Assembly: GCA_017528825.1 (NCBI GenBank)
Contig: JAFXOI010000001.1
Coordinates: 149,411-213,410 of the forward strand
Length of the DNA stretch: 64,000 nucleotides
Direction: 5' to 3'
From: Elusimicrobiaceae bacterium
GTDB taxonomy: Bacteria; Elusimicrobiota; Elusimicrobia; Elusimicrobiales; Elusimicrobiaceae
A program made the position numbers and the translations under genes. Shown here one piece after another: positions 1 to 64,000 of this stretch; the first letter of the stretch is position 1, and every line of letters starts with the position of its first letter. A model generated the notes under the pieces. It had not been told where the DNA came from. It was given only the letters and a program-made list of their open reading frames with translations, and searched no databases.

Positions 1-2951
1 TTAAAGAAGAGCAAGAGGCCCTGCCTATTCTTAAAGAAGTAGCCAAAAAATTGGGATTAAAAACGGTAGCCACCAATGACTGCCACTATGAAAAAAAGGA
101 AGACTGGGAAGCACACGATGTCAACCTTTGTATCTCTACGGGCAAAACATTGGCCGACCCGCAACGGCTTAAAATGACCACGCACGATTTATATTTTAAA
201 TCGCCCGATGAAATGTATGAGCTGTTTGCCCATACCCCTCAAGCCCTCGAAACCACACTAGAAATTGCGGAAAAATGTAATTTGGAATTTCCAAAACATG
301 GATTTATTCTGCCCAATTTTGATATTCCGCCGCAGTATCCCAACTCCGCCGAGTATTTCAAAGCCCTCTGCCGCGAAGGCCTTAATAAAAAAATGCATGG
401 CAATGTACCGCCGGAGTATATGAAACAGCTGGAATTTGAATTTGACGTGATTATCAAAATGGGATTTGACTGTTATTTCCTTATCGTACAGGATTTTATC
501 CATTGGGCACGCCAACATGACATTCCTATCGGGCCGGGACGCGGTAGCGGTGCGGGCAGTATTGTGGCTTATAGTTTGGACATCACGCGCGTAGACCCCA
601 TTAAAAGCAAACTGTTGTTTGAGCGTTTCTTAAATCCGGACCGTGTCAGTATGCCGGATTTGGATATCGATATGTCCGACACCGGGCGCGAACGCGTCAT
701 TGATTATGTACGCCAAAAATACGGTGCGGATAAAGTCTCCCAAATTATCACTTTTGGGACCATGAAGGCCAAACTGGCAGTGCGCGATGTCGCCCGTGTA
801 ATGGGTATTAGTGTCACGGAAACCAACCGTGTGGCCAAAATGATTCCAAATGACCCCAAAATCACCTTGGATGATGCCTTAAACAATATCAAAGAATTAC
901 AAGTAGAAGTAGCCAACAATCCTACTTCCAAACAACTCTTTGATATGGCACGCAAAATTGAGGGACTCAAACGTCATACCGGCATCCACGCGGCCGGCGT
1001 ACTGATCACCAAAGAATCCGTTTCCCATTATGTGCCGCTGGCCCGCGGAGCCAAAGATGCTATTACCACTCAATTTGAAGGAGAGCCCTGTTCCAATTTA
1101 GGCCTCTTAAAAATGGACTTTTTAGGGCTGCGTACCTTAACGGTTATCGATAATGCCGAGAAATTAATCCGCGCGCGGCACAATCCCAATTTCGATATTA
1201 ATGAAATCCCGCTAGACGATAAAAAAACCTACGATTTATTGTGTGCGTGCCAAACCTTGGGTATCTTTCAATTGGAAAGCGGCGGCATGCGGGATTTGAT
1301 TAAAAAACTACAACCCACCCAATTTGGCGATATTTCCGCCTTGGTGGCCCTGTATCGTCCGGGCCCAATGGAATCGGGCATGATGGATATGTTTGTCCGG
1401 CGCAAAAGCGGACAAGAAAAAATTACCTACGAAACCCCGCTATTGGAAAATGTGTTAAAAGACACCTACGGTTGTATGCTCTATCAAGAGCAAATTATGC
1501 AGATTTCCAAAGTGCTGGGCGGTTTTACCCCCGGAGAAGCCGACACCCTGCGCAAAGCCATGGGTAAGAAAAAATTGGAAGTAATGGAACAGTTTGGTAA
1601 GAAATTTATTGCCGGAGCTAAAGCTCATAATATACCGGAAAAAACAGCGACTCATATCTATGATCAAATGAAAGCCTTTGCCGGATACGGTTTCAATAAA
1701 TCCCACTCTTATGCGTATGCGCTAGTATCTTATCAGACCGCCTACTTAAAGGCCAACTATCCTATCGAATTTATGTGTGCAGCCCTAACCAACGAAATTG
1801 GGCACAATGCCATTGGGGCCGACGATAAAGAAAATAAAATTGCCACCTATTTGGAAGAAGCCAAAAAAATGGGATTTGAAATTTTACCACCGGATATCAA
1901 TAAATCCCAACCGGAATTTTCCGTAGAACAAAAAGACGGAAAAGAATATATCCGCTACGCTTTGGAAGCTATTAAAAATGCCGGCACGGAAGGATGTATT
2001 TCCATTGCCAACGAAGCGAAAAAGAAACCCTTTGAATCTTTAGAAGATATGTGCGCCCGTATTGACATTTATCAGGCTAACAAAAAGACGATTGAGAGCT
2101 TGACCAAAGCGGGCGCTCTGGATAGTTTATTGCCGGACAAAGACCCCAAAGAGGCCCGGGCAATTTTGCTAAGCCAAATTGATCAAGCTATCGACACGGC
2201 CCACTTAATTGCCAAAGAGCAAGAAAATTGTACCGCCAGTTTATTTGGTGATGATTTCTCTGCCACCATGACGCTCAAAAAGAAAGAATCCACGACTGTC
2301 ACCAGACCGCTTACTCAAAATGAATTGCTGGGATACGAAAAAGAAGTGATGGGAATTTACTTTAGCGGACACCCCATTGCCCGCTACCAATCCTATTTTT
2401 CGCGCTTAAATTGCGTGGACATTAAAACAATTTTAGACGGAAAAGCCTCCGGAAGACTCAATGTGATTGGTATTGTAACCCGCATGAAAAAACGACAAAA
2501 TAAGCAAAAAAAAGAATGGGCCCAATTTGTCATTGAAGATTGTACCGGCTCTATTGCCATTAATGCGTTTGCCCGCACGTGGGAACAAGTAGGGCACAAA
2601 ATCACGCCCAATGCCATTTTGTTTTTCTCCGGAGAGGTGCGCATTGATGATGAGAGTGCGCGGGTGGAAATGAATTTACAGGATGTAGGAAATGTAACGG
2701 ATTTAATTGCCAATATCGCTACAAAGCTGACTATCCGACTTCCCGCTAATTACGAGCCTGCTCAATTGCAAAAACTCAAGCTCCTCTTAGATGCTGCCAA
2801 AGGAGTGACCAAAGTGTATTTGGAAGTCCCTTCTAAACAAGACCCCTCTAAACTACACCGGATTCGCACCGGCAAATCCATCATGGTGCACCGGGCACTG
2901 CTGGAACATTTAGAAAACACATTGGGTGAAAAAGCGTGGAGTTTTGAATAA
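1..2951 (+). CDS. dnaE: DNA polymerase III subunit alpha, 5'-truncated by window edge
   Basis: Replicative DNA polymerase catalytic subunit (C-family). The reading frame is open from the first bases, so the true start lies upstream; about 983 residues of a usual ~1150 are visible. The visible N-terminus is the end of the PHP domain (TNDCHY). The palm follows, with the GPGRGSGAGS motif and the acidic PDLDIDMSD motif carrying catalytic aspartates. Fingers, the helix-hairpin-helix region and an OB-fold near residues 820-900 (VIGIVTRMKKR) follow in normal order. No frameshift is seen. The tail after the OB-fold is complete, ending just before an unrelated epimerase relic. The identification is very secure. 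Confidence 0.97.
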   Translation, partial: KEEQEALPILKEVAKKLGLKTVATNDCHYEKKEDWEAHDVNLCISTGKTLADPQRLKMTTHDLYFKSPDEMYELFAHTPQALETTLEIAEKCNLEFPKHGFILPNFDIPPQYPNSAEYFKALCREGLNKKMHGNVPPEYMKQLEFEFDVIIKMGFDCYFLIVQDFIHWARQHDIPIGPGRGSGAGSIVAYSLDITRVDPIKSKLLFERFLNPDRVSMPDLDIDMSDTGRERVIDYVRQKYGADKVSQIITFGTMKAKLAVRDVARVMGISVTETNRVAKMIPNDPKITLDDALNNIKELQVEVANNPTSKQLFDMARKIEGLKRHTGIHAAGVLITKESVSHYVPLARGAKDAITTQFEGEPCSNLGLLKMDFLGLRTLTVIDNAEKLIRARHNPNFDINEIPLDDKKTYDLLCACQTLGIFQLESGGMRDLIKKLQPTQFGDISALVALYRPGPMESGMMDMFVRRKSGQEKITYETPLLENVLKDTYGCMLYQEQIMQISKVLGGFTPGEADTLRKAMGKKKLEVMEQFGKKFIAGAKAHNIPEKTATHIYDQMKAFAGYGFNKSHSYAYALVSYQTAYLKANYPIEFMCAALTNEIGHNAIGADDKENKIATYLEEAKKMGFEILPPDINKSQPEFSVEQKDGKEYIRYALEAIKNAGTEGCISIANEAKKKPFESLEDMCARIDIYQANKKTIESLTKAGALDSLLPDKDPKEARAILLSQIDQAIDTAHLIAKEQENCTASLFGDDFSATMTLKKKESTTVTRPLTQNELLGYEKEVMGIYFSGHPIARYQSYFSRLNCVDIKTILDGKASGRLNVIGIVTRMKKRQNKQKKEWAQFVIEDCTGSIAINAFARTWEQVGHKITPNAILFFSGEVRIDDESARVEMNLQDVGNVTDLIANIATKLTIRLPANYEPAQLQKLKLLLDAAKGVTKVYLEVPSKQDPSKLHRIRTGKSIMVHRALLEHLENTLGEKAWSFE

Positions 2952-2972
2952 ACTATCCGTCGCGAGTACCAT

Positions 2973-3419
2973 GTGTTGCAAACACATTCTTTTCATTGGA
3001 AGCATCCCGATAAAATAAGGTCAAGCGCGTACTCTTTGCATCTTCATCAGCCATTTATGCAACTGGACTATGAACATCGCCCACTCGTACTGGACTGGGA
3101 CGGACGGCAACGGCGTGATTTTATCTCCGTACATGATATTGTGCAGGCCAATTTATTGGCCATTGAAAAAGCCTCTGCCGGGCAAACCTACAACGTCGCC
3201 ACTGGGAATAGTTGCACGCTGCTTGAACTAGTCGATATGATAGAAAAAACAGCAGGCTATCCTTTGCAACGCATCAGAGGCCCCAAACGTCCGGGAGATC
3301 TGCATCAATCTTGTGCCGATATCAGCAAACTGCGCAATTTAGGATTTGTTCCGAAAGTTACTTTACAACAAGGACTAACCGAGATGTGGCAACATCAACT
3401 GCGCCAAAAAACGAAGTAA
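2973..3419 (+). pseudogene. Relic of NAD-dependent epimerase/dehydratase (C-terminal part)
   Basis: The frame encodes only the C-terminal half of a short-chain extended epimerase (UDP-glucose 4-epimerase-like). Recognisable pieces are a GDGxQxRDFI-like segment (DGRQRRDFISVHDIVQANL), the YNVATGNS motif and the GDLHQSCADISKLRNLGF segment. The Rossmann-fold N-terminus with GxxGxxG and the catalytic YxxxK are absent, and the only possible start is a TTG with no ribosome-binding site 21 bases after dnaE stops. I read it as a decayed remnant. Translation in the dnaE transcript cannot be excluded, but an enzyme without the cofactor fold would be inactive. Confidence 0.7.
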
Positions 3420-3422
3420 AAA

Positions 3423-4082
3423 TCAAAACCGATAACCTAGCCCTGCCGTTACTTCCTGGCGAATATGCGGGCCTTCAAACAAAAAATTATCCCATTTCTT
3501 GCGGTCATAATGGATGACATAATCGCCAAACAGGAAAAGATCTTTCCATAGACGTACTTTTCCCCCGATTCCGGCCACCAATACCAAACTTTTTTGATTA
3601 AAATCGCGATGTTGACGTTTGAAGCGGCTTTGCTGACTGGCTTGACCTATTCCCGCCAGTAGATACAGTTGTGGCTCTGTGTTAGGTGTCAGAACAACTC
3701 TGAGCAAGGCTTCCCATTCATTGCGTTCAAAGGCCGTGAGCGCTTTTGTTTTCATATCAGCCGATTTGAGTTGTTCTACCGCTAAACCGGCCGCTATAAT
3801 GTCGTTGAAGTGAAAAAATCCTCTCAGTTGCCACCCGCGCATCGCCCGAGAGATGGAATTATTTTCCTTGTCTTGTATTTCTCCGGCAGACAATACGCCC
3901 GCCGCGTCTATCTCAAACAAAGACAGACTAGGAGCAGTAGCACGCTTTTCTTCATACACTTGAGGGATAGGCCGGTAAACACGATAACTTTGTGCTTGGC
4001 TTTTAGTTGCGATAAAACACAAAAGACCTGATAAAATAATTACGCTATACCAGTAACGCCCTAAGGATAATTGTCGAACCAT
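3423..4082 (-). CDS. Putative outer-membrane beta-barrel protein
   Basis: 219 residues with an N-terminal signal peptide (hydrophobic stretch about 12-30, ending near SQAQS). The mature part alternates polar and hydrophobic residues, as in small beta barrels, and ends in GLGYRF with the C-terminal phenylalanine typical of Bam-inserted outer-membrane proteins. No family name is recognised. It converges on the epimerase relic with only 3 bases between stop codons. The start has no clear Shine-Dalgarno; an AT-rich -10-like TAAAAT lies 8 bases upstream of the ATG, so the message may be nearly leaderless. Function unknown; adhesin, pore and structural roles are all possible. Confidence 0.65.
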   Translation of the reverse strand: MVRQLSLGRYWYSVIILSGLLCFIATKSQAQSYRVYRPIPQVYEEKRATAPSLSLFEIDAAGVLSAGEIQDKENNSISRAMRGWQLRGFFHFNDIIAAGLAVEQLKSADMKTKALTAFERNEWEALLRVVLTPNTEPQLYLLAGIGQASQQSRFKRQHRDFNQKSLVLVAGIGGKVRLWKDLFLFGDYVIHYDRKKWDNFLFEGPHIRQEVTAGLGYRF

Positions 4083-4243
4083 AGACGTTTATTTTATAAA
4101 AAGTATTTTCGGGATTTATATAATGTTTTTCTAAAAGAAAAACAGCCTTTTTAGATTACCTGTATAGACGGTGTTTGGCTACAAAAACAAGGCTTTTTTG
4201 CGTTAATATCCTCTCAAAATATCTGTCCTCAAGTGAAATATGG

Positions 4244-4280
4244 TATAATAAAAATAGATTTAAGCCCGGTTGGCGCAGGG
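4244..4280 (+). other. Relic promoter plus decayed 5' end of tRNA-Val
   Basis: An extended -10 (TGG then TATAAT at 4244-4249) is followed 15 bases later by sequence matching the first ~17 bases of the tRNA-Val gene at 11286 (one substitution). The promoter-to-tRNA distance is the same 15 bases as at the intact gene. Similarity is lost after GGCGCAGGG. I infer this is the original promoter and 5' end of the tRNA gene, left behind by an earlier integration event. Confidence 0.65.
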
Positions 4281-4372
4281 CTAGTAAAATTAAGTTCGTT
4301 CCCGACAGGGAACCGCGCGCCGAAGTAAAAAGTTACGGTTTATACCGAGCTATGTTTAGTTGTATCAATCGT

Positions 4373-4416
4373 TTTAAGCCCAGTTGGCGCAGGGGTAGCG
4401 CGTTCCCTTGACATGG
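4373..4416. repeat. attL: 44-bp direct repeat (5' half of tRNA-Val)
   Basis: Identical over 44 bp to 11281-11324, running from 5 bases before tRNA position 1 to just past the anticodon GAC. After 4416 the sequence diverges from the tRNA, so this copy is only a tRNA fragment. This is the left attachment junction of element 1. Confidence 0.85.
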
Positions 4417-4450
4417 AGACATGCAAAATCAGTTTTTAACCGCTTATTAG

Positions 4451-4480
4451 TCCTCGTTCTACGACGAGGATTTTGCTTTT
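4451..4480 (+). terminator. Terminator after attL tRNA fragment
   Basis: A 7-bp stem (TCCTCGT/ACGAGGA) with a 6-base loop is followed by a T-rich tract. It would stop transcription from the relic tRNA promoter before it enters the integrase gene antisense. Confidence 0.6.
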
Positions 4481-4514
4481 TATACTCCATTACTAACCAC
4501 CTTCAAAATGGGCA

Positions 4515-4533
4515 AGTGTCCAAAAAGTGTCCA
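4515..4533. repeat. Left arm-type repeat, copy of 11117-11135
   Basis: The sequence GTGTCCAAAAAGTGTCCA occurs here, about 100 bp inside attL, and again at 11117-11135 inside attR. It contains two GTGTCCA units 11 bp apart. Placement at both element ends suggests arm-type binding sites for the integrase or its directionality factor. Confidence 0.55.
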
Positions 4534-4575
4534 TTTTTGCATAAAATCGTACCTAAAATGGACTTTTGGCAAGCA

Positions 4576-5574
4576 TTACGCTTTACCTTGGGGCGTATTC
4601 ATGCAAGCAATAACTTCTTTCAAGTATTCCGGGCTAAAGTGAGCATAGCGGTTGGTCATACGTGGCGTAGTGTGTCCTAAAATACCTTGTAAATTGGACA
4701 TAGACCCGTTATGTACCCGGAATGTAGTAGCAAACGTATGCCGTAAGTCATGGAATGTTAGCCCTTTTAATCCGGCTTTGGCTTTAGCACGCTTAAACGC
4801 ACTTTCAAATGTACTTACTTTCATCGTAAAAACTCTACCGGACTTCTTTGCTCCGATTTCAGACAATACCGCTTGTAAATTGTTTGACATAGGCACAATA
4901 CGTTTTTTGCGTGTTTTAGATTGTAAGATATAAATAACACCCAACTCCATATCCACATTAGACCAATCAAGATCAAAGATTTCCCGTCTCCTCATACCGG
5001 AATGAAGAGCAAACCGCACAATTTGTTGAGCTTGTTTGTTTTTACAATACTGAAATAATTGTGTTAATTTATCATTACCCCAATATGACTCACGGTTATT
5101 ATCTTCCGGCTTTTTAGCTACCACTATGCACGGGTTTTTACCGTTCCACAAATCGTGTTTGATACCAAACTCTATAACGGCTCCTAATACCGCAAAATAA
5201 CGGTTACATGTACTGCTCTTGTGTGTGTCAGCTAACTCATTATAAAATTGTTGCAATTTGGCACTGGTTAGATATTTCATTTTCACATTACCCAACGTAT
5301 TTTTTAACATCTTCCACATAGAATATGCCGAACGTCCCGGCAGTTCTTTTCCGTGAAGTTGCCAATAAGCGTCCGCTAGTTGTCCATACGTTACTTTTAA
5401 GGTGCGACGTTCCGGAAAGAAAACATCATCTTCTTTTTCTTTCATGAGGCGTGTGGCTACTTCTTCAGCATATTTCTTTGTACCATGTATTTTCTTACGC
5501 CACCGCTTGCCTTCACTATCACGGAAGTCAATAAGATATACTTTGCCTTTTTCAATTTCCTTCACATGCTTCAT
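4576..5574 (-). CDS. Tyrosine recombinase (site-specific integrase) of element 1
   Basis: 332 residues, a usual size for a phage/ICE integrase. The N-terminal ~60 residues are a small arm-binding domain, a SAM-like core-binding domain spans roughly 65-165, and the catalytic domain follows. The catalytic set is visible: first Arg in HSGMRRREIF, the HxxR box HDLRHTF, a GHTTPRMTNRY motif with the nucleophilic Tyr, and a conserved Lys between. It reads toward attL, with its stop about 160 bp from the repeat. A ribosome-binding site (AAGGTG) precedes the ATG. It is very likely the enzyme that inserted element 1 into tRNA-Val. Confidence 0.93.
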   Translation of the reverse strand: MKHVKEIEKGKVYLIDFRDSEGKRWRKKIHGTKKYAEEVATRLMKEKEDDVFFPERRTLKVTYGQLADAYWQLHGKELPGRSAYSMWKMLKNTLGNVKMKYLTSAKLQQFYNELADTHKSSTCNRYFAVLGAVIEFGIKHDLWNGKNPCIVVAKKPEDNNRESYWGNDKLTQLFQYCKNKQAQQIVRFALHSGMRRREIFDLDWSNVDMELGVIYILQSKTRKKRIVPMSNNLQAVLSEIGAKKSGRVFTMKVSTFESAFKRAKAKAGLKGLTFHDLRHTFATTFRVHNGSMSNLQGILGHTTPRMTNRYAHFSPEYLKEVIACMNTPQGKA

Positions 5575-5651
5575 ATCACACCTTTATAACACCTATCTAC
5601 TCTTTACTTCGCTTTACTTTTCAACGTGTATTTATGAAATTTATTTATATC

Positions 5652-5715
5652 TATCAATATATATCAATATAACATATTATTTATCAATAGTCAATAGTTT
5701 TTTATATCTTTCAAT
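5652..5715. promoter_or_regulatory. Phased TATCAAT repeats upstream of RHH gene
   Basis: TATCAAT occurs at 5652, 5662 and 5682, with related TCAAT units at 5691 and 5711, in a very AT-rich stretch between the divergent integrase and RHH genes. The 10- and 20-bp spacing places the copies on one face of the helix. This is what an operator for a ribbon-helix-helix repressor often looks like; binding by the adjacent RHH protein is inferred. Confidence 0.5.
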
Positions 5716-5740
5716 ACCCACAATGTGTTATAATATAGGC

Positions 5741-5893
5741 ATGGAAAAACAAACATCAAAGAAAACCAATCCGACTATTGCTTTTGTAGCTACTCCGGAA
5801 ATCGTACAGGCCTTAGAAAAACGTTCTAAAACAGAGGAACGCAGTATTTCTTGGCTGATCCGCAAAGCATTGGAAGCGTATTTGCATATCTAA
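5741..5893 (+). CDS. Ribbon-helix-helix (CopG/Arc-like) regulator, 50 aa
   Basis: 50 residues: a short polar N-terminal tail, then a beta strand (TIAFVATPEIV) and two helices (ALEKRSKTEERS, WLIRKALEAYL), the typical RHH DNA-binding fold that works as a dimer. The ATG at 5741 is preferred over longer upstream readings because a perfect extended -10 (TGT TATAAT, 5726-5734) ends exactly 6 bases before it, so transcription would begin at the A of ATG (leaderless). It is divergent from the integrase with phased TATCAAT repeats between, suggesting autoregulation and integrase repression. Too small to assign a specific target. Confidence 0.75.
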   Translation: MEKQTSKKTNPTIAFVATPEIVQALEKRSKTEERSISWLIRKALEAYLHI

Positions 5894-6025
5894 TACTATT
5901 TCCGTTATAGCGGGGTGCTTTTTAGCTGCAATCAGTGCCATCTAAACAGCACCCACGCTTACGACCTGTAATAAGCTATTTTAAATGCCTTTTCCTGCGC
6001 CAAAATAGCCTATTATTGGCGTTTC

Positions 6026-6202
6026 TTAGCTTGCTGAACTATCTAGCCACTCTTCTATCTTTTCCGCAACAAACAACACTTTGCGGCCTATTTTACGGAC
6101 ACAGTCTGCGGGAATTCTTCCCATACTTTTCCAAGTATAGATCGTTCCCGGTGTGCTCCGTAGATACTCAGCTAATTCTTCTGCTGTTATTAGCTTTTCC
6201 AT
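6026..6202 (-). CDS. Excisionase-like helix-turn-helix protein, 58 aa
   Basis: 58 residues beginning MEKLITAEELAEYLRS, then a winged-helix segment with GTIYTWKSMGRIP and a GRKVLFVAEKIEEWL tail. This is the layout of the MerR-like HTH_17/AlpA excisionase family, which bends DNA for excision or activates integrase genes. AGGAG lies 8 bases before the ATG. It sits 21 bases downstream of the Rep gene on the same strand, so the two are probably cotranscribed. Small but with a convincing fold signature; the role as recombination directionality factor is inferred from location. Confidence 0.8.
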   Translation of the reverse strand: MEKLITAEELAEYLRSTPGTIYTWKSMGRIPADCVRKIGRKVLFVAEKIEEWLDSSAS

Positions 6203-6223
6203 CTTTAATTCTCCTAATTTAAA

Positions 6224-7336
6224 TTACCCCAAAGGGGTTGAAATCAATAGCTCTATAATCGCTAGTAGTACTGGGGCAAAAAGACACGTATTATCTTCAT
6301 TTACGATCTCTTTGCGAGTTAATCCGTCCAAGTATGTTTTACTGATTGGACTTAATGCTTTTACTTCTTTCATAAACAGCTCCTTAAATTCAGCTAGATA
6401 ATTCACATCTTCCAGCTGTAATGTTTCAAATCGTCTCATAAAATCACGCGCATGTCGCTTGTCAAAATGCTGTTCTATTATCTTTCTCACAGACTCTACT
6501 CCTCCGTACACACAAGCAAGCACATACATCATATCGGTCAATAGGGAGCGTGTATTGTCATGTTTGTATTGATCTAGCCACACATGCACTTTATCTATTG
6601 CTTTTGGTTTATCGGGTATATGCCAATGTTGCATAGTTTGAGTGAGATTCTTCTGCAGTACAGAGAAGATAATGTTGTGTGCAATCAATTCGTTAAGACA
6701 GCACGATTTTATAGATATACCGCACACTGCTAATTCACGACGGATTTCTTTGGCAGTTTTAAGGGAGCATTCAAAGCGGTAAAACGTACCCGGAAGATTC
6801 TTTAATATATCTTTTAGATCTTGCGGAGCATGCTTATCTTGCAGTATTTCAGCAGTCTTGTTATAGAAGGCTATCTTGCGTAGTTTGAGTGAGCTGGCAG
6901 ACATGTGTCCTTCGTCGGGATAGAATGTAAATGCTTGCTTATAATGACCGCCTCTATGAATATCTTGAAGATAAGGATATAATGTCTGACTACTATACGG
7001 AACATAGCATTCTTTTGCGTAGTCCAAACGGTATGTATGAGCGTATAGTAAAATGGCAGGACAAGTGATAATCTGAGCCTTCCACAAGGCATCTTTCAGA
7101 CGAACCAATACACACAATATATCATCCGGAGTAATTTCAAACAAGTTGTTTCCATACAACAGTTTAGCAGGACAAAATTCAATCTTTAACTTGTCATCAG
7201 ATAATACTTCTGTGTATGGAAAATAGTCTTGCTGTTGACGTAAATACTTCAAATTTTGTACAACACTTAACGAGTCAGGTATCTTTGATTGATACTCTGT
7301 ATTAGGCTCTAATAATATGCCAACTGTGTTAATCAT
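6224..7336 (-). CDS. Phage CRI/gene II-type replication initiator (element 1)
   Basis: 370 residues. The start MINTV, the PAKLLYGNNLFEI motif (about residues 56-68), a FYNKTAEIL segment and the FYRFECSLK strand match the phage replication protein CRI family (filamentous-phage gene II/X-like rolling-circle initiators). The second Rep in this window (34880-36169) shares the same landmarks, which supports homology. Such proteins nick a double-strand origin and remain bound through a tyrosine; I cannot single out the catalytic Tyr. AGGATG precedes the ATG. The hairpin and direct repeats just upstream (7362-7556) are the obvious origin candidates. It suggests the excised element can replicate. Confidence 0.75.
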   Translation of the reverse strand: MINTVGILLEPNTEYQSKIPDSLSVVQNLKYLRQQQDYFPYTEVLSDDKLKIEFCPAKLLYGNNLFEITPDDILCVLVRLKDALWKAQIITCPAILLYAHTYRLDYAKECYVPYSSQTLYPYLQDIHRGGHYKQAFTFYPDEGHMSASSLKLRKIAFYNKTAEILQDKHAPQDLKDILKNLPGTFYRFECSLKTAKEIRRELAVCGISIKSCCLNELIAHNIIFSVLQKNLTQTMQHWHIPDKPKAIDKVHVWLDQYKHDNTRSLLTDMMYVLACVYGGVESVRKIIEQHFDKRHARDFMRRFETLQLEDVNYLAEFKELFMKEVKALSPISKTYLDGLTRKEIVNEDNTCLFAPVLLAIIELLISTPLG

Positions 7337-7361
7337 AACGCTTCATCCTGCCTTTAATTGA

Positions 7362-7471
7362 TTTAAATCCCTATATGTATAACCTATTCGTTCGGTCTGT
7401 TGTGCTTTATAGTGTTATGCAGTTAAACGCATTAAAACCCCTATATATATAAATCATCTGTTCTGTCTGGG
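7362..7471. repeat. Imperfect ~38-bp direct repeat upstream of Rep
   Basis: Two copies, about 7362-7401 and 7431-7471, share the frame TTAAA-CCCTATAT-TATA-TCTGTT-GTCTG with roughly 70 per cent identity by eye. A third related copy lies in the other island at 25854-25893 (ACCCCT-TATAT-CCATCTGTTCT). They may be iteron-like protein-binding sites or repeated promoter elements. Confidence 0.45.
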
Positions 7472-7896
7472 ACTTAATCCGTCTGAGAAAGCATCTTTAT
7501 AAGCAGAAAATCCAACAAGCAAAAGCGGGGATTTATGCCTTAGCATAAACCCGCGCGCACCACTTTGCGCCACTTTTTGTCCACAGCAAAGCACAATTAA
7601 CACTTAAAAACCGAGAAACAGATGGTTTATGCACGCGGTAAGTGTTTCAAAAATTACTAATTCTCAGGGGAATTTTAGGTGTGAATTAAAAGAGGATTTA
7701 AATACATTAAGCTATAGAGGAAAACACGCTCTGTATCATTGCAAAAAACATAGGACCTGTTTTGAGGATAGATTTAGATATGGCCTCCAAGCGTGCGTAA
7801 GCACGCGCATGCGGTCATCTGCCACAAAAGCTACCCAAATTCTTAAATTCTAGTGGGTTATTTAGATCCTATAGTTAAAAATGGTATACTACAAAC
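7472..7896. other. Rep-upstream intergenic region with origin-like hairpins
   Basis: No convincing gene. It holds the large hairpin 7525-7556, an AT-rich stretch, a short GCGTGC/GCACGC hairpin with a GTAA loop near 7790-7806, and at its end an extended -10 (TGG TATACT, 7882-7890) for the next gene. A 74-codon open frame at 7629-7853 is rejected: it is Arg/Lys/Cys-rich without a family resemblance and lacks a ribosome-binding site. Confidence 0.45.
7525..7556. other. Strong 14-bp hairpin, candidate replication origin
   Basis: Arms of 14 bases with two mismatches flank a CTTA loop; the inner TTTATGC/GCATAAA stem is perfect and the outer part is GC-rich (GCGGG/CCCGC). It lies about 190 bp upstream of the CRI-type Rep start, where rolling-circle origins often sit. 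There is no T-tract on the plus strand, so a terminator is less likely. Origin function is inferred. Confidence 0.45.
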
Positions 7897-8865
7897 ATGA
7901 GAAAAGTATTTAGAAATGAAACGGATATTGTTGAATTCTTTGCTAATCCTAGTTTATCTTTAATGGAACTAGAGAATTATTCATTTGAGGTTGAACAATG
8001 GCCTGATTTGACAGTAAAAGATCCTAATCGTGATATGGTAATGGAGTATAGCTTTATCCAAAGTCTTACTGCCTTGCAAGAAGAAATTTACCACTCTTAT
8101 GCACTCTTAAAATATCATAATCGCACGAAAAAACTTACAGAAGTAGAAAAACAATCATTACATATTCAAGTTAAAGTCAAAGCTGGATGTACAGAATTTG
8201 TTGTGAACGGTGCTGAAATTGCTAAGGAGTTAATACAAAATCTGACTGGTACACAGGTAATGCTATGTGTGATTTCTTTTATATTGTGTTATTTCAGCTC
8301 TTCTGCATATTCTCAGTATTTAAAGAATAAGACAGAATTGAAGGAAAAGGATTTGGAGTCAGATAAGTATAAAGCGGCAATAGAAACTTTAGGAAAAGCA
8401 AACGAACTAAATGCAGAAATTTGTAAGAGAAGTATAGAAGTTAAAAAAGAGATTATTAAACCTTTAGCTATCAATAAACAGGTGCAAATCGGAACATCTT
8501 TGTTCACTCAAGAAGAATTAGAAGATGTATTGAAAAAAAGCAGATCTTCTTTTGATCAAACACGGCTAGATGATTTTTACACGATTGAAAAGGTAGAACA
8601 GATTGAGGACAGTGGATTTAAATGTACGTTAGGTAATAATAATTATTCTTTTAGTGCTATTTTGCCAAATTCACTATTCAATGATGATAAGCTTCCTATT
8701 ATTCAGAATAGTCTGTTTAAAAGAACGCCTATCTTTTGTGTTATCAACGCTAAAGTATGTGATAATCGGCTTAAAGATGCAGAATTGCTTGATGTTGCAT
8801 ATAGCAAAGTTCCGTATAACAAGCCTAATTTAATTCAAGTAGAAGATATTGAGGAAGAGTCTTAA
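7897..8865 (+). CDS. Single-pass membrane protein of unknown function (element 1 cargo)
   Basis: 322 residues, no family recognised. Residues ~1-120 are soluble and acidic. One transmembrane helix follows at about 128-147 (VMLCVISFILCYFSSSAYS). A charged helical stretch of ~50 residues and a C-terminal domain of ~130 residues with alternating strands complete it. An extended -10 (TGG TATACT) ends exactly 6 bases before the ATG, so the mRNA should be leaderless; there is no Shine-Dalgarno. It converges on a nuclease gene. AT-rich compared with the chromosome, fitting acquired DNA. Its position beside a nuclease in a small integrative element makes a defence role plausible, but the sequence does not show one. 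Confidence 0.7.
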   Translation: MRKVFRNETDIVEFFANPSLSLMELENYSFEVEQWPDLTVKDPNRDMVMEYSFIQSLTALQEEIYHSYALLKYHNRTKKLTEVEKQSLHIQVKVKAGCTEFVVNGAEIAKELIQNLTGTQVMLCVISFILCYFSSSAYSQYLKNKTELKEKDLESDKYKAAIETLGKANELNAEICKRSIEVKKEIIKPLAINKQVQIGTSLFTQEELEDVLKKSRSSFDQTRLDDFYTIEKVEQIEDSGFKCTLGNNNYSFSAILPNSLFNDDKLPIIQNSLFKRTPIFCVINAKVCDNRLKDAELLDVAYSKVPYNKPNLIQVEDIEEES

Positions 8866-9109
8866 AACAGGATTTTGTGTAAATTAGTGCGTTGTTATCA
8901 TAGGAGGAACCATTTCCCTCCTTGATCAGTTCTCCACCTAGACTTTGGCCATTAAGCTTTACATCACAGAGCAGACGGAAGTATTTATCTCACCCACAGG
9001 TGTGCAGCAGAAGTTTTCCGCCTTTTCAATGACATAATTCAGGAGAAACGGAAATTAAATAACATGCCTGCAGATGAGGTAAGGTACCATGCCCTAAACG
9101 AGTAAGAAA
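8866..9109. other. Convergent intergenic region, little recognisable
   Basis: Space between the convergent membrane-protein and nuclease genes. A GGAGG...CCTCC inverted repeat near 8901-8920 could form a weak hairpin; nothing else is supported. Confidence 0.3.
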
Positions 9110-10915
9110 CTACTCCGTTGGATGCCAACGATAGGCTCTTCTAAAACCCATTTTTTCGGCTTCTGCTACTGTTTTTGCATAAAAGGCATTAGGGTTATTC
9201 CCAAGTTGAAAATTATCATATTGCTGATCAAACGGCAGATGAAATATTTTCCCATCAGGCGAATCCGGATTGCACTTGATTTTGGGGTATTTCTTATCCA
9301 ATTTTACATTTTCCCGCAAATCTATGTTCAAAATATGGGCTACCCTTCGTGCGGTATCAGATACCTGTGTTGAAGTAACAAATACGGGAGTGACTGTTCC
9401 TTGTTTTAAAATTTTCCAAGGATCTTCCGTTGGAAAGTGTTCCATAATATAATCAATAGTAGTACCAAATAGTTGGAATATGTAGTTCTCGTATATGGTT
9501 TTGTTTGCGGCCCAATACTTGCACTGTATAAGTTCGGTTTTTCCGTCTTTTGATGCAATGATGTCGATGCCCATATCTTGCCAACGCTTTTTTGCACCAT
9601 TCATAATAACTTTCCACTGTTTTATATCGTAGGTATAGCCTATGTAGCGCTCATAAAATAAGCCAATTTGCCAATTCGTTTTATCATAGGAATCTTCGTA
9701 TCTGTCCAAAACGCGTTGAAATTTTTCTGTTTTGGTTAAGGTTTCACGCTCTTCCGGTGATAGATAGTGGATAAATACTTCTTCTTCCTCTTGGTCGTCC
9801 GCATTAGCTTTCAGAACAGCTTCCATGGGATATTCCTTAAAATCATTTAACCACGGGAACATTTTTTCATAGGCATTAATGATATATTCATATTTGCGTA
9901 AGTCTTTAATCTTTGCTTTCTGTTCACGTTTGAGCTCAGCAACAATTTGGCTGGAGTTTAAAGCAGCACGTTTTTTATTGCGGAAATACTGTGAAAATCT
10001 ATCAAGATAGTCTGTCGCATATTCTGAGGTTACCTGTCCGAACGCATCACCGGTTTCCAACAATTTTTTACTTAAATTATCTGCAAACTCTTTTTTAAGG
10101 ATTTCCAAACTGGCAAAGGATGCATCTATAGCTTTTTGAAAGTTTGCCTGTTTCTCGTTAATCTCACTCATGCATTTCTCTCTATAGCTTTCAATATTTT
10201 GCAAATTTTCGGCACGAACTTGGTCTAATTCGTTTTCTCGTTGCATTCTATGTTCTTCAATAAATTTTAAATTTTTGGCACGATTAGCTTCTAATTCCGC
10301 TTTTTGATTATTAATTTCTAGTTGTTGACTTGCAATAGACGCTAGACTCTTTTCTCTATCCGTTCGAAATTTTCTTCTATCTTCTTCTAATAATTTTTGA
10401 TGAGTCGATATCCATTTGGTTTGATTTTCATTTTCAGTTTGTATCTTATAGACTTTTTCTGACAAGGTAAGTAGATGTTTATAAAAAAAGAAATAGAGTT
10501 GGCAAATTACTTCATATTCCTTTTCTACGAATTCACTGAGTCTAAGTGAATCAAATTTTTCTCTTTCCTTTTCTTCAGGATGTATACGCAAATATGCTTC
10601 TACTTTGCTGATAGCATCTTTTTGAAGAGATGCTGCTATATGATCCTCTACGTACTTAACAAAGCTATAGGGTAATTTCGGAGCTTGTAGGCCTTTCCAC
10701 AAATCAACAAATTCCTCCCTTTTATCTAGGAAAGTATATCGAGTGTCCGCTAATTCTTTGATGCATTCTTCATACAACTTGTCCATGAATTTTTGAGGTT
10801 GAGCAAAAATGACTTTAAAAGTGGCTAGTATCTTGACAATATTTTGCTCCAAAATTTTATTTCGTTCTTTTAAATCAGCTATTTCCTTTTCGTTATTAGA
10901 GAAGAAAAACCCCAT
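9110..10915 (-). CDS. Coiled-coil protein with Mrr-like nuclease and Ada-like C-terminal domain
   Basis: 601 residues. After an N-terminal helical domain, residues ~160-330 are a long coiled coil (heptad-rich, Glu/Lys/Gln). A restriction-endonuclease-like domain occupies ~415-540: FYERYIGYTYD, then GIDIIA with Asp451 and LIQCKYW with Gln464-x-Lys466, the Mrr-type D...QxK site. The last ~45 residues (GKIFHLPFDQQYD...EAEKMGFRRAYRW) resemble the Ada-type zinc-binding module seen at nuclease C-termini, but the cysteines are missing. AAGGAG precedes the ATG. Likely an anti-phage or modification-dependent DNA-cleaving effector; the coiled coil may mediate oligomerisation or sensing. The nuclease assignment is good, the role is inferred. 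Confidence 0.8.
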   Translation of the reverse strand: MGFFFSNNEKEIADLKERNKILEQNIVKILATFKVIFAQPQKFMDKLYEECIKELADTRYTFLDKREEFVDLWKGLQAPKLPYSFVKYVEDHIAASLQKDAISKVEAYLRIHPEEKEREKFDSLRLSEFVEKEYEVICQLYFFFYKHLLTLSEKVYKIQTENENQTKWISTHQKLLEEDRRKFRTDREKSLASIASQQLEINNQKAELEANRAKNLKFIEEHRMQRENELDQVRAENLQNIESYREKCMSEINEKQANFQKAIDASFASLEILKKEFADNLSKKLLETGDAFGQVTSEYATDYLDRFSQYFRNKKRAALNSSQIVAELKREQKAKIKDLRKYEYIINAYEKMFPWLNDFKEYPMEAVLKANADDQEEEEVFIHYLSPEERETLTKTEKFQRVLDRYEDSYDKTNWQIGLFYERYIGYTYDIKQWKVIMNGAKKRWQDMGIDIIASKDGKTELIQCKYWAANKTIYENYIFQLFGTTIDYIMEHFPTEDPWKILKQGTVTPVFVTSTQVSDTARRVAHILNIDLRENVKLDKKYPKIKCNPDSPDGKIFHLPFDQQYDNFQLGNNPNAFYAKTVAEAEKMGFRRAYRWHPTE

Positions 10916-11116
10916 AATTTGCTCCTTATCTTACTTGGTTTCTAAAGTACATAGTATAACGTGCATAGAAGAATTATACTAAATGCCTAAAATTAATTGT
11001 GTGATATATATGTACAGATATGGTAGGCAGATGGTTGCAGTAGAAAGTGTCCCTTTTGTACGTTATTTTTGCATGGCGTATATTGGATTGCAATAGAACA
11101 GTTCAGTGTCGCGCAA

Positions 11117-11135
11117 TGTGTCCAAAAAGTGTCCA
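11117..11135. repeat. Right arm-type repeat, copy of 4515-4533
   Basis: GTGTCCAAAAAGTGTCCA matches the left-end copy exactly, and further TATCCA/TGTCC variants follow nearby. It lies about 150 bp inside attR, mirroring the left copy. Probable integrase arm sites. Confidence 0.55.
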
Positions 11136-11280
11136 AACTGTATCCAAAAACATTCATTTCCATTAAAGTACATTCAAACAAAAGCAACCTGAATCAATTT
11201 TGCTAAAAACACCACTCTGGCACTTATTTTCTGACGGAAAACTTTTATTATCGTGCTAGATTTTGTATAATAGTTTTAGA

Positions 11281-11324
11281 TTTAAGCCCAGTTGGCGCAG
11301 GGGTAGCGCGTTCCCTTGACATGG
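11281..11324. repeat. attR: 44-bp direct repeat within tRNA-Val
   Basis: Identical to 4373-4416. Here the sequence continues into the tRNA 3' half, so this is the junction where the element's 5' half joins the chromosomal 3' half. Confidence 0.85.
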
Positions 11325-11360
11325 GAAAGGTCATAGGTTCAAATCCTATACTGGGCACCA
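11286..11360 (+). tRNA. tRNA-Val (anticodon GAC)
   Basis: 75 bases. The acceptor stem GCCCAGT pairs with ACTGGGC and the gene encodes ACCA at the 3' end. The anticodon arm TTCCC-TTGACAT-GGGAA shows anticodon GAC; the T arm contains GGTTCAAATCC. A TATAAT at 11266-11271 lies 15 bases upstream. Its 5' half and promoter lie within element 1, so expression of this tRNA now depends on sequence supplied by the mobile element. Confidence 0.96.
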
Positions 11361-11367
11361 TTGAAAA

Positions 11368-11391
11368 ACCCGTCCTTGTGACGGGTTTTTT
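11368..11391 (+). terminator. Terminator of tRNA-Val
   Basis: A 7-bp stem ACCCGTC/GACGGGT followed by six T residues lies 8 bases after the tRNA. Confidence 0.85.
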
Positions 11392-11696
11392 AATGGCCAG
11401 TAGCACACCCACTGCTGGGTGTGCGGTAGGATTTGAAAGGCGCAGCGATGTACGAGTTTGCGTGCGAACTTGTGAGCCGCAAGGCGAGTACCGCGAGCCC
11501 GGCCTGCAGGAAAATTCCGTCAGGAATTTTACCGGAAGGCAAGTCCTATACTGGGCAAATTTAAAACCACCCTTTTGGGTGGTTTTTTAATTTTGGCAGT
11601 AAGTAACACACACTGCTGAGTGTTACGTTAGGATTTGAAAGCCGGAGCGATGTTTTTGTTTGAGATGCGAACCGCACCCGCGAGCAACGATCGGCA
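11392..11696. repeat. Degenerate tandem copies of the tRNA-Val 3' flank
   Basis: Two related units follow the tRNA. Each has a tRNA 3'-end piece (the second at 11541-11557, CCTATACTGGGCA), a terminator hairpin with T-tract (second: 11563-11587), then a conserved tail (CACTGCTG-GTGT, GTTAGGATTTGAAAG or close variants, AGCGATG). The duplication looks like scars of repeated integration at the tRNA. No coding potential is credible here. Confidence 0.6.
11563..11590 (+). terminator. Second terminator in tRNA flank repeat
   Basis: A 10-bp stem AAAACCACCC/GGGTGGTTTT with a 3-4 base loop and a T-tract, following a 17-bp relic of the tRNA 3' end. Confidence 0.6.
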
Positions 11697-11822
11697 GATG
11701 CCGTGGCCGTGCCGGAGCGTTTATTAGATAAATCGTACAAATTAATATACGGTAGCACCGACAAACGGACAACCGACCGCTTATCCCCCTATGGCGTATG
11801 GGTATTACGCAAAAAAGAATAA
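11697..11822 (+). pseudogene. C-terminal relic of an unidentified (perhaps glycosidase) gene
   Basis: A 41-codon open tail with protein-like composition (DKSYKLIYGSTDKRT, then SPYGVWVLRKKE) ends at TAA 11820-11822. The PYGVWVL ending resembles the all-beta C-terminal domain of GH13 alpha-glucan enzymes. No start codon or upstream part exists because the tRNA-flank repeats intervene. I read it as the end of a chromosomal gene cut off by an old integration or rearrangement. Confidence 0.3.
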
Positions 11823-11890
11823 GGAGGTTATATTTGCTATAAACAGTTACCCTCAATATTGGGGATGTATTGTATCTCTATCATAATTTT

Positions 11891-12955
11891 TTACATATTT
11901 ATGCCATACTGCGTACTTATATTTTGCACTTGTGCCTCTACTTCAGCACAACGAGCTGACGAACAACGATGTTCATTTGGACAGGATGCCCCACCGCAAC
12001 AACATGCGTTATCATTATAACTCACACCTGCACAACCATATCTATAATAAGTAGATTCTCCTGCATAACATACAGAGCCATTCGTAAACGTGCTATCGCA
12101 TCCTCCATAAAAACTTGTAGTGACACAAATTGCATTATCAAAAGTATTATTTGCACAAGAGCTCTCATTTTTTGTGATACATACGGCTCCGTTTGCAAAG
12201 GAAGAATTTGTACAACCCGCTTTTGCCATGTCCCAACATACTCCCCCATCTTTAAATGAGGAATTATTACAAGAATTATAAATATAACCTTTACATATAC
12301 CTCCTTCATTTACCTCGACGTTACTAGATGCTCCATATCCACAAAACGGCGTAGAATTGCCATATATACCATTGGCTTGATAGGGCATAGCTAATGCTGA
12401 ACATCTTTCTTGGTCGGTTCTATAACATGTTCCATTTTTTTGCGAAAAGGCACGGCCAACATGATCACAAGTGGCCTTGTCTATAGCTTGGTCTAAAAGA
12501 TACGCGGTGTAGCCCTCGGCACTAGTTAAATCTTGGCCTATAAGTAGCTTTCCGCAAAGTTTTTCGGCCCGTTCATCGCCTGTCTTAGCCTCACAATGCA
12601 GTTGCCCGGCAAATATTGGACTGTCGTTAAGGTAACTAGCCAGTCTTACATTAGCAAGCTTACTATTCGTAACCCGTATCACGTTGGGATCTGCGGTATT
12701 ATTGGGCGTTACTAAGGCAAAGGTTAAATCAGTATTATTCATAGTAACATCTAAATTAGCCATATTATCTGTATAAGCACCATTAGTCATTTTAATGGCT
12801 TCTTCAGCATCTTTAATGGCCTTAGCTCCGGGGAGCATTGTGCTCCAATGGCTTTTATCCACCGCGCCCTGATACATGGGGATTGCAATAGCTGATAAAA
12901 TACCAATAATCAGTACGACAACTAGCAATTCTACTAACGTAAATGCTTTGTGCAT
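11891..12955 (-). CDS. Type IV prepilin-like protein with Cys-rich repeat tip
   Basis: 354 residues from the ATG at 12955, chosen because AGGA lies correctly before it and the class III signal starts there. MHKA is followed by FTLVELLVVVLIIGILSAIAIP, with Glu at position 5 of the mature helix; a prepilin peptidase would cut before Phe. A pilin globular domain spans ~30-210. From ~235 the chain becomes a tandem array with pattern C-x2/3-[ST]-x-[FY]-x-[ND]-G-x-[VI]-C, repeated about six times. This suggests a disulfide- or beta-stacked tip domain shared with the pilin at 58360. It is preceded by structured leader RNA copy A. Function: pilus subunit or minor pilin; adhesion is inferred. Confidence 0.88.
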   Translation of the reverse strand: MHKAFTLVELLVVVLIIGILSAIAIPMYQGAVDKSHWSTMLPGAKAIKDAEEAIKMTNGAYTDNMANLDVTMNNTDLTFALVTPNNTADPNVIRVTNSKLANVRLASYLNDSPIFAGQLHCEAKTGDERAEKLCGKLLIGQDLTSAEGYTAYLLDQAIDKATCDHVGRAFSQKNGTCYRTDQERCSALAMPYQANGIYGNSTPFCGYGASSNVEVNEGGICKGYIYNSCNNSSFKDGGVCWDMAKAGCTNSSFANGAVCITKNESSCANNTFDNAICVTTSFYGGCDSTFTNGSVCYAGESTYYRYGCAGVSYNDNACCCGGASCPNEHRCSSARCAEVEAQVQNISTQYGINM

Positions 12956-13273
12956 AAGATTTCCTTTAAAATATTGGCCTGGGCAAAAGAAAACGGCTAT
13001 TATGCCCAAGCGCGAATCAGTCACCTAGTCATAACAGCCGTAGTTTGCCGCGCCCGAAGGCGTGGCAAACATTCGGTACAACACAACGGGATTATAAGTT
13101 CCATTGCGTTGTACCTAAAACAGCTGCTTTTGGACTGATTCGTGGCCTTTGGTTTCCCAAAAGCTATCCGTATTCTGCATACGGTTCCAAAAACAGATTA
13201 AAATTTATTCATAAGCGCAGTTTCTTGCGCGTAACTATCTATCCTCCTATAAAGGGATGTTGGTATTATAGCA
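12956..13273 (-). promoter_or_regulatory. Promoter and leader of prepilin gene (contains RNA copy A)
   Basis: An extended -10 (TGC TATAAT, rc of 13265-13273) predicts a start near 13258, giving a ~300-nt leader. Near the 5' end are an AGGAGG and a GCGC-AAGAAACT-GCGC hairpin; the conserved structured RNA then occupies 13196-12989, followed by AAAGGAAATCTT before the ATG. Confidence 0.7.
12989..13196 (-). ncRNA. Structured leader RNA, copy A (riboswitch-like, new class candidate)
   Basis: On the minus strand: CTGTTTTTGG, hairpin 1 (CCGUAU/AUACGG), hairpin 2 capped by GAAA, a free segment GAAUCAGUC, a GGUACAAC/GUUGUACC stem, an 11-bp stem with a UUCG loop (GUUUGCC...GGCAAAC), then UACGGCUGUUAU, GACUGAUUC, and AUAAUAGCCGUUUUC. 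GAAUCAGUC and GACUGAUUC pair over 9 bp. The final ACGGCU/AGCCGU pairing followed by U-residues resembles a terminator. The same order of elements recurs at 26032-26244 and 58119-58328 with compensatory changes. The ligand or trigger is unknown. Confidence 0.75.
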
Positions 13274-13289
13274 AATCCCTATACGATAT

Positions 13290-13673
13290 TTATTTCCCTT
13301 CACGTTCCTTTTGTTTCATTTCCCGCCAGACGGCTAAGGCCTCTTCCGGGGTGGCGGCTTTGGCGTGGTCTCCAAACACATGGGGGTGGCGCCGATGGAG
13401 TTTTTCATCCAAGTAAACAATCACATCTTCTATGGAAAATTTGCCTTCTTCGCGGGCAATTTGCGCATGCATTAATACCTGCAGCAACACATCCCCCAGC
13501 TCTTCTTTCATATTTTCATCATCTTTCTTTTCTATAGCTTGTACCAATTCTTCGCTTTCATTGCGAAGGCATTTAATCAAACTCTCATGAGTTTGTTTTT
13601 TATCCCACGGGCACCCCTCCGGTCCGCGCAAGGTAGCAATCGTATGCACTAATTCCTCAAATTTTGTTTTCAT
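13290..13673 (-). CDS. mazG: MazG-family nucleoside triphosphate pyrophosphohydrolase
   Basis: 127 residues, a single MazG domain (all-alpha NTP pyrophosphatase). Seen: the N-terminal LRGPEGCPWDKKQTHESL signature, then ESEELVQAI and EELGDVLLQVLMHA, the EExxE...ExxD metal-binding pattern, and the RRHPHVFGD segment. Such enzymes hydrolyse non-canonical or excess NTPs to NMP and PPi. Half the length of two-domain MazG proteins but matching the single-domain type. GGAGAG precedes the ATG. It is divergent from the gene at 13705. Confident family call. Confidence 0.93.
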   Translation of the reverse strand: MKTKFEELVHTIATLRGPEGCPWDKKQTHESLIKCLRNESEELVQAIEKKDDENMKEELGDVLLQVLMHAQIAREEGKFSIEDVIVYLDEKLHRRHPHVFGDHAKAATPEEALAVWREMKQKEREGK

Positions 13674-13704
13674 ATTCTCTCCAAAAATGCTATACCATTA
13701 TTAT

Positions 13705-15036
13705 ATGAAAATAAACTTCAGACTGGCGCTGAGCGCACTTTGCATCCTATTCCTCGTTCCTTGTGTGACCGCACAAGTAACCATTGTCAAACAAGAAGGC
13801 AACAAAATCTATTTAGACACTTCCGAATATAATCGAAAAGTATCGGTAGGAGACACCTTCAAAATTATTCTCTCACAAGAGAAATTAACCAATCCCAAAA
13901 CCGGTAAAGATTTAGGCCTTATTAATCATTATTCCGAAGAAGGAAAAATCGTAGAAGTGCAAGCGTTGTACGCCGTCGGTCAAATATCCGTTGCAGGGCA
14001 ATATGCCGGCAAAGAAGCCGTCTTAGAAAATCACATGCCCGCGCCGGTCTCTGTAAAACCTACCACAACGGCCGATGCTCCGGTTGCGGCGGCGGTTTCA
14101 CAGTCCACCCGTAAAGCTACTTCTTATCAAGTAATCGAACGGGAAGTAATCAGCGCGGTAAAAGCGGATTTGTTACCTTTCCCTGACGAAGAAATTGCCG
14201 TGCTGGACAAAAAAGGGAATTTAGCATTGTACTCCGTATCGGGGGAGATGTTGCAAGAACAATCCTCTTACACGTTGCCCGTTGGTCACAAGCCGCTCTC
14301 TTTGTCAGCGGTCGACGTAATGAACACCGGATATGCTCAACTTTTTGTCGCGGTCTATCAAGAACAAGAACAAAAAATTTCTACTTGGGTGTTTGACGTA
14401 CAGAACAAAGAATTTGTCCGTCAGACCGCCTTGCCTTACTTTGTTAAAGAACTGGGTTGTGCCGAACAAAAAGAAATCTATGCCCAGAAACCTTTCATCA
14501 GCAGTGCTAAACCCGGCGAAGCACATAAATTAGCGTACGAAAAAGGGCGTTTTTCTTTAGCAAAAGATTCTTTCGCCACCCGAGGAAATTGGTTAACCGG
14601 TATCAATGAATATGAAATTCAAAACGAGGAAACAGAGAATTTTGTCTACACAGCCTACAACGGGGTATTGCGCATGCGCTTAAACAATGGCAAATACATT
14701 GACAGCCCTGACCAATTTGCCACTGCTCCAAACCGAATTAAATATACACAAAAGATCATTCCCTTTTATCCTTCCATCCAAGTGTACGGCCCCAAAGGCC
14801 ACGCCACCTTGGCGGCCATTGAAAATACCTCCAAACTGGGTATTCTTTCGGAACAATTTGGACAATACAACGGCGGGAAACTTCACTTTTTAAGTTATCA
14901 AAACGGTCGTTTGGCTATTGATGAAACCGTGGAATTAAGCGGTTTTGCCTATGACACCAATTGCACCGCACGCGGTATTTTAATTCCGCAAGTACTAAGC
15001 AGCGGACAAACTATTTTGACTGAAATTTATAGATAA
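13705..15036 (+). CDS. Exported protein, possible beta-rich domain, unknown function
   Basis: 443 residues. Signal peptide 1-23 (FRLALSALCILFLVPCVTAQ). Residues ~24-110 form a small domain (VTIVKQEGNKIYLDTSE, VSVGDTFKII) recalling FlgT-type C-terminal beta domains. A low-complexity Pro/Thr/Ala linker follows, then ~300 residues of repeated beta strands consistent with a propeller (VDVMNTGYAQLFVAVYQ, resembling FG-GAP/VCBS blades). The start at 13705 is preferred: an extended -10 (TGC TATACC) ends 8 bases upstream, so the message is nearly leaderless, and the signal peptide begins there. It is followed 11 bases later by thyX. Function unknown; envelope location inferred. Confidence 0.7.
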   Translation: MKINFRLALSALCILFLVPCVTAQVTIVKQEGNKIYLDTSEYNRKVSVGDTFKIILSQEKLTNPKTGKDLGLINHYSEEGKIVEVQALYAVGQISVAGQYAGKEAVLENHMPAPVSVKPTTTADAPVAAAVSQSTRKATSYQVIEREVISAVKADLLPFPDEEIAVLDKKGNLALYSVSGEMLQEQSSYTLPVGHKPLSLSAVDVMNTGYAQLFVAVYQEQEQKISTWVFDVQNKEFVRQTALPYFVKELGCAEQKEIYAQKPFISSAKPGEAHKLAYEKGRFSLAKDSFATRGNWLTGINEYEIQNEETENFVYTAYNGVLRMRLNNGKYIDSPDQFATAPNRIKYTQKIIPFYPSIQVYGPKGHATLAAIENTSKLGILSEQFGQYNGGKLHFLSYQNGRLAIDETVELSGFAYDTNCTARGILIPQVLSSGQTILTEIYR

Positions 15037-15047
15037 TCGGAGTATAT

Positions 15048-15737
15048 ATGGAAAACAAAAATGAAGTAATCAAACTATTGGATAAAGGCTTTATTCGATT
15101 AGTAGATTTTATGGGAAGCGATAACCGCGTGGTGAGTTCGGCGCGGGTTTCTTTTGGCGGCGTGTCGAAGGGCGAAGAACAAGATAAGCGCTTAATTAAA
15201 TATCTGCTGGAGCACCGTCATCATACTCCGTTTGAACATTGCTACTTTCAGTTTCATGTTTGTTGTCCGATCTATGTGGCTCGCCAATGGATGCGCCACC
15301 GCTGGGGTTCTTTTAATGAAATCAGTGCCCGCTATACCCAAGTAAAAGATGAATTTTATATTCCGTCTGTTTTCCGCGGACAAGATATTAAAAACCGCCA
15401 AGGTTCTGTAGCGGCGGATTTTGACAATGAAGCCTTGCGTAAGTTATACGAAGAAAGCGTAGAGGCTTCTTTTGCTGCTTACAATAAGTTGATTGAGGCC
15501 GGTGTGGCTCGCGAAATGGCACGCGGAGTACTGCCCGTTTGTCAATATACGCAATTCTATTGGAGCGTAAACGCCCGCAGTTTGTTAAACTTTTTACAAC
15601 TGCGCACCGACGGCCATGCTCAATATGAAATCCGTGTATATGCCGATGCCATCGCACAGATTTTCAAAGAAAAAATGCCGTGGTCTTGGGAAGCGTTTGA
15701 AGCATTAAACAAAACCTTGCCTCTCGGCGCAGAATAA
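15048..15737 (+). CDS. thyX: Flavin-dependent thymidylate synthase ThyX
   Basis: 229 residues. The diagnostic ThyX motif RHRxxSxNExSxRY is present (RHRWGSFNEISARY, from residue 83), and the second FAD/dUMP-binding region contains RSLLNFLQLRTDGHAQYEIR. The enzyme makes dTMP from dUMP using methylene-THF and FADH2. CGGAG lies before the ATG. Tandem with the upstream exported protein (11-base gap) and with glgC downstream (22-base gap), probably one transcript. Confidence 0.97.
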   Translation: MENKNEVIKLLDKGFIRLVDFMGSDNRVVSSARVSFGGVSKGEEQDKRLIKYLLEHRHHTPFEHCYFQFHVCCPIYVARQWMRHRWGSFNEISARYTQVKDEFYIPSVFRGQDIKNRQGSVAADFDNEALRKLYEESVEASFAAYNKLIEAGVAREMARGVLPVCQYTQFYWSVNARSLLNFLQLRTDGHAQYEIRVYADAIAQIFKEKMPWSWEAFEALNKTLPLGAE

Positions 15738-15759
15738 AATTATCACAGGGAGAAAAACT

Positions 15760-16971
15760 ATGAAAGTACTAGGTATCATTATGGCCGGCGGAAAAGGAGA
15801 GCGTCTCTATCCGCTTACCAAAGAACGTTCTAAACCATCGGTCCCCTTCGGCGGAAAATACCGCATTGTGGATTTCGTATTGTCTAACTTTGTCAATTCC
15901 GGAATTTTTTCTTCCTATGTATTAGTTCAGTACCTCTCCCAAAGTTTAATCGAGTATCTGCGCACCACTTGGCGCACGGAAGGTTTGATCCCCGATCACT
16001 TTTTAACTTGCGTACCGCCGCAAATGCGTATGGGAGAAATTTGGTATCGCGGTACAGCCGATTCCGTCCGTCAAAATATCAATTTAGTACGGGATTTTGC
16101 ACCGGATTTGGTGGCTATTTTCGGCGCTGATCACATCTACCGTATGGATGTGCGGCAAATGATTGATTTCCACCTCAAGAATAAAGCCGATGTTACGGTG
16201 GCTGCCAACACGGTTTCTATTAAAGAAGCCTCGGCCTTTGGGGTACTGGGCACGGACGACAACCACCGGATTGTTCAATTCGATGAAAAACCGGCTAAAC
16301 CACGCCCTATCCCGGGCAACCCGAAAGCCGCTTTTGCTTCCATGGGTAATTATATTTTTAACGCAGATGTCTTGCTTCAAGTGCTACAAAAACGATTTTG
16401 TGATGTGCCTTCCTTGGATTTCGGAAAACATATTTTACCGAAAATTTTGTCTGAATATCGCACCTTCGCTTATGACTTTCAAAGCCAAATCCTGCCCGGA
16501 ATTAAACCTTATGAAGAACAAGGGTACTGGCGGGACGTGGGAACCATTGAATCCTTTTGGCAAACCAACATGGATTTGTTGGGCACCCATCCCAAATTAG
16601 ATCTTAACAATCCGAAATGGCCTATTAATACGTCCGCATTTCGTGTTCCCCCTACGCAGTATATTGGCGGAACTGTGGCCAATTCTATGATTAGTAACGG
16701 ATGTATTATTCATCCAAAATCTACCATTAAAGATTGTGTCCTTTCCAGCAATGTCATTGTGCATGAAGGAGTGGAGCTGGAAGGCTGCGTGATTATGGAT
16801 AATTGTGAAATTAAAGCCGGTGCAAAACTTAAAAAAGTTATTATTGACCGCTTTAACACGATTCCTGCCAAACAAACCATCGGAATCAATCAAGATACAG
16901 ATGCACAACGCTATTACATTGATCCGTCCGGCATTGTGGTCATTCCACGCGGGAAGAGTAAATTTCTGTAA
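15760..16971 (+). CDS. glgC: Glucose-1-phosphate adenylyltransferase GlgC
   Basis: 403 residues, typical length. The N-terminal nucleotidyltransferase domain starts with MAGGKGERLYPLT and KPSVPFGGKYRIVDF, followed by GTADSVRQN, FGADHIYRMD, QFDEKP and a YWRDVGTIES segment. The C-terminal ~100 residues are a left-handed beta-helix (hexapeptide repeats around NSMISNGCIIHPKSTIKDCV). It forms ADP-glucose from glucose-1-phosphate and ATP for glycogen synthesis and is usually allosterically controlled. AGGGAG precedes the ATG; a hairpin follows the stop by 3 bases. Confidence 0.96.
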   Translation: MKVLGIIMAGGKGERLYPLTKERSKPSVPFGGKYRIVDFVLSNFVNSGIFSSYVLVQYLSQSLIEYLRTTWRTEGLIPDHFLTCVPPQMRMGEIWYRGTADSVRQNINLVRDFAPDLVAIFGADHIYRMDVRQMIDFHLKNKADVTVAANTVSIKEASAFGVLGTDDNHRIVQFDEKPAKPRPIPGNPKAAFASMGNYIFNADVLLQVLQKRFCDVPSLDFGKHILPKILSEYRTFAYDFQSQILPGIKPYEEQGYWRDVGTIESFWQTNMDLLGTHPKLDLNNPKWPINTSAFRVPPTQYIGGTVANSMISNGCIIHPKSTIKDCVLSSNVIVHEGVELEGCVIMDNCEIKAGAKLKKVIIDRFNTIPAKQTIGINQDTDAQRYYIDPSGIVVIPRGKSKFL

Positions 16972-16974
16972 ACT

Positions 16975-17001
16975 AAACGGGCCCTTTAACAAGGCCCGTT
17001 T
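16975..17001 (+). terminator. Hairpin terminator after glgC
   Basis: A 9-bp perfect stem AAACGGGCC/GGCCCGTTT with a 9-base loop; only a short T-run follows, so termination may be partial and ybeY could be read through. Confidence 0.6.
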
Positions 17002-17015
17002 ATTGTGCTAACATT

Positions 17016-17468
17016 ATGCAAATAAATATCTTTTATCAAACCGAAATTCCCAGCTATTTACACCGCACCCGGTTATTCAAGGCGGCCTGCGCAAAAGCGT
17101 TAAAAAAATTCCGCCGCGAACCGGCAGATGTAAATGTTGTGTTTGTAGATGAAAAAGAAATTTTACGCATTAACAAAACCTATTTGAATCATCACTACGT
17201 CACTGACGTGATTTCTTTTAATCATGAAAAACCGCCCTTTGATTTGCCGGGCGAATCTTGGGCATTTGGGGATGTGTACGTTTGCTATCAAGTAGCCCGC
17301 AAGAATGCTCCTTTGTTTCAACACTCTATCTTAAAAGAAATGATGATGTATGCGGTACACGGTTGCTTGCATTTATCCGGCCTAGATGATCACTCTGCGC
17401 AAGAGCGCGCCGAAATGGATAGAAAAGCAGAAAAAATTATCGCCGATACATTAGCCGAACTGGCCTAA
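17016..17468 (+). CDS. ybeY: Endoribonuclease YbeY (16S rRNA maturation)
   Basis: 150 residues. The zinc site HGCLHLSGLDDH (HxxxHxxxxxH) is intact near residue 115, with the upstream conserved segments VNVVFVDEKEILRIN, YVTDVISFNH and GDVYVCYQVA. It is a metal-dependent endoribonuclease acting in rRNA 3'-end maturation and ribosome quality control. Standard length. The start ATG has no strong Shine-Dalgarno. It ends 3 bases before the stop of a convergent transporter gene. Confidence 0.95.
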   Translation: MQINIFYQTEIPSYLHRTRLFKAACAKALKKFRREPADVNVVFVDEKEILRINKTYLNHHYVTDVISFNHEKPPFDLPGESWAFGDVYVCYQVARKNAPLFQHSILKEMMMYAVHGCLHLSGLDDHSAQERAEMDRKAEKIIADTLAELA

Positions 17469-17471
17469 AGT

Positions 17472-18521
17472 TTATACAAAAAGCCACAACGCGATAAAAT
17501 AGCCGGCCATCAGCACCAGGCCCGTCGGCACCGCAATGCGGGCCCATTCCCGGCTCTTAATGCCTAGTTTTTCAGCCGCCACGATGTTGGGCAAATTTCC
17601 CTGCACCAGCATACTGCCAAAAGCGGCCAGTCCAATCACCGTATACGTTAGGTTATGTAGCGTAATGGTGGGGGTTACTTCAATGGCAGCCAGCGTAGCA
17701 TTGTCAATAATTATCGAAGAAGCATTCGCCCAAAATAAAATCTTTCCGCTCAAATGAGCAATCGTACTTTGCGCAAACGGACGCAATCCGGTGCTGATTA
17801 AATGTAAAGCCGCCACAAATAAGTAAATATGCCACGTGCGGCGCAACATGGTTTTGTAATTTTCTTTATCCTCGCAGATATGCAGCTGTAGTTGGGTATT
17901 AGCCGTTCTGACCGTATAACCGGCCGCCAAAGCCATCAGCGCAATCCCCGGGGCAATCCACCAGAAAAAATGACGTAGCATGAAAAAGAAATCTGCTTGA
18001 TTGGGACCGGCGGCCAGTTCATTATAAATTACCAACCCCAACGGTTCAGCCACGGGCAATAGAACAGCTCCCAGTCCAATAGCGTAACAGGCATATACCG
18101 TTACTTTCACCGTTTGACTGCGCTCCAAGTTAACCACTTGTAAAACTTCGGCCAATACCAAGGCCGCCACCGTCACGCTAAATATGCTGCTGGTGAGCCC
18201 CAATAAAAAAACCAAAACCGCAAAACTGTAACACGGCTCCAAATGCTTAAATAAGAAGAACAGAACCCGAAAAATGTAACGAGAATAATAGTTAAAAATA
18301 ATACTGACTACCAATACTACAAATGCCACATTTACCGGTGCATTTAGCGTGTCGTAAATAAAATCATGGCTCCAGCCATGGGTGATTGTAACGGCGGTAA
18401 CCCCGACCATCAACAGAAATATCTCCAAATGGTTTTCCACCCATTTGGAAACTTGCGGCCATACTAGTAAATTCAATACCAAAACAGCCAGTAATAATTG
18501 AGTCAAAAACGAAATTTCCAT
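17472..18521 (-). CDS. Polytopic membrane transporter, possibly DUF1646/ion transporter-like
   Basis: 349 residues with about nine to ten predicted transmembrane segments in two similar halves, each containing a membrane-embedded polar stretch (ANASSIIIDNATLAAIEVTP and AEPLGLVIYNEL). This two-halved layout with NAT/ITP-like re-entrant motifs is that of the IT superfamily; the closest match I recall is the DUF1646 putative cation transporters. Substrate unknown. No Shine-Dalgarno is seen; instead a TAAAAT hexamer ends exactly 6 bases before the ATG, so the mRNA is probably leaderless. Confidence 0.7.
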   Translation of the reverse strand: MEISFLTQLLLAVLVLNLLVWPQVSKWVENHLEIFLLMVGVTAVTITHGWSHDFIYDTLNAPVNVAFVVLVVSIIFNYYSRYIFRVLFFLFKHLEPCYSFAVLVFLLGLTSSIFSVTVAALVLAEVLQVVNLERSQTVKVTVYACYAIGLGAVLLPVAEPLGLVIYNELAAGPNQADFFFMLRHFFWWIAPGIALMALAAGYTVRTANTQLQLHICEDKENYKTMLRRTWHIYLFVAALHLISTGLRPFAQSTIAHLSGKILFWANASSIIIDNATLAAIEVTPTITLHNLTYTVIGLAAFGSMLVQGNLPNIVAAEKLGIKSREWARIAVPTGLVLMAGYFIALWLFV

Positions 18522-18618
18522 ACTTATATTTTACTAAAAAGCAACGTAATACCCTGAAATAAATCTGTGTATTTTTGTAAAATGATAAATAGATGTTAAG
18601 TTGCAAAAGGAGAAAGAC

Positions 18619-19239
18619 ATGAAAAAAATATTTGCTGTACTGTGCACAGTAGCCGCCTCCAGCATGGTATTTGCCGCTCAAACCTGCGATTGCCAAGCCG
18701 GAGATGCAGATTGCTATATTAACTGCGTGCAAACCAAAGTAGTAGCTGCCCGCCAAAACACTGGCAAAAAAGTGAAACAAACAAAAGCCCAAAAAGAAGC
18801 AGCCAAAGAAGCCGCTAAAGCTCAAAAGGAACAAGCTAAAGCCAATGTGGAAGCTCAAAAAGCTCAAGTAAAAGCTGCGGCCCAAGCCCAAAAAGAAGCA
18901 GCCAAAGAAGTGGCCGAACTTAAAAAAGCAGAAACCAAACAAGCCGCTGCAGATCAAAAAGCTGCTTTGAAAGCTCAAAAAGAACAAGCCAAAAACCAAA
19001 TAGCGAAAGTGAAAGCCGAAGGCCAAACAAAAATTAATGCGGCCCAAGCCAAAGTCGATGAAGCCAAAGCCGCGGTAAAGAACGCCTCCAGCAAAGAGGA
19101 AAAAGCCGCTGCCCAAGCTCGATTAGACGAAGCTAAAGCTGCTTTAAGCGCCAAAAAAGCTGAAGTAAAAGAAACCACCAAAGCCACCGAAAAAGGAGCC
19201 AAAGAAGAATTGGCCGCCTGGAAAGCTTTGGTAAAATAA
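18619..19239 (+). CDS. Secreted Ala/Lys-rich helical protein
   Basis: 206 residues from the ATG at 18619, which is preceded by AAGGAG. Signal peptide 1-19 (IFAVLCTVAASSMVFAAQ), then a short Cys-rich patch (TCDCQAGDADCYINC) and ~160 residues of Ala/Lys/Gln/Glu repeats (EAAKAQKEQAK type) predicted as one continuous helix or coiled coil. Similar Ala-Lys proteins occur in envelopes as spacers or lipoprotein-like tethers. The four Cys in a 15-residue window could form a disulfide knot or bind metal. No specific family recognised. Strong terminator follows. Confidence 0.7.
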   Translation: MKKIFAVLCTVAASSMVFAAQTCDCQAGDADCYINCVQTKVVAARQNTGKKVKQTKAQKEAAKEAAKAQKEQAKANVEAQKAQVKAAAQAQKEAAKEVAELKKAETKQAAADQKAALKAQKEQAKNQIAKVKAEGQTKINAAQAKVDEAKAAVKNASSKEEKAAAQARLDEAKAALSAKKAEVKETTKATEKGAKEELAAWKALVK

Positions 19240-19259
19240 GTTGTTTTGATTTATAACAA

Positions 19260-19286
19260 AACGCCCTCTATTCGAGGGCGTTTTTT
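19260..19286 (+). terminator. Rho-independent terminator
   Basis: A 9-bp stem AACGCCCTC/GAGGGCGTT with a 5-base loop and six T residues, 20 bases after the Ala/Lys-rich gene. Confidence 0.9.
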
Positions 19287-19324
19287 GTGTGTACACTTGA
19301 AAAGGTGTTTCTCAATTTTTCACT

Positions 19325-19807
19325 TTAACAACACGCGCAATCTTCATCTTCTTCTATATTCAGCATTTTAAGGACATCTATAGAAGGATTACTATCGCAA
19401 TCTCCCGTTCGTCCAGTTATATTTCCATTCCGATCTAAACACACGCAAACATCCGTGCCGTCCCCAAACCTATAATCGGCACTGGCAATGTTATCATCCG
19501 CTCCCGTACTATACGTGTAATACCAAAATGATTTACTTGAAGTCCAATGACCATCTGGTTCTCCTATAGAAATACTCAGATTATCAAATTTGTCACAATC
19601 ATTTGTTTTTCCGGTGCTTCCGTGTTCTAATTCGCAAATACGCACAGCATCTCCAATGGCTTTGAGATTTATAAACGCTTCAGCAAAGCGTGATTTAATG
19701 ACCGCCTTTTCATACTGCGGCAAGGCAATGGCAGATAAAATACCGATAATTAACACTACAACCAGCAACTCAATGAGCGTAAATGCTCTGTTACTTTTTA
19801 CAAACAT
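19325..19807 (-). CDS. Type IV prepilin-like protein, short form
   Basis: 160 residues. MFVKSNRA precedes FTLIELLVVVLIIGILSAIALPQYEKA, with Glu5 of the mature protein, so a prepilin peptidase substrate. The remaining ~125 residues are a small globular head ending in a Cys-rich tail (DEDCACC) with CVCLD and further cysteines. It lacks the long Cys-repeat region of the pilins at 11891 and 58360 and lacks the structured leader RNA. AAGGAGGAAG precedes the ATG. Probably a major or minor pilin or pseudopilin; which one cannot be told. Confidence 0.88.
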   Translation of the reverse strand: MFVKSNRAFTLIELLVVVLIIGILSAIALPQYEKAVIKSRFAEAFINLKAIGDAVRICELEHGSTGKTNDCDKFDNLSISIGEPDGHWTSSKSFWYYTYSTGADDNIASADYRFGDGTDVCVCLDRNGNITGRTGDCDSNPSIDVLKMLNIEEDEDCACC

Positions 19808-19891
19808 ATACTTCCTCCTTATGTAATTTTTTAAATGATACTAAAAAAAACGATGTCAAGCTCTTTTATTTCGCGACGCTAAAACGATAAT

Positions 19892-19924
19892 AAAGCGGAG
19901 AAGAAATTATTCTTCTCCGCTTTT
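19892..19924. terminator. Bidirectional hairpin between prepilin and MntP-like gene
   Basis: A 12-bp perfect stem AAAGCGGAGAAG/CTTCTCCGCTTT with a short loop. It lies just after the stop of the MntP-like gene (minus strand) and would terminate that transcript. Confidence 0.7.
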
Positions 19925-19943
19925 ATAGTACCACTTTATTCTC

Positions 19944-20501
19944 TTATAAAATAATCATGCGCACTGCCATGATAACCAGCACCAGACCGGCTACGAATTC
20001 TACCCGTTTACTCAAGACAGTCTTGGATGTTTTGCTTCCCAAGTGAAAACCCAAAATAGTCATCAAAAACGTAATTACCAGTAAAAAGAGTACTTGCGGG
20101 AACCAACTTTTGTTCATTAATTCTAAAGAATATCCCACAAAACCAAACTGTAAACCGGACAGCGTACAAACACGTAACATCTTTTTCCAGTCATCAACTT
20201 CTGTTTCCTTAAAACTGGGAGATTTTTCAATCGTCTCCAGCATATATTTGATACCTAAGAGCAACAAGAAGGAAAAGGCAATCCAATTGTTAGCCGGACC
20301 AAAATATCCGCGGAAAAACAGAATACTAACAATATATCCTAACGTAAAAAACAAGGCGTTAAACCCAGCAAAAAACAAGGCCGCCTTGATAGAAAAAATA
20401 CTCTTTGTCTTTAGTTCCATGTTCATGGCCGACATATTTGCTGTCACCATATTGTCTGTACAAAGACAAATGAAAATAATAATCATTGCAATTAGTCCCA
20501 T
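19944..20501 (-). CDS. MntP-like membrane protein (divergent paralogue)
   Basis: 185 residues with about six transmembrane helices. The first helix carries LCTDNMVTANMSAM, in the place where MntP has its LSMDNLAVAL-type motif, so it appears related to the manganese exporter family of the next gene, with a diverged second half (no clear second D motif). AAGGAG precedes the ATG. It is 31 bases downstream of mntP on the same strand. I infer a membrane cation exporter or a partner of MntP; the call rests on weak similarity. Confidence 0.6.
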   Translation of the reverse strand: MGLIAMIIIFICLCTDNMVTANMSAMNMELKTKSIFSIKAALFFAGFNALFFTLGYIVSILFFRGYFGPANNWIAFSFLLLLGIKYMLETIEKSPSFKETEVDDWKKMLRVCTLSGLQFGFVGYSLELMNKSWFPQVLFLLVITFLMTILGFHLGSKTSKTVLSKRVEFVAGLVLVIMAVRMIIL

Positions 20502-20532
20502 AGTTTCTCCTTATTGATAGTCTTGATTTATA

Positions 20533-21096
20533 TTACCAAATTCCAAGGCCGCTGAGCAGTATTTTTATGCCAAGTCCTATTAACACTACGCCTCCAAAGG
20601 CCTCCATATATTTCTCGAATTGACGACCTAATAGAGCTCCCATCAAAAAACCAAAAATACTGGTCAAAAACACACAAACAGACAGAGCTATAAGCGTACT
20701 TACATAAGAAATTTGCCCAAAGGCAGACGCTACTCCTACGCCCAAGGCATCAATGCTGGTAGCCAATGCTAGACCAATGCATTCAAAACCGGTCAAATTC
20801 ACCCCCGGTATATGCTCTGCTGATGAGTGACTTTCCCATACCATTTTTCCGCCCACCCAACCTAGCAAGGTGAAAGATATCCAGTGATCAAAATGATGAA
20901 TAATTCGGCCTAATTCGGCTCCTCCCCACCACCCCGCACTAAACATCACCACATGGGCAATGGCAAATAAAGCACTGATAAACAGAATTTTTCTAAATGA
21001 AAGGGCTCGATGCATTCCGGTGCCGCTTGCTAATGCAACAGCCAAATTATCCATAGATAAACCTAACGCCATGAGCCATATAGTCACGATATGCAT
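20533..21096 (-). CDS. mntP: Manganese efflux pump MntP
   Basis: 187 residues, six transmembrane helices in two inverted halves, each with its conserved Asp motif: ALGLSMDNLAVALASG near residue 12 and ATSIDALGVGVASAF near residue 105. This is the MntP (DUF204) family that exports Mn(II). The start at 21096 is preferred to a longer frame: an extended -10 (TGC TATGAT) ends exactly 6 bases upstream, predicting a leaderless message, and the first helix starts there. With no leader, a yybP-ykoY manganese riboswitch is absent. A related gene lies immediately downstream. Confidence 0.9.
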   Translation of the reverse strand: MHIVTIWLMALGLSMDNLAVALASGTGMHRALSFRKILFISALFAIAHVVMFSAGWWGGAELGRIIHHFDHWISFTLLGWVGGKMVWESHSSAEHIPGVNLTGFECIGLALATSIDALGVGVASAFGQISYVSTLIALSVCVFLTSIFGFLMGALLGRQFEKYMEAFGGVVLIGLGIKILLSGLGIW

Positions 21097-21313
21097 ATGT
21101 TTATCATAGCATTTCCGTTTTACTACTGCCAATCGTTATAAGCACTACAAATTTTGCTGTTCGTATAAAAATTGGCAATTAGGTCTTTAGACCTAAAAAA
21201 GAGTGGGGCTAAAAAACACTTGATATTGGGATTGTGTTTTTAAGATACTGTAAGTGTAGTAGATTAATCAGTTCGCTGAGCGCAAGCCACCAGCGGATCT
21301 CAAGGAGAAATAT
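21097..21313. other. Divergent intergenic region
   Basis: Holds the mntP promoter at its left end and, near 21179-21196, a perfect TTAGGTC/GACCTAA hairpin with a TTTA loop followed by A residues (a T-tract on the minus strand). A GCGCAAGCCACC-like stretch precedes the AAGGAG of the next gene. Nothing else is recognised. Confidence 0.35.
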
Positions 21314-21889
21314 ATGAAGAAATTAATGATGCTGGTATGTCTGTTAGGGCTGGCAACGATGGCATATGCTGAAAGTCCTGCTGTGGCAGTTCGTATTATG
21401 GACCCTAACTTTGGTAATCCTTCTCAACATTCATCCGCACCTTCCGTGCAGAAACAACAAGTCTCCTCTGGCACCAATATCTCGACCGTTGTCATCGCTG
21501 GGACAGTTGCAGTTATTAGTAAAATTGCACATCAATCCGAATTACAAGCTCAAGCAAATAATGAAGCTCAACAAGCTGAAGACAAATTGGACGAACTAAT
21601 TAAATACAACGAAAATTTTAAAGTCGGGTTGCAAGTTATCAAAGCTAAGCATGCGAAACTTGTTGAAGTAATCAGCCATACCTCTAATAGAAAGCAAGTA
21701 CTCAAAGAAGCCAATGTTGTACTGGAAGATTTGATACAAACCACGATGAAATTAAATTATCAGCCGCTCGTTGAAAAAGTAGTAGAAGCGTTGGATCACC
21801 CGTACTACTTCCCGTTGCGTAATCCCGACAAGTTAATTTCCCTTCCCAAACAAGCCAGATTAGCTTGCACGGTGCAAAAAACGAAATAA
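21314..21889 (+). CDS. Exported protein of unknown function
   Basis: 191 residues. Signal peptide 1-20 (MMLVCLLGLATMAYAES). A Ser/Gln-rich segment (SSAPSVQKQQVSSGTN) follows, then a short hydrophobic stretch (STVVIAGTVAVISKIAH) which could be a membrane anchor, and a helical region to the end. No family recognised. CAAGGAG lies before the ATG. Followed by a strong terminator and tRNA-His. Confidence 0.65.
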   Translation: MKKLMMLVCLLGLATMAYAESPAVAVRIMDPNFGNPSQHSSAPSVQKQQVSSGTNISTVVIAGTVAVISKIAHQSELQAQANNEAQQAEDKLDELIKYNENFKVGLQVIKAKHAKLVEVISHTSNRKQVLKEANVVLEDLIQTTMKLNYQPLVEKVVEALDHPYYFPLRNPDKLISLPKQARLACTVQKTK

Positions 21890-21927
21890 TTCAGTGATTT
21901 GCATAAATTGAAATAAATATACAACAA

Positions 21928-21955
21928 AAAACCTGCTCAAAAGAGCGGGTTTTTG
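21928..21955 (+). terminator. Rho-independent terminator
   Basis: Stem AAAACCTGCTC/GAGCGGGTTTT (one G-T pair) with an AAAA loop and T-tract. Confidence 0.85.
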
Positions 21956-22035
21956 TAAAAAAGAAATTAGGTTTGTTAAATGCCGAATATTTGCCAATTA
22001 GCCTTTCAACTTGCTACAATATAGTACCGATTTAT

Positions 22036-22113
22036 GGTGGATGTAGCTCAGCTGGTTAGAGCGCCGGTCTGTGGAACCGGAGGTCGCGGGTTCAAATCTC
22101 GTCATCCACCCCA
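22036..22113 (+). tRNA. tRNA-His (anticodon GTG)
   Basis: 78 bases including the G-1 typical of tRNA-His and an encoded CCA. GTGGATG pairs with CATCCAC, the extra G pairs with discriminator C. The anticodon arm CCGGT-CTGTGGA-ACCGG shows GTG; the T arm has GGGTTCAAATC. The 3' end overlaps the last codons of a convergent serine recombinase by 12 bases, marking the edge of the island to the right. Confidence 0.96.
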
Positions 22114-23640
22114 TATTAAACCCCTAGAACTTTTAAGTTCTGGGGATTTATTATGTAGTAGTTCCGTCGGAACTGCGCTTGTTTCCAAGCGCAATTCCTT
22201 TTCCTTTGCTTCGGCTATAAAGTTAAACGGCATCCGATACTGCGTTTGAATGTCGTTGTGCTCATCCAATACGAAGTTTTCCCCCAACATACGCACAATT
22301 TTGGCTTTGTCAAAATTATCCGCTTTCCGGAATAATGTACCTAAATTAGATACAATTTCCAGCGTTTCTTCGCTCTTCTGAACGATTGTGGCCGGATCTG
22401 TGCCTATAGCTTGAAGTGCTTGCTGAATACGAGCTATTTCCGCATTTATCTCCTGTTCCTTGCGGTTCCACATCTCTTGGCTGCCAGTACCTTCCAAACG
22501 CAAATCATACAGCTTGCTGAGCTTGGTTTCGGCATGTTTCAGTTCTGTTTCCAAGGTGGTTCTCTGGTGGTTTTTTACGGATTCGGCTTGCTTTGCCATC
22601 TCTGCAATACCTTCTTTCAACCAAGTAACAGTTTCAGCAGGTAACACAATTTTATCCACAACACTTTCAAACTTGGCTGCGAGGTCATCTTCCAATAAAT
22701 AACCAGCGTGCTTATGCTGTCCTTTGGAAAAGCTGCATCGGTAGTAAGTGTATTTTCCTTTGGCTATTTGCCCCAGAATCGTACAATCACAATGTCCGCA
22801 CCGAAGCAAACCCTTAAAAGCGAAGCTCTGTTTGGTTTTATACGGCCGATGATTGCCGGATAACTTAGCATTGGCCTGATCCCAAAGCGTTTTACTTACG
22901 AGCGGTGTATGGTTTCCCTGGTATCGTTTCTTTCCCCAATCAAATTCTCCGTAGTAGAACGGATTTTTGAGAATGCGGTACAAGGTACTTTTCCGGACTT
23001 TGGTGTTACGTGTCTTATGTCTAAGCCCCAACACAAACATCTGGTCTTCCAAAGCAATTAGGGAATACGCTCCACTGGCTACCTTCTCAAACATCATTTT
23101 GACAAGAGGAGCATTGACTGGATCAATTTCCACTTCACCTTCTTTATTTAAGTAACCCAACGGCGTATTAGAAGGGTAAATACCACTCTCGGCTTTCTCA
23201 TCCATGCCCATTTTCGTTTTACGAGATATATCATTTGACATTTTTTTGGCCACAGCCACTTCAATGTCCAGCATGAACTCGTCGTCAGGGTTGGAATCCT
23301 TGTTGTACACCTTATTGGTACGGCTGAAATGAATGGTCTTGCCATATTCGTTTATCAGTTCCTTGATCTTGATCTTGTCAAAATCATTACGCGTCATCCG
23401 GTCTAAAATATCAAAGATCACGTGCTTAACTTCCGAATGTTTTTTGGCATAATCCAACATCTGAATGAACCTGCAACGTTTCTTTTTACCCCAGGCAGAT
23501 TCTGATCCGCGCCAGGTACGAACTATTTCTAAATTATGTTTCTGGGCATACTCTTTACCGAGCTTTTCTTGGGCATCTAGCGAATAGCCATCTTCTTGGC
23601 CTTTGCTGGACACCCTTAAATACAATACGGCTTTCTCCAT
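22102..23640 (-). CDS. Large serine recombinase 1
   Basis: 512 residues. N-terminal resolvase domain with the nucleophile in LYLRVSSKGQEDGYSLDAQ (Ser11), then the Recombinase domain (LGYLNKEGEVEIDP, LYRILKNPFYYGEF) and a zinc ribbon (CGHCDCTILGQIAKGKYTYYRC), followed by a coiled coil (~370-430). This is the large serine integrase class that joins attP and attB. The last ~35 residues are translated from the hairpin-rich tRNA-His flank, and the stop lies inside the tRNA gene, so the C-terminus may be newly formed at the insertion edge. The gene starts one base after the stop of the XRE-type regulator. Confidence 0.92.
   Translation of the reverse strand: MEKAVLYLRVSSKGQEDGYSLDAQEKLGKEYAQKHNLEIVRTWRGSESAWGKKKRCRFIQMLDYAKKHSEVKHVIFDILDRMTRNDFDKIKIKELINEYGKTIHFSRTNKVYNKDSNPDDEFMLDIEVAVAKKMSNDISRKTKMGMDEKAESGIYPSNTPLGYLNKEGEVEIDPVNAPLVKMMFEKVASGAYSLIALEDQMFVLGLRHKTRNTKVRKSTLYRILKNPFYYGEFDWGKKRYQGNHTPLVSKTLWDQANAKLSGNHRPYKTKQSFAFKGLLRCGHCDCTILGQIAKGKYTYYRCSFSKGQHKHAGYLLEDDLAAKFESVVDKIVLPAETVTWLKEGIAEMAKQAESVKNHQRTTLETELKHAETKLSKLYDLRLEGTGSQEMWNRKEQEINAEIARIQQALQAIGTDPATIVQKSEETLEIVSNLGTLFRKADNFDKAKIVRMLGENFVLDEHNDIQTQYRMPFNFIAEAKEKELRLETSAVPTELLHNKSPELKSSRGLIWGG
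22118..22149 (+). terminator. Terminator of tRNA-His, inside recombinase 3' end
   Basis: Stem AACCCCTAGAACTT/AAGTTCTGGGGATT (one mismatch) with a 2-base loop. It lies 4 bases after the tRNA and within the recombinase reading frame on the other strand. Confidence 0.65.
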
Positions 23641-23641
23641 C

Positions 23642-23824
23642 TTAACTTTCCTTTGCGTTTAGCAGCTTCTCTATATGGTACTGCTGCATTTTGTTTGGCA
23701 CGGTCTTATCGTTAAACCAACGATTAACTGTAACAAATGACACGCCTAACATTTCGGCTAGCTTGGCTTGTGAAATCCTTCTCTCTAATCTAAACTTTTC
23801 CAACTCATCTATAAGTGGCATCAT
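23642..23824 (-). CDS. XRE-family helix-turn-helix regulator, 60 aa
   Basis: 60 residues forming one cro/CI-type HTH: LEKFRLERRISQAKLAEMLGV, then SFVTVNRWFNDKTVP as recognition helix, and a short final helix. Single-domain DNA-binding protein, probably controlling the recombinase that follows one base later on the same strand. Two adjacent ATG codons are possible starts. No clear Shine-Dalgarno. Family call firm, target inferred. Confidence 0.82.
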   Translation of the reverse strand: MMPLIDELEKFRLERRISQAKLAEMLGVSFVTVNRWFNDKTVPNKMQQYHIEKLLNAKES

Positions 23825-23837
23825 ATATCATATTATA

Positions 23838-24926
23838 TCATTTATTATCTCCTTTTTTTAGTTGTTCTACAATAGAAGGAAGCAGTTGCGTAAGCTGTTC
23901 AATCACACTGACTTCCTTTTGTCGTCCGTCTATATTCTTCAAAACGGATATCAGTTCCGCTGGTTGGTAGTTACCATAAACGTTCAATGTAGTGGCCACT
24001 TCTTCATGACCAAAATTTTGGCTCACGGCCTTGATTTCTTTTCCATTCTGTGCTTTGCTTATAGCTAACTGAATGGCAAGGTGTCGGTACAAATGGGGAT
24101 GAAAGTATTTTAATCCGGCTTCTTCGGCACGTTGCTTCACTACACGCTGGATGTTAGTTCCATCCTTCCAAAACACGGGTTCCACTTCTAGGGCATCTTG
24201 GAAGCTCAGATTGCCTTCTTCTTTGCGGTTCTTGGAGCGTGGAAACATCGGATCCGTACCTACAAAACCGCGCTTATACAAATAGGCCACCCAATCCAGC
24301 ACATACTGCGCCATTTGTTCATCAAAGCGGAACATTTTGGAATAGATACGTTTGGTAAATTTGGTTTTTACACCGTCTTCCGGATTCTGATCCACCAGTA
24401 GGGTGTTTGCATCAAACGCTTTTAAGGATAAAGTGGCCACTGCTGAATCACGCATTCCTGTCAGGCACAGGAACGAAATCAGAGCACGATCCCGCTGATC
24501 CACTTCTGTAAGTGGCTGAATAGATTCCACCAGCTGCCTAACATCTTCCAAAGTCGGGATATGTTCTAGCTTTCCGGTTCTTAAAAGTTGCTTTTCTTTA
24601 TGGGAAAGGTTTAAATAGTCCACCGCATCCCGCTGGATTTTGCTCTTATACCCAGGTTGCCATGAAAGCCACTCAAAGAACTGTTTCATCTGCTTGATGC
24701 AGTTTGCATGAGTTGTTTTGGCTAACTTTTGAGCTTGCAAATACACCTTGAAATCAATGGCCTTCTGGGCATTGAATGTTTTGTAATCAGCGTGTTTGGT
24801 AAAGGCGTCGTACCTGGCAAGTGCTCTGCGAGCTACTTTAATACTGTCATCACCCAAACCTTTGGAATGGGTTAGATAGGTTTCATATTTACGTTTCATT
24901 TGTTCGTTTATGCTATTGTAAGTCAT
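23838..24926 (-). CDS. Tyrosine recombinase of island 2
   Basis: 362 residues from the ATG at 24926, which has AGGAG upstream; the longer upstream reading is rejected. A SAM-like core-binding domain (~5-110) precedes the catalytic domain: Arg in CLTGMRDSAVATL, HxxR as HPHLYRHLAIQ, and GHEEVATTLNVYGNY with the nucleophilic Tyr. Arrangement is that of phage/ICE integrases. It lies in a cluster of minus-strand genes with a serine recombinase; two recombinase classes side by side suggest a composite or layered island. Confidence 0.9.
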   Translation of the reverse strand: MTYNSINEQMKRKYETYLTHSKGLGDDSIKVARRALARYDAFTKHADYKTFNAQKAIDFKVYLQAQKLAKTTHANCIKQMKQFFEWLSWQPGYKSKIQRDAVDYLNLSHKEKQLLRTGKLEHIPTLEDVRQLVESIQPLTEVDQRDRALISFLCLTGMRDSAVATLSLKAFDANTLLVDQNPEDGVKTKFTKRIYSKMFRFDEQMAQYVLDWVAYLYKRGFVGTDPMFPRSKNRKEEGNLSFQDALEVEPVFWKDGTNIQRVVKQRAEEAGLKYFHPHLYRHLAIQLAISKAQNGKEIKAVSQNFGHEEVATTLNVYGNYQPAELISVLKNIDGRQKEVSVIEQLTQLLPSIVEQLKKGDNK

Positions 24927-25004
24927 GGTTTTTCTCCTGGTTTCTAATTTCATTATACTGACAGCATTTCACTAACGATCCATGCTGCACACTAATACTT
25001 AATG

Positions 25005-25460
25005 TCATATGGTATTCTCCTGTATTGTTTTTTGGTTTTCGGACTGATACTGCTTCATGATTTCCAACACTTCCGGTGTTTTAGTAGAACCGACACGGCT
25101 TATTTCGTTGCCACACGTTTCACATTTTCCTACAATTTGGAACTGCTGGTATTGGCCCATTTTCTTGTGGCTTGGTACGATCCGGACACAACCAGACACG
25201 CTTCGTTTGGGAGCATGGCAATGCATGCAAAAGAATTCATTCGGTTGTAGCGGTTGTTTCTGTGCCTTGCGTTGCTGAAACAAATACGTCTTCACTTCTT
25301 CCCCCTTAAACAGTAAAGGGAACGTGTCCGGCAACGCGGGCAGTCCATCTCTATGCCATGCTTGTACCGTACGCACATGTACCTTCAAAGTATCTGCTAA
25401 CTCTTGGGAAGTATAAGTTTTGTCCTTCTTAATCAAATGTATAGGCACTTTCTTACGCAT
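25005..25460 (-). CDS. HTH plus zinc-ribbon protein (recombination accessory factor candidate)
   Basis: 151 residues. The N-terminal ~55 residues are a MerR/excisionase-like HTH (TYTSQELADTLKVHVRTVQAWHRDG). The C-terminal part has two knuckles, CMHC at ~79 and CETCG at ~114, forming a zinc ribbon. It sits just upstream of the tyrosine recombinase on the same strand and overlaps the preceding small gene by 8 bases. A role as directionality factor or transcription regulator is inferred from the fold and location. Confidence 0.65.
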   Translation of the reverse strand: MRKKVPIHLIKKDKTYTSQELADTLKVHVRTVQAWHRDGLPALPDTFPLLFKGEEVKTYLFQQRKAQKQPLQPNEFFCMHCHAPKRSVSGCVRIVPSHKKMGQYQQFQIVGKCETCGNEISRVGSTKTPEVLEIMKQYQSENQKTIQENTI

Positions 25461-25641
25461 ATTTTATCCTCAACTGACGTAACAACATTTCTAAACCGAT
25501 CATATTTCTGGCAATCTGGGCACACTCTTCATCACTCAAATCTCTACCAGCAAGCGGCTGAAACAGCTGTCTTGTCTTATCTAAAAACTCTTCGCTGAAT
25601 GAAGTTAAATTTTCAGCGGAGTACGTCTGATCTTTACTCAT
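25453..25641 (-). CDS. Small helical protein, 62 aa
   Basis: 62 residues from the ATG at 25641 (SKDQTYSAENLTSFSEEFLDKT start); a longer frame to 25671 is possible. Acidic and helical, no family recognised. It overlaps the HTH/zinc-ribbon gene by 8 bases, which suggests translational coupling. A TACTAT hexamer ends 5 bases before the ATG, consistent with a nearly leaderless mRNA. Confidence 0.55.
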   Translation of the reverse strand: MSKDQTYSAENLTSFSEEFLDKTRQLFQPLAGRDLSDEECAQIARNMIGLEMLLRQLRIKYA

Positions 25642-25853
25642 CTTGTATAGTAGGCAAAGGTTATAATTCATGTTTTGAAGGCCACTGACAGTATTTCAAT
25701 GGCACAACACGGAACCTTCTACCTTCCTATAATCAACCTAAGTGTTCAAAAAAATCCCCCACCGTCGGAGAAATGTCCTTTTTTCAAAAACACCAAAGAC
25801 CTGTTTTTGCGCCTTTTAAGGAGGTTGTAAGCATTTAACTGGTGTCTTGAACT

Positions 25854-25893
25854 GATTTTTACCCCTCTATATTCAATCCATCTGTTCTAAATG
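25854..25893. repeat. Third copy of the CCATCTGTTCT repeat
   Basis: ACCCCT-TATAT-AATCCATCTGTTCT here resembles 7431-7471 in element 1 (ACCCCTATATATATAAATCATCTGTTCT with small gaps). Lies 60-100 bp upstream of the promoter of RNA copy C. Shared sequence between two unrelated islands suggests a common factor. Confidence 0.4.
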
Positions 25894-25954
25894 ATTTTTT
25901 TGGCCTACAAAACACAACCAAACATGGGAATTTATACGCATCTGGGTACAGGTT

Positions 25955-26291
25955 TGCTAAAATGGAAGTATCACATTAAATTTGCAAAGGAGATAAAACA
26001 GAACAGCCCGAACTGGGCATAAACTTTTTTACTGTTTTTGGGATCCTGCTGGAAGAGTAGGATAGCTATTGGGAAACCAATATCTAAGCTCACCAAAACA
26101 GCCAATTTAAGCATAGACACTGAGAGCTGATCCCTTTCGGTGCTTATGCCGAAAATGCTTCTTGCCGTCTGCAAAGACGGCAAGGGGTTACGGCTGTTTA
26201 TATCCGGGGCTGAGCTTAGACCTGGACGTAATACAGCCGTTTTTATATCCCCAAGCTGTCCGCTTTTCCTTTGGATTCCGCCCATATATTT
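25955..26291 (+). promoter_or_regulatory. Promoter and leader of methylase/helicase operon (RNA copy C)
   Basis: An extended -10 (TGC TAAAAT, 25955-25963) predicts a start near 25970 and a ~320-nt leader. The first 60 nt contain AAAGGAG and an AGCCC-GAACT-GGGCA hairpin; then comes the structured RNA (26032-26244) and a ~45-nt stretch to the ATG, with no strong Shine-Dalgarno. Confidence 0.65.
26032..26244 (+). ncRNA. Structured leader RNA, copy C (upstream of defence operon)
   Basis: Same order of parts as copies A and B: CTGTTTTTGG, hairpin 1 (AUCCUGCU/AGUAGGAU), hairpin 2 UAUUGG-GAAA-CCAAUA, segment CUAAGCUCA, then CCAAAACAGCC, a GCAUA/UAUGC stem, a 10-bp GCAA-capped stem CUUGCCGUCU/AGACGGCAAG, UACGGCUGUUUA, UGAGCUUAG, and ACAGCCGUUUUU. 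CUAAGCUCA pairs with UGAGCUUAG (9 bp). AAACAGCC can pair with GGCUGUUU (8 bp), competing with the 3' ACAGCCGU hairpin that precedes the U-run. The bases differ from A and B but the pairing is kept. Confidence 0.75.
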
Positions 26292-26948
26292 ATGACGGAA
26301 CGAAAGGAACAACAAATCAAAAGCGAGAAACGCGTGGCCGACTTTGGCGAAGTGCTCACCGCACGCCGTGAAGTGGAAGCCATGCTGGACCTGGTCAAAA
26401 ATGAATCGGAACGCATAGACAGCCGCTTCTTGGAGCCCGCATGCGGCACGGGGAACTTCCTTACTGCCATATTGGAACGCAAGCTCAAAACTTTACGGGC
26501 ACGCTACCGCACTAAACGGGCCGACTTTGAAGCCCAACTGCTCTCCGCCTTAGGCAGCATCTACGGCATTGACTTATTAGAAGACAACGTCAAAGAATCC
26601 CGCCAACGCCTTTTTGATATGGCCGTACAGTGCTACAAAGATTCCCTGCGTAAGAAACCCGATGAAGCATTTCAAAACATCATCCGCTTTGTACTAAGTA
26701 AGAACATTCTGCAAGGTGATTCATTAAACGGAATAGACAAAATCACGTTCACCCAGTGGACACTGCTCGGCTACCGATTTAATAGGGAAGAGTACGCTTT
26801 CCAAGCATTAAACAATAAACCGGAAGACGGACTGGACTTGTTCGGCACGTCTTCCTTAAACGAAAAACAGCAACCCGTGTACATTCCGCAAGCTGTTAAA
26901 CGTTACCCGCCTGTACATTACCGCAAATTATTGGAGGAAACTAAATGA
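26292..26948 (+). CDS. N6-adenine-type DNA methylase-like protein, motif I only
   Basis: 218 residues from ATG 26292. Contains VADFGEVLTARREVEAMLD (the target-region lead-in of N6-adenine methylases), the SAM-binding motif I LEPACGTGNFL (47-57) and IYGIDLLEDNV. The catalytic NPPY/F motif IV is not found, and the protein is shorter than a full enzyme. It overlaps the next gene (a full NPPY protein) by 4 bases, so the two are coupled and may form one split or heteromeric methylase. GC- and codon-richer than the recombinase cluster before it. Role in modification inferred. Confidence 0.78.
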   Translation: MTERKEQQIKSEKRVADFGEVLTARREVEAMLDLVKNESERIDSRFLEPACGTGNFLTAILERKLKTLRARYRTKRADFEAQLLSALGSIYGIDLLEDNVKESRQRLFDMAVQCYKDSLRKKPDEAFQNIIRFVLSKNILQGDSLNGIDKITFTQWTLLGYRFNREEYAFQALNNKPEDGLDLFGTSSLNEKQQPVYIPQAVKRYPPVHYRKLLEETK

Positions 26949-28495
26949 CGTTCTTAAAAGAATTGCACAAGCCGGACATTTTGGACTGCATTGCCCACTT
27001 GTCTTCCGACGAAGTATTCACACCACCCAAGCTGGTAAATGAAATGCTGGATATGCTTCCGCCCGAACTGTTCCGAAGTACGGAAACAAAGTTTTTGGAT
27101 CCTGGTTGCAAATCCGGCGTGTTCCTGCGGGAAATTGCCAAACGCTTGATTGAAGGCGAAAAAGAACTCATTCCCGACCTGGAAAAGCGGATCCGGCACA
27201 TCTTTACAAACCAATTGTACGGGCTGGCTATTACGGAGCTGACAGGGCTTTTGGCACGGCGTTCCACTTACTGTTCCAAGAAAGCAGATGGGGAATACTC
27301 CATTTGTACATTTAGCACACCGGACGGCAACATTGACTATACTCGCACGGAACACGTCTGGGAAAACGGCAAATGCACCTTATGCGGGGCCAGCCAAAGC
27401 CAGTACGACCGTGGCGACATTTTAGAAACCCACGCATACAGTTTTATTCACTGCGACGAAGAACACAACAAAACAGTTTTCAAGAGGTTAAAAGATATGA
27501 AATTTGACGTAATTATCGGCAATCCGCCGTATCAACTAAGTGATGGTGGAGCACAAGCAAGTGCCAGCCCGATTTATCAGTTATTTGTAGAACAAGCCAA
27601 ACGACTAAACCCGCGGTATCTAACCATGATTATACCTTCCCGCTGGATGACTGGGGGCAAAGGATTGGATGCTTTCCGAAGCACGATGATTCATGATAAA
27701 CATTTCAAAACATTACACGATTTTGCAGATTCAAATGAGTGTTTCAGAGGGGTAGATATTAAAGGTGGTGTGTGTTATTTCTTGTGGACACGCGATTCTG
27801 AACAAAAGTGCGACATTTACCGACATGATATAAACGGTGTTAGCCATTCAAAACGCTACTTGGTAGAAGAAGGAGATGACATTTTTATCCGGTGTAATCA
27901 ACTTATTCCCATCAAAGATAAAGTCCAAGCCAAACAAGAAGAAAGTTTTATGAGTTTGGTATCAGCCATGAAACCTTATGGACTACGCGGAGATGTATTT
28001 GAACACCCAATCAAATATGACTTGCCAAAAATGGGGTGCAGAAGAATTAAAGACGGATACGAAGTTGTGGGATTATGCCACCTAAGACGAGAATCACGTT
28101 TTATTCCGCCCGATTATCCCATCCCACAACGTAATATGCTCCATGATTATAAAATTTTTATGACACGCAATTATGGATGTGGCGAGATAGGAGAAGTACC
28201 AGCCACGCCAGTCCTGGCCACGCCAGGAATGTTATGCACCGAAACATTCATTCAGATTGGGCCCTTCAAAACCCAAAAGGAAATGGAGAACTGTTTTAGT
28301 TATATTAAAACCAAATTCTTCCGTTGCATGGTAGGTATTAGAAAACAGGACCAAGGAGCTGGAAGGGCTGTTTATAAATATGTGCCAATGCAAGATTTTA
28401 GCGAACCGTGGACGGATGCCAAGTTATACAAAAAGTACGGACTGACGAAGGACGAAATCAACTTTATAGAGTCCATGATTAAGCCGATGGAATAG
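26945..28495 (+). CDS. Eco57I-type DNA methyltransferase
   Basis: 516 residues. Motif I variant FLDPGCKSGVFL (50-61), catalytic DVIIGNPPYQLSDGG with NPPY at 193-196, and the downstream MIIPSRWMTGG segment as in Eco57I/Mmel-type N6-adenine methylases. A CTLCG pair within an inserted region (~144) may bind zinc. The C-terminal ~230 residues likely recognise target DNA (SLVSAMKPYGLRGD onward). Starts within the upstream methylase-like gene (ATGA overlap) and ends 9 bases before the helicase gene. Expected to protect host DNA in a restriction-modification system; sequence specificity unknown. Confidence 0.88.
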   Translation: MTFLKELHKPDILDCIAHLSSDEVFTPPKLVNEMLDMLPPELFRSTETKFLDPGCKSGVFLREIAKRLIEGEKELIPDLEKRIRHIFTNQLYGLAITELTGLLARRSTYCSKKADGEYSICTFSTPDGNIDYTRTEHVWENGKCTLCGASQSQYDRGDILETHAYSFIHCDEEHNKTVFKRLKDMKFDVIIGNPPYQLSDGGAQASASPIYQLFVEQAKRLNPRYLTMIIPSRWMTGGKGLDAFRSTMIHDKHFKTLHDFADSNECFRGVDIKGGVCYFLWTRDSEQKCDIYRHDINGVSHSKRYLVEEGDDIFIRCNQLIPIKDKVQAKQEESFMSLVSAMKPYGLRGDVFEHPIKYDLPKMGCRRIKDGYEVVGLCHLRRESRFIPPDYPIPQRNMLHDYKIFMTRNYGCGEIGEVPATPVLATPGMLCTETFIQIGPFKTQKEMENCFSYIKTKFFRCMVGIRKQDQGAGRAVYKYVPMQDFSEPWTDAKLYKKYGLTKDEINFIESMIKPME

Positions 28496-28504
28496 GAGAA
28501 CCCC

Positions 28505-31030
28505 ATGCCCGAATTATTGAACAGCCACAAGATTCCACAAATATATGTCTATACGGAACCGCAATATAAGACCGCCGACTGGGAAGGCAAACGCAATGGC
28601 CGTGGGTTCCTAAAAATTGGATTCACTACCGGCAATGTAGTGGACCGGATCCGACAACAATTCCCTACCCATAAACCCGTGGATAACCCCTTTGAAGTGC
28701 TATTGGAAGACGTTGCCATCCGCAAAGACGGCACGTTCTTTACTGATAAGGATGTGCACCGCATCCTGCGTAAAAACGGGGCAGAAGAACGCACCACGCA
28801 AGGCAAGCATACAGAATGGTTTGAATGTACGTTGGAAGAGGTGGAACAGGCCATCTTTGCCGTTAAAAACCACAAAACCACTATCACCGAACGCCGGATG
28901 GATTTTGCCATGCGGCCCGAACAAGCCCAAGCGGTCAAAGTTACTAGCGAATACTTCAAAAACTTTTCCTATGAGCGGGAACACAAAACACCGCACTTCC
29001 TGTGGAACGCCAAAATGCGGTTTGGCAAAACATTTACCGCGTACCAATTAGCCAAAGAGATGGGCTGGAAAAAGGTGCTGGTGCTTACATTTAAGCCAGC
29101 GGTGCAAAATTCGTGGGAATCGGATCTAGTCAGCCATGTGGATTTCAAGGACTGGCAATTCGTTTCCCGTACCGGAACACAATATAATGAAATAGATCCC
29201 AAGAAGCCGTTTGTGTGGTTTGCCAGCTTCCAAGACGTACTGCAAAAAACGGATGCGGGCGGTATTAAACCGCGTAATGAAGAGATTCACTGTATAAACT
29301 GGGATTGCATTATACTGGACGAATACCACTTTGGGGCCTGGCGTGAAAACGCAAAGGATCTGTACGATGCCGAAGACAAAGCAGAACAGAAAAAACAAGA
29401 CGGCGACGGCTTGGAATACTACGATGAAGAGCAGATGCCACTAACCACCAGTGCTTATTTGTACCTGTCCGGCACGCCGTTCCGTGCGTTAAACAACGGT
29501 GAGTTTTTAGAAGACCAAATCTTCAACTGGACTTATACCGACGAACAACGCGAGAAAAACAACTGGGATCCCAAACAAGGAGAAAACCCGTACTTGGAGC
29601 TTCCCCAAATGGTGATGATGACCTACCAAATGCCGGAAGAAATACGTTCCATTGCCTTGCTGGGTGAGTATAACGAATTTGACCTGAACGAGTTTTTCAA
29701 AGCAAAAGAAGAAGGTTCCGTGTGTAAATTTGTGCACGAAGCAGAAGTGGCCGACTGGCTAAATTTGATCCGTGGTCAATACAAACCCACCACCTTAGAT
29801 GAACTGAAAATCGGCAAGAAACCGCCGATGCCATATTCCGACGTGCGTTTGCTCAGTGCCCTAAGCCATACATTTTGGTTTTTGCCGTCCGTGGCCAGCT
29901 GCAAAGCAATGGGTACGTTACTAAGCAAGCATCCGGTTTATAAAGAATATAAGGTGATTGTCTGTGCCGGAAATGAAGCCGGAATGGGCGTGGATGCCCT
30001 GGAACCTGTCCGGCGTGCCATCGGCAAAGGGTTTGACACAAAAACGATCACGCTCTCCTGTGGGAAACTTACCACAGGTGTAACAGTGCCGGAATGGGGC
30101 GGGATTTTTATGCTGCGTAATACGTCCAGCCCAGAAACTTATTTTCAATCGGCCTTCCGTGTGCAATCTCCCTGGACGGTTAAAAATCCGGACGGAACGA
30201 ACCCAAATGAAAAAGGTATTGTGAAAGATACCTGTTATGTGTTTGACTTCGCACCGGATCGGGCATTGAGCCAGATTGCCGAATACAGTGCACGCTTAAA
30301 CGCAAACAGTAAGGAATCGCCGGAAAAGCGTGTGGAAGAGTTTATCAACTTCCTGCCCGTGCTCTGTTATGACGGCAGCACTATGGAACTAATCAACGCC
30401 AGCGAGCTGCTGGACTTGGTTATCTCCGGCACGGCATCTTCCATGCTGGCACGGCGTTGGCAAAGTGCCTTACTTGTAAATGTGGACAACCCGACCTTGC
30501 TCAAACTGATGGAAAACGACAAGGCCATGGATGCTTTATCTCGCATTGAAGGGTTCCGTAATTTGAATAAGGACATCACAACGCTAGTGAACAAGTCCGA
30601 AGCACTTAAAAAAGCTAAGCAAGAGAACAAAGAAGAACTTTCAAAGAAAGAAAAGAAGGAACTAACACAAGAAGAAAAAGAAATTAAATCCAAACGAAAA
30701 GAGATACAAGAAAAGCTACTCAAATTCGCAACTAGGATCCCCGTGTTTATGTATTTGACGGACTACCGCGAACAAACCTTGCAAGACGTAATCACCCAGC
30801 TGGAACCGGAACTCTTCCAGAAGGTAACGGGCTTAACAATACCGGACTTTGAACTGCTGGTCAATATAGGCATCTTTAACGAGCAGATCATGAACTCGGC
30901 CGTGTTTGCGTTCCGGCGTTATGAGGAAGCCAGCTTGTCCTATACTGGGCTGACCAAGCACCAAGAACTGCTGATTGGTGGTTTTAACACAAAGATAGAG
31001 CGTACGGAATGGGAAAACATGGGGATGTAA
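28505..31030 (+). CDS. GIY-YIG nuclease-SF2 helicase fusion (restriction subunit candidate)
   Basis: 841 residues. The N-terminal ~120 residues look like a T5orf172/GIY-YIG nuclease (IYVYTEPQ...GFLKIGFTTGNVVDRIRQQ). A superfamily-2 helicase follows: Walker A variant MRFGKT (171-176), DEYH box (272-275), SGTPF motif III (322-326), and a C-terminal RecA domain with GKLTTGVTVPEWGG and ETYFQSAFRVQSPW. A Lys/Glu-rich coiled coil (~700-740) precedes the last domain. AGGAGAA precedes the ATG. With the two upstream methylase genes it forms an operon resembling a type III/ISP-like restriction system in which cleavage is by GIY-YIG. Function inferred. Confidence 0.85.
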   Translation: MPELLNSHKIPQIYVYTEPQYKTADWEGKRNGRGFLKIGFTTGNVVDRIRQQFPTHKPVDNPFEVLLEDVAIRKDGTFFTDKDVHRILRKNGAEERTTQGKHTEWFECTLEEVEQAIFAVKNHKTTITERRMDFAMRPEQAQAVKVTSEYFKNFSYEREHKTPHFLWNAKMRFGKTFTAYQLAKEMGWKKVLVLTFKPAVQNSWESDLVSHVDFKDWQFVSRTGTQYNEIDPKKPFVWFASFQDVLQKTDAGGIKPRNEEIHCINWDCIILDEYHFGAWRENAKDLYDAEDKAEQKKQDGDGLEYYDEEQMPLTTSAYLYLSGTPFRALNNGEFLEDQIFNWTYTDEQREKNNWDPKQGENPYLELPQMVMMTYQMPEEIRSIALLGEYNEFDLNEFFKAKEEGSVCKFVHEAEVADWLNLIRGQYKPTTLDELKIGKKPPMPYSDVRLLSALSHTFWFLPSVASCKAMGTLLSKHPVYKEYKVIVCAGNEAGMGVDALEPVRRAIGKGFDTKTITLSCGKLTTGVTVPEWGGIFMLRNTSSPETYFQSAFRVQSPWTVKNPDGTNPNEKGIVKDTCYVFDFAPDRALSQIAEYSARLNANSKESPEKRVEEFINFLPVLCYDGSTMELINASELLDLVISGTASSMLARRWQSALLVNVDNPTLLKLMENDKAMDALSRIEGFRNLNKDITTLVNKSEALKKAKQENKEELSKKEKKELTQEEKEIKSKRKEIQEKLLKFATRIPVFMYLTDYREQTLQDVITQLEPELFQKVTGLTIPDFELLVNIGIFNEQIMNSAVFAFRRYEEASLSYTGLTKHQELLIGGFNTKIERTEWENMGM

Positions 31031-31053
31031 AACACGCCTATTCTTTCGCGATT

Positions 31054-31087
31054 AGCCACCAAACACATACCTGTTTGGTGGCTTTTT
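31054..31087 (+). terminator. Terminator of methylase/helicase operon
   Basis: A perfect 12-bp stem AGCCACCAAACA/TGTTTGGTGGCT with a 6-base loop and T-tract. Confidence 0.92.
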
Positions 31088-31093
31088 ACTTAA

Positions 31094-31178
31094 ATAAACA
31101 GAAAATACGTTTATATTGACTTTTTATTTGCTTTTATGCTATGCTATTAGTACAAAGATAAACAGAAAATATGTTTAT
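31094..31178 (+). promoter_or_regulatory. Promoter of ATPase-TOPRIM pair flanked by twin operators
   Basis: TTGACT (31116-31121) and an extended -10 TGC TATGCT (31137-31145) with 18-base spacing. Two near-identical 21-bp palindromic sites, ATAAAC-N9-GTTTAT, lie at 31094-31114 (just before the -35) and 31158-31178 (at the transcript start), 64 bp apart. This arrangement suits a repressor that bridges or flanks the promoter. The regulator is not identified. Confidence 0.7.
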
Positions 31179-31194
31179 TTAACGGAGGAGCTAA

Positions 31195-32469
31195 ATGTTT
31201 AAGTCATTTAAGGTTGTGAATTTCAAATCAATTTTGGAAACAACAGTGCCGCTAACCTATATGGAAAAGAAGGCACCCAATGGCTATAAAGAAAAAGAAA
31301 CGATTCCCTTTTTAGAAGCTGGAAGAGATAGAGTCGTACCGCTTTTGATGCTTTTCGGCGCAAACGCTTCGGGTAAAACAAACCTTGTTGCTGCGTTTTC
31401 TTGTTATCTTCATATATTGCGGGAAGGTATCAAAGGAAAATTTATTCCAAACAAACTAAACAAAAAATACAATACTACTACCTTTGAGTTGAATTTTATC
31501 TGGAAGGGAGCGGAGTACACACACTTTATTGAGTACGATCAAACACACATTATTAAAGAAAAATTTACCCGCCAAAAGAAGGTGCTGTTTGAAATACAAG
31601 GCCATAAATTCGTAACACAAACCATTGAAACAAAAGGATACGGGCTAACGGAATTTAACAATATTCTTTCCGTGGAATGTTCAGAAGGAGATATGCAAAT
31701 CCACTCTTTCTTAACCAAACTAACCGGACGACTTCCAGGTCTTGATCAAAACATCTCTGGGGCATGTCAATACTTGATTATAGATACGCGAGTAATTACT
31801 CTTGGAAATACATTGCATCCTTCCATGATATTTGATGCGTTCAAAGGTTTGGGTATATCTTTTGACGAGGCCTTTGCCGAAATAACCCACATTCTCCAAC
31901 TTCTGGATCTGACAATCACACGTTTAGAGCTGATTCAAGAAGAAAAAACGATTCCGTTTTTGCCACCAGTAACGGTAGCTCCCGCATCGTTTTATGTTGA
32001 AAAAGAATCGCACCAACTCAAACAGCGGTTAGATCGTATCATTTCGTTCCACAAGGACATTGAAGGAAAAGAAATCCCTTTTGAGTTTTTCCAAGAAGAA
32101 TCGCAGGGAACAATCCGCTTATTTTCTATTATCGGCACCTTTATTTTAGCCATCAAAAGAGGCGGCGTCCTTATTTGGGATGAATTGGATGCTTCGTTGC
32201 ACCCTTGTTTGTTAAAAGAATTATTACAGATGTTCAAATCCAAACGGTATAATACAATGAATGCCCAACTAATTACATCTTTACATGATCCCTACATATT
32301 GGAAGATGAAAATGTGCGGGTATCTGATATTGCGGTTATTAACAACACTGTTTCCAAAGGCACTACTCTCACCCGTGTTGTTGATTTTGACAATGCCAGA
32401 AACGATGTCAATTTTCGTAAGCAATACTTAGAAGGGCATTACAGAGGGATTCCAAACGCTTACTTATGA
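31195..32469 (+). CDS. AAA/ABC-type ATPase of an abortive-infection pair (AbiLi/RloA or AriA-like)
   Basis: 424 residues. SMC/ABC-type ATPase: starts KSFKVVNFKSI, Walker A GANASGKTN (55-63), a helical insertion (~120-280), then a signature-like EESQGTIRLFSI and Walker B LIWDELDASLHP (~330). This is the AAA_21/RloA family that acts with a TOPRIM partner. GGAGGAG precedes the ATG. It overlaps the next gene by 4 bases (ATGA), as such toxin-like pairs do. Expected role: sensing infection and releasing or activating the TOPRIM nuclease. Distinguishing AbiL from PARIS-like systems is not possible by eye. Confidence 0.85.
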   Translation: MFKSFKVVNFKSILETTVPLTYMEKKAPNGYKEKETIPFLEAGRDRVVPLLMLFGANASGKTNLVAAFSCYLHILREGIKGKFIPNKLNKKYNTTTFELNFIWKGAEYTHFIEYDQTHIIKEKFTRQKKVLFEIQGHKFVTQTIETKGYGLTEFNNILSVECSEGDMQIHSFLTKLTGRLPGLDQNISGACQYLIIDTRVITLGNTLHPSMIFDAFKGLGISFDEAFAEITHILQLLDLTITRLELIQEEKTIPFLPPVTVAPASFYVEKESHQLKQRLDRIISFHKDIEGKEIPFEFFQEESQGTIRLFSIIGTFILAIKRGGVLIWDELDASLHPCLLKELLQMFKSKRYNTMNAQLITSLHDPYILEDENVRVSDIAVINNTVSKGTTLTRVVDFDNARNDVNFRKQYLEGHYRGIPNAYL

Positions 32470-33059
32470 CACAACAAATCAAAAATATCTATATTGTGGT
32501 TGAAGGTAGCTCAGAAAAATCTTTTTTTACCAAGCTGAACTCCTATTGTTCGCGCATGGATATTCCGGTGAGTTTCAAAATAGAAAATGCCGAAGGCCAC
32601 ACCTTGAAGAAAGTGTTGGATGCTGTCAAAAAGGCGGGTAAGAAAATTAAAAAGGACCTCGGCGGAGTATTAACAACAGATGTAATGGTATTTTTAGATT
32701 ATGATGTTTTCAAACGTGGAGAGGACATAGCACCTTATAATGCCAGATTAAAACGCTTATACTTCTTTGAGTACAGCTTTGAAGATTTCCTCGTTTCTCT
32801 GTTACCCACCGAAGAAAGCCAAAAATGGAAACGGATATGTGAAGAACAAGGGCATTACCAAAGCCCAATGAATGCCACAGCTGTGGAATCACACATCAAA
32901 GCCATATTCCCTCATTACCGAAAAGGAGATTGCCCCCTGTACGAAATTACCGAAGAACATGTGCGAAGGATGCCCACGACTAATTTTCATGAAGATATTC
33001 AACACGCTGAGTTATTGCTACTCCGATATGTTCTTCCCCCTGTAACCCCTAAGCATTAA
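32466..33059 (+). CDS. TOPRIM-domain effector (RloB/AbiLii or AriB-like)
   Basis: 197 residues. TOPRIM signature: Glu13 in YIVVEGSSEKSFF and the DxD pair in VFLDYD (Asp78, Asp80), followed by LYFFEYSFEDFLVSLLP, analogous to the conserved FE segment of RloB. TOPRIM effectors of this type cleave nucleic acid; in PARIS the AriB protein cuts tRNA. Coupled to the ATPase through an ATGA overlap. No terminator is obvious immediately after it. Family assignment good, target unknown. Confidence 0.8.
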   Translation: MTQQIKNIYIVVEGSSEKSFFTKLNSYCSRMDIPVSFKIENAEGHTLKKVLDAVKKAGKKIKKDLGGVLTTDVMVFLDYDVFKRGEDIAPYNARLKRLYFFEYSFEDFLVSLLPTEESQKWKRICEEQGHYQSPMNATAVESHIKAIFPHYRKGDCPLYEITEEHVRRMPTTNFHEDIQHAELLLLRYVLPPVTPKH

Positions 33060-33126
33060 AATCCCCTGGGATTTAGCAGTTTTTGAGCAGTGCCAGCGTG
33101 CATAAGACATGTGTTTCTTGGCATTG

Positions 33127-33172
33127 AAAATCCGCCAAATTACCGATTTTTGAAAGCAAGTTGGCGGATTTT
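33127..33172. repeat. 12-bp inverted repeat at element junction
   Basis: AAAATCCGCCAA (33127-33138) and TTGGCGGATTTT (33161-33172) are perfect complements with a 22-base spacer. Directly after is an extended -10 (TGT TATAAT, 33172-33180) whose expected leaderless start position carries ATA rather than ATG. It may be a terminator for the TOPRIM gene or the edge of the next element. Confidence 0.5.
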
Positions 33173-33184
33173 GTTATAATATAC

Positions 33185-34795
33185 TCATAGTAGTCGGAGT
33201 TCGGATTTATAAACAGGGATGCTGTAAAGCCCAAATGCAAAGTAGTTATACATTTCGTGCAATAAAGTACCCCATACGCAATACTTAGACCCTTCGGCCA
33301 CGAAACTGAAGGGTTTTTTCATTATAATTTCAATACTTTTTCCTTTCATTAAGAGGTTCGCAAATAAAAGGTTCAAAATCTTACGTTTCTGCAAATTCTG
33401 CGAACCTGCATAGAGTTCCGGCAAACGTGAAAGCAGGTTTACAGCACGTGCCAACGTCCACGCTACCTGTTTGGAAGGTTTCTGCTTACCGGACAGCTTA
33501 GCTTGCAGACTCTTTTCTTCCTCTGCCAGAGCTTGCAGCTTTTCATTAACTGTTTGACTGGGAAGAAGTCCTGCTGCTTCCTTCTGTATCCAGACTTCCT
33601 TCTCTTTGGCAATCTGGCCTAACCGCCGCTGTGCGTTAGCTAATTCTGTCTGTTGAGCTTTCTCCTGCGTGTTCAGTTTACCAATCAGCTGAGCCAGTAC
33701 ACCTTTCAGCAAAGCAGGTGGAACTTGAATTGCTTTGAGTGTTTCCATAACCGCTTTAGTAGCTACTTCTTCACGGATTTCCCCACAAGAACACTCCTTG
33801 TTATTTGCTTTGCCAGCACAGCGTAAATAAACGTAGTGGTGTTCTCCGTTGTTTGTTTTATTCTTCTTGTATCTGTGGTAACTGGAAATGTACGATTCAC
33901 AATCAGCACATTTTATCATCCGTTTGAAAGTGAAAGGCAGTTTATCGTACCGGAGTGGTTGTTTATTAAAACCTTCACGTACCTGTTGACATTTGTCAAA
34001 CAACTGTTTAGAGATGAGAGGACCGTAACTATGTGGTCTCAAAGCTCCCTTTACGTTCATTATGCCATAGTAAAACGGATTAGTAAGTGTTCGTTGCATA
34101 CTGGCTGCATTAAATGGTACACCTCTACAGCTGATAAGTCCAGCCTTCTTAAAATCCCTAGATGCTTGCTCCAGTGAATAATTACCTGTAGCGTAATCTT
34201 GAAAAAACTTTTGAACCAGTGGTGCTGCTACTGGGTCAATGATGATTGTTTTCTTACCGTTCTGCTCTACGTTTTTATAACCGACCGGAGCTTTACATGG
34301 CCATTCGCCTTTCTCAATCTTGCGAGCTATTCCCTTTCGGGTATGGACCTTGATGGCATTGATGTAAGCCCGTGCACCCATTACGTTCACATCCCAGACA
34401 AGAGCATTATTGAAGTAGTTTTCCGAATTGATTACTAAATTAGATTGCACAAAGTGTAGTTCCATTTGGCTTGCTAAAATGAAAGGTTCACAAGCTACAG
34501 TTTCATTAAAACGACGTTGGAAACGGTCCACAGTGTGTGCAATTACAGCGGTACATCCCTTTTGCTGGGATACGAATTGTATCATCTTATTAAACTCTTT
34601 ACGTGCTCCTTGGGTAGATGATTCCACAATTTGATATTCCTTTACAACCTGCAAGTTATTCTGTGTTGCGTATTTACGGCACATTTCAGTTTGAGCATCT
34701 AAAGAGTATCCATCCTCTTGACTCCGGCTTGATACTCTGGCTAAGATAACCGCTTTTGTGGCGGTCAGTTTAGTATTTTGATTGTTATTTGTCAT
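33185..34795 (-). CDS. Large serine recombinase 2
   Basis: 536 residues. The resolvase domain has the nucleophile in LARVSSRSQEDGYSLDAQ (Ser22). The Recombinase domain (APVGYKNVEQNGKKTIIIDP, RTLTNPFYYGIMN), a zinc ribbon (CADCESYIS...CAGKANNKECSCG) and a coiled coil (~365-450) follow. Similar in plan to recombinase 1 at 22102 but clearly diverged. AGGAAAAG precedes the ATG. The last ~20 residues (after YFAFGLY) may be translated from junction DNA. It is the probable integrase of element 3. Confidence 0.92.
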   Translation of the reverse strand: MTNNNQNTKLTATKAVILARVSSRSQEDGYSLDAQTEMCRKYATQNNLQVVKEYQIVESSTQGARKEFNKMIQFVSQQKGCTAVIAHTVDRFQRRFNETVACEPFILASQMELHFVQSNLVINSENYFNNALVWDVNVMGARAYINAIKVHTRKGIARKIEKGEWPCKAPVGYKNVEQNGKKTIIIDPVAAPLVQKFFQDYATGNYSLEQASRDFKKAGLISCRGVPFNAASMQRTLTNPFYYGIMNVKGALRPHSYGPLISKQLFDKCQQVREGFNKQPLRYDKLPFTFKRMIKCADCESYISSYHRYKKNKTNNGEHHYVYLRCAGKANNKECSCGEIREEVATKAVMETLKAIQVPPALLKGVLAQLIGKLNTQEKAQQTELANAQRRLGQIAKEKEVWIQKEAAGLLPSQTVNEKLQALAEEEKSLQAKLSGKQKPSKQVAWTLARAVNLLSRLPELYAGSQNLQKRKILNLLFANLLMKGKSIEIIMKKPFSFVAEGSKYCVWGTLLHEMYNYFAFGLYSIPVYKSELRLL

Positions 34796-34879
34796 TTTCT
34801 TTTCCTCACTATCTATAATTTACTATTATTTACTTTGATTTACAAGTATCTTGTATAACAACTATAATATATAAGACAC

Positions 34880-36169
34880 TCACACTATTTTCTTACCACA
34901 AAATAGGGTAAATAAGTCCTCTTTTCTAAGACGATACTCATTGCCAATCTTAAAGTACCCAATCCGGCCTTCCTTTAACCATTTTTGCAGCGTTCGTTCG
35001 TTTACTTTAGCGTACTTTGCCGCATCCTTTACCGTTAGTAAACACTGATAAGTCAGTGGCTCTTTGTTCCTTAACAGTTTTTGACGCAACCCCCACGAAT
35101 GTTTGCCTAACCACTTAAACTGTTTCAGCTCTGCATCTATCATCCGTAGCACGTCATATTCTGCCGGAAGTACCAGTGAAGGCACGTTCTTCTGCAATTT
35201 ACCAAACAAAGCAGGCATCTTATCTTTTGGATACAAGGCACTCATCAATTTATAAGCAGCAGCATATCCCATAGAATTAACCACGCTACGAAGTCCGAGC
35301 AACTCTAAATCCCGTTCTAGCACACCCGTAACCGGTCCGGCTAACAATTGGTACTCCGGAGCGTAACACATAGGTGGTATAAATTGTACAGACTTATAAA
35401 TAGTATCCCAGTAATCCGTGATAATCTCTTTTGCCTTTTGCTCACTGAATACATCTTGAAAGGTTAAGTCCGTACTTTTGAAGTGTCGCTTGAAGCTGGT
35501 TTTCTTGTTCAATCGGACTTCTATTCTCAGAATATTTTTTAGGTCAGGTCGTTTGAACAACCACTCCAACTTTGTATCTTTCCGGTGGTACTGGAGAACT
35601 TCTTGGCGCTTGTCGTAGAAACAAACTTCCCGTGTTTTGTTGTGAAACGAAAATTGCCTACCATTACGAAAAATAGTTTTCTGTACATCCATTCCCGCAA
35701 TACACGGTTTGGCTGCTACTAAACGTGTCAACACTAATTCAACAGGCACACCATAACATATGATGTTTTTACCATAGTGGACTTTATTCACGGAAGCAGC
35801 ACGGATTGCATTTATATCAACCTTGATTCCCATTGTCTGTAGCTTGGTTTGTAGCATCTGGCATACCGTGTTAAACTGGGCATCTGTTACCTCTAATAGA
35901 TTGTTCCCGTAAATTAATTTTGGTACGGAAAAACGCACAAACAAGCAGTAGCAGGATTTGTATCCGGAGAAATTCCAGATTTCCACGTGTGGGTAATAGT
36001 CCTGTAGCCGCTTTTCTTGGCCACGCTTATTCCACTTGTGCCAGTTACTACCGGAAAAGCTTGCCACATCTATATTGCTAAATAAATCAGGTTGTTCTAC
36101 TTCCCAAGCAATAGAACCATAAGAGCCATCTAAATACTTATCAATTTTCAAGGCAACAGTATCAATCAT
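34880..36169 (-). CDS. CRI-type replication initiator fused to excisionase-like HTH
   Basis: 429 residues. The first ~340 match the phage CRI/gene II family: MIDTVALKI start, VPKLIYGNNLLEV (~82-94), VNKVHYGKNIICY, a CFYDKRQEVL segment and LRIEVRLNK. The second part is unusual: residues ~375-425 (LTVKDAAKYAKVNERTLQKW, then GRIGYFKIGNEYRLRKEDL) are a complete MerR/HTH_17 excisionase-like domain, which in element 1 is a separate 58-aa protein. The fusion joins replication and probable excision or regulation. The start overlaps the upstream small gene by 4 bases. Confidence 0.78.
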   Translation of the reverse strand: MIDTVALKIDKYLDGSYGSIAWEVEQPDLFSNIDVASFSGSNWHKWNKRGQEKRLQDYYPHVEIWNFSGYKSCYCLFVRFSVPKLIYGNNLLEVTDAQFNTVCQMLQTKLQTMGIKVDINAIRAASVNKVHYGKNIICYGVPVELVLTRLVAAKPCIAGMDVQKTIFRNGRQFSFHNKTREVCFYDKRQEVLQYHRKDTKLEWLFKRPDLKNILRIEVRLNKKTSFKRHFKSTDLTFQDVFSEQKAKEIITDYWDTIYKSVQFIPPMCYAPEYQLLAGPVTGVLERDLELLGLRSVVNSMGYAAAYKLMSALYPKDKMPALFGKLQKNVPSLVLPAEYDVLRMIDAELKQFKWLGKHSWGLRQKLLRNKEPLTYQCLLTVKDAAKYAKVNERTLQKWLKEGRIGYFKIGNEYRLRKEDLFTLFCGKKIV

Positions 36170-36381
36170 TGGACACCGCCTTGAAACGTAACATCTTCGT
36201 CCGGTAAGCCGTGAACGTCTTTGTGCGGCAGAGCTCGGTCTATTTCATCTAAGACCTTTAATAATTCTGACAGGTCATATTGAGCATCAAACGCTTCTTG
36301 TTCAGAAACAATGTGCCCGTAGAGCTCCTCTAAGGACTCTTTGAACGACTTTTCGTTATTTGAAGTACTATTTTGTTTCAT
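36166..36381 (-). CDS. Small acidic protein, 71 aa, coupled to Rep
   Basis: 71 residues, acidic and helical (SFKESLEELYGHIVSEQEAFDAQYDLSELLKVLDEI), no recognised family. Its stop overlaps the Rep start (ATGA), so Rep translation probably depends on it. The AUG sits at the inner edge of an 11-bp hairpin (36361-36390) with no Shine-Dalgarno, which may silence translation unless the hairpin opens. A copy-number or accessory role is inferred from this arrangement. Confidence 0.6.
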   Translation of the reverse strand: MKQNSTSNNEKSFKESLEELYGHIVSEQEAFDAQYDLSELLKVLDEIDRALPHKDVHGLPDEDVTFQGGVQ

Positions 36382-36390
36382 AGTACTTCA
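36361..36390 (-). promoter_or_regulatory. 11-bp hairpin enclosing the start codon of the Rep operon
   Basis: TGAAGTACTAT (36361-36371) and ATAGTACTTCA (36380-36390) are perfect complements with an 8-base loop. On the minus-strand mRNA the AU of the AUG is within the stem. It could act as an operator in DNA or as a translation-blocking hairpin in RNA. Confidence 0.65.
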
Positions 36391-36506
36391 GTTTCGCACG
36401 GCGAAAATAACGGAAAGCAATAGCAATATGGACCTATATGCTCAGACGTAGGCGAGGTGGGACAAACCCAGATTTAGCAGCTCTCTTATATGGGACCTTA
36501 CAAAAA

Positions 36507-36537
36507 GAACCCCTTTGGCAATATGCCAAAAGGGTTC
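36507..36537 (-). terminator. Terminator of the HTH/304-aa operon
   Basis: A 14-bp stem (GAACCCCTTTGGCA/TGCCAAAAGGGTTC, one mismatch) with a 3-base loop; on the minus strand it is followed by a T-tract. It lies 24 bases after the stop of the 304-aa gene. Confidence 0.85.
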
Positions 36538-36560
36538 ATAAAACGTAAGTTTTTGCGTTA

Positions 36561-37475
36561 CTATACAGGAGTTACGTCTATCAATCTAATGTGACGTTTA
36601 TCAACCTCTATACGGAAATTAGCTTGACCGTACCCGTCCTTCTTGCATTGTTTATTAACTTTCTTTCTTATTTCACGTCCAAGCTCACGGATACGCTCTA
36701 AAGCGAATTCTATATCTTCTTCCCCTTTTCTGTTGGTATTATCTATTTCTAATTCTCTAATAATTTTATCGGTATCTGCCACACCATTTTTAGACGATAC
36801 CAACATATCTAATAAGCGTTTCTGTTTATCTGAAGACCTATCAAATTCTATTGGGTGGCCTTGGCATTTCGCCTGAGTAGAATTCAACCGTACACGCCAA
36901 CCAGTACGAACATGGGTTACTACATTATCCCATAAGGCAGAATCATCCACTTCCACTATAAAATATTTTTTACCTGTTGTATTATTTCCGAGACTCCCTC
37001 TGACTGGAAATCCATTATAACTGCATGCCATTACAAAGGATGCTGTATCCAATGGATAGGCATTGATTATACCGGAATTTATACGTTTACTAATATTTGT
37101 AAATTCAAAAGATATCTTGCGTTTGTGGCGACCCTGTATAGACACAATCCTTGTCAGGACTGCATCCATTTTTTCACAACCCAATACCACTTCATTACTA
37201 GAAACTTTATTCCTTCGATATAAGGAAAGGTATTTTTCAATGAGTCGTCGGAGCTTACTCTTATTTGTACATTTTAGTGTTATAGTATCTGCGTGGATGT
37301 TTTCTTTATCTGAGCATTGTACTAATACGCTAACTGTATGATGCTTAGCAAAAAATAAACTATGTTTCTTAAATATTTCTGTTGGAATCTGTACAGGTTT
37401 CTTTGCATTGTATAGCAACATCATTAATAACACATCTAAGGTAGCGTATTGTGGATTTAATTTATCTTGCAGCAT
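36561..37475 (-). CDS. Unknown element protein with possible C-terminal winged helix
   Basis: 304 residues, no family recognised. The N-terminal half is mixed alpha/beta with basic patches (CTNKSKLRRLIEKYLSLYRR). The C-terminal ~100 residues (DKQKRLLDMLVSSKNGVADTD, ELGREIRKKVNK, FRIEVDKRHIRLIDV) have the spacing of a winged-helix or OmpR-type DNA-binding domain. It follows the excisionase-like gene by 3 bases and ends at a strong terminator. AT-rich. A DNA-binding role is plausible, not shown. Confidence 0.6.
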   Translation of the reverse strand: MLQDKLNPQYATLDVLLMMLLYNAKKPVQIPTEIFKKHSLFFAKHHTVSVLVQCSDKENIHADTITLKCTNKSKLRRLIEKYLSLYRRNKVSSNEVVLGCEKMDAVLTRIVSIQGRHKRKISFEFTNISKRINSGIINAYPLDTASFVMACSYNGFPVRGSLGNNTTGKKYFIVEVDDSALWDNVVTHVRTGWRVRLNSTQAKCQGHPIEFDRSSDKQKRLLDMLVSSKNGVADTDKIIRELEIDNTNRKGEEDIEFALERIRELGREIRKKVNKQCKKDGYGQANFRIEVDKRHIRLIDVTPV

Positions 37476-37478
37476 GGT

Positions 37479-37847
37479 TTATTTACTCTGTTTACTAAAG
37501 TTAGATTGGCTCTTAACAACCTTCTTAAGAGTAGCTTTCTTAACTATCTTGGTCCGACTAGGTCTATTTGCTGTTCTATTCGGTTTTTTAGATGCTGTTT
37601 GCTGAGCCATTTTACCCCTTTCAATCGTTTTTGAAGATGTTGGGGTTATGCAGCTATGCTGAACAGCTATGGATTGTTGTGCAGCCTGATACGCATCCTG
37701 TAAGTATGCTTCAAAATCACTGTTTCGGATGCGTAGTTCTTTACCGAATTTATACGATTTCAGTTTACCTCGTTTAATTTCACGGTAAACCGTCATCTTG
37801 TTTACTTGCAAAATATGAGCTATTTGTTCTGATGTCAAAAATTTCAT
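37479..37847 (-). CDS. Excisionase-like HTH protein with basic tail, 122 aa
   Basis: 122 residues. The first ~50 are an HTH_17/MerR-like excisionase domain (FLTSEQIAHILQVNKMTVYREIKRG, KSYKFGKELRIRNSDFEAYL). The rest is a long Lys/Arg/Ser/Thr-rich disordered tail, unusual for this family and likely to bind DNA nonspecifically. A TACACT hexamer ends 7 bases before the ATG and overlaps the palindrome GTACA-C-TGTAC, suggesting an autoregulated, leaderless message. First gene of the element 3 operon. Confidence 0.78.
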   Translation of the reverse strand: MKFLTSEQIAHILQVNKMTVYREIKRGKLKSYKFGKELRIRNSDFEAYLQDAYQAAQQSIAVQHSCITPTSSKTIERGKMAQQTASKKPNRTANRPSRTKIVKKATLKKVVKSQSNFSKQSK

Positions 37848-38290
37848 ATTGTACAGTGTACTATATTTTGCTTTAGATTACAGTTATTTACCCATATACT
37901 AGCTAAATCCACTACTATTTTATAGGCCTTTGCTCGTATTAGATTAAATGGTTCTTTGTTACTATCCCGCATAATAGAACAACATGTTATGCGGGATGGC
38001 ATAGATACCTATATTGGCCTATGCTTGAGTACCTTATCACAACATGTGTCTGTAACTTTGTAAATACTGTTTGTTGAGTTAAAAATAAGCCAACGCTTGC
38101 GTGTTGAGTTTTTCCGATAGATTCCCCACACTAATATACAACGATAGAGTGCCTCTCCAATATTAGCTGTTTCATTAGAAATTAGGAAATCCATTTTTTT
38201 ATATTGGATAATATCCTATGTTTATCTCTCATCTGAAGAAAAATAATCCACACATATTCACAGTGGACAAACAATAGAACAATCTATATG
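37848..38290. other. AT-rich intergenic region with origin-like hairpin
   Basis: Contains the perfect hairpin 37964-37997 and further short inverted repeats. A 61-codon minus-strand frame (38009-38194) has no Shine-Dalgarno and no family match, so I leave it as unsupported. The right limit of element 3 probably lies here. Confidence 0.4.
37964..37997. other. 11-bp perfect hairpin, candidate replication origin of element 3
   Basis: ATCCCGCATAA and TTATGCGGGAT flank a 12-base loop. It shares the CCCGC and GCATAA blocks (in different order) with the hairpin near the element 1 Rep. No T-tract. Candidate nick or assembly site for the Rep; inferred. Confidence 0.4.
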
Positions 38291-38851
38291 TTAATTATTA
38301 TTAAATTGCTTGTAAATGTTTGAGAGATCTTTTTTATACTGAGGTAAATCCTGAATTGTTTCAGAAAAGGCCTCTTGAACCGCGTTATTATAATCTGCTT
38401 CAGATACTTTTAATAACAAATAATAACGATAAAACATTTGATCCTGTTTGCTATGTTTAACTCGAATCTTTTGATAATAACTATCTTCTATATGAGTACC
38501 TGTAAGAATGAGTCCATCTACTTTCTCATAAAAAACATCTTGTATAGAATGATTTGAAATTATATGATTGCTTTGTATAGTTAAAACAAATTGGCTTTTA
38601 ATGCGCGTACGGATTTGTTCAGCCATTGTCAAACGCCCACGAGTAGCAGCCAAACGACGTGCTTCTTCTATGCTATTAGCATTTTCCGCTATGGATCTGT
38701 AATACAACCAACCACCTCTCTGCAAAAAATCTTGTGTACTGCTTACCCAGGACGGTTGAGAGGCAGATGTATATTCAATCCTATATGTTGGTACTACTCT
38801 ACACGCACTAACGCTCAATAATAAACACAAGAGTATTATAATTTTTGTCAT
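38291..38851 (-). CDS. LPP20-like lipoprotein A
   Basis: 186 residues with a lipobox signal (LLLSVSAC, Cys17 as lipid site). The mature part has PSWVSSTQDFLQRGGWLYYRSIAEN and EARRLAATRGRLTMAEQI, the layout of LPP20/FlgP-type envelope lipoproteins. It is clearly paralogous to the lipoprotein at 41258 (PDWVNSTQEFWEKGG). Last gene of a minus-strand lipoprotein cluster. Start has no obvious Shine-Dalgarno. Function in the outer membrane, perhaps with the coiled-coil partner, is inferred. Confidence 0.72.
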   Translation of the reverse strand: MTKIIILLCLLLSVSACRVVPTYRIEYTSASQPSWVSSTQDFLQRGGWLYYRSIAENANSIEEARRLAATRGRLTMAEQIRTRIKSQFVLTIQSNHIISNHSIQDVFYEKVDGLILTGTHIEDSYYQKIRVKHSKQDQMFYRYYLLLKVSEADYNNAVQEAFSETIQDLPQYKKDLSNIYKQFNNN

Positions 38852-38913
38852 AACAACAACTAATAGTTCTTAAAAAACCCTATCATGCATCCAATCTACT
38901 TCTTACTGCTTAT

Positions 38914-40446
38914 TCAAATTCTTTGGGAGGTTGTATATTGTTTAATTTCTGGCAAATATTCTATCCATACATACAAATAAAGTGTTTTTTGCAATTTAGT
39001 TCCCGAATGTGTGAGACGAAAAGAAGACACCACTGCTTGCGGAGCACCTTTTTTGTTATCAATTTGGAAAAGTGGCTCAATAATAAACTGATTCTTTGTT
39101 TGATACAGCAATTTAGCCCGAGCAAGTCCAATATCTTCAAAATCAAACAGCAAGCGATAGGTTGTCTTTTCATAACTAATGTTCATTATAAAACACTGTT
39201 CATCTGCATTGATTTCGTCAATAGAAACCAAAGTAGCACGAGGACGATTAGCATGAGGGAAATAGTTCTGTTGCATTTTTTTCAATTTATTGACAAACGG
39301 AGTAATTGCTGTTTGTTTGGCTTGTAGTATTTGCTTTTCATTATTGGCAATTGCTGCTTGTTTCTCACTGTCCAACAGTGCTAAACGAGTTGATTTTTTA
39401 GTCTCAAAATTTGCTTTATCTTGTCGATACTGCTCTACACGAAGATTATAGTTGTCCGTAGTTTCCCAAGCATCTTTTATAGGTTTTTCTCGTTTTGTAA
39501 ATTGTTCATTACGAATAGTATTTTCCTGTTGTTTATAACCTTGAACTAGGTTTCTATTAGCATTAGTTTGTAAAATGTTAAACTTTTGAGTCAGATCACC
39601 AATTTCTTGTTGTATATTTTGGGCCTCCTGCACAGCTTGTTGAATAGAAATTTGATCTGCAAGCAGTATTTGATATGAACTCATTTGAGCTTGGTGTTCT
39701 AATTGTTTAATTTGCGCCTGGTTTTCTAACTCTGCTTTTTTTAGTTCATCTTTCTCTTTGGCAATTTGTTGTTGACGAATCAAATTATCTTTCTCCATTT
39801 GTTGCTGCATCTGCTGTATCTGTTGTTGGCGCTTGACCTCTTGTTCTTGTTGTGATCTTTCTGCCATAGCTAACTCTTCTTTAGCCTGAAGCGCCATCTT
39901 GTTATACTCAAGCGCTCTTTGCTTTTGTATCTCTACTTGATGTTTGGCGGCTATAGATAGTTCTTCATCAAATTGTTGTTTATTAGCAGTACGTAATTTT
40001 TCTTCTAATTGTAAATTTTCTTTGCGCAATCGTTCTATTTCATCTTTATATGTATGATCTTGCTTAATTTTTGTCAAAAAAGCACTTACACTCTCCGTAT
40101 CTACTCTCACATTTAACTTCATATATACGTATTGTTGTCCATTTTCGGTATATGTTTTTACTTTTTCCTTCTTAATTTTTGAAATAGAACCCGCAATATT
40201 AGTAATTTCTTCTTTAGTAATATTGCCTTCTTGTATATGCATTTCTGATTTGATAAAAATGCCTGCTTCTTCTGTAGCTTCACGAGTTAGTTTTTGCGTT
40301 AAATAGGCAATTACCTGGTCTTGTGATTGGTTAGATGGCACAATATGAGTTCCTTCTTTTGTAAAAGAAACTGCTTTTGCCTGAATGAAAAGGCTACAAC
40401 TTATCAGACAGATACTTATGAAGAAAATTCGTTTGTTGTATTTCAT
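38914..40446 (-). CDS. Exported coiled-coil protein with FlgT-like N-terminal domain
   Basis: 510 residues. Signal peptide 1-25 (FFISICLISCSLFIQAKA). Residues ~30-130 resemble the N-terminal domain of FlgT/LPP20-type proteins (AYLTQKLTREATEEAGIFI, KIKKEKVKTYTENGQQYVYMKLNVRV). From ~135 to 400 the chain is an almost continuous Gln/Glu/Lys coiled coil. The C-terminal ~100 residues are a beta-rich domain. GGAG precedes the ATG, inside the 3' end of the upstream lipoprotein gene (53-base overlap). Probably a periplasmic stalk or scaffold. Confidence 0.68.
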   Translation of the reverse strand: MKYNKRIFFISICLISCSLFIQAKAVSFTKEGTHIVPSNQSQDQVIAYLTQKLTREATEEAGIFIKSEMHIQEGNITKEEITNIAGSISKIKKEKVKTYTENGQQYVYMKLNVRVDTESVSAFLTKIKQDHTYKDEIERLRKENLQLEEKLRTANKQQFDEELSIAAKHQVEIQKQRALEYNKMALQAKEELAMAERSQQEQEVKRQQQIQQMQQQMEKDNLIRQQQIAKEKDELKKAELENQAQIKQLEHQAQMSSYQILLADQISIQQAVQEAQNIQQEIGDLTQKFNILQTNANRNLVQGYKQQENTIRNEQFTKREKPIKDAWETTDNYNLRVEQYRQDKANFETKKSTRLALLDSEKQAAIANNEKQILQAKQTAITPFVNKLKKMQQNYFPHANRPRATLVSIDEINADEQCFIMNISYEKTTYRLLFDFEDIGLARAKLLYQTKNQFIIEPLFQIDNKKGAPQAVVSSFRLTHSGTKLQKTLYLYVWIEYLPEIKQYTTSQRI

Positions 40447-41188
40447 CTCTTGATCTCCAATTGCTCTCCAATAAATTACTTTTGGTGTTGTCCTTTTTTT
40501 TACGTGTAGTATTTTCTTTTTGTAGTTTTCCTTTTAACACGATAACACGGCCTTTTGCATCAATAGAACTAGTATGTACAGCATTATCTGAAGTCCAGAC
40601 CACCTTCCTTTGTCCAGATTTAAATGGTTTTTCATAAGCAATAGACTTCACGTGATTATCAGGGAAAATAAAAACTACTGGCACAGTGTCTACAATACTA
40701 GAAGAAGTCAGCCTGTATGAAAAAACACCTTCTTCATCCGTAACAATTTTACGTGATCCAAGAGCAGACTGAACATTAAAACGATAGTGAGCAAGTGGCT
40801 TATTTTCAGCATCAACTAACTTACCGTTAAGCACCAGCATTGCATCATAAGAAACAGTCTTCGTAGCAGTATGAGCAAACGGTGCTATAAAAATAGTAGT
40901 GAATAAATCAAAACCTAGCGGAATGCCCCAGAGCATAAAGATCGTCGCCAGGAATCCAGGATCCCCATTAGCAGCACCACGAACAAATGGAAATACCCAT
41001 TTTTCCCCTGTGGATTCGCGAATTGTAGTATGTATTTCGTGTGCTTTATAAGACACAATGGGAGTAGCAGGAACCCCTTCAGTATGGTAGTCCACAAAAG
41101 TCTTTTTTCTTACCGTAGTCATATTGCAACTACAGAGCATGGCAACTGCCAAAAAGATAATACAATTTTGTTTAACTAAATGAGACAT
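40394..41188 (-). CDS. Lipoprotein with possible carboxypeptidase-regulatory-like domain
   Basis: 264 residues starting at the ATG 41188 (an upstream TTG is possible). Signal with lipobox (FLAVAMLCSC). A hydrophobic stretch (ATIFMLWGIPLGFDLFTTIFIAPF) near ~80-105 may insert in the membrane. A beta-sandwich-like segment follows (NGKLVDAENKPLAHYRFNVQ, VTDEEGVFSYRL), recalling carboxypeptidase-regulatory-like domains. The C-terminus is very basic. It overlaps the next gene by 53 bases. Exact function unknown. Confidence 0.65.
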   Translation of the reverse strand: MSHLVKQNCIIFLAVAMLCSCNMTTVRKKTFVDYHTEGVPATPIVSYKAHEIHTTIRESTGEKWVFPFVRGAANGDPGFLATIFMLWGIPLGFDLFTTIFIAPFAHTATKTVSYDAMLVLNGKLVDAENKPLAHYRFNVQSALGSRKIVTDEEGVFSYRLTSSSIVDTVPVVFIFPDNHVKSIAYEKPFKSGQRKVVWTSDNAVHTSSIDAKGRVIVLKGKLQKENTTRKKKDNTKSNLLESNWRSRDEIQQTNFLHKYLSDKL

Positions 41189-41257
41189 ATGACCCAAATA
41201 AAGCTATCAATACTATATCAAAGAGAGGGACCACGGTCCCTCTCCTGACAAACTGAA

Positions 41258-41884
41258 TTACTGTGCTTGTTCTTGCTGTTTCCAAAAACGAGCTTCCGTT
41301 TCAGCAGCCAACTGTTTGGCACTTTTATTGGCTGATACCTGTGCTTTAGTATCACTAAATGCGGCACGTACCAGTTTATTATAATCTGCTTTACTAATAG
41401 AAGCTAATATATACGCACGGTAATACATTCGTTCGCTCATATCACTCGTTTCCAGCAAATGCTGTAAATAGGATTCTCTTACCTGTACGCCACTCAATGT
41501 TAAATTATCCACAGCAGAAAAGAATACATCTTTTAAATAACCACCAGTAGTTTCATCATAAGCTCCTGATTCCATGGCACGAGAAAATTCATTACGCACC
41601 ACATTTTTTACTTGTTCTGCAATGCTTACGCGAGCGGAAGCAGATGCGGCTCTTTTAGCAGCTTCCAGATTAGTATATCCTTCCGCTGTACCGCGGTAAT
41701 AATACTGACCGCCTTTTTCCCAGAATTCCTGTGTACTATTGACCCAATCGGGGGTAGAAGTCGCTGGAATCGTTTCCAACACTTTTACACTCAATTGGGG
41801 AGTTTTTACTACGTTTTTAGAGTTGCAAGCTGTCATTAGACCTAACCCAGCCAGCAATATTCCAAACATCAAGCTTCTTTTCAT
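41258..41884 (-). CDS. LPP20-like lipoprotein B
   Basis: 208 residues from the ATG at 41884 (AAGGAG upstream). Lipobox signal ending GLMTAC, lipid Cys at ~20. The mature part has PDWVNSTQEFWEKGGQYYYRGTAEG, then RAASASARVSIAEQV, typical of LPP20-family proteins, and ends in a Gln/Ala-rich helix. Paralogue of lipoprotein A at 38291. It is the second gene in the minus-strand cluster, 9 bases after a small Cys-containing protein. Role in envelope or surface assembly inferred from family. Confidence 0.75.
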   Translation of the reverse strand: MKRSLMFGILLAGLGLMTACNSKNVVKTPQLSVKVLETIPATSTPDWVNSTQEFWEKGGQYYYRGTAEGYTNLEAAKRAASASARVSIAEQVKNVVRNEFSRAMESGAYDETTGGYLKDVFFSAVDNLTLSGVQVRESYLQHLLETSDMSERMYYRAYILASISKADYNKLVRAAFSDTKAQVSANKSAKQLAAETEARFWKQQEQAQ

Positions 41885-41893
41885 ATACACTCC

Positions 41894-42169
41894 TTATTGT
41901 TTATTTAAGTAATTTATAATTTTCCGTAACGGGATATATTTTGTCATTCCTGTAGTGTCATTTTTATTTGAATAGGGATAATCAATAGACCAAATATGAT
42001 TTGGGTCTTCTTTCTTCTTGTCCTCATTTTCCTGTTTATGCTTTTCACATAACAAAGGACAAGTATAGTCAATCTCTACGAACATCTGATGAGTATCTTC
42101 ATAATACTTTGTCAGCAAGACCAAATAGTCCGCTTGGTTGTTACAGCTCTTCTCTGAGCATTTACACAT
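41894..42169 (-). CDS. Small Cys-containing protein, 91 aa
   Basis: 91 residues, no signal peptide and no recognised family. Five Cys and two His in the first half (MCKCSEKSCNN, CPLLCEKH) could form a zinc-binding site. The C-terminal part is charged. AAGGAGG precedes the ATG and the stop lies 9 bases before lipoprotein B, so it heads that operon. Confidence 0.6.
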   Translation of the reverse strand: MCKCSEKSCNNQADYLVLLTKYYEDTHQMFVEIDYTCPLLCEKHKQENEDKKKEDPNHIWSIDYPYSNKNDTTGMTKYIPLRKIINYLNKQ

Positions 42170-42258
42170 AATACCTCCTTATTACATTTAGTTGTTACAA
42201 TAATTTCTCTTTCATCATAAATTTACCGACAAAAAAGCGGCAACTTTATTTAAGAGCT

Positions 42259-42404
42259 GTTAGCACTGACCCCTAAATAATAATCGCCGCTTGCCTACCC
42301 CATATTTCATGGGGTAGGCACAAAAGCAGACGATTATTTGATGAGTGCTAACATGCTTCAGAAGAGAATTTCCCTTCTTTGCTCGGTGTGGGCTTGTCCC
42401 ACAC
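42259..42404. ncRNA. Nested inverted-repeat structure, candidate RNA or DNA element
   Basis: Three nested perfect stems: GTTAGCACT (42259)/AGTGCTAAC (42344), AATAATCG (42279)/CGATTATT (42331), and an 11-bp inner hairpin GCCTACCCCAT/ATGGGGTAGGC (42293-42319). A separate GTGTGGG/CCCACAC hairpin follows (42386-42404). AAGCGGC just upstream can pair with GCCGCTT between the stems, giving an alternative fold. No coding frame fits. Function unknown. Confidence 0.55.
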
Positions 42405-42645
42405 TTCAACAAATAATCTTCACAAATTGTATGTGCTACTTTTTAATTTTGTTCTGGCTCCTTCTGTTAACTTTTCTTTATTGTACTATATTACAAATAG
42501 AATGCGTGAGTGTTATTTAATTCCCCTGCAAATCAGCTATTTTGAAAAAATAGATACTGCGTATAAGGCATCTGGTTCGCGGTTTTTGTCATAAATACTG
42601 CTTTGGCTATGGATTGGAAGTGGCGAAATGTGGCGGAATAAAGAA

Positions 42646-42718
42646 TACTGGCAGCTCTTATTTACCAAATCTAACAGGCCTTGGTGGGCCAGATTTGGTT
42701 ATAGGTATGCTGCCAGTA
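42646..42718. repeat. Long nested hairpin, 73 bp
   Basis: TACTGGCAGC/GCTGCCAGTA (10 bp) encloses ACCAAATCT/AGATTTGGT (9 bp), which encloses GGCC/GGCC. It lies within a 71-codon plus-strand frame (42628-42843) that runs into the cinA 3' end; I favour a structural element over that frame. Confidence 0.55.
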
Positions 42719-42774
42719 CAGTTCGTATATTATTATGTAGCGTAACTTTAATGATAGTTTACTGGTTAATTAAA

Positions 42775-44157
42775 TCACTTATTACAGATTTCATTATAAT
42801 CCAAACCTATTGTACTTGGAGCGACATCATAAGTACGGTCTAGGTCGTCCAAACAGACGGAAAGAACTTCCTCGTTTTCCATTACATAGGTTAGCAGTTC
42901 CGAATCCTTTTGACCCTTTTTCATGTCCATCTGAATACTTTCCACCAACCACTGTAATGCTTGTAATGATGCTTTGGCTATATTTCGTTCCCGTGTAGCG
43001 GAGAAATGAAATTCTTGGGCTTGTGTTCCGTGGGGCCCTGACACTGCAATCCATACCGTACCGACCGGTTTTTGTGCACTTCCGCCCGTAGGGCCTGCAA
43101 TGCCCGTAGTGGCCACGGCCCAATCGGCTCCCGTTAAACGTTTCACTCCTTGCGCCATTTGTTTGGCGACGGGCTCGCTCACGGCCCCGTAGTGTTCTAA
43201 ATCTGTTGCGCTCACTCCCAGTCCCTTGTTTTTCAGTTCATTAGAATAAGCCACCACTCCGCCTAAAAAATAATTCGACGCACCGGGACGGCGGGTAATT
43301 AAACGAGCGATATTTCCTCCGGTGCAACTTTCGGCGCAAGCAACACTCACGCCGGCTTGTGCTAGAGTTTGTAGTAAAAGATCTTCCACGGGCTCTTCAC
43401 CGGCTAAAACTGTATATCCCTGCAAAGAGGTTTCTAATTGTTTACTGAAAATAGTCAACTGCTCGGCCGCCTGTTCCCCTTTGGCTGTTAAGCGCAGCCG
43501 TACATAACCGGGCGAGGGCAAATAAGCCAGCCCTACTTCAGACGGTAAATTTTCCTCAAAAGAACGCAAATGCAAGGCCAGTTCCGCCTCCGGTATTTGC
43601 AACACCGTCCACATATTGTACCTTACCAAATCAGCCCCCAAGCGCGCCGTTAAACGGGGAAGGATTTCTCGCTCCACCAAATACTCTGCCTCAAAGGGAA
43701 CGCCGGGAATAGAAACAACAATTTTCCCGTCCTGCTCAAACCACATGCCGCTGGCTGTCCCCTTGGGGTTGGGCAATACTTCACACTTTTCCGGCAAATA
43801 CGCTTGACTCTTGTTATATTCATTCATTTGTGCACGCGGATAATGCGATAAAAACTCCTCCACGCGCTTATAGGCTGCTTGATTAAATACCAGTTTCGTA
43901 TGGAAATAATCAGCTAATGTTTTTTTGGTCACGTCGTCTTTGGTAGGGCCCAAACCGCCGGTTATCACTACTACATCGGCCTGATGCAACGCCTGATCCA
44001 AAGACTCAACAATGGCAGACGGCTTATCGGAAATACTCTCTGTACGCAGGGTATCCACTCCGATGCGGGCCAGTTGGTCCGTAATAAAACGGGAATTAGT
44101 ATTTAAAATTTGTCCCAGCAGGATTTCATCCCCAATCGTAATTACAATGGCTTTCAT
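42775..44157 (-). CDS. cinA: CinA: nicotinamide-nucleotide amidohydrolase/competence-damage protein
   Basis: 460 residues. N-terminal MoCF-like domain (IVITIGDEILLGQILNTNS, VVITGGLGPTKDDVT) with ADP-ribose pyrophosphatase activity in characterised members, and a C-terminal CinA amidohydrolase domain (VACAESCTGGNIARLI, ATTGIAGPTGG, VGTVWIAV) that recycles NMN. Slightly longer than usual (~415) through an acidic ~45-residue C-terminal extension that ends in the hairpin-rich region. An extended -10 (TGC TACAAT) ends exactly 6 bases before the ATG, so the mRNA is likely leaderless. Confidence 0.95.
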   Translation of the reverse strand: MKAIVITIGDEILLGQILNTNSRFITDQLARIGVDTLRTESISDKPSAIVESLDQALHQADVVVITGGLGPTKDDVTKKTLADYFHTKLVFNQAAYKRVEEFLSHYPRAQMNEYNKSQAYLPEKCEVLPNPKGTASGMWFEQDGKIVVSIPGVPFEAEYLVEREILPRLTARLGADLVRYNMWTVLQIPEAELALHLRSFEENLPSEVGLAYLPSPGYVRLRLTAKGEQAAEQLTIFSKQLETSLQGYTVLAGEEPVEDLLLQTLAQAGVSVACAESCTGGNIARLITRRPGASNYFLGGVVAYSNELKNKGLGVSATDLEHYGAVSEPVAKQMAQGVKRLTGADWAVATTGIAGPTGGSAQKPVGTVWIAVSGPHGTQAQEFHFSATRERNIAKASLQALQWLVESIQMDMKKGQKDSELLTYVMENEEVLSVCLDDLDRTYDVAPSTIGLDYNEICNK

Positions 44158-44258
44158 ACGTTTATTGTAGCATTTGCACCGGTAATCGCCAACAACCCTT
44201 TTCTAACTGTTTTTTGTCCTTGGAAAAGCACAACTGATTTGGCATACTAGTTTTAATT

Positions 44259-44696
44259 ATGGCCCAATTACATGAACTAATCATTTTATTTTTTGTGGCG
44301 GTATTTTCAGCCTCTGTGTTGCCATCGCAGGCGGAACTGGTTTTATTTGCCTTTTTGGCCATTGGCAAAGAAAGTGCTCTGCTACTCATCGTAGCCGCCA
44401 CCGCCGGCAATACATTGGGAAGTTTAGCCAACTATTACCTCGGACGTTCTATTCTGCACTGGCAGGATAGGAAATGGTTTCCCTTTAAGCCAAAATACAT
44501 GCGTAAGCCACGCGCACTCTTTGAAAAACACGGACATATTACTTTACTACTGGCCGGGGTACCGTTTATCGGCAATCCCATTACCGTGACTGCGGGCATG
44601 TTGCAAGTGCCCCTGTGCATCTTTATTCCCTTGGTAGCGGCGGGAAAAGGCTTGCGCTACATACTGGTATGGTTGATTTATGTGGGAATGCGCTGA
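44259..44696 (+). CDS. YqaA/DedA-like inner-membrane protein
   Basis: 145 residues with about four hydrophobic segments. GNTLGSLANYYLGR and the following KPRALFEKHGHITLLLAGVPFIGNPITVTAGML match YqaA, a small member of the SNARE-associated (DedA-like) family. Members are linked to lipid transport or membrane homeostasis. An extended -10 (TGG CATACT) ends 10 bases before the ATG, so the leader is only a few bases long. Confidence 0.82.
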   Translation: MAQLHELIILFFVAVFSASVLPSQAELVLFAFLAIGKESALLLIVAATAGNTLGSLANYYLGRSILHWQDRKWFPFKPKYMRKPRALFEKHGHITLLLAGVPFIGNPITVTAGMLQVPLCIFIPLVAAGKGLRYILVWLIYVGMR

Positions 44697-44699
44697 GGG

Positions 44700-44879
44700 C
44701 TATTTAGACCGATTCTTTTTTAGAAGTAATTCTTTCCCCGCGCAGATTGAATTTGGAAAAAACGAAATAATTTTCCATTTTTTAGACTGAAAATAGTGTA
44801 TTACACTTGAAGCCGCTAAAGAAGCCGCGGCCTTTTTATCACATTTTTCCCCTGTTTTAGGATGTTGATTTTTCTTCAT
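44700..44879 (-). CDS. Possible small basic protein, 59 aa
   Basis: 59 residues from the ATG at 44879, preceded by GGGGGG as a possible ribosome-binding site. Lys-rich, with QHPKTGEKCDKKAAASLAAS and a C-terminal FFPNSICAGKELLLKK; no family recognised. A GCCGCT-AAAGAA-GCCGCGGC stretch inside could fold. Its stop lies 3 bases from the convergent YqaA-like stop. Real gene status is uncertain. Confidence 0.4.
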   Translation of the reverse strand: MKKNQHPKTGEKCDKKAAASLAASSVIHYFQSKKWKIISFFPNSICAGKELLLKKNRSK

Positions 44880-45019
44880 TTTTCCCCCCGGAAATGAAAT
44901 AATCAAACCTTCTGATAATCTAATTATTAAACATTAATTTTTACATATAAAAACATTATATAATATCTATCACAAACTCGGATATATTTTGCTAATATAA
45001 ATACAAAATAGGAGCAGAT

Positions 45020-45571
45020 ATGGAACTGGAACACGCAATTCGTACACGCCGCAGCGTGCGAAAATTTTTAGACCAACCCGTAGAGCGGGAAAAACTCAAT
45101 GCCTGCTTGGAAGCCGCCCGTTTGGCTCCCTCGGCCTGCAATTCGCAACCGTGGCATTATTTAGTGATAGACGATCCGAAAGTAAAAGAGGCTTTTTGCA
45201 AAGAGGCTTTTAGCGGGGTGTACAATCTAACGCAATGGGCCGCCGCCGCGCCTGTGCTAGTAGTTGTTATATCCGATAAAGGAAATTTTACCAGTCGAAT
45301 CGGCAATTATTTTCGCCGTACGGAATTTTACTTGGTAGACCAAGGTATTTCCGGCGAACATTTTGTTTTGCGTGCTCACGAATTGGGACTGGGCACTTGT
45401 TGGATTGGCTGGTTAAATTCTGCCAAAGCGGAAAAGTTTTTTCACCTTCCCAAAGGAAAAAAGATAGAGCATCTAATTGCCGTAGGGTATCCGGCCCCCT
45501 CTGCCGCGGACGACAAACCGCATCCGCGAAAGAAACTCGAAGAAATGTCTAGTTACAACGAATATAAATAA
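45020..45571 (+). CDS. Nitroreductase-family flavoprotein
   Basis: 183 residues. Starts ELEHAIRTRRSVRKFLDQPV, the FMN-binding signature of the family, continues with LAPSACNSQPWHYLVI and ends with GLGTCWIGWLNS and HLIAVGYPA, all typical of compact NAD(P)H-dependent FMN oxidoreductases. Substrate cannot be predicted. AGGAG lies 8 bases before the ATG and a strong terminator follows. Confidence 0.93.
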   Translation: MELEHAIRTRRSVRKFLDQPVEREKLNACLEAARLAPSACNSQPWHYLVIDDPKVKEAFCKEAFSGVYNLTQWAAAAPVLVVVISDKGNFTSRIGNYFRRTEFYLVDQGISGEHFVLRAHELGLGTCWIGWLNSAKAEKFFHLPKGKKIEHLIAVGYPAPSAADDKPHPRKKLEEMSSYNEYK

Positions 45572-45576
45572 ATGAT

Positions 45577-45600
45577 AATCCCCGTCCTATGACGGGGATT
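45577..45600. terminator. Bidirectional terminator hairpin
   Basis: A perfect 10-bp stem AATCCCCGTC/GACGGGGATT with a CTAT loop between convergent nitroreductase and glycosyltransferase genes. Confidence 0.85.
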
Positions 45601-45612
45601 TAAAATTTAGCA

Positions 45613-46809
45613 TCAGTTTATGATTTTCTCTTCAAACCATTTCACAATCCAATCCGGTTTGTAGTCAATAATTTTTTTGTTGTGGCGAGTATAACTTTCC
45701 GGTGGCGCAAAAATTTGCTTTTCACGCGGCAAATGCGGATAAAGATGATTGGTTACCACTTCTATATTGGGATACCACAAGTTGTGCACCTTGGGATCAA
45801 TCCAATGCTGTAAGCCCAAATTACGTAGCCCCAGCCCCGCCGAAGCCGCCCAAAAAACAGAATTTACCGCTATCACATAGAGCGCATACTTTTCCTTTAA
45901 CAAAGATAGTAAATGCCACGTATCATTAATTGCCAATTTTTTAATGTCTAATTCCAGGTAATCCGGATGCGCCAGCGGCCCGCCTTTGGTAACACTTAAC
46001 ACTAGATAATTGAGCGCGGTTAACTGTTGCACCAAAGCAGTCATGTGCGGATAAGTGTAATTAGATCCGCGGGAATCCAGCTGTAAAAAGATAATTCCTT
46101 TTTTAGTCGCTGCTTTGGAAGAAATTTGTTGTAGATATTCTTGAACGGCCGGAGCCGGTTCTGCCGGGAAATACATGACAGGAGCGGGCACTTGCGCCGG
46201 AACCGGTAAATTAAATGTTTCAAACAAACTGCTGACGCGGTGCGGCACCTTTATACTGTAATCGTAATACACCGGCATCACCAAAAATCCTTCCGGAATT
46301 TGCGGCAAGGCAGTCGTATAATCATAATTTTTCCAAATCAACGGATGGCGAAACCCCTCAAAGTAAAACACTTTTTCAAAGTTAGGATTTCCTTCTAATA
46401 ATTTGCCCACCAGCGGTGAATTGTTGCGGTCAAATTGAGCACCCACATATCCATAAAAAGCCAACGAAGGAAACTTTTGTTTTAAGGCGGCCAGCACGGG
46501 AGTCGTGTACAAATAATCTCCAATCCCCATAAAAAAGATAAAAGCAATCCCTTTTATTTTTGGATTTACTGCCAGAGCCTTTTCGATATCATAATACACA
46601 TGTTCCCGCCGATATAATGGCCGGCAAATGCGGTACCAATTTTTATCTATGGGCAAGGTTTCCGTCGGAGAAGCAGACGTTTGTTTTTGGTCAAATTGAT
46701 ACCAAACAGGCGTGGGGACTTTTCCCAGTCCGAACATTTGATGCCCCGCCCAACGCAACATTTCATAAGCCACGCATAACGGACGATGTGTATAAAGAAA
46801 ATGTTTCAT
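45613..46809 (-). CDS. Glycosyltransferase family 9 (heptosyltransferase-like)
   Basis: 398 residues from the ATG at 46809. The first Rossmann half has KGIAFIFFMGIGDYLYTTPVLAALKQKFP, the GT9 G-D-x-L-x-x-T/P signature; the second half includes IIFLQLDSRGSNYTYPHM and a VNSVFWAASAGLGLRNLGL region for donor binding. GT9 enzymes add heptose or other sugars to lipopolysaccharide core. The ATG is supported by an extended -10 (TGC TACACT) ending exactly 6 bases upstream; the longer frame is rejected. Acceptor unknown. Confidence 0.87.
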   Translation of the reverse strand: MKHFLYTHRPLCVAYEMLRWAGHQMFGLGKVPTPVWYQFDQKQTSASPTETLPIDKNWYRICRPLYRREHVYYDIEKALAVNPKIKGIAFIFFMGIGDYLYTTPVLAALKQKFPSLAFYGYVGAQFDRNNSPLVGKLLEGNPNFEKVFYFEGFRHPLIWKNYDYTTALPQIPEGFLVMPVYYDYSIKVPHRVSSLFETFNLPVPAQVPAPVMYFPAEPAPAVQEYLQQISSKAATKKGIIFLQLDSRGSNYTYPHMTALVQQLTALNYLVLSVTKGGPLAHPDYLELDIKKLAINDTWHLLSLLKEKYALYVIAVNSVFWAASAGLGLRNLGLQHWIDPKVHNLWYPNIEVVTNHLYPHLPREKQIFAPPESYTRHNKKIIDYKPDWIVKWFEEKIIN

Positions 46810-46921
46810 GTCTTTAGTGTAGCAAATCTGTTGCAACAGCTGCAGTAGGTTATACTGTAAATACTGCATGATACAAAGACAATCTTGTTCCCTGAGAACA
46901 GAAAGAATAAAAAAGCACAAA

Positions 46922-46945
46922 AAAGACCGCTCGTAAGCGGTCTTT
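46922..46945. terminator. Terminator of Gln-rich protein gene
   Basis: A 10-bp stem AAAGACCGCT/AGCGGTCTTT with a CGTA loop, flanked by T- and A-rich runs; acts on the minus-strand gene that ends at 46965. Confidence 0.85.
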
Positions 46946-46964
46946 TTATTTCAACATTCAAGAC

Positions 46965-47522
46965 TTACTTGAAAGGTTGACTGCTGGGGTAACTCATACG
47001 TTGGTTATATGACTCCCAAGATTCGCCATCCATGGGTCCGGGAAGTAAATAGCTCCAGAAACTTTTTTTCTTTTTCGATTTTGTTTCCGTTGATTTTTTG
47101 GCTTTCGGTTTAGCCGCAGTTTGTTTGCAAGCGGGCTCCGCTTGGCCGTTTAGTACTTCTGCGGTTCTATCACTCAAAGCGAGTATTTTACCCTCTTTTC
47201 CATAATAGCAGAGAGGGAGTTGGACCTCTGCTTGCTGAGCCGGTTTGGCTTGTTGGGCAGCAGCCTCTTTGGGTTGTTGCTGTTGAGCTTGTTGAGCTTG
47301 CTGAGCTTGCTGAGCCTTTTGTTGTTGGGCGCGCAATTGAGCAATGCGTTGCTTTTGCGCTTCTTTTTCTACCTGTTGCATAGCTGCTTTAGTACGCATC
47401 TCTAACAAATACTCTTCGCCATAGCCGTTAATATCGCGAACAGTACCCCATCCTAGCGCCTGAGCCGCCGCTGCGGCCGTTGCAACTACTGTTGCACTGA
47501 TAAGTATGTTCTTTATGTTCAT
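46965..47522 (-). CDS. Exported Gln/Ala-rich repeat protein
   Basis: 185 residues from the ATG at 47522 (GGAG upstream). Signal peptide 1-27 (ILISATVVATAAAAAQALG). A central coiled coil contains a run of Gln-Gln-Ala triplet repeats (~75-110), a likely slippage-prone tract at the DNA level. The C-terminus is Lys-rich then aromatic (KKKSFWSYLLPGPMDGES). One Cys pair (LPLCYYG, EPACKQ). No family recognised. Located in the cell envelope by its signal peptide. Confidence 0.65.
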   Translation of the reverse strand: MNIKNILISATVVATAAAAAQALGWGTVRDINGYGEEYLLEMRTKAAMQQVEKEAQKQRIAQLRAQQQKAQQAQQAQQAQQQQPKEAAAQQAKPAQQAEVQLPLCYYGKEGKILALSDRTAEVLNGQAEPACKQTAAKPKAKKSTETKSKKKKSFWSYLLPGPMDGESWESYNQRMSYPSSQPFK

Positions 47523-47553
47523 GTTCTTTTCTCCGTTTTTATTCAAATTAAAA

Positions 47554-47580
47554 ACCCCACATTCTTTTTAAATGTGGGGT
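47554..47580 (-). terminator. Terminator of the 32-aa peptide gene
   Basis: A 10-bp stem ACCCCACATT/AATGTGGGGT; on the minus strand it is followed by a T-tract, 27 bases after the peptide stop codon. Confidence 0.85.
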
Positions 47581-47606
47581 AAATAAATTCAAAATCTAAT
47601 TTTTAA

Positions 47607-47705
47607 CTATTTACACCCACCAACAAGTCCGGTCCCTTCACACATTACGGCAAAGGAATTAATTGCTACTACCATGGACAAGTTAGGAGTATAAATTGCT
47701 TTCAT
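47607..47705 (-). CDS. 32-residue peptide gene with its own leaderless promoter and terminator
   Basis: Too short for routine gene calling. The frame reads MKAIYTPNLSMVVAINSF and continues AVMCEGTGLVGGCK before TAG. An extended -10 (TGC TATACT, 47713-47721 on the minus strand) ends 7 bases before the ATG, and a strong terminator lies 27 bases after the stop, so this is a self-contained transcription unit. The C-terminal CEGTGLVGGC loop with two Cys could be a disulfide ring or a modification site. It may be a signalling or modified peptide, a small toxin, or a leader peptide. Existence as a gene is well supported by flanking signals; function unknown. Confidence 0.6.
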   Translation of the reverse strand: MKAIYTPNLSMVVAINSFAVMCEGTGLVGGCK

Positions 47706-47765
47706 ATAAGAAAGTATAGCACACATTTGTATTTCGTGTCAATAAAATTTTATACTATGGATATT

Positions 47766-48773
47766 ATGACGGATCTAAACGACTTACTCAAACACACTTC
47801 CCGCAGTTTATATCTCAGTGCACGGTTATTGCCGCGCTCGGTGCGGGATGCGTTTTGTGTAGCTTATTTGTTGTGCCGTTACGCCGACAGTATCGCAGAC
47901 ACTTCTTTAATTGAACCGGCTAAACGCCTTACTTGGATACAACAATTTCCTACGCTTATTTTGCAACCGCAACCTCAAAAAGTACAAACGCTCATTGACG
48001 ATATTTCTTCTTCAGCATCTACGATGTATGAAGAAAAATTACTGCGTCATTTTATAGACTGTGTTGCCGAATTTAAGAAATTAGACAACTGGAAAAAAGA
48101 ACTTATCTTGACCGTAGTACAGGCCGTATGTGCGGGCATGAAAATTGACTTGCAAACATTTCCCGCCGAAAACTCAGGCGGCGTAGCCGCTTTCCAAACA
48201 CAACAAGAATTGGAACACTACTGTCATTTAATGGGAGGCGCACCCGGAATATTTTGGAGTGAATTGTTGGCGCATACGGTTAAGCTAAAATCCGATACTG
48301 CTTCTTTCCTAAAACTGGGCGAACAAATCGGAGATGCTTTACAGATTGTAAACATTTTGCGAGATTTACCGCGCGATCTACGTATCGGACGTTGCTATTT
48401 TCCGCAAGCGGATTTACAAACCGCCTCGCTAAGCGCGCAAGATTTATTCGCCGCATCCAGTAGTTCCCGTTTTGAACCTATTAAACAAAAATGGATTGCC
48501 TGGGGGCGAGAAAAACTCTCCGCCGCTCACGAGTATTTGGCATCTATTCCCAAAACGCAACCCCGTCATCGGGCGGCCGTTGCATGGCCGGTATTGTGGG
48601 CGGCCGACACACTTAATAAATTAGAACAAGAAAAAAATTTATTAGACACAACCGTCCGCGTTAAAATCCCCCGTTCGCGTATATACGGCACCATGCTCGC
48701 CACCCCCCCTGTACTTTTTAGTAATTTTTTATTTTCAAGTTGGCTCCGGACTAAGATTCCCAACGAGAAATAA
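47766..48773 (+). CDS. Squalene/phytoene synthase-family protein
   Basis: 335 residues from the ATG at 47766. Two Asp-rich substrate-binding motifs are visible: YADSIADT (~35) and NILRDLPRDLRIGRCYFP (~195), plus SARLLPRSVRDAF near the N-terminus. This is the trans-prenyl head-to-head synthase family (squalene, hydroxysqualene or phytoene synthase) condensing two prenyl diphosphates. No other hopanoid or carotenoid gene lies nearby, so the product is uncertain. A TATACT at 47751 predicts a 5' end within about 3 bases of the ATG, making it nearly leaderless. Confidence 0.87.
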   Translation: MTDLNDLLKHTSRSLYLSARLLPRSVRDAFCVAYLLCRYADSIADTSLIEPAKRLTWIQQFPTLILQPQPQKVQTLIDDISSSASTMYEEKLLRHFIDCVAEFKKLDNWKKELILTVVQAVCAGMKIDLQTFPAENSGGVAAFQTQQELEHYCHLMGGAPGIFWSELLAHTVKLKSDTASFLKLGEQIGDALQIVNILRDLPRDLRIGRCYFPQADLQTASLSAQDLFAASSSSRFEPIKQKWIAWGREKLSAAHEYLASIPKTQPRHRAAVAWPVLWAADTLNKLEQEKNLLDTTVRVKIPRSRIYGTMLATPPVLFSNFLFSSWLRTKIPNEK

Positions 48774-48790
48774 AATTTCAAAAATACCCC

Positions 48791-48818
48791 TTGAAATTTT
48801 TCAAAATCCGATTATATT
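48791..48818 (+). promoter_or_regulatory. Promoter of the unidentified RNA gene
   Basis: TTGAAA (48791-48796) and TATATT (48813-48818) with 16-base spacing; a start near 48825 is predicted. Confidence 0.65.
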
Positions 48819-48824
48819 AGTAGT

Positions 48825-48994
48825 ACGAAGTACCGCTGGAAAGCATGATGCTGTTGGCTGCAGTTGCTGGTGACACGGCGTGTTGCCCGATTGTGCGAAG
48901 GCCCGAGTACATAGCCCCGGCGGGAAAGAGGAACAGGGTCATGAAAATGACATATATGAGCTAAACCCCCGAAACATAATTGCGGGGGTTTTTT
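48825..48994 (+). ncRNA. Stand-alone structured RNA, about 170 nt, identity unknown
   Basis: Bounded by a good promoter and a terminator (ACCCCCG...CGGGGGT plus T-tract, 48964-48994). It has no credible reading frame, is GC-richer than neighbouring intergenic DNA, and folds locally: GGTGACAC-GGC-GTGTTGCC, GTCAT-GAAA-ATGAC with a GNRA loop, and GCCC repeats. Size is compatible with 6S RNA or SRP RNA, but I could not find the SRP GGAA/GCAG loop signature, so no name is given. Confidence 0.6.
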
Positions 48995-49026
48995 ATGGCT
49001 TGCAAATGCAGTTTATTTTCTTTCAA

Positions 49027-49058
49027 AAAAGCGCACTACCCTCAGGTGGTGCGCTTTT
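49027..49058 (-). terminator. Terminator of the secA-mscL operon
   Basis: A 14-bp stem AAAAGCGCACTACC/GGTGGTGCGCTTTT with a CTCA loop, 17 bases after the mscL stop on the minus strand. Confidence 0.88.
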
Positions 49059-49074
49059 CGGTAAATCAGTACGC

Positions 49075-49536
49075 TTATTTCAATTCAGAAGTACAATGCG
49101 GACATTTTGTTGCTTCCAAAGCAATTTCGCTGCAGCAATAAGGACATTTCTTGGTCGTTACCGGAGCAGGAGCTTCTTCTTTGGGAGCATTGAGTTTGTT
49201 AATGGCTTTGATTAACAAAAACACACAGAATGCCACAATCACAAAACTGATGACTGCGTTTAAGAAAAGACCTAAATTTAAGGTAGTGGCACCGGCGGCT
49301 TGCGCTTCTGCCATGGTGGCATAATGAGCGGCCCCGTTGGCGCCATCTTTGATTACCACGAACCAGTTGGAAAAATCTACTTTTCCCAGCAGTAACCCTA
49401 ATGGCGGCATTAAAATGTCTGCTACCATTGAGTTCACAATTTTTGTGAACGCACCGCCGATAATGATACCGACAGCCATATCAATTACGTTTCCGCGCAT
49501 GATGAATTTCTTAAACTCACCAATCATACTTTTCAT
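49075..49536 (-). CDS. mscL: Large-conductance mechanosensitive channel with C-terminal zinc ribbon
   Basis: 153 residues. MscL core: KKFIMRGNVIDMAVGIIIGGAFTKIV (TM1 and pore), ILMPPLGLLLG, and TM2 FLNAVISFVIVAFCVFLLIKAIN. It opens under membrane tension to release solutes. The usual short helical tail is extended by an acidic/Pro linker and a CPYCC...CPHC zinc ribbon at ~131-148, a less common addition. The start overlaps the CofE-like gene by 4 bases; last gene of a seven-gene operon. Confidence 0.95.
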   Translation of the reverse strand: MKSMIGEFKKFIMRGNVIDMAVGIIIGGAFTKIVNSMVADILMPPLGLLLGKVDFSNWFVVIKDGANGAAHYATMAEAQAAGATTLNLGLFLNAVISFVIVAFCVFLLIKAINKLNAPKEEAPAPVTTKKCPYCCSEIALEATKCPHCTSELK

Positions 49537-50255
49537 GCTTTTTTCTCCTTTTGTATAAGTCCGGCCGCTTGAAGTAACGGCGCATACAAATCTTGTTCCG
49601 GCGGATATTTCAGTTCCGACGGGTTTGTGTGGTCTGTAAAGTCCACCTTGGCCCCCGTAATAACTGCTAGCGGCGTTTGCTCGTCCCGTTCCCCCATGGT
49701 CACGGCTGCGGCTGCAGCCAGTCCGTCTGCCAAATTGACGAGTGTGGTCTGAAGCGGTTTTCCAAAAATATCTTTTTTGCCGCGCTCATCGCGCACACCC
49801 TTAAATCCGCTATAAGCCACCGCCGCCCCGATAACACCTGAACGCAAGGGCAAAATCATACTATCGGTAACAAGCACTCCCAGTTGTTTCACCCCATAGT
49901 GTTTACAAAGAGCTTGGCGCAACTGGGCCGCACAACCGTATAGATCCGGCGGCAACCAAAGCAAATATCCGTTGGCATTGGATTCATCTACCCCGCCGTT
50001 GGTCATGATCATACCGTTTTTGATGGTTAACCAAGCTAGTTTAGTGGGCAATACGCTCTCACTTTCTCGGCGGATTAAATCTATTTTTTGAGAGGCGTTT
50101 TCGTATTTTACCGCACAGCCCTTCCACAAACAGAACAGTTTGGAAGAAACCACTACAATATCTTTTTCCGCTACTTGCGAAATATGCCGACCGATAAAGT
50201 TCGGCAAATCCTCATTTAGTTGAAAAATAGCGGTACGATACGGTGTAATATGCAT
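49533..50255 (-). CDS. CofE-like gamma-glutamyl ligase family protein
   Basis: 240 residues from the ATG at 50255. Contains KDIVVVSSKLFCLWKG near the start, NGMIMTNGGVDESNANGYLLWLP, VLVTDSMILPLRSGVIGAAVAYSG and a DxxGKKDIFGKPLQTT segment, all matching the F420-0:gamma-glutamyl ligase family. True F420 use is unexpected in this kind of bacterium, so it may act on another substrate. One base separates it from the hemW stop; it overlaps mscL by 4 bases. Confidence 0.82.
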   Translation of the reverse strand: MHITPYRTAIFQLNEDLPNFIGRHISQVAEKDIVVVSSKLFCLWKGCAVKYENASQKIDLIRRESESVLPTKLAWLTIKNGMIMTNGGVDESNANGYLLWLPPDLYGCAAQLRQALCKHYGVKQLGVLVTDSMILPLRSGVIGAAVAYSGFKGVRDERGKKDIFGKPLQTTLVNLADGLAAAAAVTMGERDEQTPLAVITGAKVDFTDHTNPSELKYPPEQDLYAPLLQAAGLIQKEKKA

Positions 50256-50256
50256 A

Positions 50257-51366
50257 TTACGCAAAAGGGCCCACAAACGCCATAAATGCCTGATTGGCCA
50301 AGAACATCCCTTCAAAAGTTAATTTTAGTAAATCTGCTTTTTGCTCTACAAGTCCAAGGCGTAGCAAATCCGCTATTTCCGCAGAAAACAATTGCTGTTG
50401 CCGGGCAGACAGCCGCACTCCGCCCAACAAACGTAAACCCAACATAATCGTTTCCCCTTCTTTTGCTTTACCGGTTAATTCTTCCGAAAAATCTACCGGC
50501 GATTGCTGGGTCTGCATTCGGCGGATATATTCCAATACGGCGGGGCTATTGCTGCGGCGCGCCCCCCGTTGATACGAGGCCGCCGCACTTCCCAACCCCA
50601 GATATTCTCCGTTGCGCCAATAATTGATATTGTGCTTACTTTCATATCCGGGCCGCGCAAAATTGGAAATTTCATAATGCGTATATCCGGCTTCTTCCAA
50701 CATAAAATGCGTTTGTTCCCATTCACGGCGAATGAGATCTTCGTCTGCTTGTACTCCTTGCCGGTAAAAAGGAGTGCCTTCCTCCACTTGTAAAGCATAT
50801 ACGGAAATATGTTGCGGAGCTAAAGAAATTACTTTTTTTAGACCGGTTAAAAATTGAGTTTCGCTGTGACCGGGTAACCCGGCAATTAAATCCACATTGA
50901 TATTTTGAAAGCCGGTTTTACGAGCCTGCTCATAAGCAGATAAAAACATCTCCGCTGTATGTATCCTGCCAATACGTTTCAGAACCGAATTGTCCAAACT
51001 TTGTAGTCCGATACTCAATCGGTTAAAACCTTGCTGATGCAAAAAATGCAATTTTTCAACGGACAAACTTTCAGGATTAGCTTCTAAAGTACTTTCGGAA
51101 AAAGAAGAAATTGGGCCGAAATTAGCACTCACCACCCCACACAATTTTTCCAATTGTTCCACGGAGAGTAAACTGGGAGTACCTCCTCCCACGTATAAAG
51201 TGTCAAAACGATATTTTTTGTAGGATTGTGCTTCCAAAGCCAATGCACTTAAATAGGTGTCTATATGTTCTTGTATTCCGGCAAAAGAAGCAAAGTCACA
51301 GTACTGACATTTTTGACGACAAAAAGGAAGGTGTAAATAAAGACCGCCGCAAGTTATTTCGCTCAT
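50257..51366 (-). CDS. hemW: HemW-like radical SAM heme chaperone
   Basis: 369 residues. Radical SAM CxxxCxxC at Cys16, Cys20 and Cys23 ([12 protein letters not shown]), GGGTPSLL, and HemN-type downstream motifs ([55 protein letters not shown]). The CxxxCxxC-F rather than CxxxCxxCxC pattern favours HemW (heme chaperone) over coproporphyrinogen dehydrogenase HemN. Overlaps prfB by 4 bases. Confidence 0.93.
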
Positions 51367-52478
51367 GCTTTTCGTTCTGCTTCATGGCGCAGATAAGCAA
51401 AGATAAACGGGTCCAAATCCCCATCCATCACGGCAGTAATTTGAGAACTTTCATAGTTACTGCGCAAATCTTTTACCAACTGATATGGCATAAATACATA
51501 GGAACGGATTTGATGTCCCCACGCAATTTCTCCCTTTTGGCCATAACGTTTTTCTGCCTCGGCACGTTTTTTATCCAGCTCCATTTCATACAAACGGGCT
51601 TTGAGCATTTTCATGGCTGTTTGGCGGTTTTGCAATTGGCTTCTTTCAATACGACAGGAAACGACAATCCCCGTTGGTTTATGCAGTAAGCGCACCGCAC
51701 TTTCCACCTTATTTACGTTTTGCCCGCCATGACCGCCGGCGCGGGAGGTTTCTAGCTCAATATCACTTTCCGGAATTTCAATATTAATTTCTTCATCAAT
51801 ATCCGGTAACACATCCACCGAAGCAAAAGAAGTATGGCGCCGGGCATTGGCATCAAACGGAGAAACCCGCACCAACCGGTGCACGCCGTTTTCTCCCTTC
51901 AAATATCCATACGCATAAGCCCCTTCAATCATCAGGGAAGCATTTTTAATGCCGGCTTCTTCCCCGGGCAAAGTATCCAAAACAGATACTTTCATACCAT
52001 GCTGTTCGGCCCAACGGGTGTACATCCGCAGCAACATTTGCGCCCAATCACACGATTCTGTGCCGCCTGCACCGGCATGAATGGTTAAAATAGCACGCAG
52101 TTTATCATGCGGATCGGAAAGTGTAATTTCAAATTCTTTTTTCTCTACTTGCTTGGTCAGCTCTGTCAACGATTCCTGCAATACAGGCAGTTCGCTTTCT
52201 GCCTGCATTTCCCGTGCCAACTCATATAAAGTCTGGGCATCTTCCCATTGTTTTTTAAGGGAAGCATAGGTGTCTAAAGCAGTTTTCAAACTATCTATTT
52301 TTTGAGTAACCGTTTTGGCTTTATTCTGATCGTTCCAAAAAGAAGGATCCGCCGCCACTTTTTCTTGTGCGGCCAACTCTTGCTCTTTGGCAGGAATATT
52401 TTCCATGCTGGCAATTTTTTGGATACGGCCTTCTAAATCCGACAACAAATTTTCAATATCCTTAAATTCTATGTTCAT
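51363..52478 (-). CDS. prfB: Peptide chain release factor 2
   Basis: 371 residues. GGQ motif within [18 protein letters not shown] and the stop-codon recognition SPF in [18 protein letters not shown], which marks RF2 (UAA/UGA). The reading frame is uninterrupted; the programmed +1 frameshift found near codon 25 in many prfB genes is absent here. It overlaps hemW by 4 bases and follows lnt by 3 bases in the secA-mscL operon. Confidence 0.96.
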
Positions 52479-52481
52479 AAA

Positions 52482-54101
52482 TTACTCGTACACAAAAGCC
52501 ATGACAGAGATTAAAATAGTTAAATAAAAAGCCGCACAGAGCCAAGAGAGCCATTCTCCCCAACGCACGTAAAAACTAAAATCTTGGCCTAGCGGCAACG
52601 GTACTTCAGCCGTTAAGACTGCCTGCGTGTTGAGCGGAGCTTGAGAAAGGATTTCCCCGCGGGAAGAAATCACCGCCGAAATACCTGTATTGGCCGCCCG
52701 CAGTACCGGCCGGCGCAACTCTACTGCGCGCAACACCGAAGCCGCCAAATGTTGGTACGGAGCATCCGTATCGAAAAACCAAGCATCATTTGTTAAATTG
52801 ACAAAAAAGCGGGCTCCGGCATGGGCTTGACTTCTCCATAAACGACCGAAAACGGATTCATAACAAATCGTACTCCCGAACGCAATTTGATCCATCGCCA
52901 GCAGAGGTTGCTCCCATTTGCCGGCACTAAATCCTCCTAGTTCCCCTAACACTTGTACTTGCGGAAAAATTTCACGCACCCATTTTTCAAAGGGAATAAA
53001 TTCTCCAAACGGAACCAATTGCGTCTTGTCATAAACAGCAGTCATTTCTCCAGTGGGTGAAAACAAAACAGCACTCACATATTGTTTCTTTTCTTCTTCA
53101 CGGTTAGAGCCCACTAATTGCCATGCATTATGTTTTCCGAGGCCTTGTTTCAGCCAATCCAAATAAGGTTCTTCTTGGATGGGCCCGGGCGTAACGCTTT
53201 CCGGCCAAAGCACCAACATAGGCTCTGTAGCCGCCGCACGGGTATTTAACTCCGACAGCGTATTGTGAATTTCTTCTTCAAATTCCAGACTCCACTTCTT
53301 ATACTGGTCGATATTGGGTTGCACGATAGCGGCCTGTAAACGAAGTAGCGTACGGGACGTATCATGTCTAAAATACCAATAGCCATATCCGTATGTCATT
53401 AAAAACGTTAATAAAGACAAGAGTAAATGAAATAATCCTTTGCGCAAAGAAGGAGTCGCAAAAGCATAGCCGATGCTAAGCCCCGTAAAAGCTACTACAA
53501 AACTTACCCCGGCCGCACCGGTCCAAGAAGCAATTTGTATTACCTGCGGCAAATTCCATTGTGAATAGGCTAACGTGAACCACGGAAATCCCAATACATA
53601 AGAAGCTAATACCTCGTGCCCCCATTCCAAAGCTACCCATCCCATGGCCGCTAACAACGGAAACAAACCGTGTAGTCTTTTTAAGTAGAAACAACTGACA
53701 CCAAAAAATGCGAACTGCAATGCCATTAGTGCACTTAATCCAAGCCATGCCGCCACAGAGAGAGCAACACTCAGCCCGCCACCTTGCCAACAAGTAATAA
53801 AAATCCAATAGTACAAGCCACTATACACGAATATGCCGGTAAGCCAGGAGTACCAAAAAGAACTGGATAATTGCTGGCAGCGCACCAGCGCCACCGTGAA
53901 GGGAGCCAATGCCAACCAAGCCAGCAAACTGTAAGAAGGTTTTGGATATGATAATTTGAATAAGACAGCCGTCAGCAAAGCACACAACAAGACAAAACAA
54001 AACCGCCCTGTTTCTATCAAAAATCTCTTCCAACCGGAGGGCTTTTCTTTTGCCTGATCGGTAGAAATATCGTTCAAAAAAGGGCGGTGAAACAAACTCA
54101 T
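52482..54101 (-). CDS. lnt: Apolipoprotein N-acyltransferase
   Basis: 539 residues. About seven N-terminal transmembrane helices, then a periplasmic nitrilase-like domain with the Glu-Lys-Cys triad: WPESVTPG, DKTQLVPFGEF and STICYESVF. A last transmembrane helix closes the protein. It adds the third acyl chain to lipoproteins, consistent with the several lipobox proteins in this window and with a diderm envelope. Member of the secA-mscL operon, 9 bases after the preceding gene's stop. Confidence 0.94.
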   Translation of the reverse strand: MSLFHRPFLNDISTDQAKEKPSGWKRFLIETGRFCFVLLCALLTAVLFKLSYPKPSYSLLAWLALAPFTVALVRCQQLSSSFWYSWLTGIFVYSGLYYWIFITCWQGGGLSVALSVAAWLGLSALMALQFAFFGVSCFYLKRLHGLFPLLAAMGWVALEWGHEVLASYVLGFPWFTLAYSQWNLPQVIQIASWTGAAGVSFVVAFTGLSIGYAFATPSLRKGLFHLLLSLLTFLMTYGYGYWYFRHDTSRTLLRLQAAIVQPNIDQYKKWSLEFEEEIHNTLSELNTRAAATEPMLVLWPESVTPGPIQEEPYLDWLKQGLGKHNAWQLVGSNREEEKKQYVSAVLFSPTGEMTAVYDKTQLVPFGEFIPFEKWVREIFPQVQVLGELGGFSAGKWEQPLLAMDQIAFGSTICYESVFGRLWRSQAHAGARFFVNLTNDAWFFDTDAPYQHLAASVLRAVELRRPVLRAANTGISAVISSRGEILSQAPLNTQAVLTAEVPLPLGQDFSFYVRWGEWLSWLCAAFYLTILISVMAFVYE

Positions 54102-54110
54102 AATAGTTGA

Positions 54111-54566
54111 CTAATAAATAATCTTACAATGTTTTTCCTGACAAACCGCACGGGCAGAAGCAGAGCATTCCTTCTCGGAAGAACCAACAGAAGGACAGGC
54201 TGTCGTTACGGAAAAACGTTTTTCCATTAACCGGGAATATTCCAGCGAAAAATTAGAATTAATTGCTGTCACAAATTCCGGGCCTTTCAAACAACCGCAC
54301 GGATCTTTATCGACGATAATACATTCTTCACTGGTTTCACACAATCCCAGTTTTGCTTCCAGTTCCGCCCGCTTACGAGCGGCTGCCTCATTTTGGCGTT
54401 TTTGTGCTGTTTGCTGTTGTTGTGTTTGATACTCTTCCAATGCCTGTTTGGTAAGCAAAGGAGCTTGCGCCTCTATGGGATCGGGATGCATAAAAAAGAT
54501 AAAAGCCAACAACAGAACTACTCCGCTGGCTACCAGCAAAAGAATGGTGTGAATTTTTGAAATCAT
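54111..54566 (-). CDS. Membrane-anchored Cys-containing protein of unknown function
   Basis: 151 residues from the ATG at 54566. One N-terminal transmembrane helix (ILLLVASGVVLLLAFIFFM), a Gln/Ala/Glu helical segment (~40-75), and a Cys-rich domain with seven or more Cys (GLCETSEECIIVDKDPCGCLKG, ACPSVGSSEKECSASARAVC) likely disulfide-bonded outside the membrane. No family recognised. Its ATG overlaps the secA stop (ATGA) and lnt follows by 9 bases, so it belongs to that operon. Confidence 0.65.
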   Translation of the reverse strand: MISKIHTILLLVASGVVLLLAFIFFMHPDPIEAQAPLLTKQALEEYQTQQQQTAQKRQNEAAARKRAELEAKLGLCETSEECIIVDKDPCGCLKGPEFVTAINSNFSLEYSRLMEKRFSVTTACPSVGSSEKECSASARAVCQEKHCKIIY

Positions 54567-57172
54567 TGTTTCGCTCCGCAACATTTTTTATATTTTTTAC
54601 CACTGCCGCACGGACAGGGGTCATTGCGCCCGATCTTGTGGCTAACGGGCGGGTCTTCCTCGCCGGATTCTCCGTTGGTCTTGTTATCCGACACTGCCTG
54701 TTTTTTAGCAGATACTGCTGGGCGCACCGGCGGTAATTGCAAGCGGAAAATATACCCTACCATCAGATCGCGCACCTTATTCATCATCGCGCTATATAAC
54801 TTAAACGCTTCTTTTTGATACTCAATCAACGGATCTTTTTGGGCATATCCGCGCAAGCTCACGCTATTTTGCAACTGATCCAACTCATACAAATTTTGTT
54901 TCCATGCATTGTCAATAATTTGTAACAACAACATCCGTTCTAACTCGGCGAAATTGACACCTTGCTGCATAAAGAAATCAGAACGTTCGTGATACAATTT
55001 CTCCACGATTTCCAAAATTTCGCTCACCAATTGTTCGGTATGTTTATCTTTGGTATTATCTGCATTATATTCAAAAGCATACGGGAACAAAGAACGTAAA
55101 GTAATGTTGAGCGTTTCAAAATTACATTTTTCCGGATGGCGCGGGACAAAATGAGTGGCTACGATTTCTTCCACCACTTCATCTATCATTTTCAGTACGG
55201 TGTCCGTCATATCTTCACCGTCTAAAATGGCATTACGCAAGCCATAGATTGCCGTGCGTTGTTGGTTCATTACTTTATCGTAATCTAACAAATGTTTACG
55301 AATATCAAAGTTATGACCTTCTACCATACGTTGCGCGCCTTCAATCTGGCGGCTGAGCATACGCGACTCAATGGCTTCTCCTTCTTTCATACCCATCTTT
55401 CCCAAAATGGCACTAATTTTGGCCGTATTGGCAAACAACCGCATCAGCTCATCTTCCAGCGAAATATAAAAGCGGGAATTACCCGGATCTCCTTGGCGGG
55501 CGCAACGACCGCGTAACTGATTATCAATGCGGCGGCTTTCATGCCGTTCCGTACCGATTACATGCAAACCGCCTTGACTCAACACATATTCCTGTTCTTT
55601 TTCATCAGCCGGATTACCGCCCAGCACAATATCCGTACCGCGGCCTGCCATGTTGGTAGCAATCGTCACCGCTCCTTTGCGGCCGGCTTGGCTGATGATT
55701 TGGGCTTCCATTTCGTGGTATTTGGCATTTAACACTTTGTGCGGGATGCCTCTGGCGCGAAGCATATTTCCCAGCTTTTCGGATTTTTCAATAGAGCGCG
55801 TACCCACCAATACCGGAGCACCTTGTTTCCAAAGCATTTCTATTTCTTCCACAATCGCGCGGAATTTATCTTTCTCTGTCAAAAACACCAAATCCGGATA
55901 GTCTCTGCGCTTCGAAGGACGGTTGGGGCGAATTTCCACTACATCGAGTTTATAAATTTGCCAAAACTCATTGGCCTCTGTCATAGCTGTACCGGTCATA
56001 CCGGACAGTTTCTTGTAAAGTTTGAAGAAATTCTGGAAGGTAATCGTAGCCAATGTCTGGTTTTCTTCTTTAATAGATAAACCTTCTTTGGCTTCGACCG
56101 CCTGATGCAGGCCATCACTCCAGCGGCGTCCCGGCATTAAACGTCCGGTAAATTCATCTACAATGATAACCTCGCCGTCTTTGACTACATAATCCACATC
56201 CCGTTCATACAAGTGATGTGCACGCAAGGCTTGATTAATGTGATGCACCCATTCGGATTGCACATCATCATATAAATTCGGCACATGCAAGAAATTTTCT
56301 GCCTTGGCAATACCCGTTTCGGTAAGTGTAGCGGTGTGATTTTTTTCATCTACAATAGCATCGTAACCGGCCGCCAAATCAATATGCTCATATTTGGCTT
56401 TCACTTCATCATTTTCGGTGATTAAACGTACCTTTAAGGACGGAACGAGCCGATTAACAATATAATACTTGTCTGTACTTTGATCCGACGGGCCGGAAAT
56501 AATCAGCGGGGTGCGTGCTTCATCAATTAAAATGGAGTCCACTTCGTCTACGATACAATAATTAAGCGGACGCAAGACCCGGTCTTGGCGGGTAATCACC
56601 ATATTATCACGCAAATAATCAAATCCCAATTCATTGTTGGTTACGTAGGTGATATCTTTTGCATACATTTCGCGGCGTTCTATATTTCCCATATCATGGT
56701 TAATATATCCTACCGTTAATCCTAAAAATTCATGTATTGGCCCCATCCACTGACGGTCACGGCGGGCCAAGTAATCGTTCACGGTAACTACGTGTACCCC
56801 TTTACCGGTTAAAGCATTCAAATAGGAAGGCAATACCGCTACCAAGGTTTTTCCTTCCCCGGTGCCCATCTCGGCAATTTTGCCTTGATGCAGTACAATA
56901 CCGCCCAACAGTTGCACATCGTACGGGCGCAATCCGATTACCCGTTTGGCAGCTTCCCGCACTACCGCAAATGCCTCCGATAAAATATCGTCCAAGGTTT
57001 GGCCTTGGGCTAAACGGTCCTTAAATTCTTGGGTTTTGGCTTTTAACTGCTCGTCTGAGAGTGCCTCCATTTCCGCAGCGAAATGATTGGCTTTATCCAC
57101 ATAATGTTGAATTTTCTTCAAATCACGTTCGCTTTTTGTTCCAAAAATCTTATCTATTAACATTCGAATCAT
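54563..57172 (-). CDS. secA: Protein translocase ATPase SecA
   Basis: 869 residues from the ATG at 57172 (GAGGAA upstream). Walker A MGTGEGKT, DEVDSILIDEARTPLIISG, GMTGTA, and TNMAGRGTDIVLGG are all present, with the preprotein cross-linking, scaffold and wing domains between. The C-terminal SEC-C zinc tail DPCPCGSGKKYKKCCG is intact. Motor that drives proteins through SecYEG. First gene of the overlapping seven-gene operon. Confidence 0.98.
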   Translation of the reverse strand: MIRMLIDKIFGTKSERDLKKIQHYVDKANHFAAEMEALSDEQLKAKTQEFKDRLAQGQTLDDILSEAFAVVREAAKRVIGLRPYDVQLLGGIVLHQGKIAEMGTGEGKTLVAVLPSYLNALTGKGVHVVTVNDYLARRDRQWMGPIHEFLGLTVGYINHDMGNIERREMYAKDITYVTNNELGFDYLRDNMVITRQDRVLRPLNYCIVDEVDSILIDEARTPLIISGPSDQSTDKYYIVNRLVPSLKVRLITENDEVKAKYEHIDLAAGYDAIVDEKNHTATLTETGIAKAENFLHVPNLYDDVQSEWVHHINQALRAHHLYERDVDYVVKDGEVIIVDEFTGRLMPGRRWSDGLHQAVEAKEGLSIKEENQTLATITFQNFFKLYKKLSGMTGTAMTEANEFWQIYKLDVVEIRPNRPSKRRDYPDLVFLTEKDKFRAIVEEIEMLWKQGAPVLVGTRSIEKSEKLGNMLRARGIPHKVLNAKYHEMEAQIISQAGRKGAVTIATNMAGRGTDIVLGGNPADEKEQEYVLSQGGLHVIGTERHESRRIDNQLRGRCARQGDPGNSRFYISLEDELMRLFANTAKISAILGKMGMKEGEAIESRMLSRQIEGAQRMVEGHNFDIRKHLLDYDKVMNQQRTAIYGLRNAILDGEDMTDTVLKMIDEVVEEIVATHFVPRHPEKCNFETLNITLRSLFPYAFEYNADNTKDKHTEQLVSEILEIVEKLYHERSDFFMQQGVNFAELERMLLLQIIDNAWKQNLYELDQLQNSVSLRGYAQKDPLIEYQKEAFKLYSAMMNKVRDLMVGYIFRLQLPPVRPAVSAKKQAVSDNKTNGESGEEDPPVSHKIGRNDPCPCGSGKKYKKCCGAKQ

Positions 57173-57252
57173 ACAATATCTTTTTCCTCTCAATGGGTTA
57201 TTTATATATTAAATCAATTTATACGGACGTCCTGCAACTATACACATAAAAA

Positions 57253-57282
57253 CCGCTACACCTCTTTTAGTAGGTGTAGCGG
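57253..57282 (-). terminator. Terminator of exported coiled-coil gene
   Basis: An 11-bp perfect stem CCGCTACACCT/AGGTGTAGCGG followed on the minus strand by five T residues, 15 bases after the stop at 57297. Confidence 0.9.
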
Positions 57283-57296
57283 CGGAAATGGATAAT

Positions 57297-57992
57297 TTAT
57301 TTGGCGACCGGTTTTTTATGATTAGCTTTTACATCATGGGTAGCGGACTGCAAGGCCGTCAATTGTTCGGTCTGTGCCTTGTCGTAAGCGTCCTGCATAT
57401 CTTTCAAATAATAACTCACCGTGTCATCAATTTGCCGGGTAGCATTCTTTTTCAAAGCACGAAGTTCGGCCTTCAGATCTTTGACTTTTTGTTTTAACTG
57501 AGCCACCTGTTCTTTCTTTTGTTCCGACGACAAATCAGTCGATTTTTTAGTTTCTTTAATTCGTTTTTTATAGAATGTTACTTGTAAATTTCTGACATCT
57601 AATGTGTTTTGATAAATGGACTGCACCACCGGCAATAAACTCTCTCTGGTAGTTTGATCGAGCGCTTCTAAATTGCTACCGGATACCTTTTGCAGTGTTC
57701 TGCCTTCAAAATAAGCATAACGAATGGTGTATAACTGCAACGAATTATCAAAATTTTTAGCCAGTGCAATTAATTCTGCCTGATTTTCCTCTGTATTGGG
57801 CATCGAAACAGAGGTAACCAACTCCTGAAGGATTTTTCCGTAGGAGTCATTCTGGGTGGCTTTTTCTAGGGCGGAAGGATTATATTGGGCAAATGCCGCC
57901 AAGACATCTTCTTGTCCTAAATTTTGTTTTCCCTGCACCCAGCCGGCAGAAAGCAAAAAAGAAACAGCTATAAACATCCATTTTTTATGCAT
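57297..57992 (-). CDS. Exported helical protein of unknown function
   Basis: 231 residues. Signal peptide 1-21 (WMFIAVSFLLSAGWVQG). The mature protein is all-helical, with a coiled coil at ~150-190 (SEQKKEQVAQLKQKVKDLKAEL) and a basic C-terminus. No Cys and no recognised family. AGGAGAGG precedes the ATG. Divergent from structured RNA copy B. Confidence 0.65.
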   Translation of the reverse strand: MHKKWMFIAVSFLLSAGWVQGKQNLGQEDVLAAFAQYNPSALEKATQNDSYGKILQELVTSVSMPNTEENQAELIALAKNFDNSLQLYTIRYAYFEGRTLQKVSGSNLEALDQTTRESLLPVVQSIYQNTLDVRNLQVTFYKKRIKETKKSTDLSSEQKKEQVAQLKQKVKDLKAELRALKKNATRQIDDTVSYYLKDMQDAYDKAQTEQLTALQSATHDVKANHKKPVAK

Positions 57993-58078
57993 ATTTATCC
58001 TCTCCTGTAAGGTTATATTCTTATTTTGCTATTTATTGTAAAAAAGGTCAAGTAAAATTTAAAATTAAGAAAAGAATT

Positions 58079-58359
58079 TGTTATACTAGAAGAGTAGTAG
58101 CGCAGTATACAATTTATTCTGTTTTTGGAACCGTGTGCAGAACACGGGGTATTATCTGTAAAGATAATCCAACGCTAATCCAAAAACAGCCGATATTAGG
58201 CACATAATAAAGGGCCTTATAACCCCTTTGTTGTGTGCCGAGTGTTTGCCACCCCTTTGGGAGTGGCAAACCACGGCTGTTTATGATGTAAGACCTTAGC
58301 GTTGGCTTACAGATAAACAGCCGTTTTTGTTGGGTTTCATAAACAGAAAAGGAGAAATT
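58079..58359 (+). promoter_or_regulatory. Promoter and leader of second Cys-repeat prepilin (RNA copy B)
   Basis: An extended -10 (TGT TATACT, 58079-58087) predicts a start near 58094 and a ~265-nt leader carrying the structured RNA; AAAAGGAGAAAT precedes the ATG. Confidence 0.7.
58119..58328 (+). ncRNA. Structured leader RNA, copy B (riboswitch-like, clearest copy)
   Basis: Elements in order: CTGTTTTTGG; hairpin 1 CCGUGU-GCAGA-ACACGG; hairpin 2 AUUAUCU-GUAA-AGAUAAU; CCAACGCUAA; AAACAGCC; stem GGCACA/UGUGCC with an internal arm; stem GUUUGCCAC/GUGGCAAAC; ACGGCUGUUUAU; hairpin UGUAAG/CUUACA exposing UUAGCGUUGG in its loop; AUAAACAGCCGU and UUUUU. CCAACGCUAA pairs with UUAGCGUUGG over 10 bp (pseudoknot). 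ACGGCUGUUUAU pairs perfectly with AUAAACAGCCGU (12 bp) before the U-run (terminator), or GGCUGUUU pairs with the upstream AAACAGCC (anti-terminator). Confidence 0.8.
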
Positions 58360-59391
58360 ATGAAACACAACCAACAAGCATTTACGCTAGTAGAGTTGTT
58401 AGTAGTGGTACTGATTATAGGGATCTTAAGTGCTGTAGCAGTGCCTATGTATCAAGGAGCAATTGATAAAAGCCGCTGGAGCACTTTACTGACCCCGGCC
58501 AAAGCACTACAAACTGCCCAAACTGCCGCCTATATGGAAAACGGAGCATACGCAGAGGATACCAGTGCTTTAGTTTTGTCTTTACCTGGAGAAGCGCAAG
58601 ATAATAAATATATTATGCCGGATGCCGAGTATAGCATAGACACCAAAAGTGCCAACCAAAGTACCATTACCGGGCAATTAGATACGCTGCCGAATGTAAG
58701 ACTTTCTATGGCACTTAAAAATCCGGAAAGTTATTTATTTTGTGAAGCCAAAAGCGGAGATGCACGCGCAGAACGCTTGTGTAAAAATTTACTAGCCGGA
58801 CAAAAGGCAGGCAGTAAAAACGGCTATGATAAATATATCCTAGATTATCCGGGTACGTGTGCGTGGGCCAATACGACGGGGCAATGTTATGTGAGCGAAG
58901 AAGCCCGCTGCAGTGCCATGGGTATGCCATATGCAAATGGATATTGTGGCTATACTGAGGAACAACGGAGAGATATTAATGAAGGTGGGATATGTACGGG
59001 CACTGTAGAACAAGGATGTGCACGTTCGGTTATAAACGAGGGAGGACTTTGCAAGGGGGATGGGCATAATGCATGTGGTTGGTCCACGTTCAATCTAGGC
59101 GGTAAATGTACAGGTACCGTATACGGTGGTTGTAATTTTTCAGTTTTTAATGCAGGAGAATGTAATGGAAACTCTACATCGGGCGCCGCTTGTATTTATA
59201 ATACATTTAATGAAGGAGCAATTTGTAATGGTAATGTAGGAGGAAATTGCAACTCCAATACTTTTAATGGTGGAAAATGTATTGCAAACAACTCGAATAC
59301 ATGTTGGGGAAGTACTTACACCAACGGCGGTTGTTGCGAAGATTACGGAAAAGGATATTGCCCGGCAGACGCCCCCAAGTGCTCGGACTAA
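58360..59391 (+). CDS. Type IV prepilin-like protein with Cys-rich repeat tip (second copy)
   Basis: 343 residues from the ATG at 58360. MKHNQQA precedes FTLVELLVVVLIIGILSAVAVP (prepilin peptidase site, Glu5). The pilin head (~35-190) is similar to that of 11891-12955 (MYQGAIDKSRWSTLL versus MYQGAVDKSHWSTML). From ~215 the protein is a Cys-repeat array (GGICTGTVEQGC, GGLCKGDGHNAC, GGKCTGTVYGGC, GAICNGNVGGNC and more), about eight turns of 15-17 residues. It follows structured RNA copy B and is followed by a terminator. Likely a regulated adhesive or structural pilin. Confidence 0.88.
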   Translation: MKHNQQAFTLVELLVVVLIIGILSAVAVPMYQGAIDKSRWSTLLTPAKALQTAQTAAYMENGAYAEDTSALVLSLPGEAQDNKYIMPDAEYSIDTKSANQSTITGQLDTLPNVRLSMALKNPESYLFCEAKSGDARAERLCKNLLAGQKAGSKNGYDKYILDYPGTCAWANTTGQCYVSEEARCSAMGMPYANGYCGYTEEQRRDINEGGICTGTVEQGCARSVINEGGLCKGDGHNACGWSTFNLGGKCTGTVYGGCNFSVFNAGECNGNSTSGAACIYNTFNEGAICNGNVGGNCNSNTFNGGKCIANNSNTCWGSTYTNGGCCEDYGKGYCPADAPKCSD

Positions 59392-59412
59392 TATCCCATG
59401 CGTCTTTATATC

Positions 59413-59441
59413 AAAATACCCGCTTTGAAAGCGGGTATTTT
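59413..59441 (+). terminator. Terminator after prepilin gene
   Basis: A 13-14 bp stem AAAATACCCGCTTT/AAAGCGGGTATTTT with a minimal loop, 22 bases after the stop; symmetrical, so it can serve both strands. Confidence 0.88.
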
Positions 59442-59461
59442 GTCAGATAAGGAAATTTCGA

Positions 59462-59932
59462 TTAACGAGCAGCTGTGCGAAAGAAATTACCTCGAGTGTT
59501 ACGCGCCAAACGAGGCATTCCTGTCATTTTGTTGGCCTGTATGAGCACTTCCTTGGTATTAGGTTGCACCGTAGTTTCAGCGGCGCCGAAAATATCACCT
59601 TCTTTGATGACACCTAATTTGCCATGGCTATTGATTTGCACTTCTAATTTCAAGTCGCCTTCTACCGTAGAAGCCAGCAAATCATCTTCTCCCAGTTCAA
59701 AAGCAAGCGGAAATTTAGGGTTGACCACTCGTTTAATAGCCACCGGCACATCCGCTTCATTTTTCACAATGATGGCGCAGGAATTGTTATCTGCTTCCGC
59801 TACGCTTGCCAATCGTTCCGGTACAGTAATTGTACCGCTAATGGCAAAACGAGCCGGACGCACTTGTCGATGCACACACATCCAACATATCGCCAAACTA
59901 ATTGCTACTACTACTAATACTAATTTCTTCAT
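59462..59932 (-). CDS. Membrane-anchored protein resembling the CcmI/NrfG C-terminal domain
   Basis: 156 residues. An N-terminal signal anchor (LVLVVVAISLAICWMCV) and a beta-sandwich-like domain. The segments ISGTITVPERLA, NNSCAIIVKNEADVPVAIKRV and GDLKLEVQIN match the C-terminal domain of c-type cytochrome biogenesis factors of the CcmI/CycH type, here without TPR repeats. No other cytochrome-maturation gene is nearby, so function is open. It lies 14 bases downstream of the SH3-domain gene on the same strand. Confidence 0.6.
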   Translation of the reverse strand: MKKLVLVVVAISLAICWMCVHRQVRPARFAISGTITVPERLASVAEADNNSCAIIVKNEADVPVAIKRVVNPKFPLAFELGEDDLLASTVEGDLKLEVQINSHGKLGVIKEGDIFGAAETTVQPNTKEVLIQANKMTGMPRLARNTRGNFFRTAAR

Positions 59933-59946
59933 AATTTACTACTGGC

Positions 59947-60411
59947 TTATTGTTTGAAAAAGCCCCACAAGTTTTGATTGTATACCCAGCCGCGGCATTT
60001 GCCTTGTTTTTTATCGGCCGGATCATCTTCTACTTGGATCCAGCTCCCTTTCTTAGAAATATATTTGAACGGGTAACCTTTCTCTACCGTGCACACAATT
60101 TCTGTGCTGGTGCCCGGCCCTTTGCGTACGTTTAAGTCCACTTTGGCAGACATGCCGCCGTTAGGGCTGAGCAAGGAAGAGGAAATCCAACCGGAAAATC
60201 CTTCAAAATCTTTCACTTGCACCCATTCTTTATCGGAGCTGGCTTTGACCATGATTAACGGAGTATATTTCCACGCATACCACTTGACGGCACATTTAGT
60301 ACCGGCACAGGTACGAATATTAGCCTTCGTAGTGTTCACACTCGCGTATTTCTGAGCGAACACAGGAGCTACTAGACCCAACATCAATACAACAGCTGTA
60401 ATTTTTTTCAT
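59947..60411 (-). CDS. Exported protein with two bacterial SH3 domains
   Basis: 154 residues. Signal peptide 1-20 (AVVLMLGLVAPVFAQ). Two SH3b repeats: YASVNTTKANIRTCAGTKC...GWISSSLL and SAKVDLNVRKGPGTSTEIVCTV...GWVYNQNLWG. SH3b domains bind peptidoglycan or peptides in the envelope. Two Cys pairs could form disulfides. AGGAGAT precedes the ATG. No catalytic domain, so a binding or targeting role is inferred. Confidence 0.85.
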   Translation of the reverse strand: MKKITAVVLMLGLVAPVFAQKYASVNTTKANIRTCAGTKCAVKWYAWKYTPLIMVKASSDKEWVQVKDFEGFSGWISSSLLSPNGGMSAKVDLNVRKGPGTSTEIVCTVEKGYPFKYISKKGSWIQVEDDPADKKQGKCRGWVYNQNLWGFFKQ

Positions 60412-60554
60412 CGGTTAAATATCTCCTTCCTGACAAAATAGAATCTACTATACAAAGTATAGCAAATATTATATGGGTTTTGCCAACCCCCTCCCTTTTT
60501 TAGATAAAACCAAAAAAGCTATAATAAGGAAAATAGTTAGCAGGAGAAATCAGC

Positions 60555-60779
60555 ATGAAAGAACAAGTACAACAAGTAATAGATCAAATTCGCCCCATTC
60601 TGCAAGCAGACGGCGGAGATATACAGCTCGTTGGGGTAGATGAAAAAACCGGTATCGTGACCGTTGGTTTACGTGGACGATGCGGGGGTTGCCCGGCAGC
60701 CCAAATGACCCTCAAAGCTGTCGTAGAACGCAAAATTAAAGAGATTGTTCCGGGTGTCACGGCTGTAGAACGTGTGTAA
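60555..60779 (+). CDS. NifU-like iron-sulfur scaffold domain protein
   Basis: 74 residues, a single NifU C-terminal domain: IRPILQADGGDIQLVG, then LRGRCGGCPAAQMTL with the CxxC that carries a [4Fe-4S] cluster, and GVTAVERV. Such small Nfu proteins deliver Fe-S clusters. A TATAAT promoter and GGAGAAAT lie upstream. Three bases separate it from the PHP-domain gene, so they are cotranscribed. Confidence 0.94.
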   Translation: MKEQVQQVIDQIRPILQADGGDIQLVGVDEKTGIVTVGLRGRCGGCPAAQMTLKAVVERKIKEIVPGVTAVERV

Positions 60780-60782
60780 TTT

Positions 60783-61595
60783 ATGAAGATAGACTTGCAT
60801 ACCCACTCTGTGTTTTCCGACGGCACTTCTTCTCCAGAGGAAGTAGTGTACGAGGCGCGCAAGGCCGGTGTAAAACTCTTTGCACTGTCCGACCACGATA
60901 CCACAGAGGGGGTTTTGCAAGCACAAACAGCCTGTCAAAAACAAAGCATAGAATGGGTAAGTGCCGTGGAAATCAGCACCCGCGAGCATGACCACTTACA
61001 TTTTTTAGGCTATCAAGTAGATTTACAAAATTCCGCTTTTCAACAATTCCTACGCACGAACCGCGAAAACCGCAATAACCGTATTCGCAAAATTATTTCC
61101 CAATTAGCTCAAAACGGAATAGACATTACGGAAGAAGATGTTTTTGCTTTGGCCCCTCATACCGTATCCCGGGCTCACGTGGCTGATGCACTGCGTAAGA
61201 AAAAAATTGTTTCTTCCCGCCAAGAAGGATTCCGCAATTATTTAGTACCCGGCCAAATAGGTTATGTGCCTTCGGCCGGCGTGACTGTAGTAGAAGCTAT
61301 CCAAGAAATCAAAAAAGCAGGAGGACTGGCGGTGATGGCCCATCCGGGACTCGTACAAGAAGTATGGGATTTCCCAAAATGGGTGGAAGCCGGATTGGAC
61401 GGCTTAGAAGTGTTTTATCCCGCTCACAGCTATACCTTAAAACAAGAATTGCTTAAAATTGCACGTAAGTATGACTTGCTGGCTACCGGAGGATCTGACT
61501 ATCACGGGCCCCACGCCAGCCGTAACGCTTCTGTAGGAATGTCCATCCCCACTCCGTATGCAGACCGCCTTTTGCGTAAACTGCTAGGCAAATAA
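60783..61595 (+). CDS. PHP-domain phosphoesterase (RNase AM/nucleoside-bisphosphatase-like)
   Basis: 270 residues. PHP metal-binding motifs DLHTHSVFSDG (8-18 region), LSDHDTTEG, a central FLGYQVD/H-rich stretch, MAHPGLV and TGGSDYHGPH. Length and arrangement match TrpH/RNase AM, which removes 5' nucleotides from rRNA and hydrolyses 3',5'-nucleoside bisphosphates. Follows the NifU-like gene by 3 bases. Convergent with the next gene with a 1-base gap. Confidence 0.9.
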   Translation: MKIDLHTHSVFSDGTSSPEEVVYEARKAGVKLFALSDHDTTEGVLQAQTACQKQSIEWVSAVEISTREHDHLHFLGYQVDLQNSAFQQFLRTNRENRNNRIRKIISQLAQNGIDITEEDVFALAPHTVSRAHVADALRKKKIVSSRQEGFRNYLVPGQIGYVPSAGVTVVEAIQEIKKAGGLAVMAHPGLVQEVWDFPKWVEAGLDGLEVFYPAHSYTLKQELLKIARKYDLLATGGSDYHGPHASRNASVGMSIPTPYADRLLRKLLGK

Positions 61596-61596
61596 A

Positions 61597-64000
61597 TTAG
61601 TACGCCGGGGCTTCTCCCCCGTCAAAATCAATCCAATCATCTTCTTCATTGTTTATGTCAGTGGCATCCGTCGGATTTTCCGCGTTGCCATCTGCTTTTG
61701 GCGCGCCCATAAATTGTTGCATTTGAGTACGCAACCAGTTCCATCCGGAAATCTCAGGCGTTCCTTCTCCTTCTAAACGATGGGAAGAAATCTCCATACC
61801 GAAGAGGAATATTCCACTCAATAAGACAGCCGGTAACAGGAAGGATACCCAGGGGCTACCACTCCATTCCAGTAATGTACCGAACAAAGCCGCCAGTCCA
61901 AAAGTTACTACGGAAGTGGCTGACAACATAGCCGAAACCGTATTGGATATTTTACGTGTATGATCTGCTGTATATCCGCCTACAATCGGAGATATGTTGG
62001 TAAGACCCAAAGCGGCCAGCACAACCCCTGCCATTTGTAATGTCCAAACACCGGAGGCAATTGCCGCCAAAGCCAACAGAACCGCGGCGGAACTGAGTTT
62101 GAGCATACTTCCTAAATTTTGTTTCTTAATGATAGTCTTATTACCTATTTTCAAATCATGTTTCATCACAGCCGTACCAAATATTCTGCCTACAATAATC
62201 GGTAACGTGAACATAATTAAGGAGTGAATAAGCCACGTATGTTCATCTGCCGGATAATGATCCTTGAACAAATTATTTACGTACAAGCCCAAGATACTCA
62301 TGTTGGCCCCGTGGGCGATAGTTTTGGCCACACCGTGACGGAAAAGCTGATTGTACTTTTGGCTGCCAAAGAATTCAGTTCCTATCTTTTTAACATCCTG
62401 CCACAAGTTGGTTTTTTCCGGAACAAATTCTGTTTCTTCTAAGGTTTGGCTATGCATCTTAAACGCATTATATAATGCCAAGATAGCCATGGTAACAGCG
62501 GAATATATCGGGAAATAAACGCTCCAATCCCAAGCCTGTCCTATTACACTTCCCAACCCAATAGCGAGCGGCGGAATCACATAATTGGACATATTTCCAA
62601 CCACTTGCTTAAAGACACTTAAATACCCTTGTTTAGCTTGATAATCTCCTTTCTTAGTGACGGATAACAAAGTAGGTTTCATAGCCACATCAATAAATGC
62701 CGCTCCTATACCCAGAGCAATGAAACTGGCTATTAATAATTGTTTCTTAACTTCGGTAGCAGGACCCATATTGCCCGCAATTCCTCCAAACATCGGCAAT
62801 ACAAAGGCCAATAAGCACAGGGCCATACCAATATTCATGCTGATTAAACGGCCGCGGCTACTGTTGATAGAACCATCCGGATTTCGAGATAACCGTTCTT
62901 GCAAAAGCCCCACTACAAACGAGGACAATCCCATAACCACCGAAGTCACCCCGCCGAAGATATACATCTCTTGCTGGCTCAAAGTAAAGGACGCTTTGGC
63001 AAAAGTGGCAATTGTGCTAGACACATTTCCAAGACCTGCCAACACATAAATCAAATACATAGGCCATAGATGGTTAATCATCAAGGATAAACCTTCCGCC
63101 ACTTTACGCAATCCAAAGCCGGTTGTCGCAAATACACGGCCTTCTTTGGTGATGGGGATATCAGCTCTCAAACGAGTGCTTTCAATTTTATCTCTTCTAT
63201 CCTCTTCTTTATAGGTGCTTTCAAATAAATCGGCTTTTCCTTTTTCTTCTCCGACTACCGCGTATACTTCCTGATTTTCTTTCAACTTAAATCCGGCAGG
63301 CGGCTCCACCAACCAATAGTCAATAATTCGGTTGTGATGATATAGCGGAATAGCCATTACCTTATGTTTAGCCGCCAGTGCAGGATTTTCTCTCACTGCT
63401 TCTGCGGCAGCCTGCATACGATCTTCCACCGTCTGTAATGCTAATTTTTTTACGGCATCGGGCAGTTTCGTGGCCAAAATGGCTTTATTCAATTCGCTAT
63501 GATATACCGCCAAGAAGGCCTGATCTTCCACAAACGAATCGATGATGTCTGTTTCCATGGCTAAAAATTCAAATATAGCACGCTGTTTAGCCAAAGGCTG
63601 AATTTCTTTCAAAATCTTTGTATATTTGGCTTGCAAGTAACGATTGAGCAGACTATTTCGTTTCTTGGGAGATTGATTTGGATCTGCTGACGTATTTCCT
63701 GCGGCAAGAAGGGCCAACAGTTGTGAGGCAAATGCCGAGGAAGTGAACATGCCTGCCAAAGCCGCTTGTTCTTGTACTTCCGCAGTTGCAGTCTCGGTCT
63801 GTTGCGCTGTTTCTTCGCCGGTTTCTTCTGCGACGGCCGGAGTGGCTTGTTGAGCCAACGCCTGTTGCGCTCTCATTTGCTGTTGATAGAACGGATTATA
63901 TCTATACCACCAAGGAGCTATATAATTTAAGTAAAAATAGTCTTGCAGTGTTTGCAATCCGCTTTGGATCTTTCCGGTAATCGAATATCCTTGCCGTTCA
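61597..64000 (-). CDS. MFS transporter with large N-terminal extension, 5'-truncated by window edge
   Basis: At least 800 residues; the frame stays open to the window end, so the start is outside. The visible N-terminal ~230 residues are soluble: an aromatic/Gln stretch (YIAPWWYRYNPFYQQQMR), an Ala/Thr/Gln/Glu low-complexity region, and a helical domain. About 12 transmembrane helices follow from ~270 to 740, with MFS-like loops (GLLQERLSRNPDGSINSSRGR, GRIFGTAVMKHDLK) and an acidic C-terminal tail (NNEEDDWIDFDGGEAP). This domain combination is not one I recognise outside Elusimicrobiota-like genomes. Substrate unknown. Confidence 0.75.
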   Translation of the reverse strand, partial: ERQGYSITGKIQSGLQTLQDYFYLNYIAPWWYRYNPFYQQQMRAQQALAQQATPAVAEETGEETAQQTETATAEVQEQAALAGMFTSSAFASQLLALLAAGNTSADPNQSPKKRNSLLNRYLQAKYTKILKEIQPLAKQRAIFEFLAMETDIIDSFVEDQAFLAVYHSELNKAILATKLPDAVKKLALQTVEDRMQAAAEAVRENPALAAKHKVMAIPLYHHNRIIDYWLVEPPAGFKLKENQEVYAVVGEEKGKADLFESTYKEEDRRDKIESTRLRADIPITKEGRVFATTGFGLRKVAEGLSLMINHLWPMYLIYVLAGLGNVSSTIATFAKASFTLSQQEMYIFGGVTSVVMGLSSFVVGLLQERLSRNPDGSINSSRGRLISMNIGMALCLLAFVLPMFGGIAGNMGPATEVKKQLLIASFIALGIGAAFIDVAMKPTLLSVTKKGDYQAKQGYLSVFKQVVGNMSNYVIPPLAIGLGSVIGQAWDWSVYFPIYSAVTMAILALYNAFKMHSQTLEETEFVPEKTNLWQDVKKIGTEFFGSQKYNQLFRHGVAKTIAHGANMSILGLYVNNLFKDHYPADEHTWLIHSLIMFTLPIIVGRIFGTAVMKHDLKIGNKTIIKKQNLGSMLKLSSAAVLLALAAIASGVWTLQMAGVVLAALGLTNISPIVGGYTADHTRKISNTVSAMLSATSVVTFGLAALFGTLLEWSGSPWVSFLLPAVLLSGIFLFGMEISSHRLEGEGTPEISGWNWLRTQMQQFMGAPKADGNAENPTDATDINNEEDDWIDFDGGEAPAY

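What the first reader, a model, noticed from the sequence alone, without database searches (positions are those of the whole stretch)
58094..58359. Candidate new riboswitch-like attenuator upstream of a Cys-repeat prepilin (copy B, reference copy)
Seen: an ~210-nt leader with four hairpins, one GNRA-capped, a 10-bp pseudoknot (CCAACGCUAA with UUAGCGUUGG in a hairpin loop), and a perfect 12-bp terminator stem (ACGGCUGUUUAU/AUAAACAGCCGU) before UUUUU. An upstream AAACAGCC can pair with the same GGCUGUUU strand, giving mutually exclusive folds. The same layout occurs in two other leaders in this window with different bases but kept pairing. Known: c-di-GMP riboswitches often precede pilin genes, but the GEMM consensus is not present. 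Inference: a new cis-regulatory RNA class that switches transcription of surface and defence genes.
Basis: partly seen in the sequence, partly recalled or inferred. Interest (0 to 1): 0.95.

Follow-up and report, generated by a model that had tools for sequence, protein, structure and literature searches.

The report
Twin-fold RNA switch before pilin genes
A 210-base RNA leader that occurs 45 to 47 times in this one genome, mostly in front of pilus-protein genes, and in 95 of 340 genomes of its phylum, carries two mutually exclusive sets of base pairing kept by matching base changes, and is predicted to decide whether transcription runs on into each surface gene or stops.

Summary
Copy B (58119-58328) is one of 47 strong model matches in the genome; homologues occur in 95 of 340 genomes of the phylum. 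No Rfam 15 family except tRNA reaches gathering score. In 65 copies 94.3% of 3784 cells pair and 51 of 60 pairs show two-sided changes.

It is better read as the outer half of a nested antiterminator, continuous with P1-3':terminator-5' pairing (501 of 520 cells). Computed path: P1, then antiterminator once J' is made (96 of 96); P1 plus terminator at full length in 91 of 99. So it is most likely a transcription attenuator.

Downstream are prepilins (38 of 44 own copies), glycosyltransferases, outer-membrane proteins and restriction-modification genes. The input is unknown.

Unexpected: the P4 loop carries a self-complementary tetranucleotide in 88 of 96 loops, in seven versions (shuffled mean 9), suggesting leader-leader kissing. 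Termination, switching and dimerisation are untested.

The parts
58078..58087 (+). Promoter-like extended -10 (TTGTTATACT) upstream of copy B
   Evidence: Sequence; -10-like sites upstream in 33 of 44 own copies, base-shuffled mean 5.6
58119..58128 (+). P1 5' strand CTGTTTTTGG
   Evidence: helix 1 paired in 96.6% of cells in 65 sequences
58131..58147 (+). P2 hairpin CCGTGT-GCAGA-ACACGG
   Evidence: all 6 pairs with two-sided changes
58150..58168 (+). P3 hairpin, GUAA (GNRA) loop
   Evidence: all 6 modelled pairs with two-sided changes
58169..58178 (+). J strand CCAACGCTAA, complementary to J' (outer half of antiterminator)
58180..58192 (+). P1 3' strand CCAAAAACAG plus CCG; competes between P1 and the antiterminator
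   Evidence: Antiterminator pairing 501 of 520 cells, slid controls 15-56%
58199..58239 (+). P4 hairpin; apical loop with the self-complementary core TATA
58244..58271 (+). P5 hairpin
   Evidence: all 8 modelled pairs with two-sided changes
58273..58324 (+). Intrinsic terminator hairpin (5' arm 58273-58284, 3' arm 58313-58324), J' at 58296-58305 in its loop, U-tract follows
58360..59391 (+). Downstream gene: Cys-repeat type IV prepilin, 343 aa
   Evidence: Pfam N_methyl 33.5 bits, cut-off 21.2
12993..13196 (-). Copy A of the leader (P1 to terminator)
   Evidence: R1 hit 188.6 bits (L040)
11891..12955 (-). Prepilin gene after copy A, 354 aa
   Evidence: Pfam N_methyl 25.5 bits, cut-off 21.2
26032..26244 (+). 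Copy C of the leader (divergent)
   Evidence: R1 hit 103.2 bits (L102)
26271..31030 (+). Restriction-modification operon after copy C: methyltransferase pieces (26271-26948, MmeI_Mtase just under its cut-off; 26945-28495, Eco57I) and a T5orf172/ResIII protein (28505-31030)
   Evidence: Pfam

Best explanation
This is a family of 5' leader RNA, absent from Rfam 15, whose sequence keeps two mutually exclusive pairings, a terminator and an antiterminator, through paired base changes, and it most likely works as a transcription attenuator that sets read-through into the surface gene behind it. In the terminator fold P1 encloses P2 and P3, and the terminator hairpin forms before a U-tract. In the antiterminator fold the P1 3' strand (CCAAAAACAGYCG) leaves P1 and pairs with the terminator 5' arm (CGGCTGTT), and the 10-nt J strand just before it pairs with J' just after that arm. 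Together they make one long nested helix around P4 and P5, so the '10-bp pseudoknot' is the outer half of the antiterminator. The folding energies predict this order during transcription: P1 first, then the antiterminator when J' emerges, then P1 and the terminator if the full length can re-equilibrate. Whether RNA polymerase has escaped by then would decide the output. Shown by sequence or computation: both pairings, their conservation, the order of predicted stabilities and the gene classes. Inferred: that termination happens and that it is regulated. Unknown: the input; a protein, a ligand or another leader RNA could tip the balance by holding P1 or by blocking J or J'.
For: Terminator fold: 94.3% of 3784 cells paired, 51 of 60 pairs with two-sided changes, covariation score 0.557 against 0.207 in shuffles (0 of 500 as high) and 0.07-0.11 when slid, 65 sequences. 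J:J': Watson-Crick run of at least 7 in 96 of 99 copies, 2.0% of 9702 mixed pairs. Antiterminator: 501 of 520 cells, slid controls 15-56%; an unbroken run of at least 7 in 90 of 99; copies with changed strands keep it (L097, L098, L099, L104, second L114 copy). The first bases after P1 (YCG) are unpaired in the terminator fold but conserved as partners of the terminator arm. Stabilities: truncated RNA prefers J:J' in 94 of 94, full length prefers P1 in 89 of 94. Ensembles: P1 formed early in 96 of 96, J:J' when J' is just made in 96 of 96, P1 at full length in 88 of 96; P1 and terminator both above 0.5 at full length in 91 of 99. With J' swapped from another copy J:J' forms in 8 of 96. Targets: prepilin in 38 of 44 own copies.
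Against: No transcript or termination data exist here. Energies are nearest-neighbour predictions without tertiary contacts or kinetics. A true pseudoknot in the terminator fold would leave the same covariation, so the data do not exclude it. In the J'-swap control P1 stays above 0.5 in only 30 of 96, so the antiterminator arm alone often displaces P1 and J:J' is not its only driver. At full length 8 of 96 copies still favour J:J'. The antiterminator run is under 7 in 9 of 99 copies (L074, L080, L100, L112, L113, L116, L119, L126, L127), and most of its columns vary little, so it has few two-sided changes. Alignment A4 was fitted to the terminator fold, which inflates counts for that fold (not for J:J' or the antiterminator). 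The outermost P1 pair is lost in 18 of 63 sequences. Three of 99 copies lack a J:J' run of 7 (L061, L090, second L114 copy). Copies are related, so counts are not independent events.
Confidence: 0.8

Rival explanations
1. A classical small-molecule riboswitch: a ligand binds the P1-P2-P3 junction, holds P1 and causes termination (for example a cyclic dinucleotide, since the genome encodes three GGDEF domains).
For: The architecture (P1 3' strand shared with an antiterminator) is that of many riboswitch expression platforms (recalled). c-di-GMP riboswitches do precede pilin genes, e.g. pilA1 of C. difficile (PMC6200980, passages read). Three GGDEF matches in the genome.
Against: No match to any Rfam riboswitch. 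P2, P3 and J vary in sequence; at 80% over all 65 rows the conserved unpaired bases of this domain are two As after P1, two As of the P2 loop and one A in J. The targets are diverse surface and restriction-modification genes, not one pathway.
Confidence: 0.2
2. A leader switch worked in trans by other leader RNAs: P4 loops with self-complementary cores pair two transcripts, and terminated leaders act as small RNAs on nascent ones.
For: T plus a self-complementary tetranucleotide in 88 of 96 P4 loops (loop-shuffled mean 9.0, maximum 18 in 500) and in 21 of 27 distinct loop sequences (shuffled mean 2.6, maximum 8 in 2000). Seven of the sixteen possible kinds, five of them in both families; three short P4 hairpins carry GACG instead, a loop known to form kissing homodimers in Moloney viruses (PMC7357161, PMC516450, passages read). 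The same tetranucleotide occurs in another loop or joint of the same RNA in only 2 of 89 (label-shuffled mean 6.0).
Against: No evidence that two leaders meet; A+U-only cores would kiss weakly. Three copies have the non-palindromic CGCT and one ATTCAT; three have no P4. The pattern was noticed first and tested afterwards.
Confidence: 0.25
3. A protein antiterminator binds the common hairpins.
For: Many RNAs of one layout before many genes would suit one regulator; hairpins P2, P4 and P5 are common to nearly all copies.
Against: One NusG match and no paralogue in a genome 95% complete; no CAT RNA-binding domain, with controls ringing in 4 of 14 genomes. The ANTAR search was uninformative because its controls did not ring.
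Confidence: 0.2
4. A DNA element (MITE-like repeat or recombination site) that only looks like an RNA because it is full of inverted repeats.
For: Patchy distribution, copy numbers from 0 to about 45, accessory genes behind it, short inverted ends CTGTTTTTGG/CCAAAAACAG; some J words shared by unrelated loci.
Against: It stands before genes on the same strand, with promoter-like sites upstream and the chosen start codon usually 30-100 bases behind; a U-tract terminator in nearly every copy; the two pairings exclude each other, which matters only for a single strand made 5' to 3'; no blastn match of copy B in 50,697 phage or 72,556 plasmid records. Target-site duplications were not looked for.
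Confidence: 0.05

Closest known systems
c-di-GMP-I (GEMM) and c-di-GMP-II riboswitches
   Same: Leader RNAs before type IV pilin and other surface genes; transcription read-through control (PMC6200980, passages)
   Different: No Rfam match, different helices, no evident conserved ligand core; switching helix includes a copy-specific 10-nt pairing
Riboswitch-type attenuators with an anti-antiterminator P1 (S-box, lysine; recalled)
   Same: P1 3' strand shared between P1 and an antiterminator that uses the terminator 5' arm
   Different: The antiterminator encloses two extra hairpins and is closed by a J:J' helix whose sequence differs between the copies of one genome; no known ligand
Cobalamin riboswitch kissing-loop platform (recalled)
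   Same: A strand of the upstream domain is complementary to the loop of the regulatory hairpin
   Different: Here the pairing is nested with an antiterminator and predicted to oppose the terminator
Palindromic kissing-loop RNAs (retroviral dimer sites, guanidine-II riboswitch)
   Same: Self-complementary hairpin loops; GACG loops in three copies (PMC7357161, PMC516450, passages)
   Different: In a family of bacterial attenuators with seven alternative loop cores; dimerisation untested

Membership tests
Intrinsic-terminator transcription attenuator | G+C-containing stem followed by a U-tract between promoter and gene | tested here: met
   helix 6 paired in 96.3% of cells
Intrinsic-terminator transcription attenuator | Mutually exclusive antiterminator conserved by covariation | tested here: met
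   J:J' strongly; P1-3':terminator-5' mostly by conserved pairing, few two-sided changes; energies
Intrinsic-terminator transcription attenuator | Regulated termination observed | not testable with these tools
   No transcript data
c-di-GMP-I / c-di-GMP-II riboswitch (Rfam) | Match to the family covariance model | tested here: not met
   No match at gathering score in the window or in 15 further loci; none among the five E<=5 hits for the leader
Any Rfam 15 family | Score at or above gathering cut-off | tested here: not met
   Only tRNAs found
LoaP/RfaH-type (NusG paralogue) antitermination | NusG paralogue in the genome | tested here: not met
   One NusG match in G000; genome 95% complete
BglG/SacY-type antitermination | CAT RNA-binding protein | tested here: not met
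   0 in G000, controls ring in 4 of 14
ANTAR antitermination | ANTAR protein | tested here: inconclusive
   0 in G000 but 0 of 14 controls rang
Small-molecule riboswitch | Conserved unpaired binding core in the aptamer | tested here: inconclusive
   Few conserved unpaired bases outside switching strands, joints and P4 loop
Kissing-loop homodimer RNA | Self-complementary apical loop kept through sequence change | tested here: met
   88 of 96 loops, seven cores; loop-shuffled mean 9.0
Kissing-loop homodimer RNA | Dimer observed | not testable with these tools
   Needs native gel or ultracentrifugation

The most novel reading that the evidence does not exclude
A self-addressing RNA code for dozens of surface genes. 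Each leader carries a private 10-nt latch word (J:J') that decides terminator or antiterminator, and a P4 hairpin whose loop is one of about seven self-complementary 'dimer keys', so that leader RNAs of the same key pair with each other. Expression of some forty-five pilin and surface genes in one cell would then be coordinated, or made exclusive, by leader-leader pairing without any regulatory protein or DNA inversion.
Probability: 0.2. Interest if true: 0.93.

Novelty: new variant of a known kind. Interest (0 to 1): 0.8.

Why it matters
It adds a large, well-supported RNA family in a phylum for which the held papers show no such RNA: searches with Elusimicrobi plus pilin and riboswitch (0 papers), type IV pili and pilE (2), noncoding RNA (7), Elusimicrobium minutum with pilin (4), judged by their listings; of the 329 papers of a looser search only 12 were listed. 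It makes a concrete question testable: how a 1.5-Mb genome with 113 prepilin-type motifs chooses which pilins to make. The gene classes behind the leader (pilins, glycosyltransferases, outer-membrane proteins, DNA methyltransferases) are those that other bacteria often put under phase variation (recalled), so an RNA route to the same end would be of general interest.

Tried and rejected
Rejected: GEMM or another Rfam class; phage or plasmid origin (none of the 18 viral-contig pattern stretches held a full-strength model match, best E 1e-4); NusG-paralogue and BglG-type control. A hairpin between the terminator right arm and the bases after the U-tract looked striking in single copies (L043, 14 bp) but did not hold overall: run of 8 or more in 6 of 99 against 3.0% of mixed pairs. 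A longest-complement test of P1-5' against the post-terminator bases was weak because the null is high with G-U allowed; the stricter motif test was positive.

J words: I expected pure drift and found exact sharing between species. Of 63 words (of 64 non-own places; one G067 place left out; orientation judged by eye) 5 match one of 44 own words exactly and 1 is one base off; column-shuffled means 0.03 and 0.83, at most 4 exact-or-one-off in 300 shuffles. One match is at a syntenic locus (G030/G032 against own C5); for the other four no flanking gene was shared at over 45% identity and 60% coverage in the stretches compared, one of which is only 3.3 kb. Eight like-word pairs have masked element identity at percentiles 45-95 of all pairs (the reference pairs were not masked). 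Recombination, convergence or a trans partner are all possible; I leave it unexplained.

Rows dropped before counts: one search was given 100 of 104 available loci (L115, L130, L131, L132 left out, cap 100) and of its 104 matches 5 were dropped (two antisense, one contig-end partial, two duplicates through L124), leaving 99. Of the 47 own matches, 44 are in the 99: the two contig-end ones (identical 130 bases) and C41:48755 (L028, seen: prepilin, J:J' of 11) are not. One search lists 25 further rows at E 4e-7 to 0.01, most of them antisense or partial matches at the same places; one at another place (L101) was fetched but not analysed. The 29 same-family loci are best matches, so biased to strong copies. 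Genome tallies scored only 7 candidates a genome and are lower bounds.

Full report
What is there. Reading 57500-59500 confirms every element of the finding; coordinates are in the parts list. The leader lies between a promoter-like site (TTGTTATACT, 58078-58087) and a 343-aa prepilin (58360-59391; Pfam N_methyl). It folds at -106.1 kcal/mol, z -9.0 against 200 dinucleotide shuffles. The other two copies in the window are A (minus strand, 13196-12993, before a second Cys-repeat prepilin) and C (plus strand, 26032-26244, before a restriction-modification operon with an Eco57I methylase and a T5orf172/ResIII protein).

How many. A sequence pattern finds 28 places in the 1.53-Mb genome, with 0 in the reversed control. 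A covariance model (R1, 26 copies, 60 pairs) finds 47 at E below 1e-8, two of them contig ends with the same 130 bases, and 25 weaker rows, most of them antisense or partial at the same places. In the phylum R1 finds 93 of 340 genomes in 6 of 100 genera, and a model from 65 diverse copies (R2) finds 95 of 340 in 9 of 100 genera. Of those 95, 81 are in one family (f1), 13 in f21, related only at phylum level, and one weak hit (E 8e-7) in f2. The weak single hits in G077, G126 and G293 were not inspected. Copy number is uneven: about 45 here and 33 places by pattern in G067, but 0 to 5 pattern matches (both strands together) in the other 29 genus members searched; 22 and 25 model matches in two f21 genomes. 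In the collection of 84,980 species genomes a strict pattern gives one hit, an Elusimicrobiaceae genome from horse faeces (L148); records near the window's own genome may be left out there. That the window is from Elusimicrobiota is inferred from this hit and from the finding text.

Not a known family. No Rfam 15 family except tRNA reaches its gathering score in the window or in 15 further loci; for the leader alone the best hit is RsaE at E 0.52, 20 bits against a cut-off of 79. Blastn of copy B finds nothing in phage and plasmid records.

Two pairings, both conserved. On 65 sequences the terminator fold pairs in 94.3% of 3784 cells; 51 of 60 pairs show changes on both sides (the alignment is model-fitted, which favours this fold). 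On the MAFFT alignment of 26 own copies, made before any model (the structure was then drawn on it), 93.7% of cells pair, with 32 of 60 pairs changed on both sides. The J:J' pairing, which neither the alignment nor the model knows of, has a Watson-Crick run of at least 7 in 96 of 99 copies (own 43 of 44, same family 28 of 29, f21 25 of 26) and in 2.0% of 9702 mixed pairs. No two of the 44 own J words are the same (smallest distance 2), so this is covariation of the strongest kind. The antiterminator helix AACAGYCG:CGGCTGTT pairs in 501 of 520 cells; slid versions give 15-56%. An unbroken run of at least 7 is present in 90 of 99 copies; in 9 it is 4 to 6. It is largely invariant, but copies with altered strands keep it: L098 CAGTCGC:GCGACTG, L104 AATAG:CTATT, L114 (second copy) AAATAGTCATG:TATGGCTATTT, L099 AATGGTCGCT:GGCGATTATT. 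The outermost P1 pair is lost in 18 of 63 sequences, f21 ones by the rows, while the same G still pairs in the antiterminator in 61 of 65.

Why the 'pseudoknot' is more likely half of the antiterminator. J lies directly 5' of the P1 3' strand and J' lies just 3' of the terminator 5' arm. J:J' is therefore nested outside the antiterminator helix and continues it around P4 and P5; it is a pseudoknot only if the terminator forms at the same time. Forced-fold energies: with the transcript ending just after J', the J:J' fold is lower than the P1 fold in 94 of 94 copies (means differ by about 10 kcal/mol); with the whole terminator made, the P1 fold is lower in 89 of 94. Unforced ensembles say the same: P1 is formed in 96 of 96 before the terminator arm is made, J:J' in 96 of 96 (P1 in none) when J' is made, and P1 again in 88 of 96 at full length; P1 and terminator are both above 0.5 at full length in 91 of all 99. 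With J' taken from another copy J:J' forms in 8 of 96; but P1 then stays in only 30 of 96, so the antiterminator arm has pull of its own. When 60 further bases are added the two folds come within about 2 kcal/mol on average and the J:J' fold is lower in 39 of 94. A strand like CCAARRACA, able to pair with the freed P1 5' strand, follows the terminator in 23 of 99 copies (13 of 44, 4 of 29, 6 of 26) against base-shuffled means of 0.35, 0.17 and 0.18.

What it stands before. In this genome 38 of 44 copies precede a prepilin (37 by motif; L049 by eye, where the same copy is L018). The rest, named from sequence and from the unassigned Pfam table: a lipoprotein, a DUF4422 protein, two HAD-type proteins, the restriction-modification operon and one unclear. 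In the same-family loci 13 of 29 are prepilins, in f21 3 of 26. Pfam on 33 chosen proteins of the 96 listed, all but one of them non-pilin, finds glycosyltransferase 8 (3), outer-membrane beta-barrels (3), HAD_2 (2), EcoRI methylase, N6_N4 methylase, DUF4422, polysaccharide pyruvyl transferase, sulfatase and a Chlamydia-type polymorphic membrane protein. The theme is the cell surface plus DNA methylation. The genome holds 113 prepilin-type N-terminal motifs, so the leaders mark about a third of them.

The P4 loop. Of 99 copies, 88 carry T followed by a self-complementary tetranucleotide in the P4 loop: AATT 36, GATC 28, TATA 11, CATG 6, AGCT 3, TCGA 2, TGCA 2. One more has GATC after C. Exceptions: CGCT 3, ATTCAT 1, no P4 3, and three short P4 hairpins of this genome with a GACG tetraloop. 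AATT, GATC, TATA, CATG and AGCT occur in both families; TCGA and TGCA only in f1. The pattern was noticed first and tested after: among 96 loops 88 have it against a loop-shuffled mean of 9.0 (maximum 18 of 500 shuffles); among the 27 distinct loops 21 have it against 2.6 (maximum 8 of 2000). A hairpin loop cannot pair such a core with itself inside one molecule, and the same core recurs in another loop or joint of the same RNA in only 2 of 89 (label-shuffled mean 6.0). Change between palindromes is what one expects if two copies of the same RNA pair by this loop. GACG loops form a homodimer through two base pairs in Moloney viruses, and palindromic two-nucleotide loops pair in the guanidine-II riboswitch (PMC7357161, PMC516450: passages read). 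This is suggestive, not shown.

The input. One NusG and no paralogue, no CAT-type antiterminator, an uninformative ANTAR search and three GGDEF matches. Few unpaired bases of the P1-P2-P3 domain are conserved, which speaks against but does not exclude a ligand pocket.

Literature. No paper in the held library has Elusimicrobi, pilin and riboswitch together; the papers listed for Elusimicrobi with noncoding RNA (7), with type IV pili and pilE (2) and for Elusimicrobium minutum with pilin (4) are not on this topic by title and abstract; a human-microbiome RNA catalogue has no mention of Elusimicro or pilin in its main text (PMC8040213, term search). Preprints and supplementary tables were not searched.

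Judgement. The RNA family and its two pairings are about as sure as sequence alone allows. Attenuation is the best reading; the direction of regulation and the input are open. I call it a new variant of a known kind because attenuators are well known, while the copy-specific latch, the palindromic P4 keys and the scale of use before pilin genes are not known to me in any described class (recalled knowledge).

Noticed in passing
P4 loop, window 58215-58224 and 98 other copies: T plus a self-complementary tetranucleotide in 88 of 96 loops, seven kinds; GACG tetraloop in three short P4 hairpins.
   Followed up: partly
J words, e.g. own L037, L038, L046, L056, L093 and G036, G052, G030/G032, G037, G067: Exact latch words shared between species, mostly at unlike loci, above a column-shuffled null (5 of 63 against 0.03); rest of the elements mostly not alike.
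   Followed up: partly
Whole genome G000: 113 prepilin N-methylation motifs in 1.53 Mb.
   Followed up: no
window 4373-4416 and 4259-4302: The first repeats, without a mismatch over 44 bases, a stretch that includes the 5' half of the tRNA-Val gene at 11286; the second is a degenerate copy (61%).
   Followed up: no
after the terminator, in 23 of 99 copies (e.g. L035, L037, L047): A strand like CCAARRACA that could pair with the freed P1 5' strand; in copy B only a short piece, AAACAGA, is seen.
   Followed up: partly
G000:C15:1-130 and G000:C16:1-130: Two contigs end in the same 130 bases of a leader copy, as if assembly broke in the repeat.
   Followed up: no
f21 genomes (G311-G321): Up to 25 model matches a genome, before glycosyltransferases, lipoproteins and methyltransferases among others; 3 of 26 examined stand before prepilins.
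   Followed up: partly
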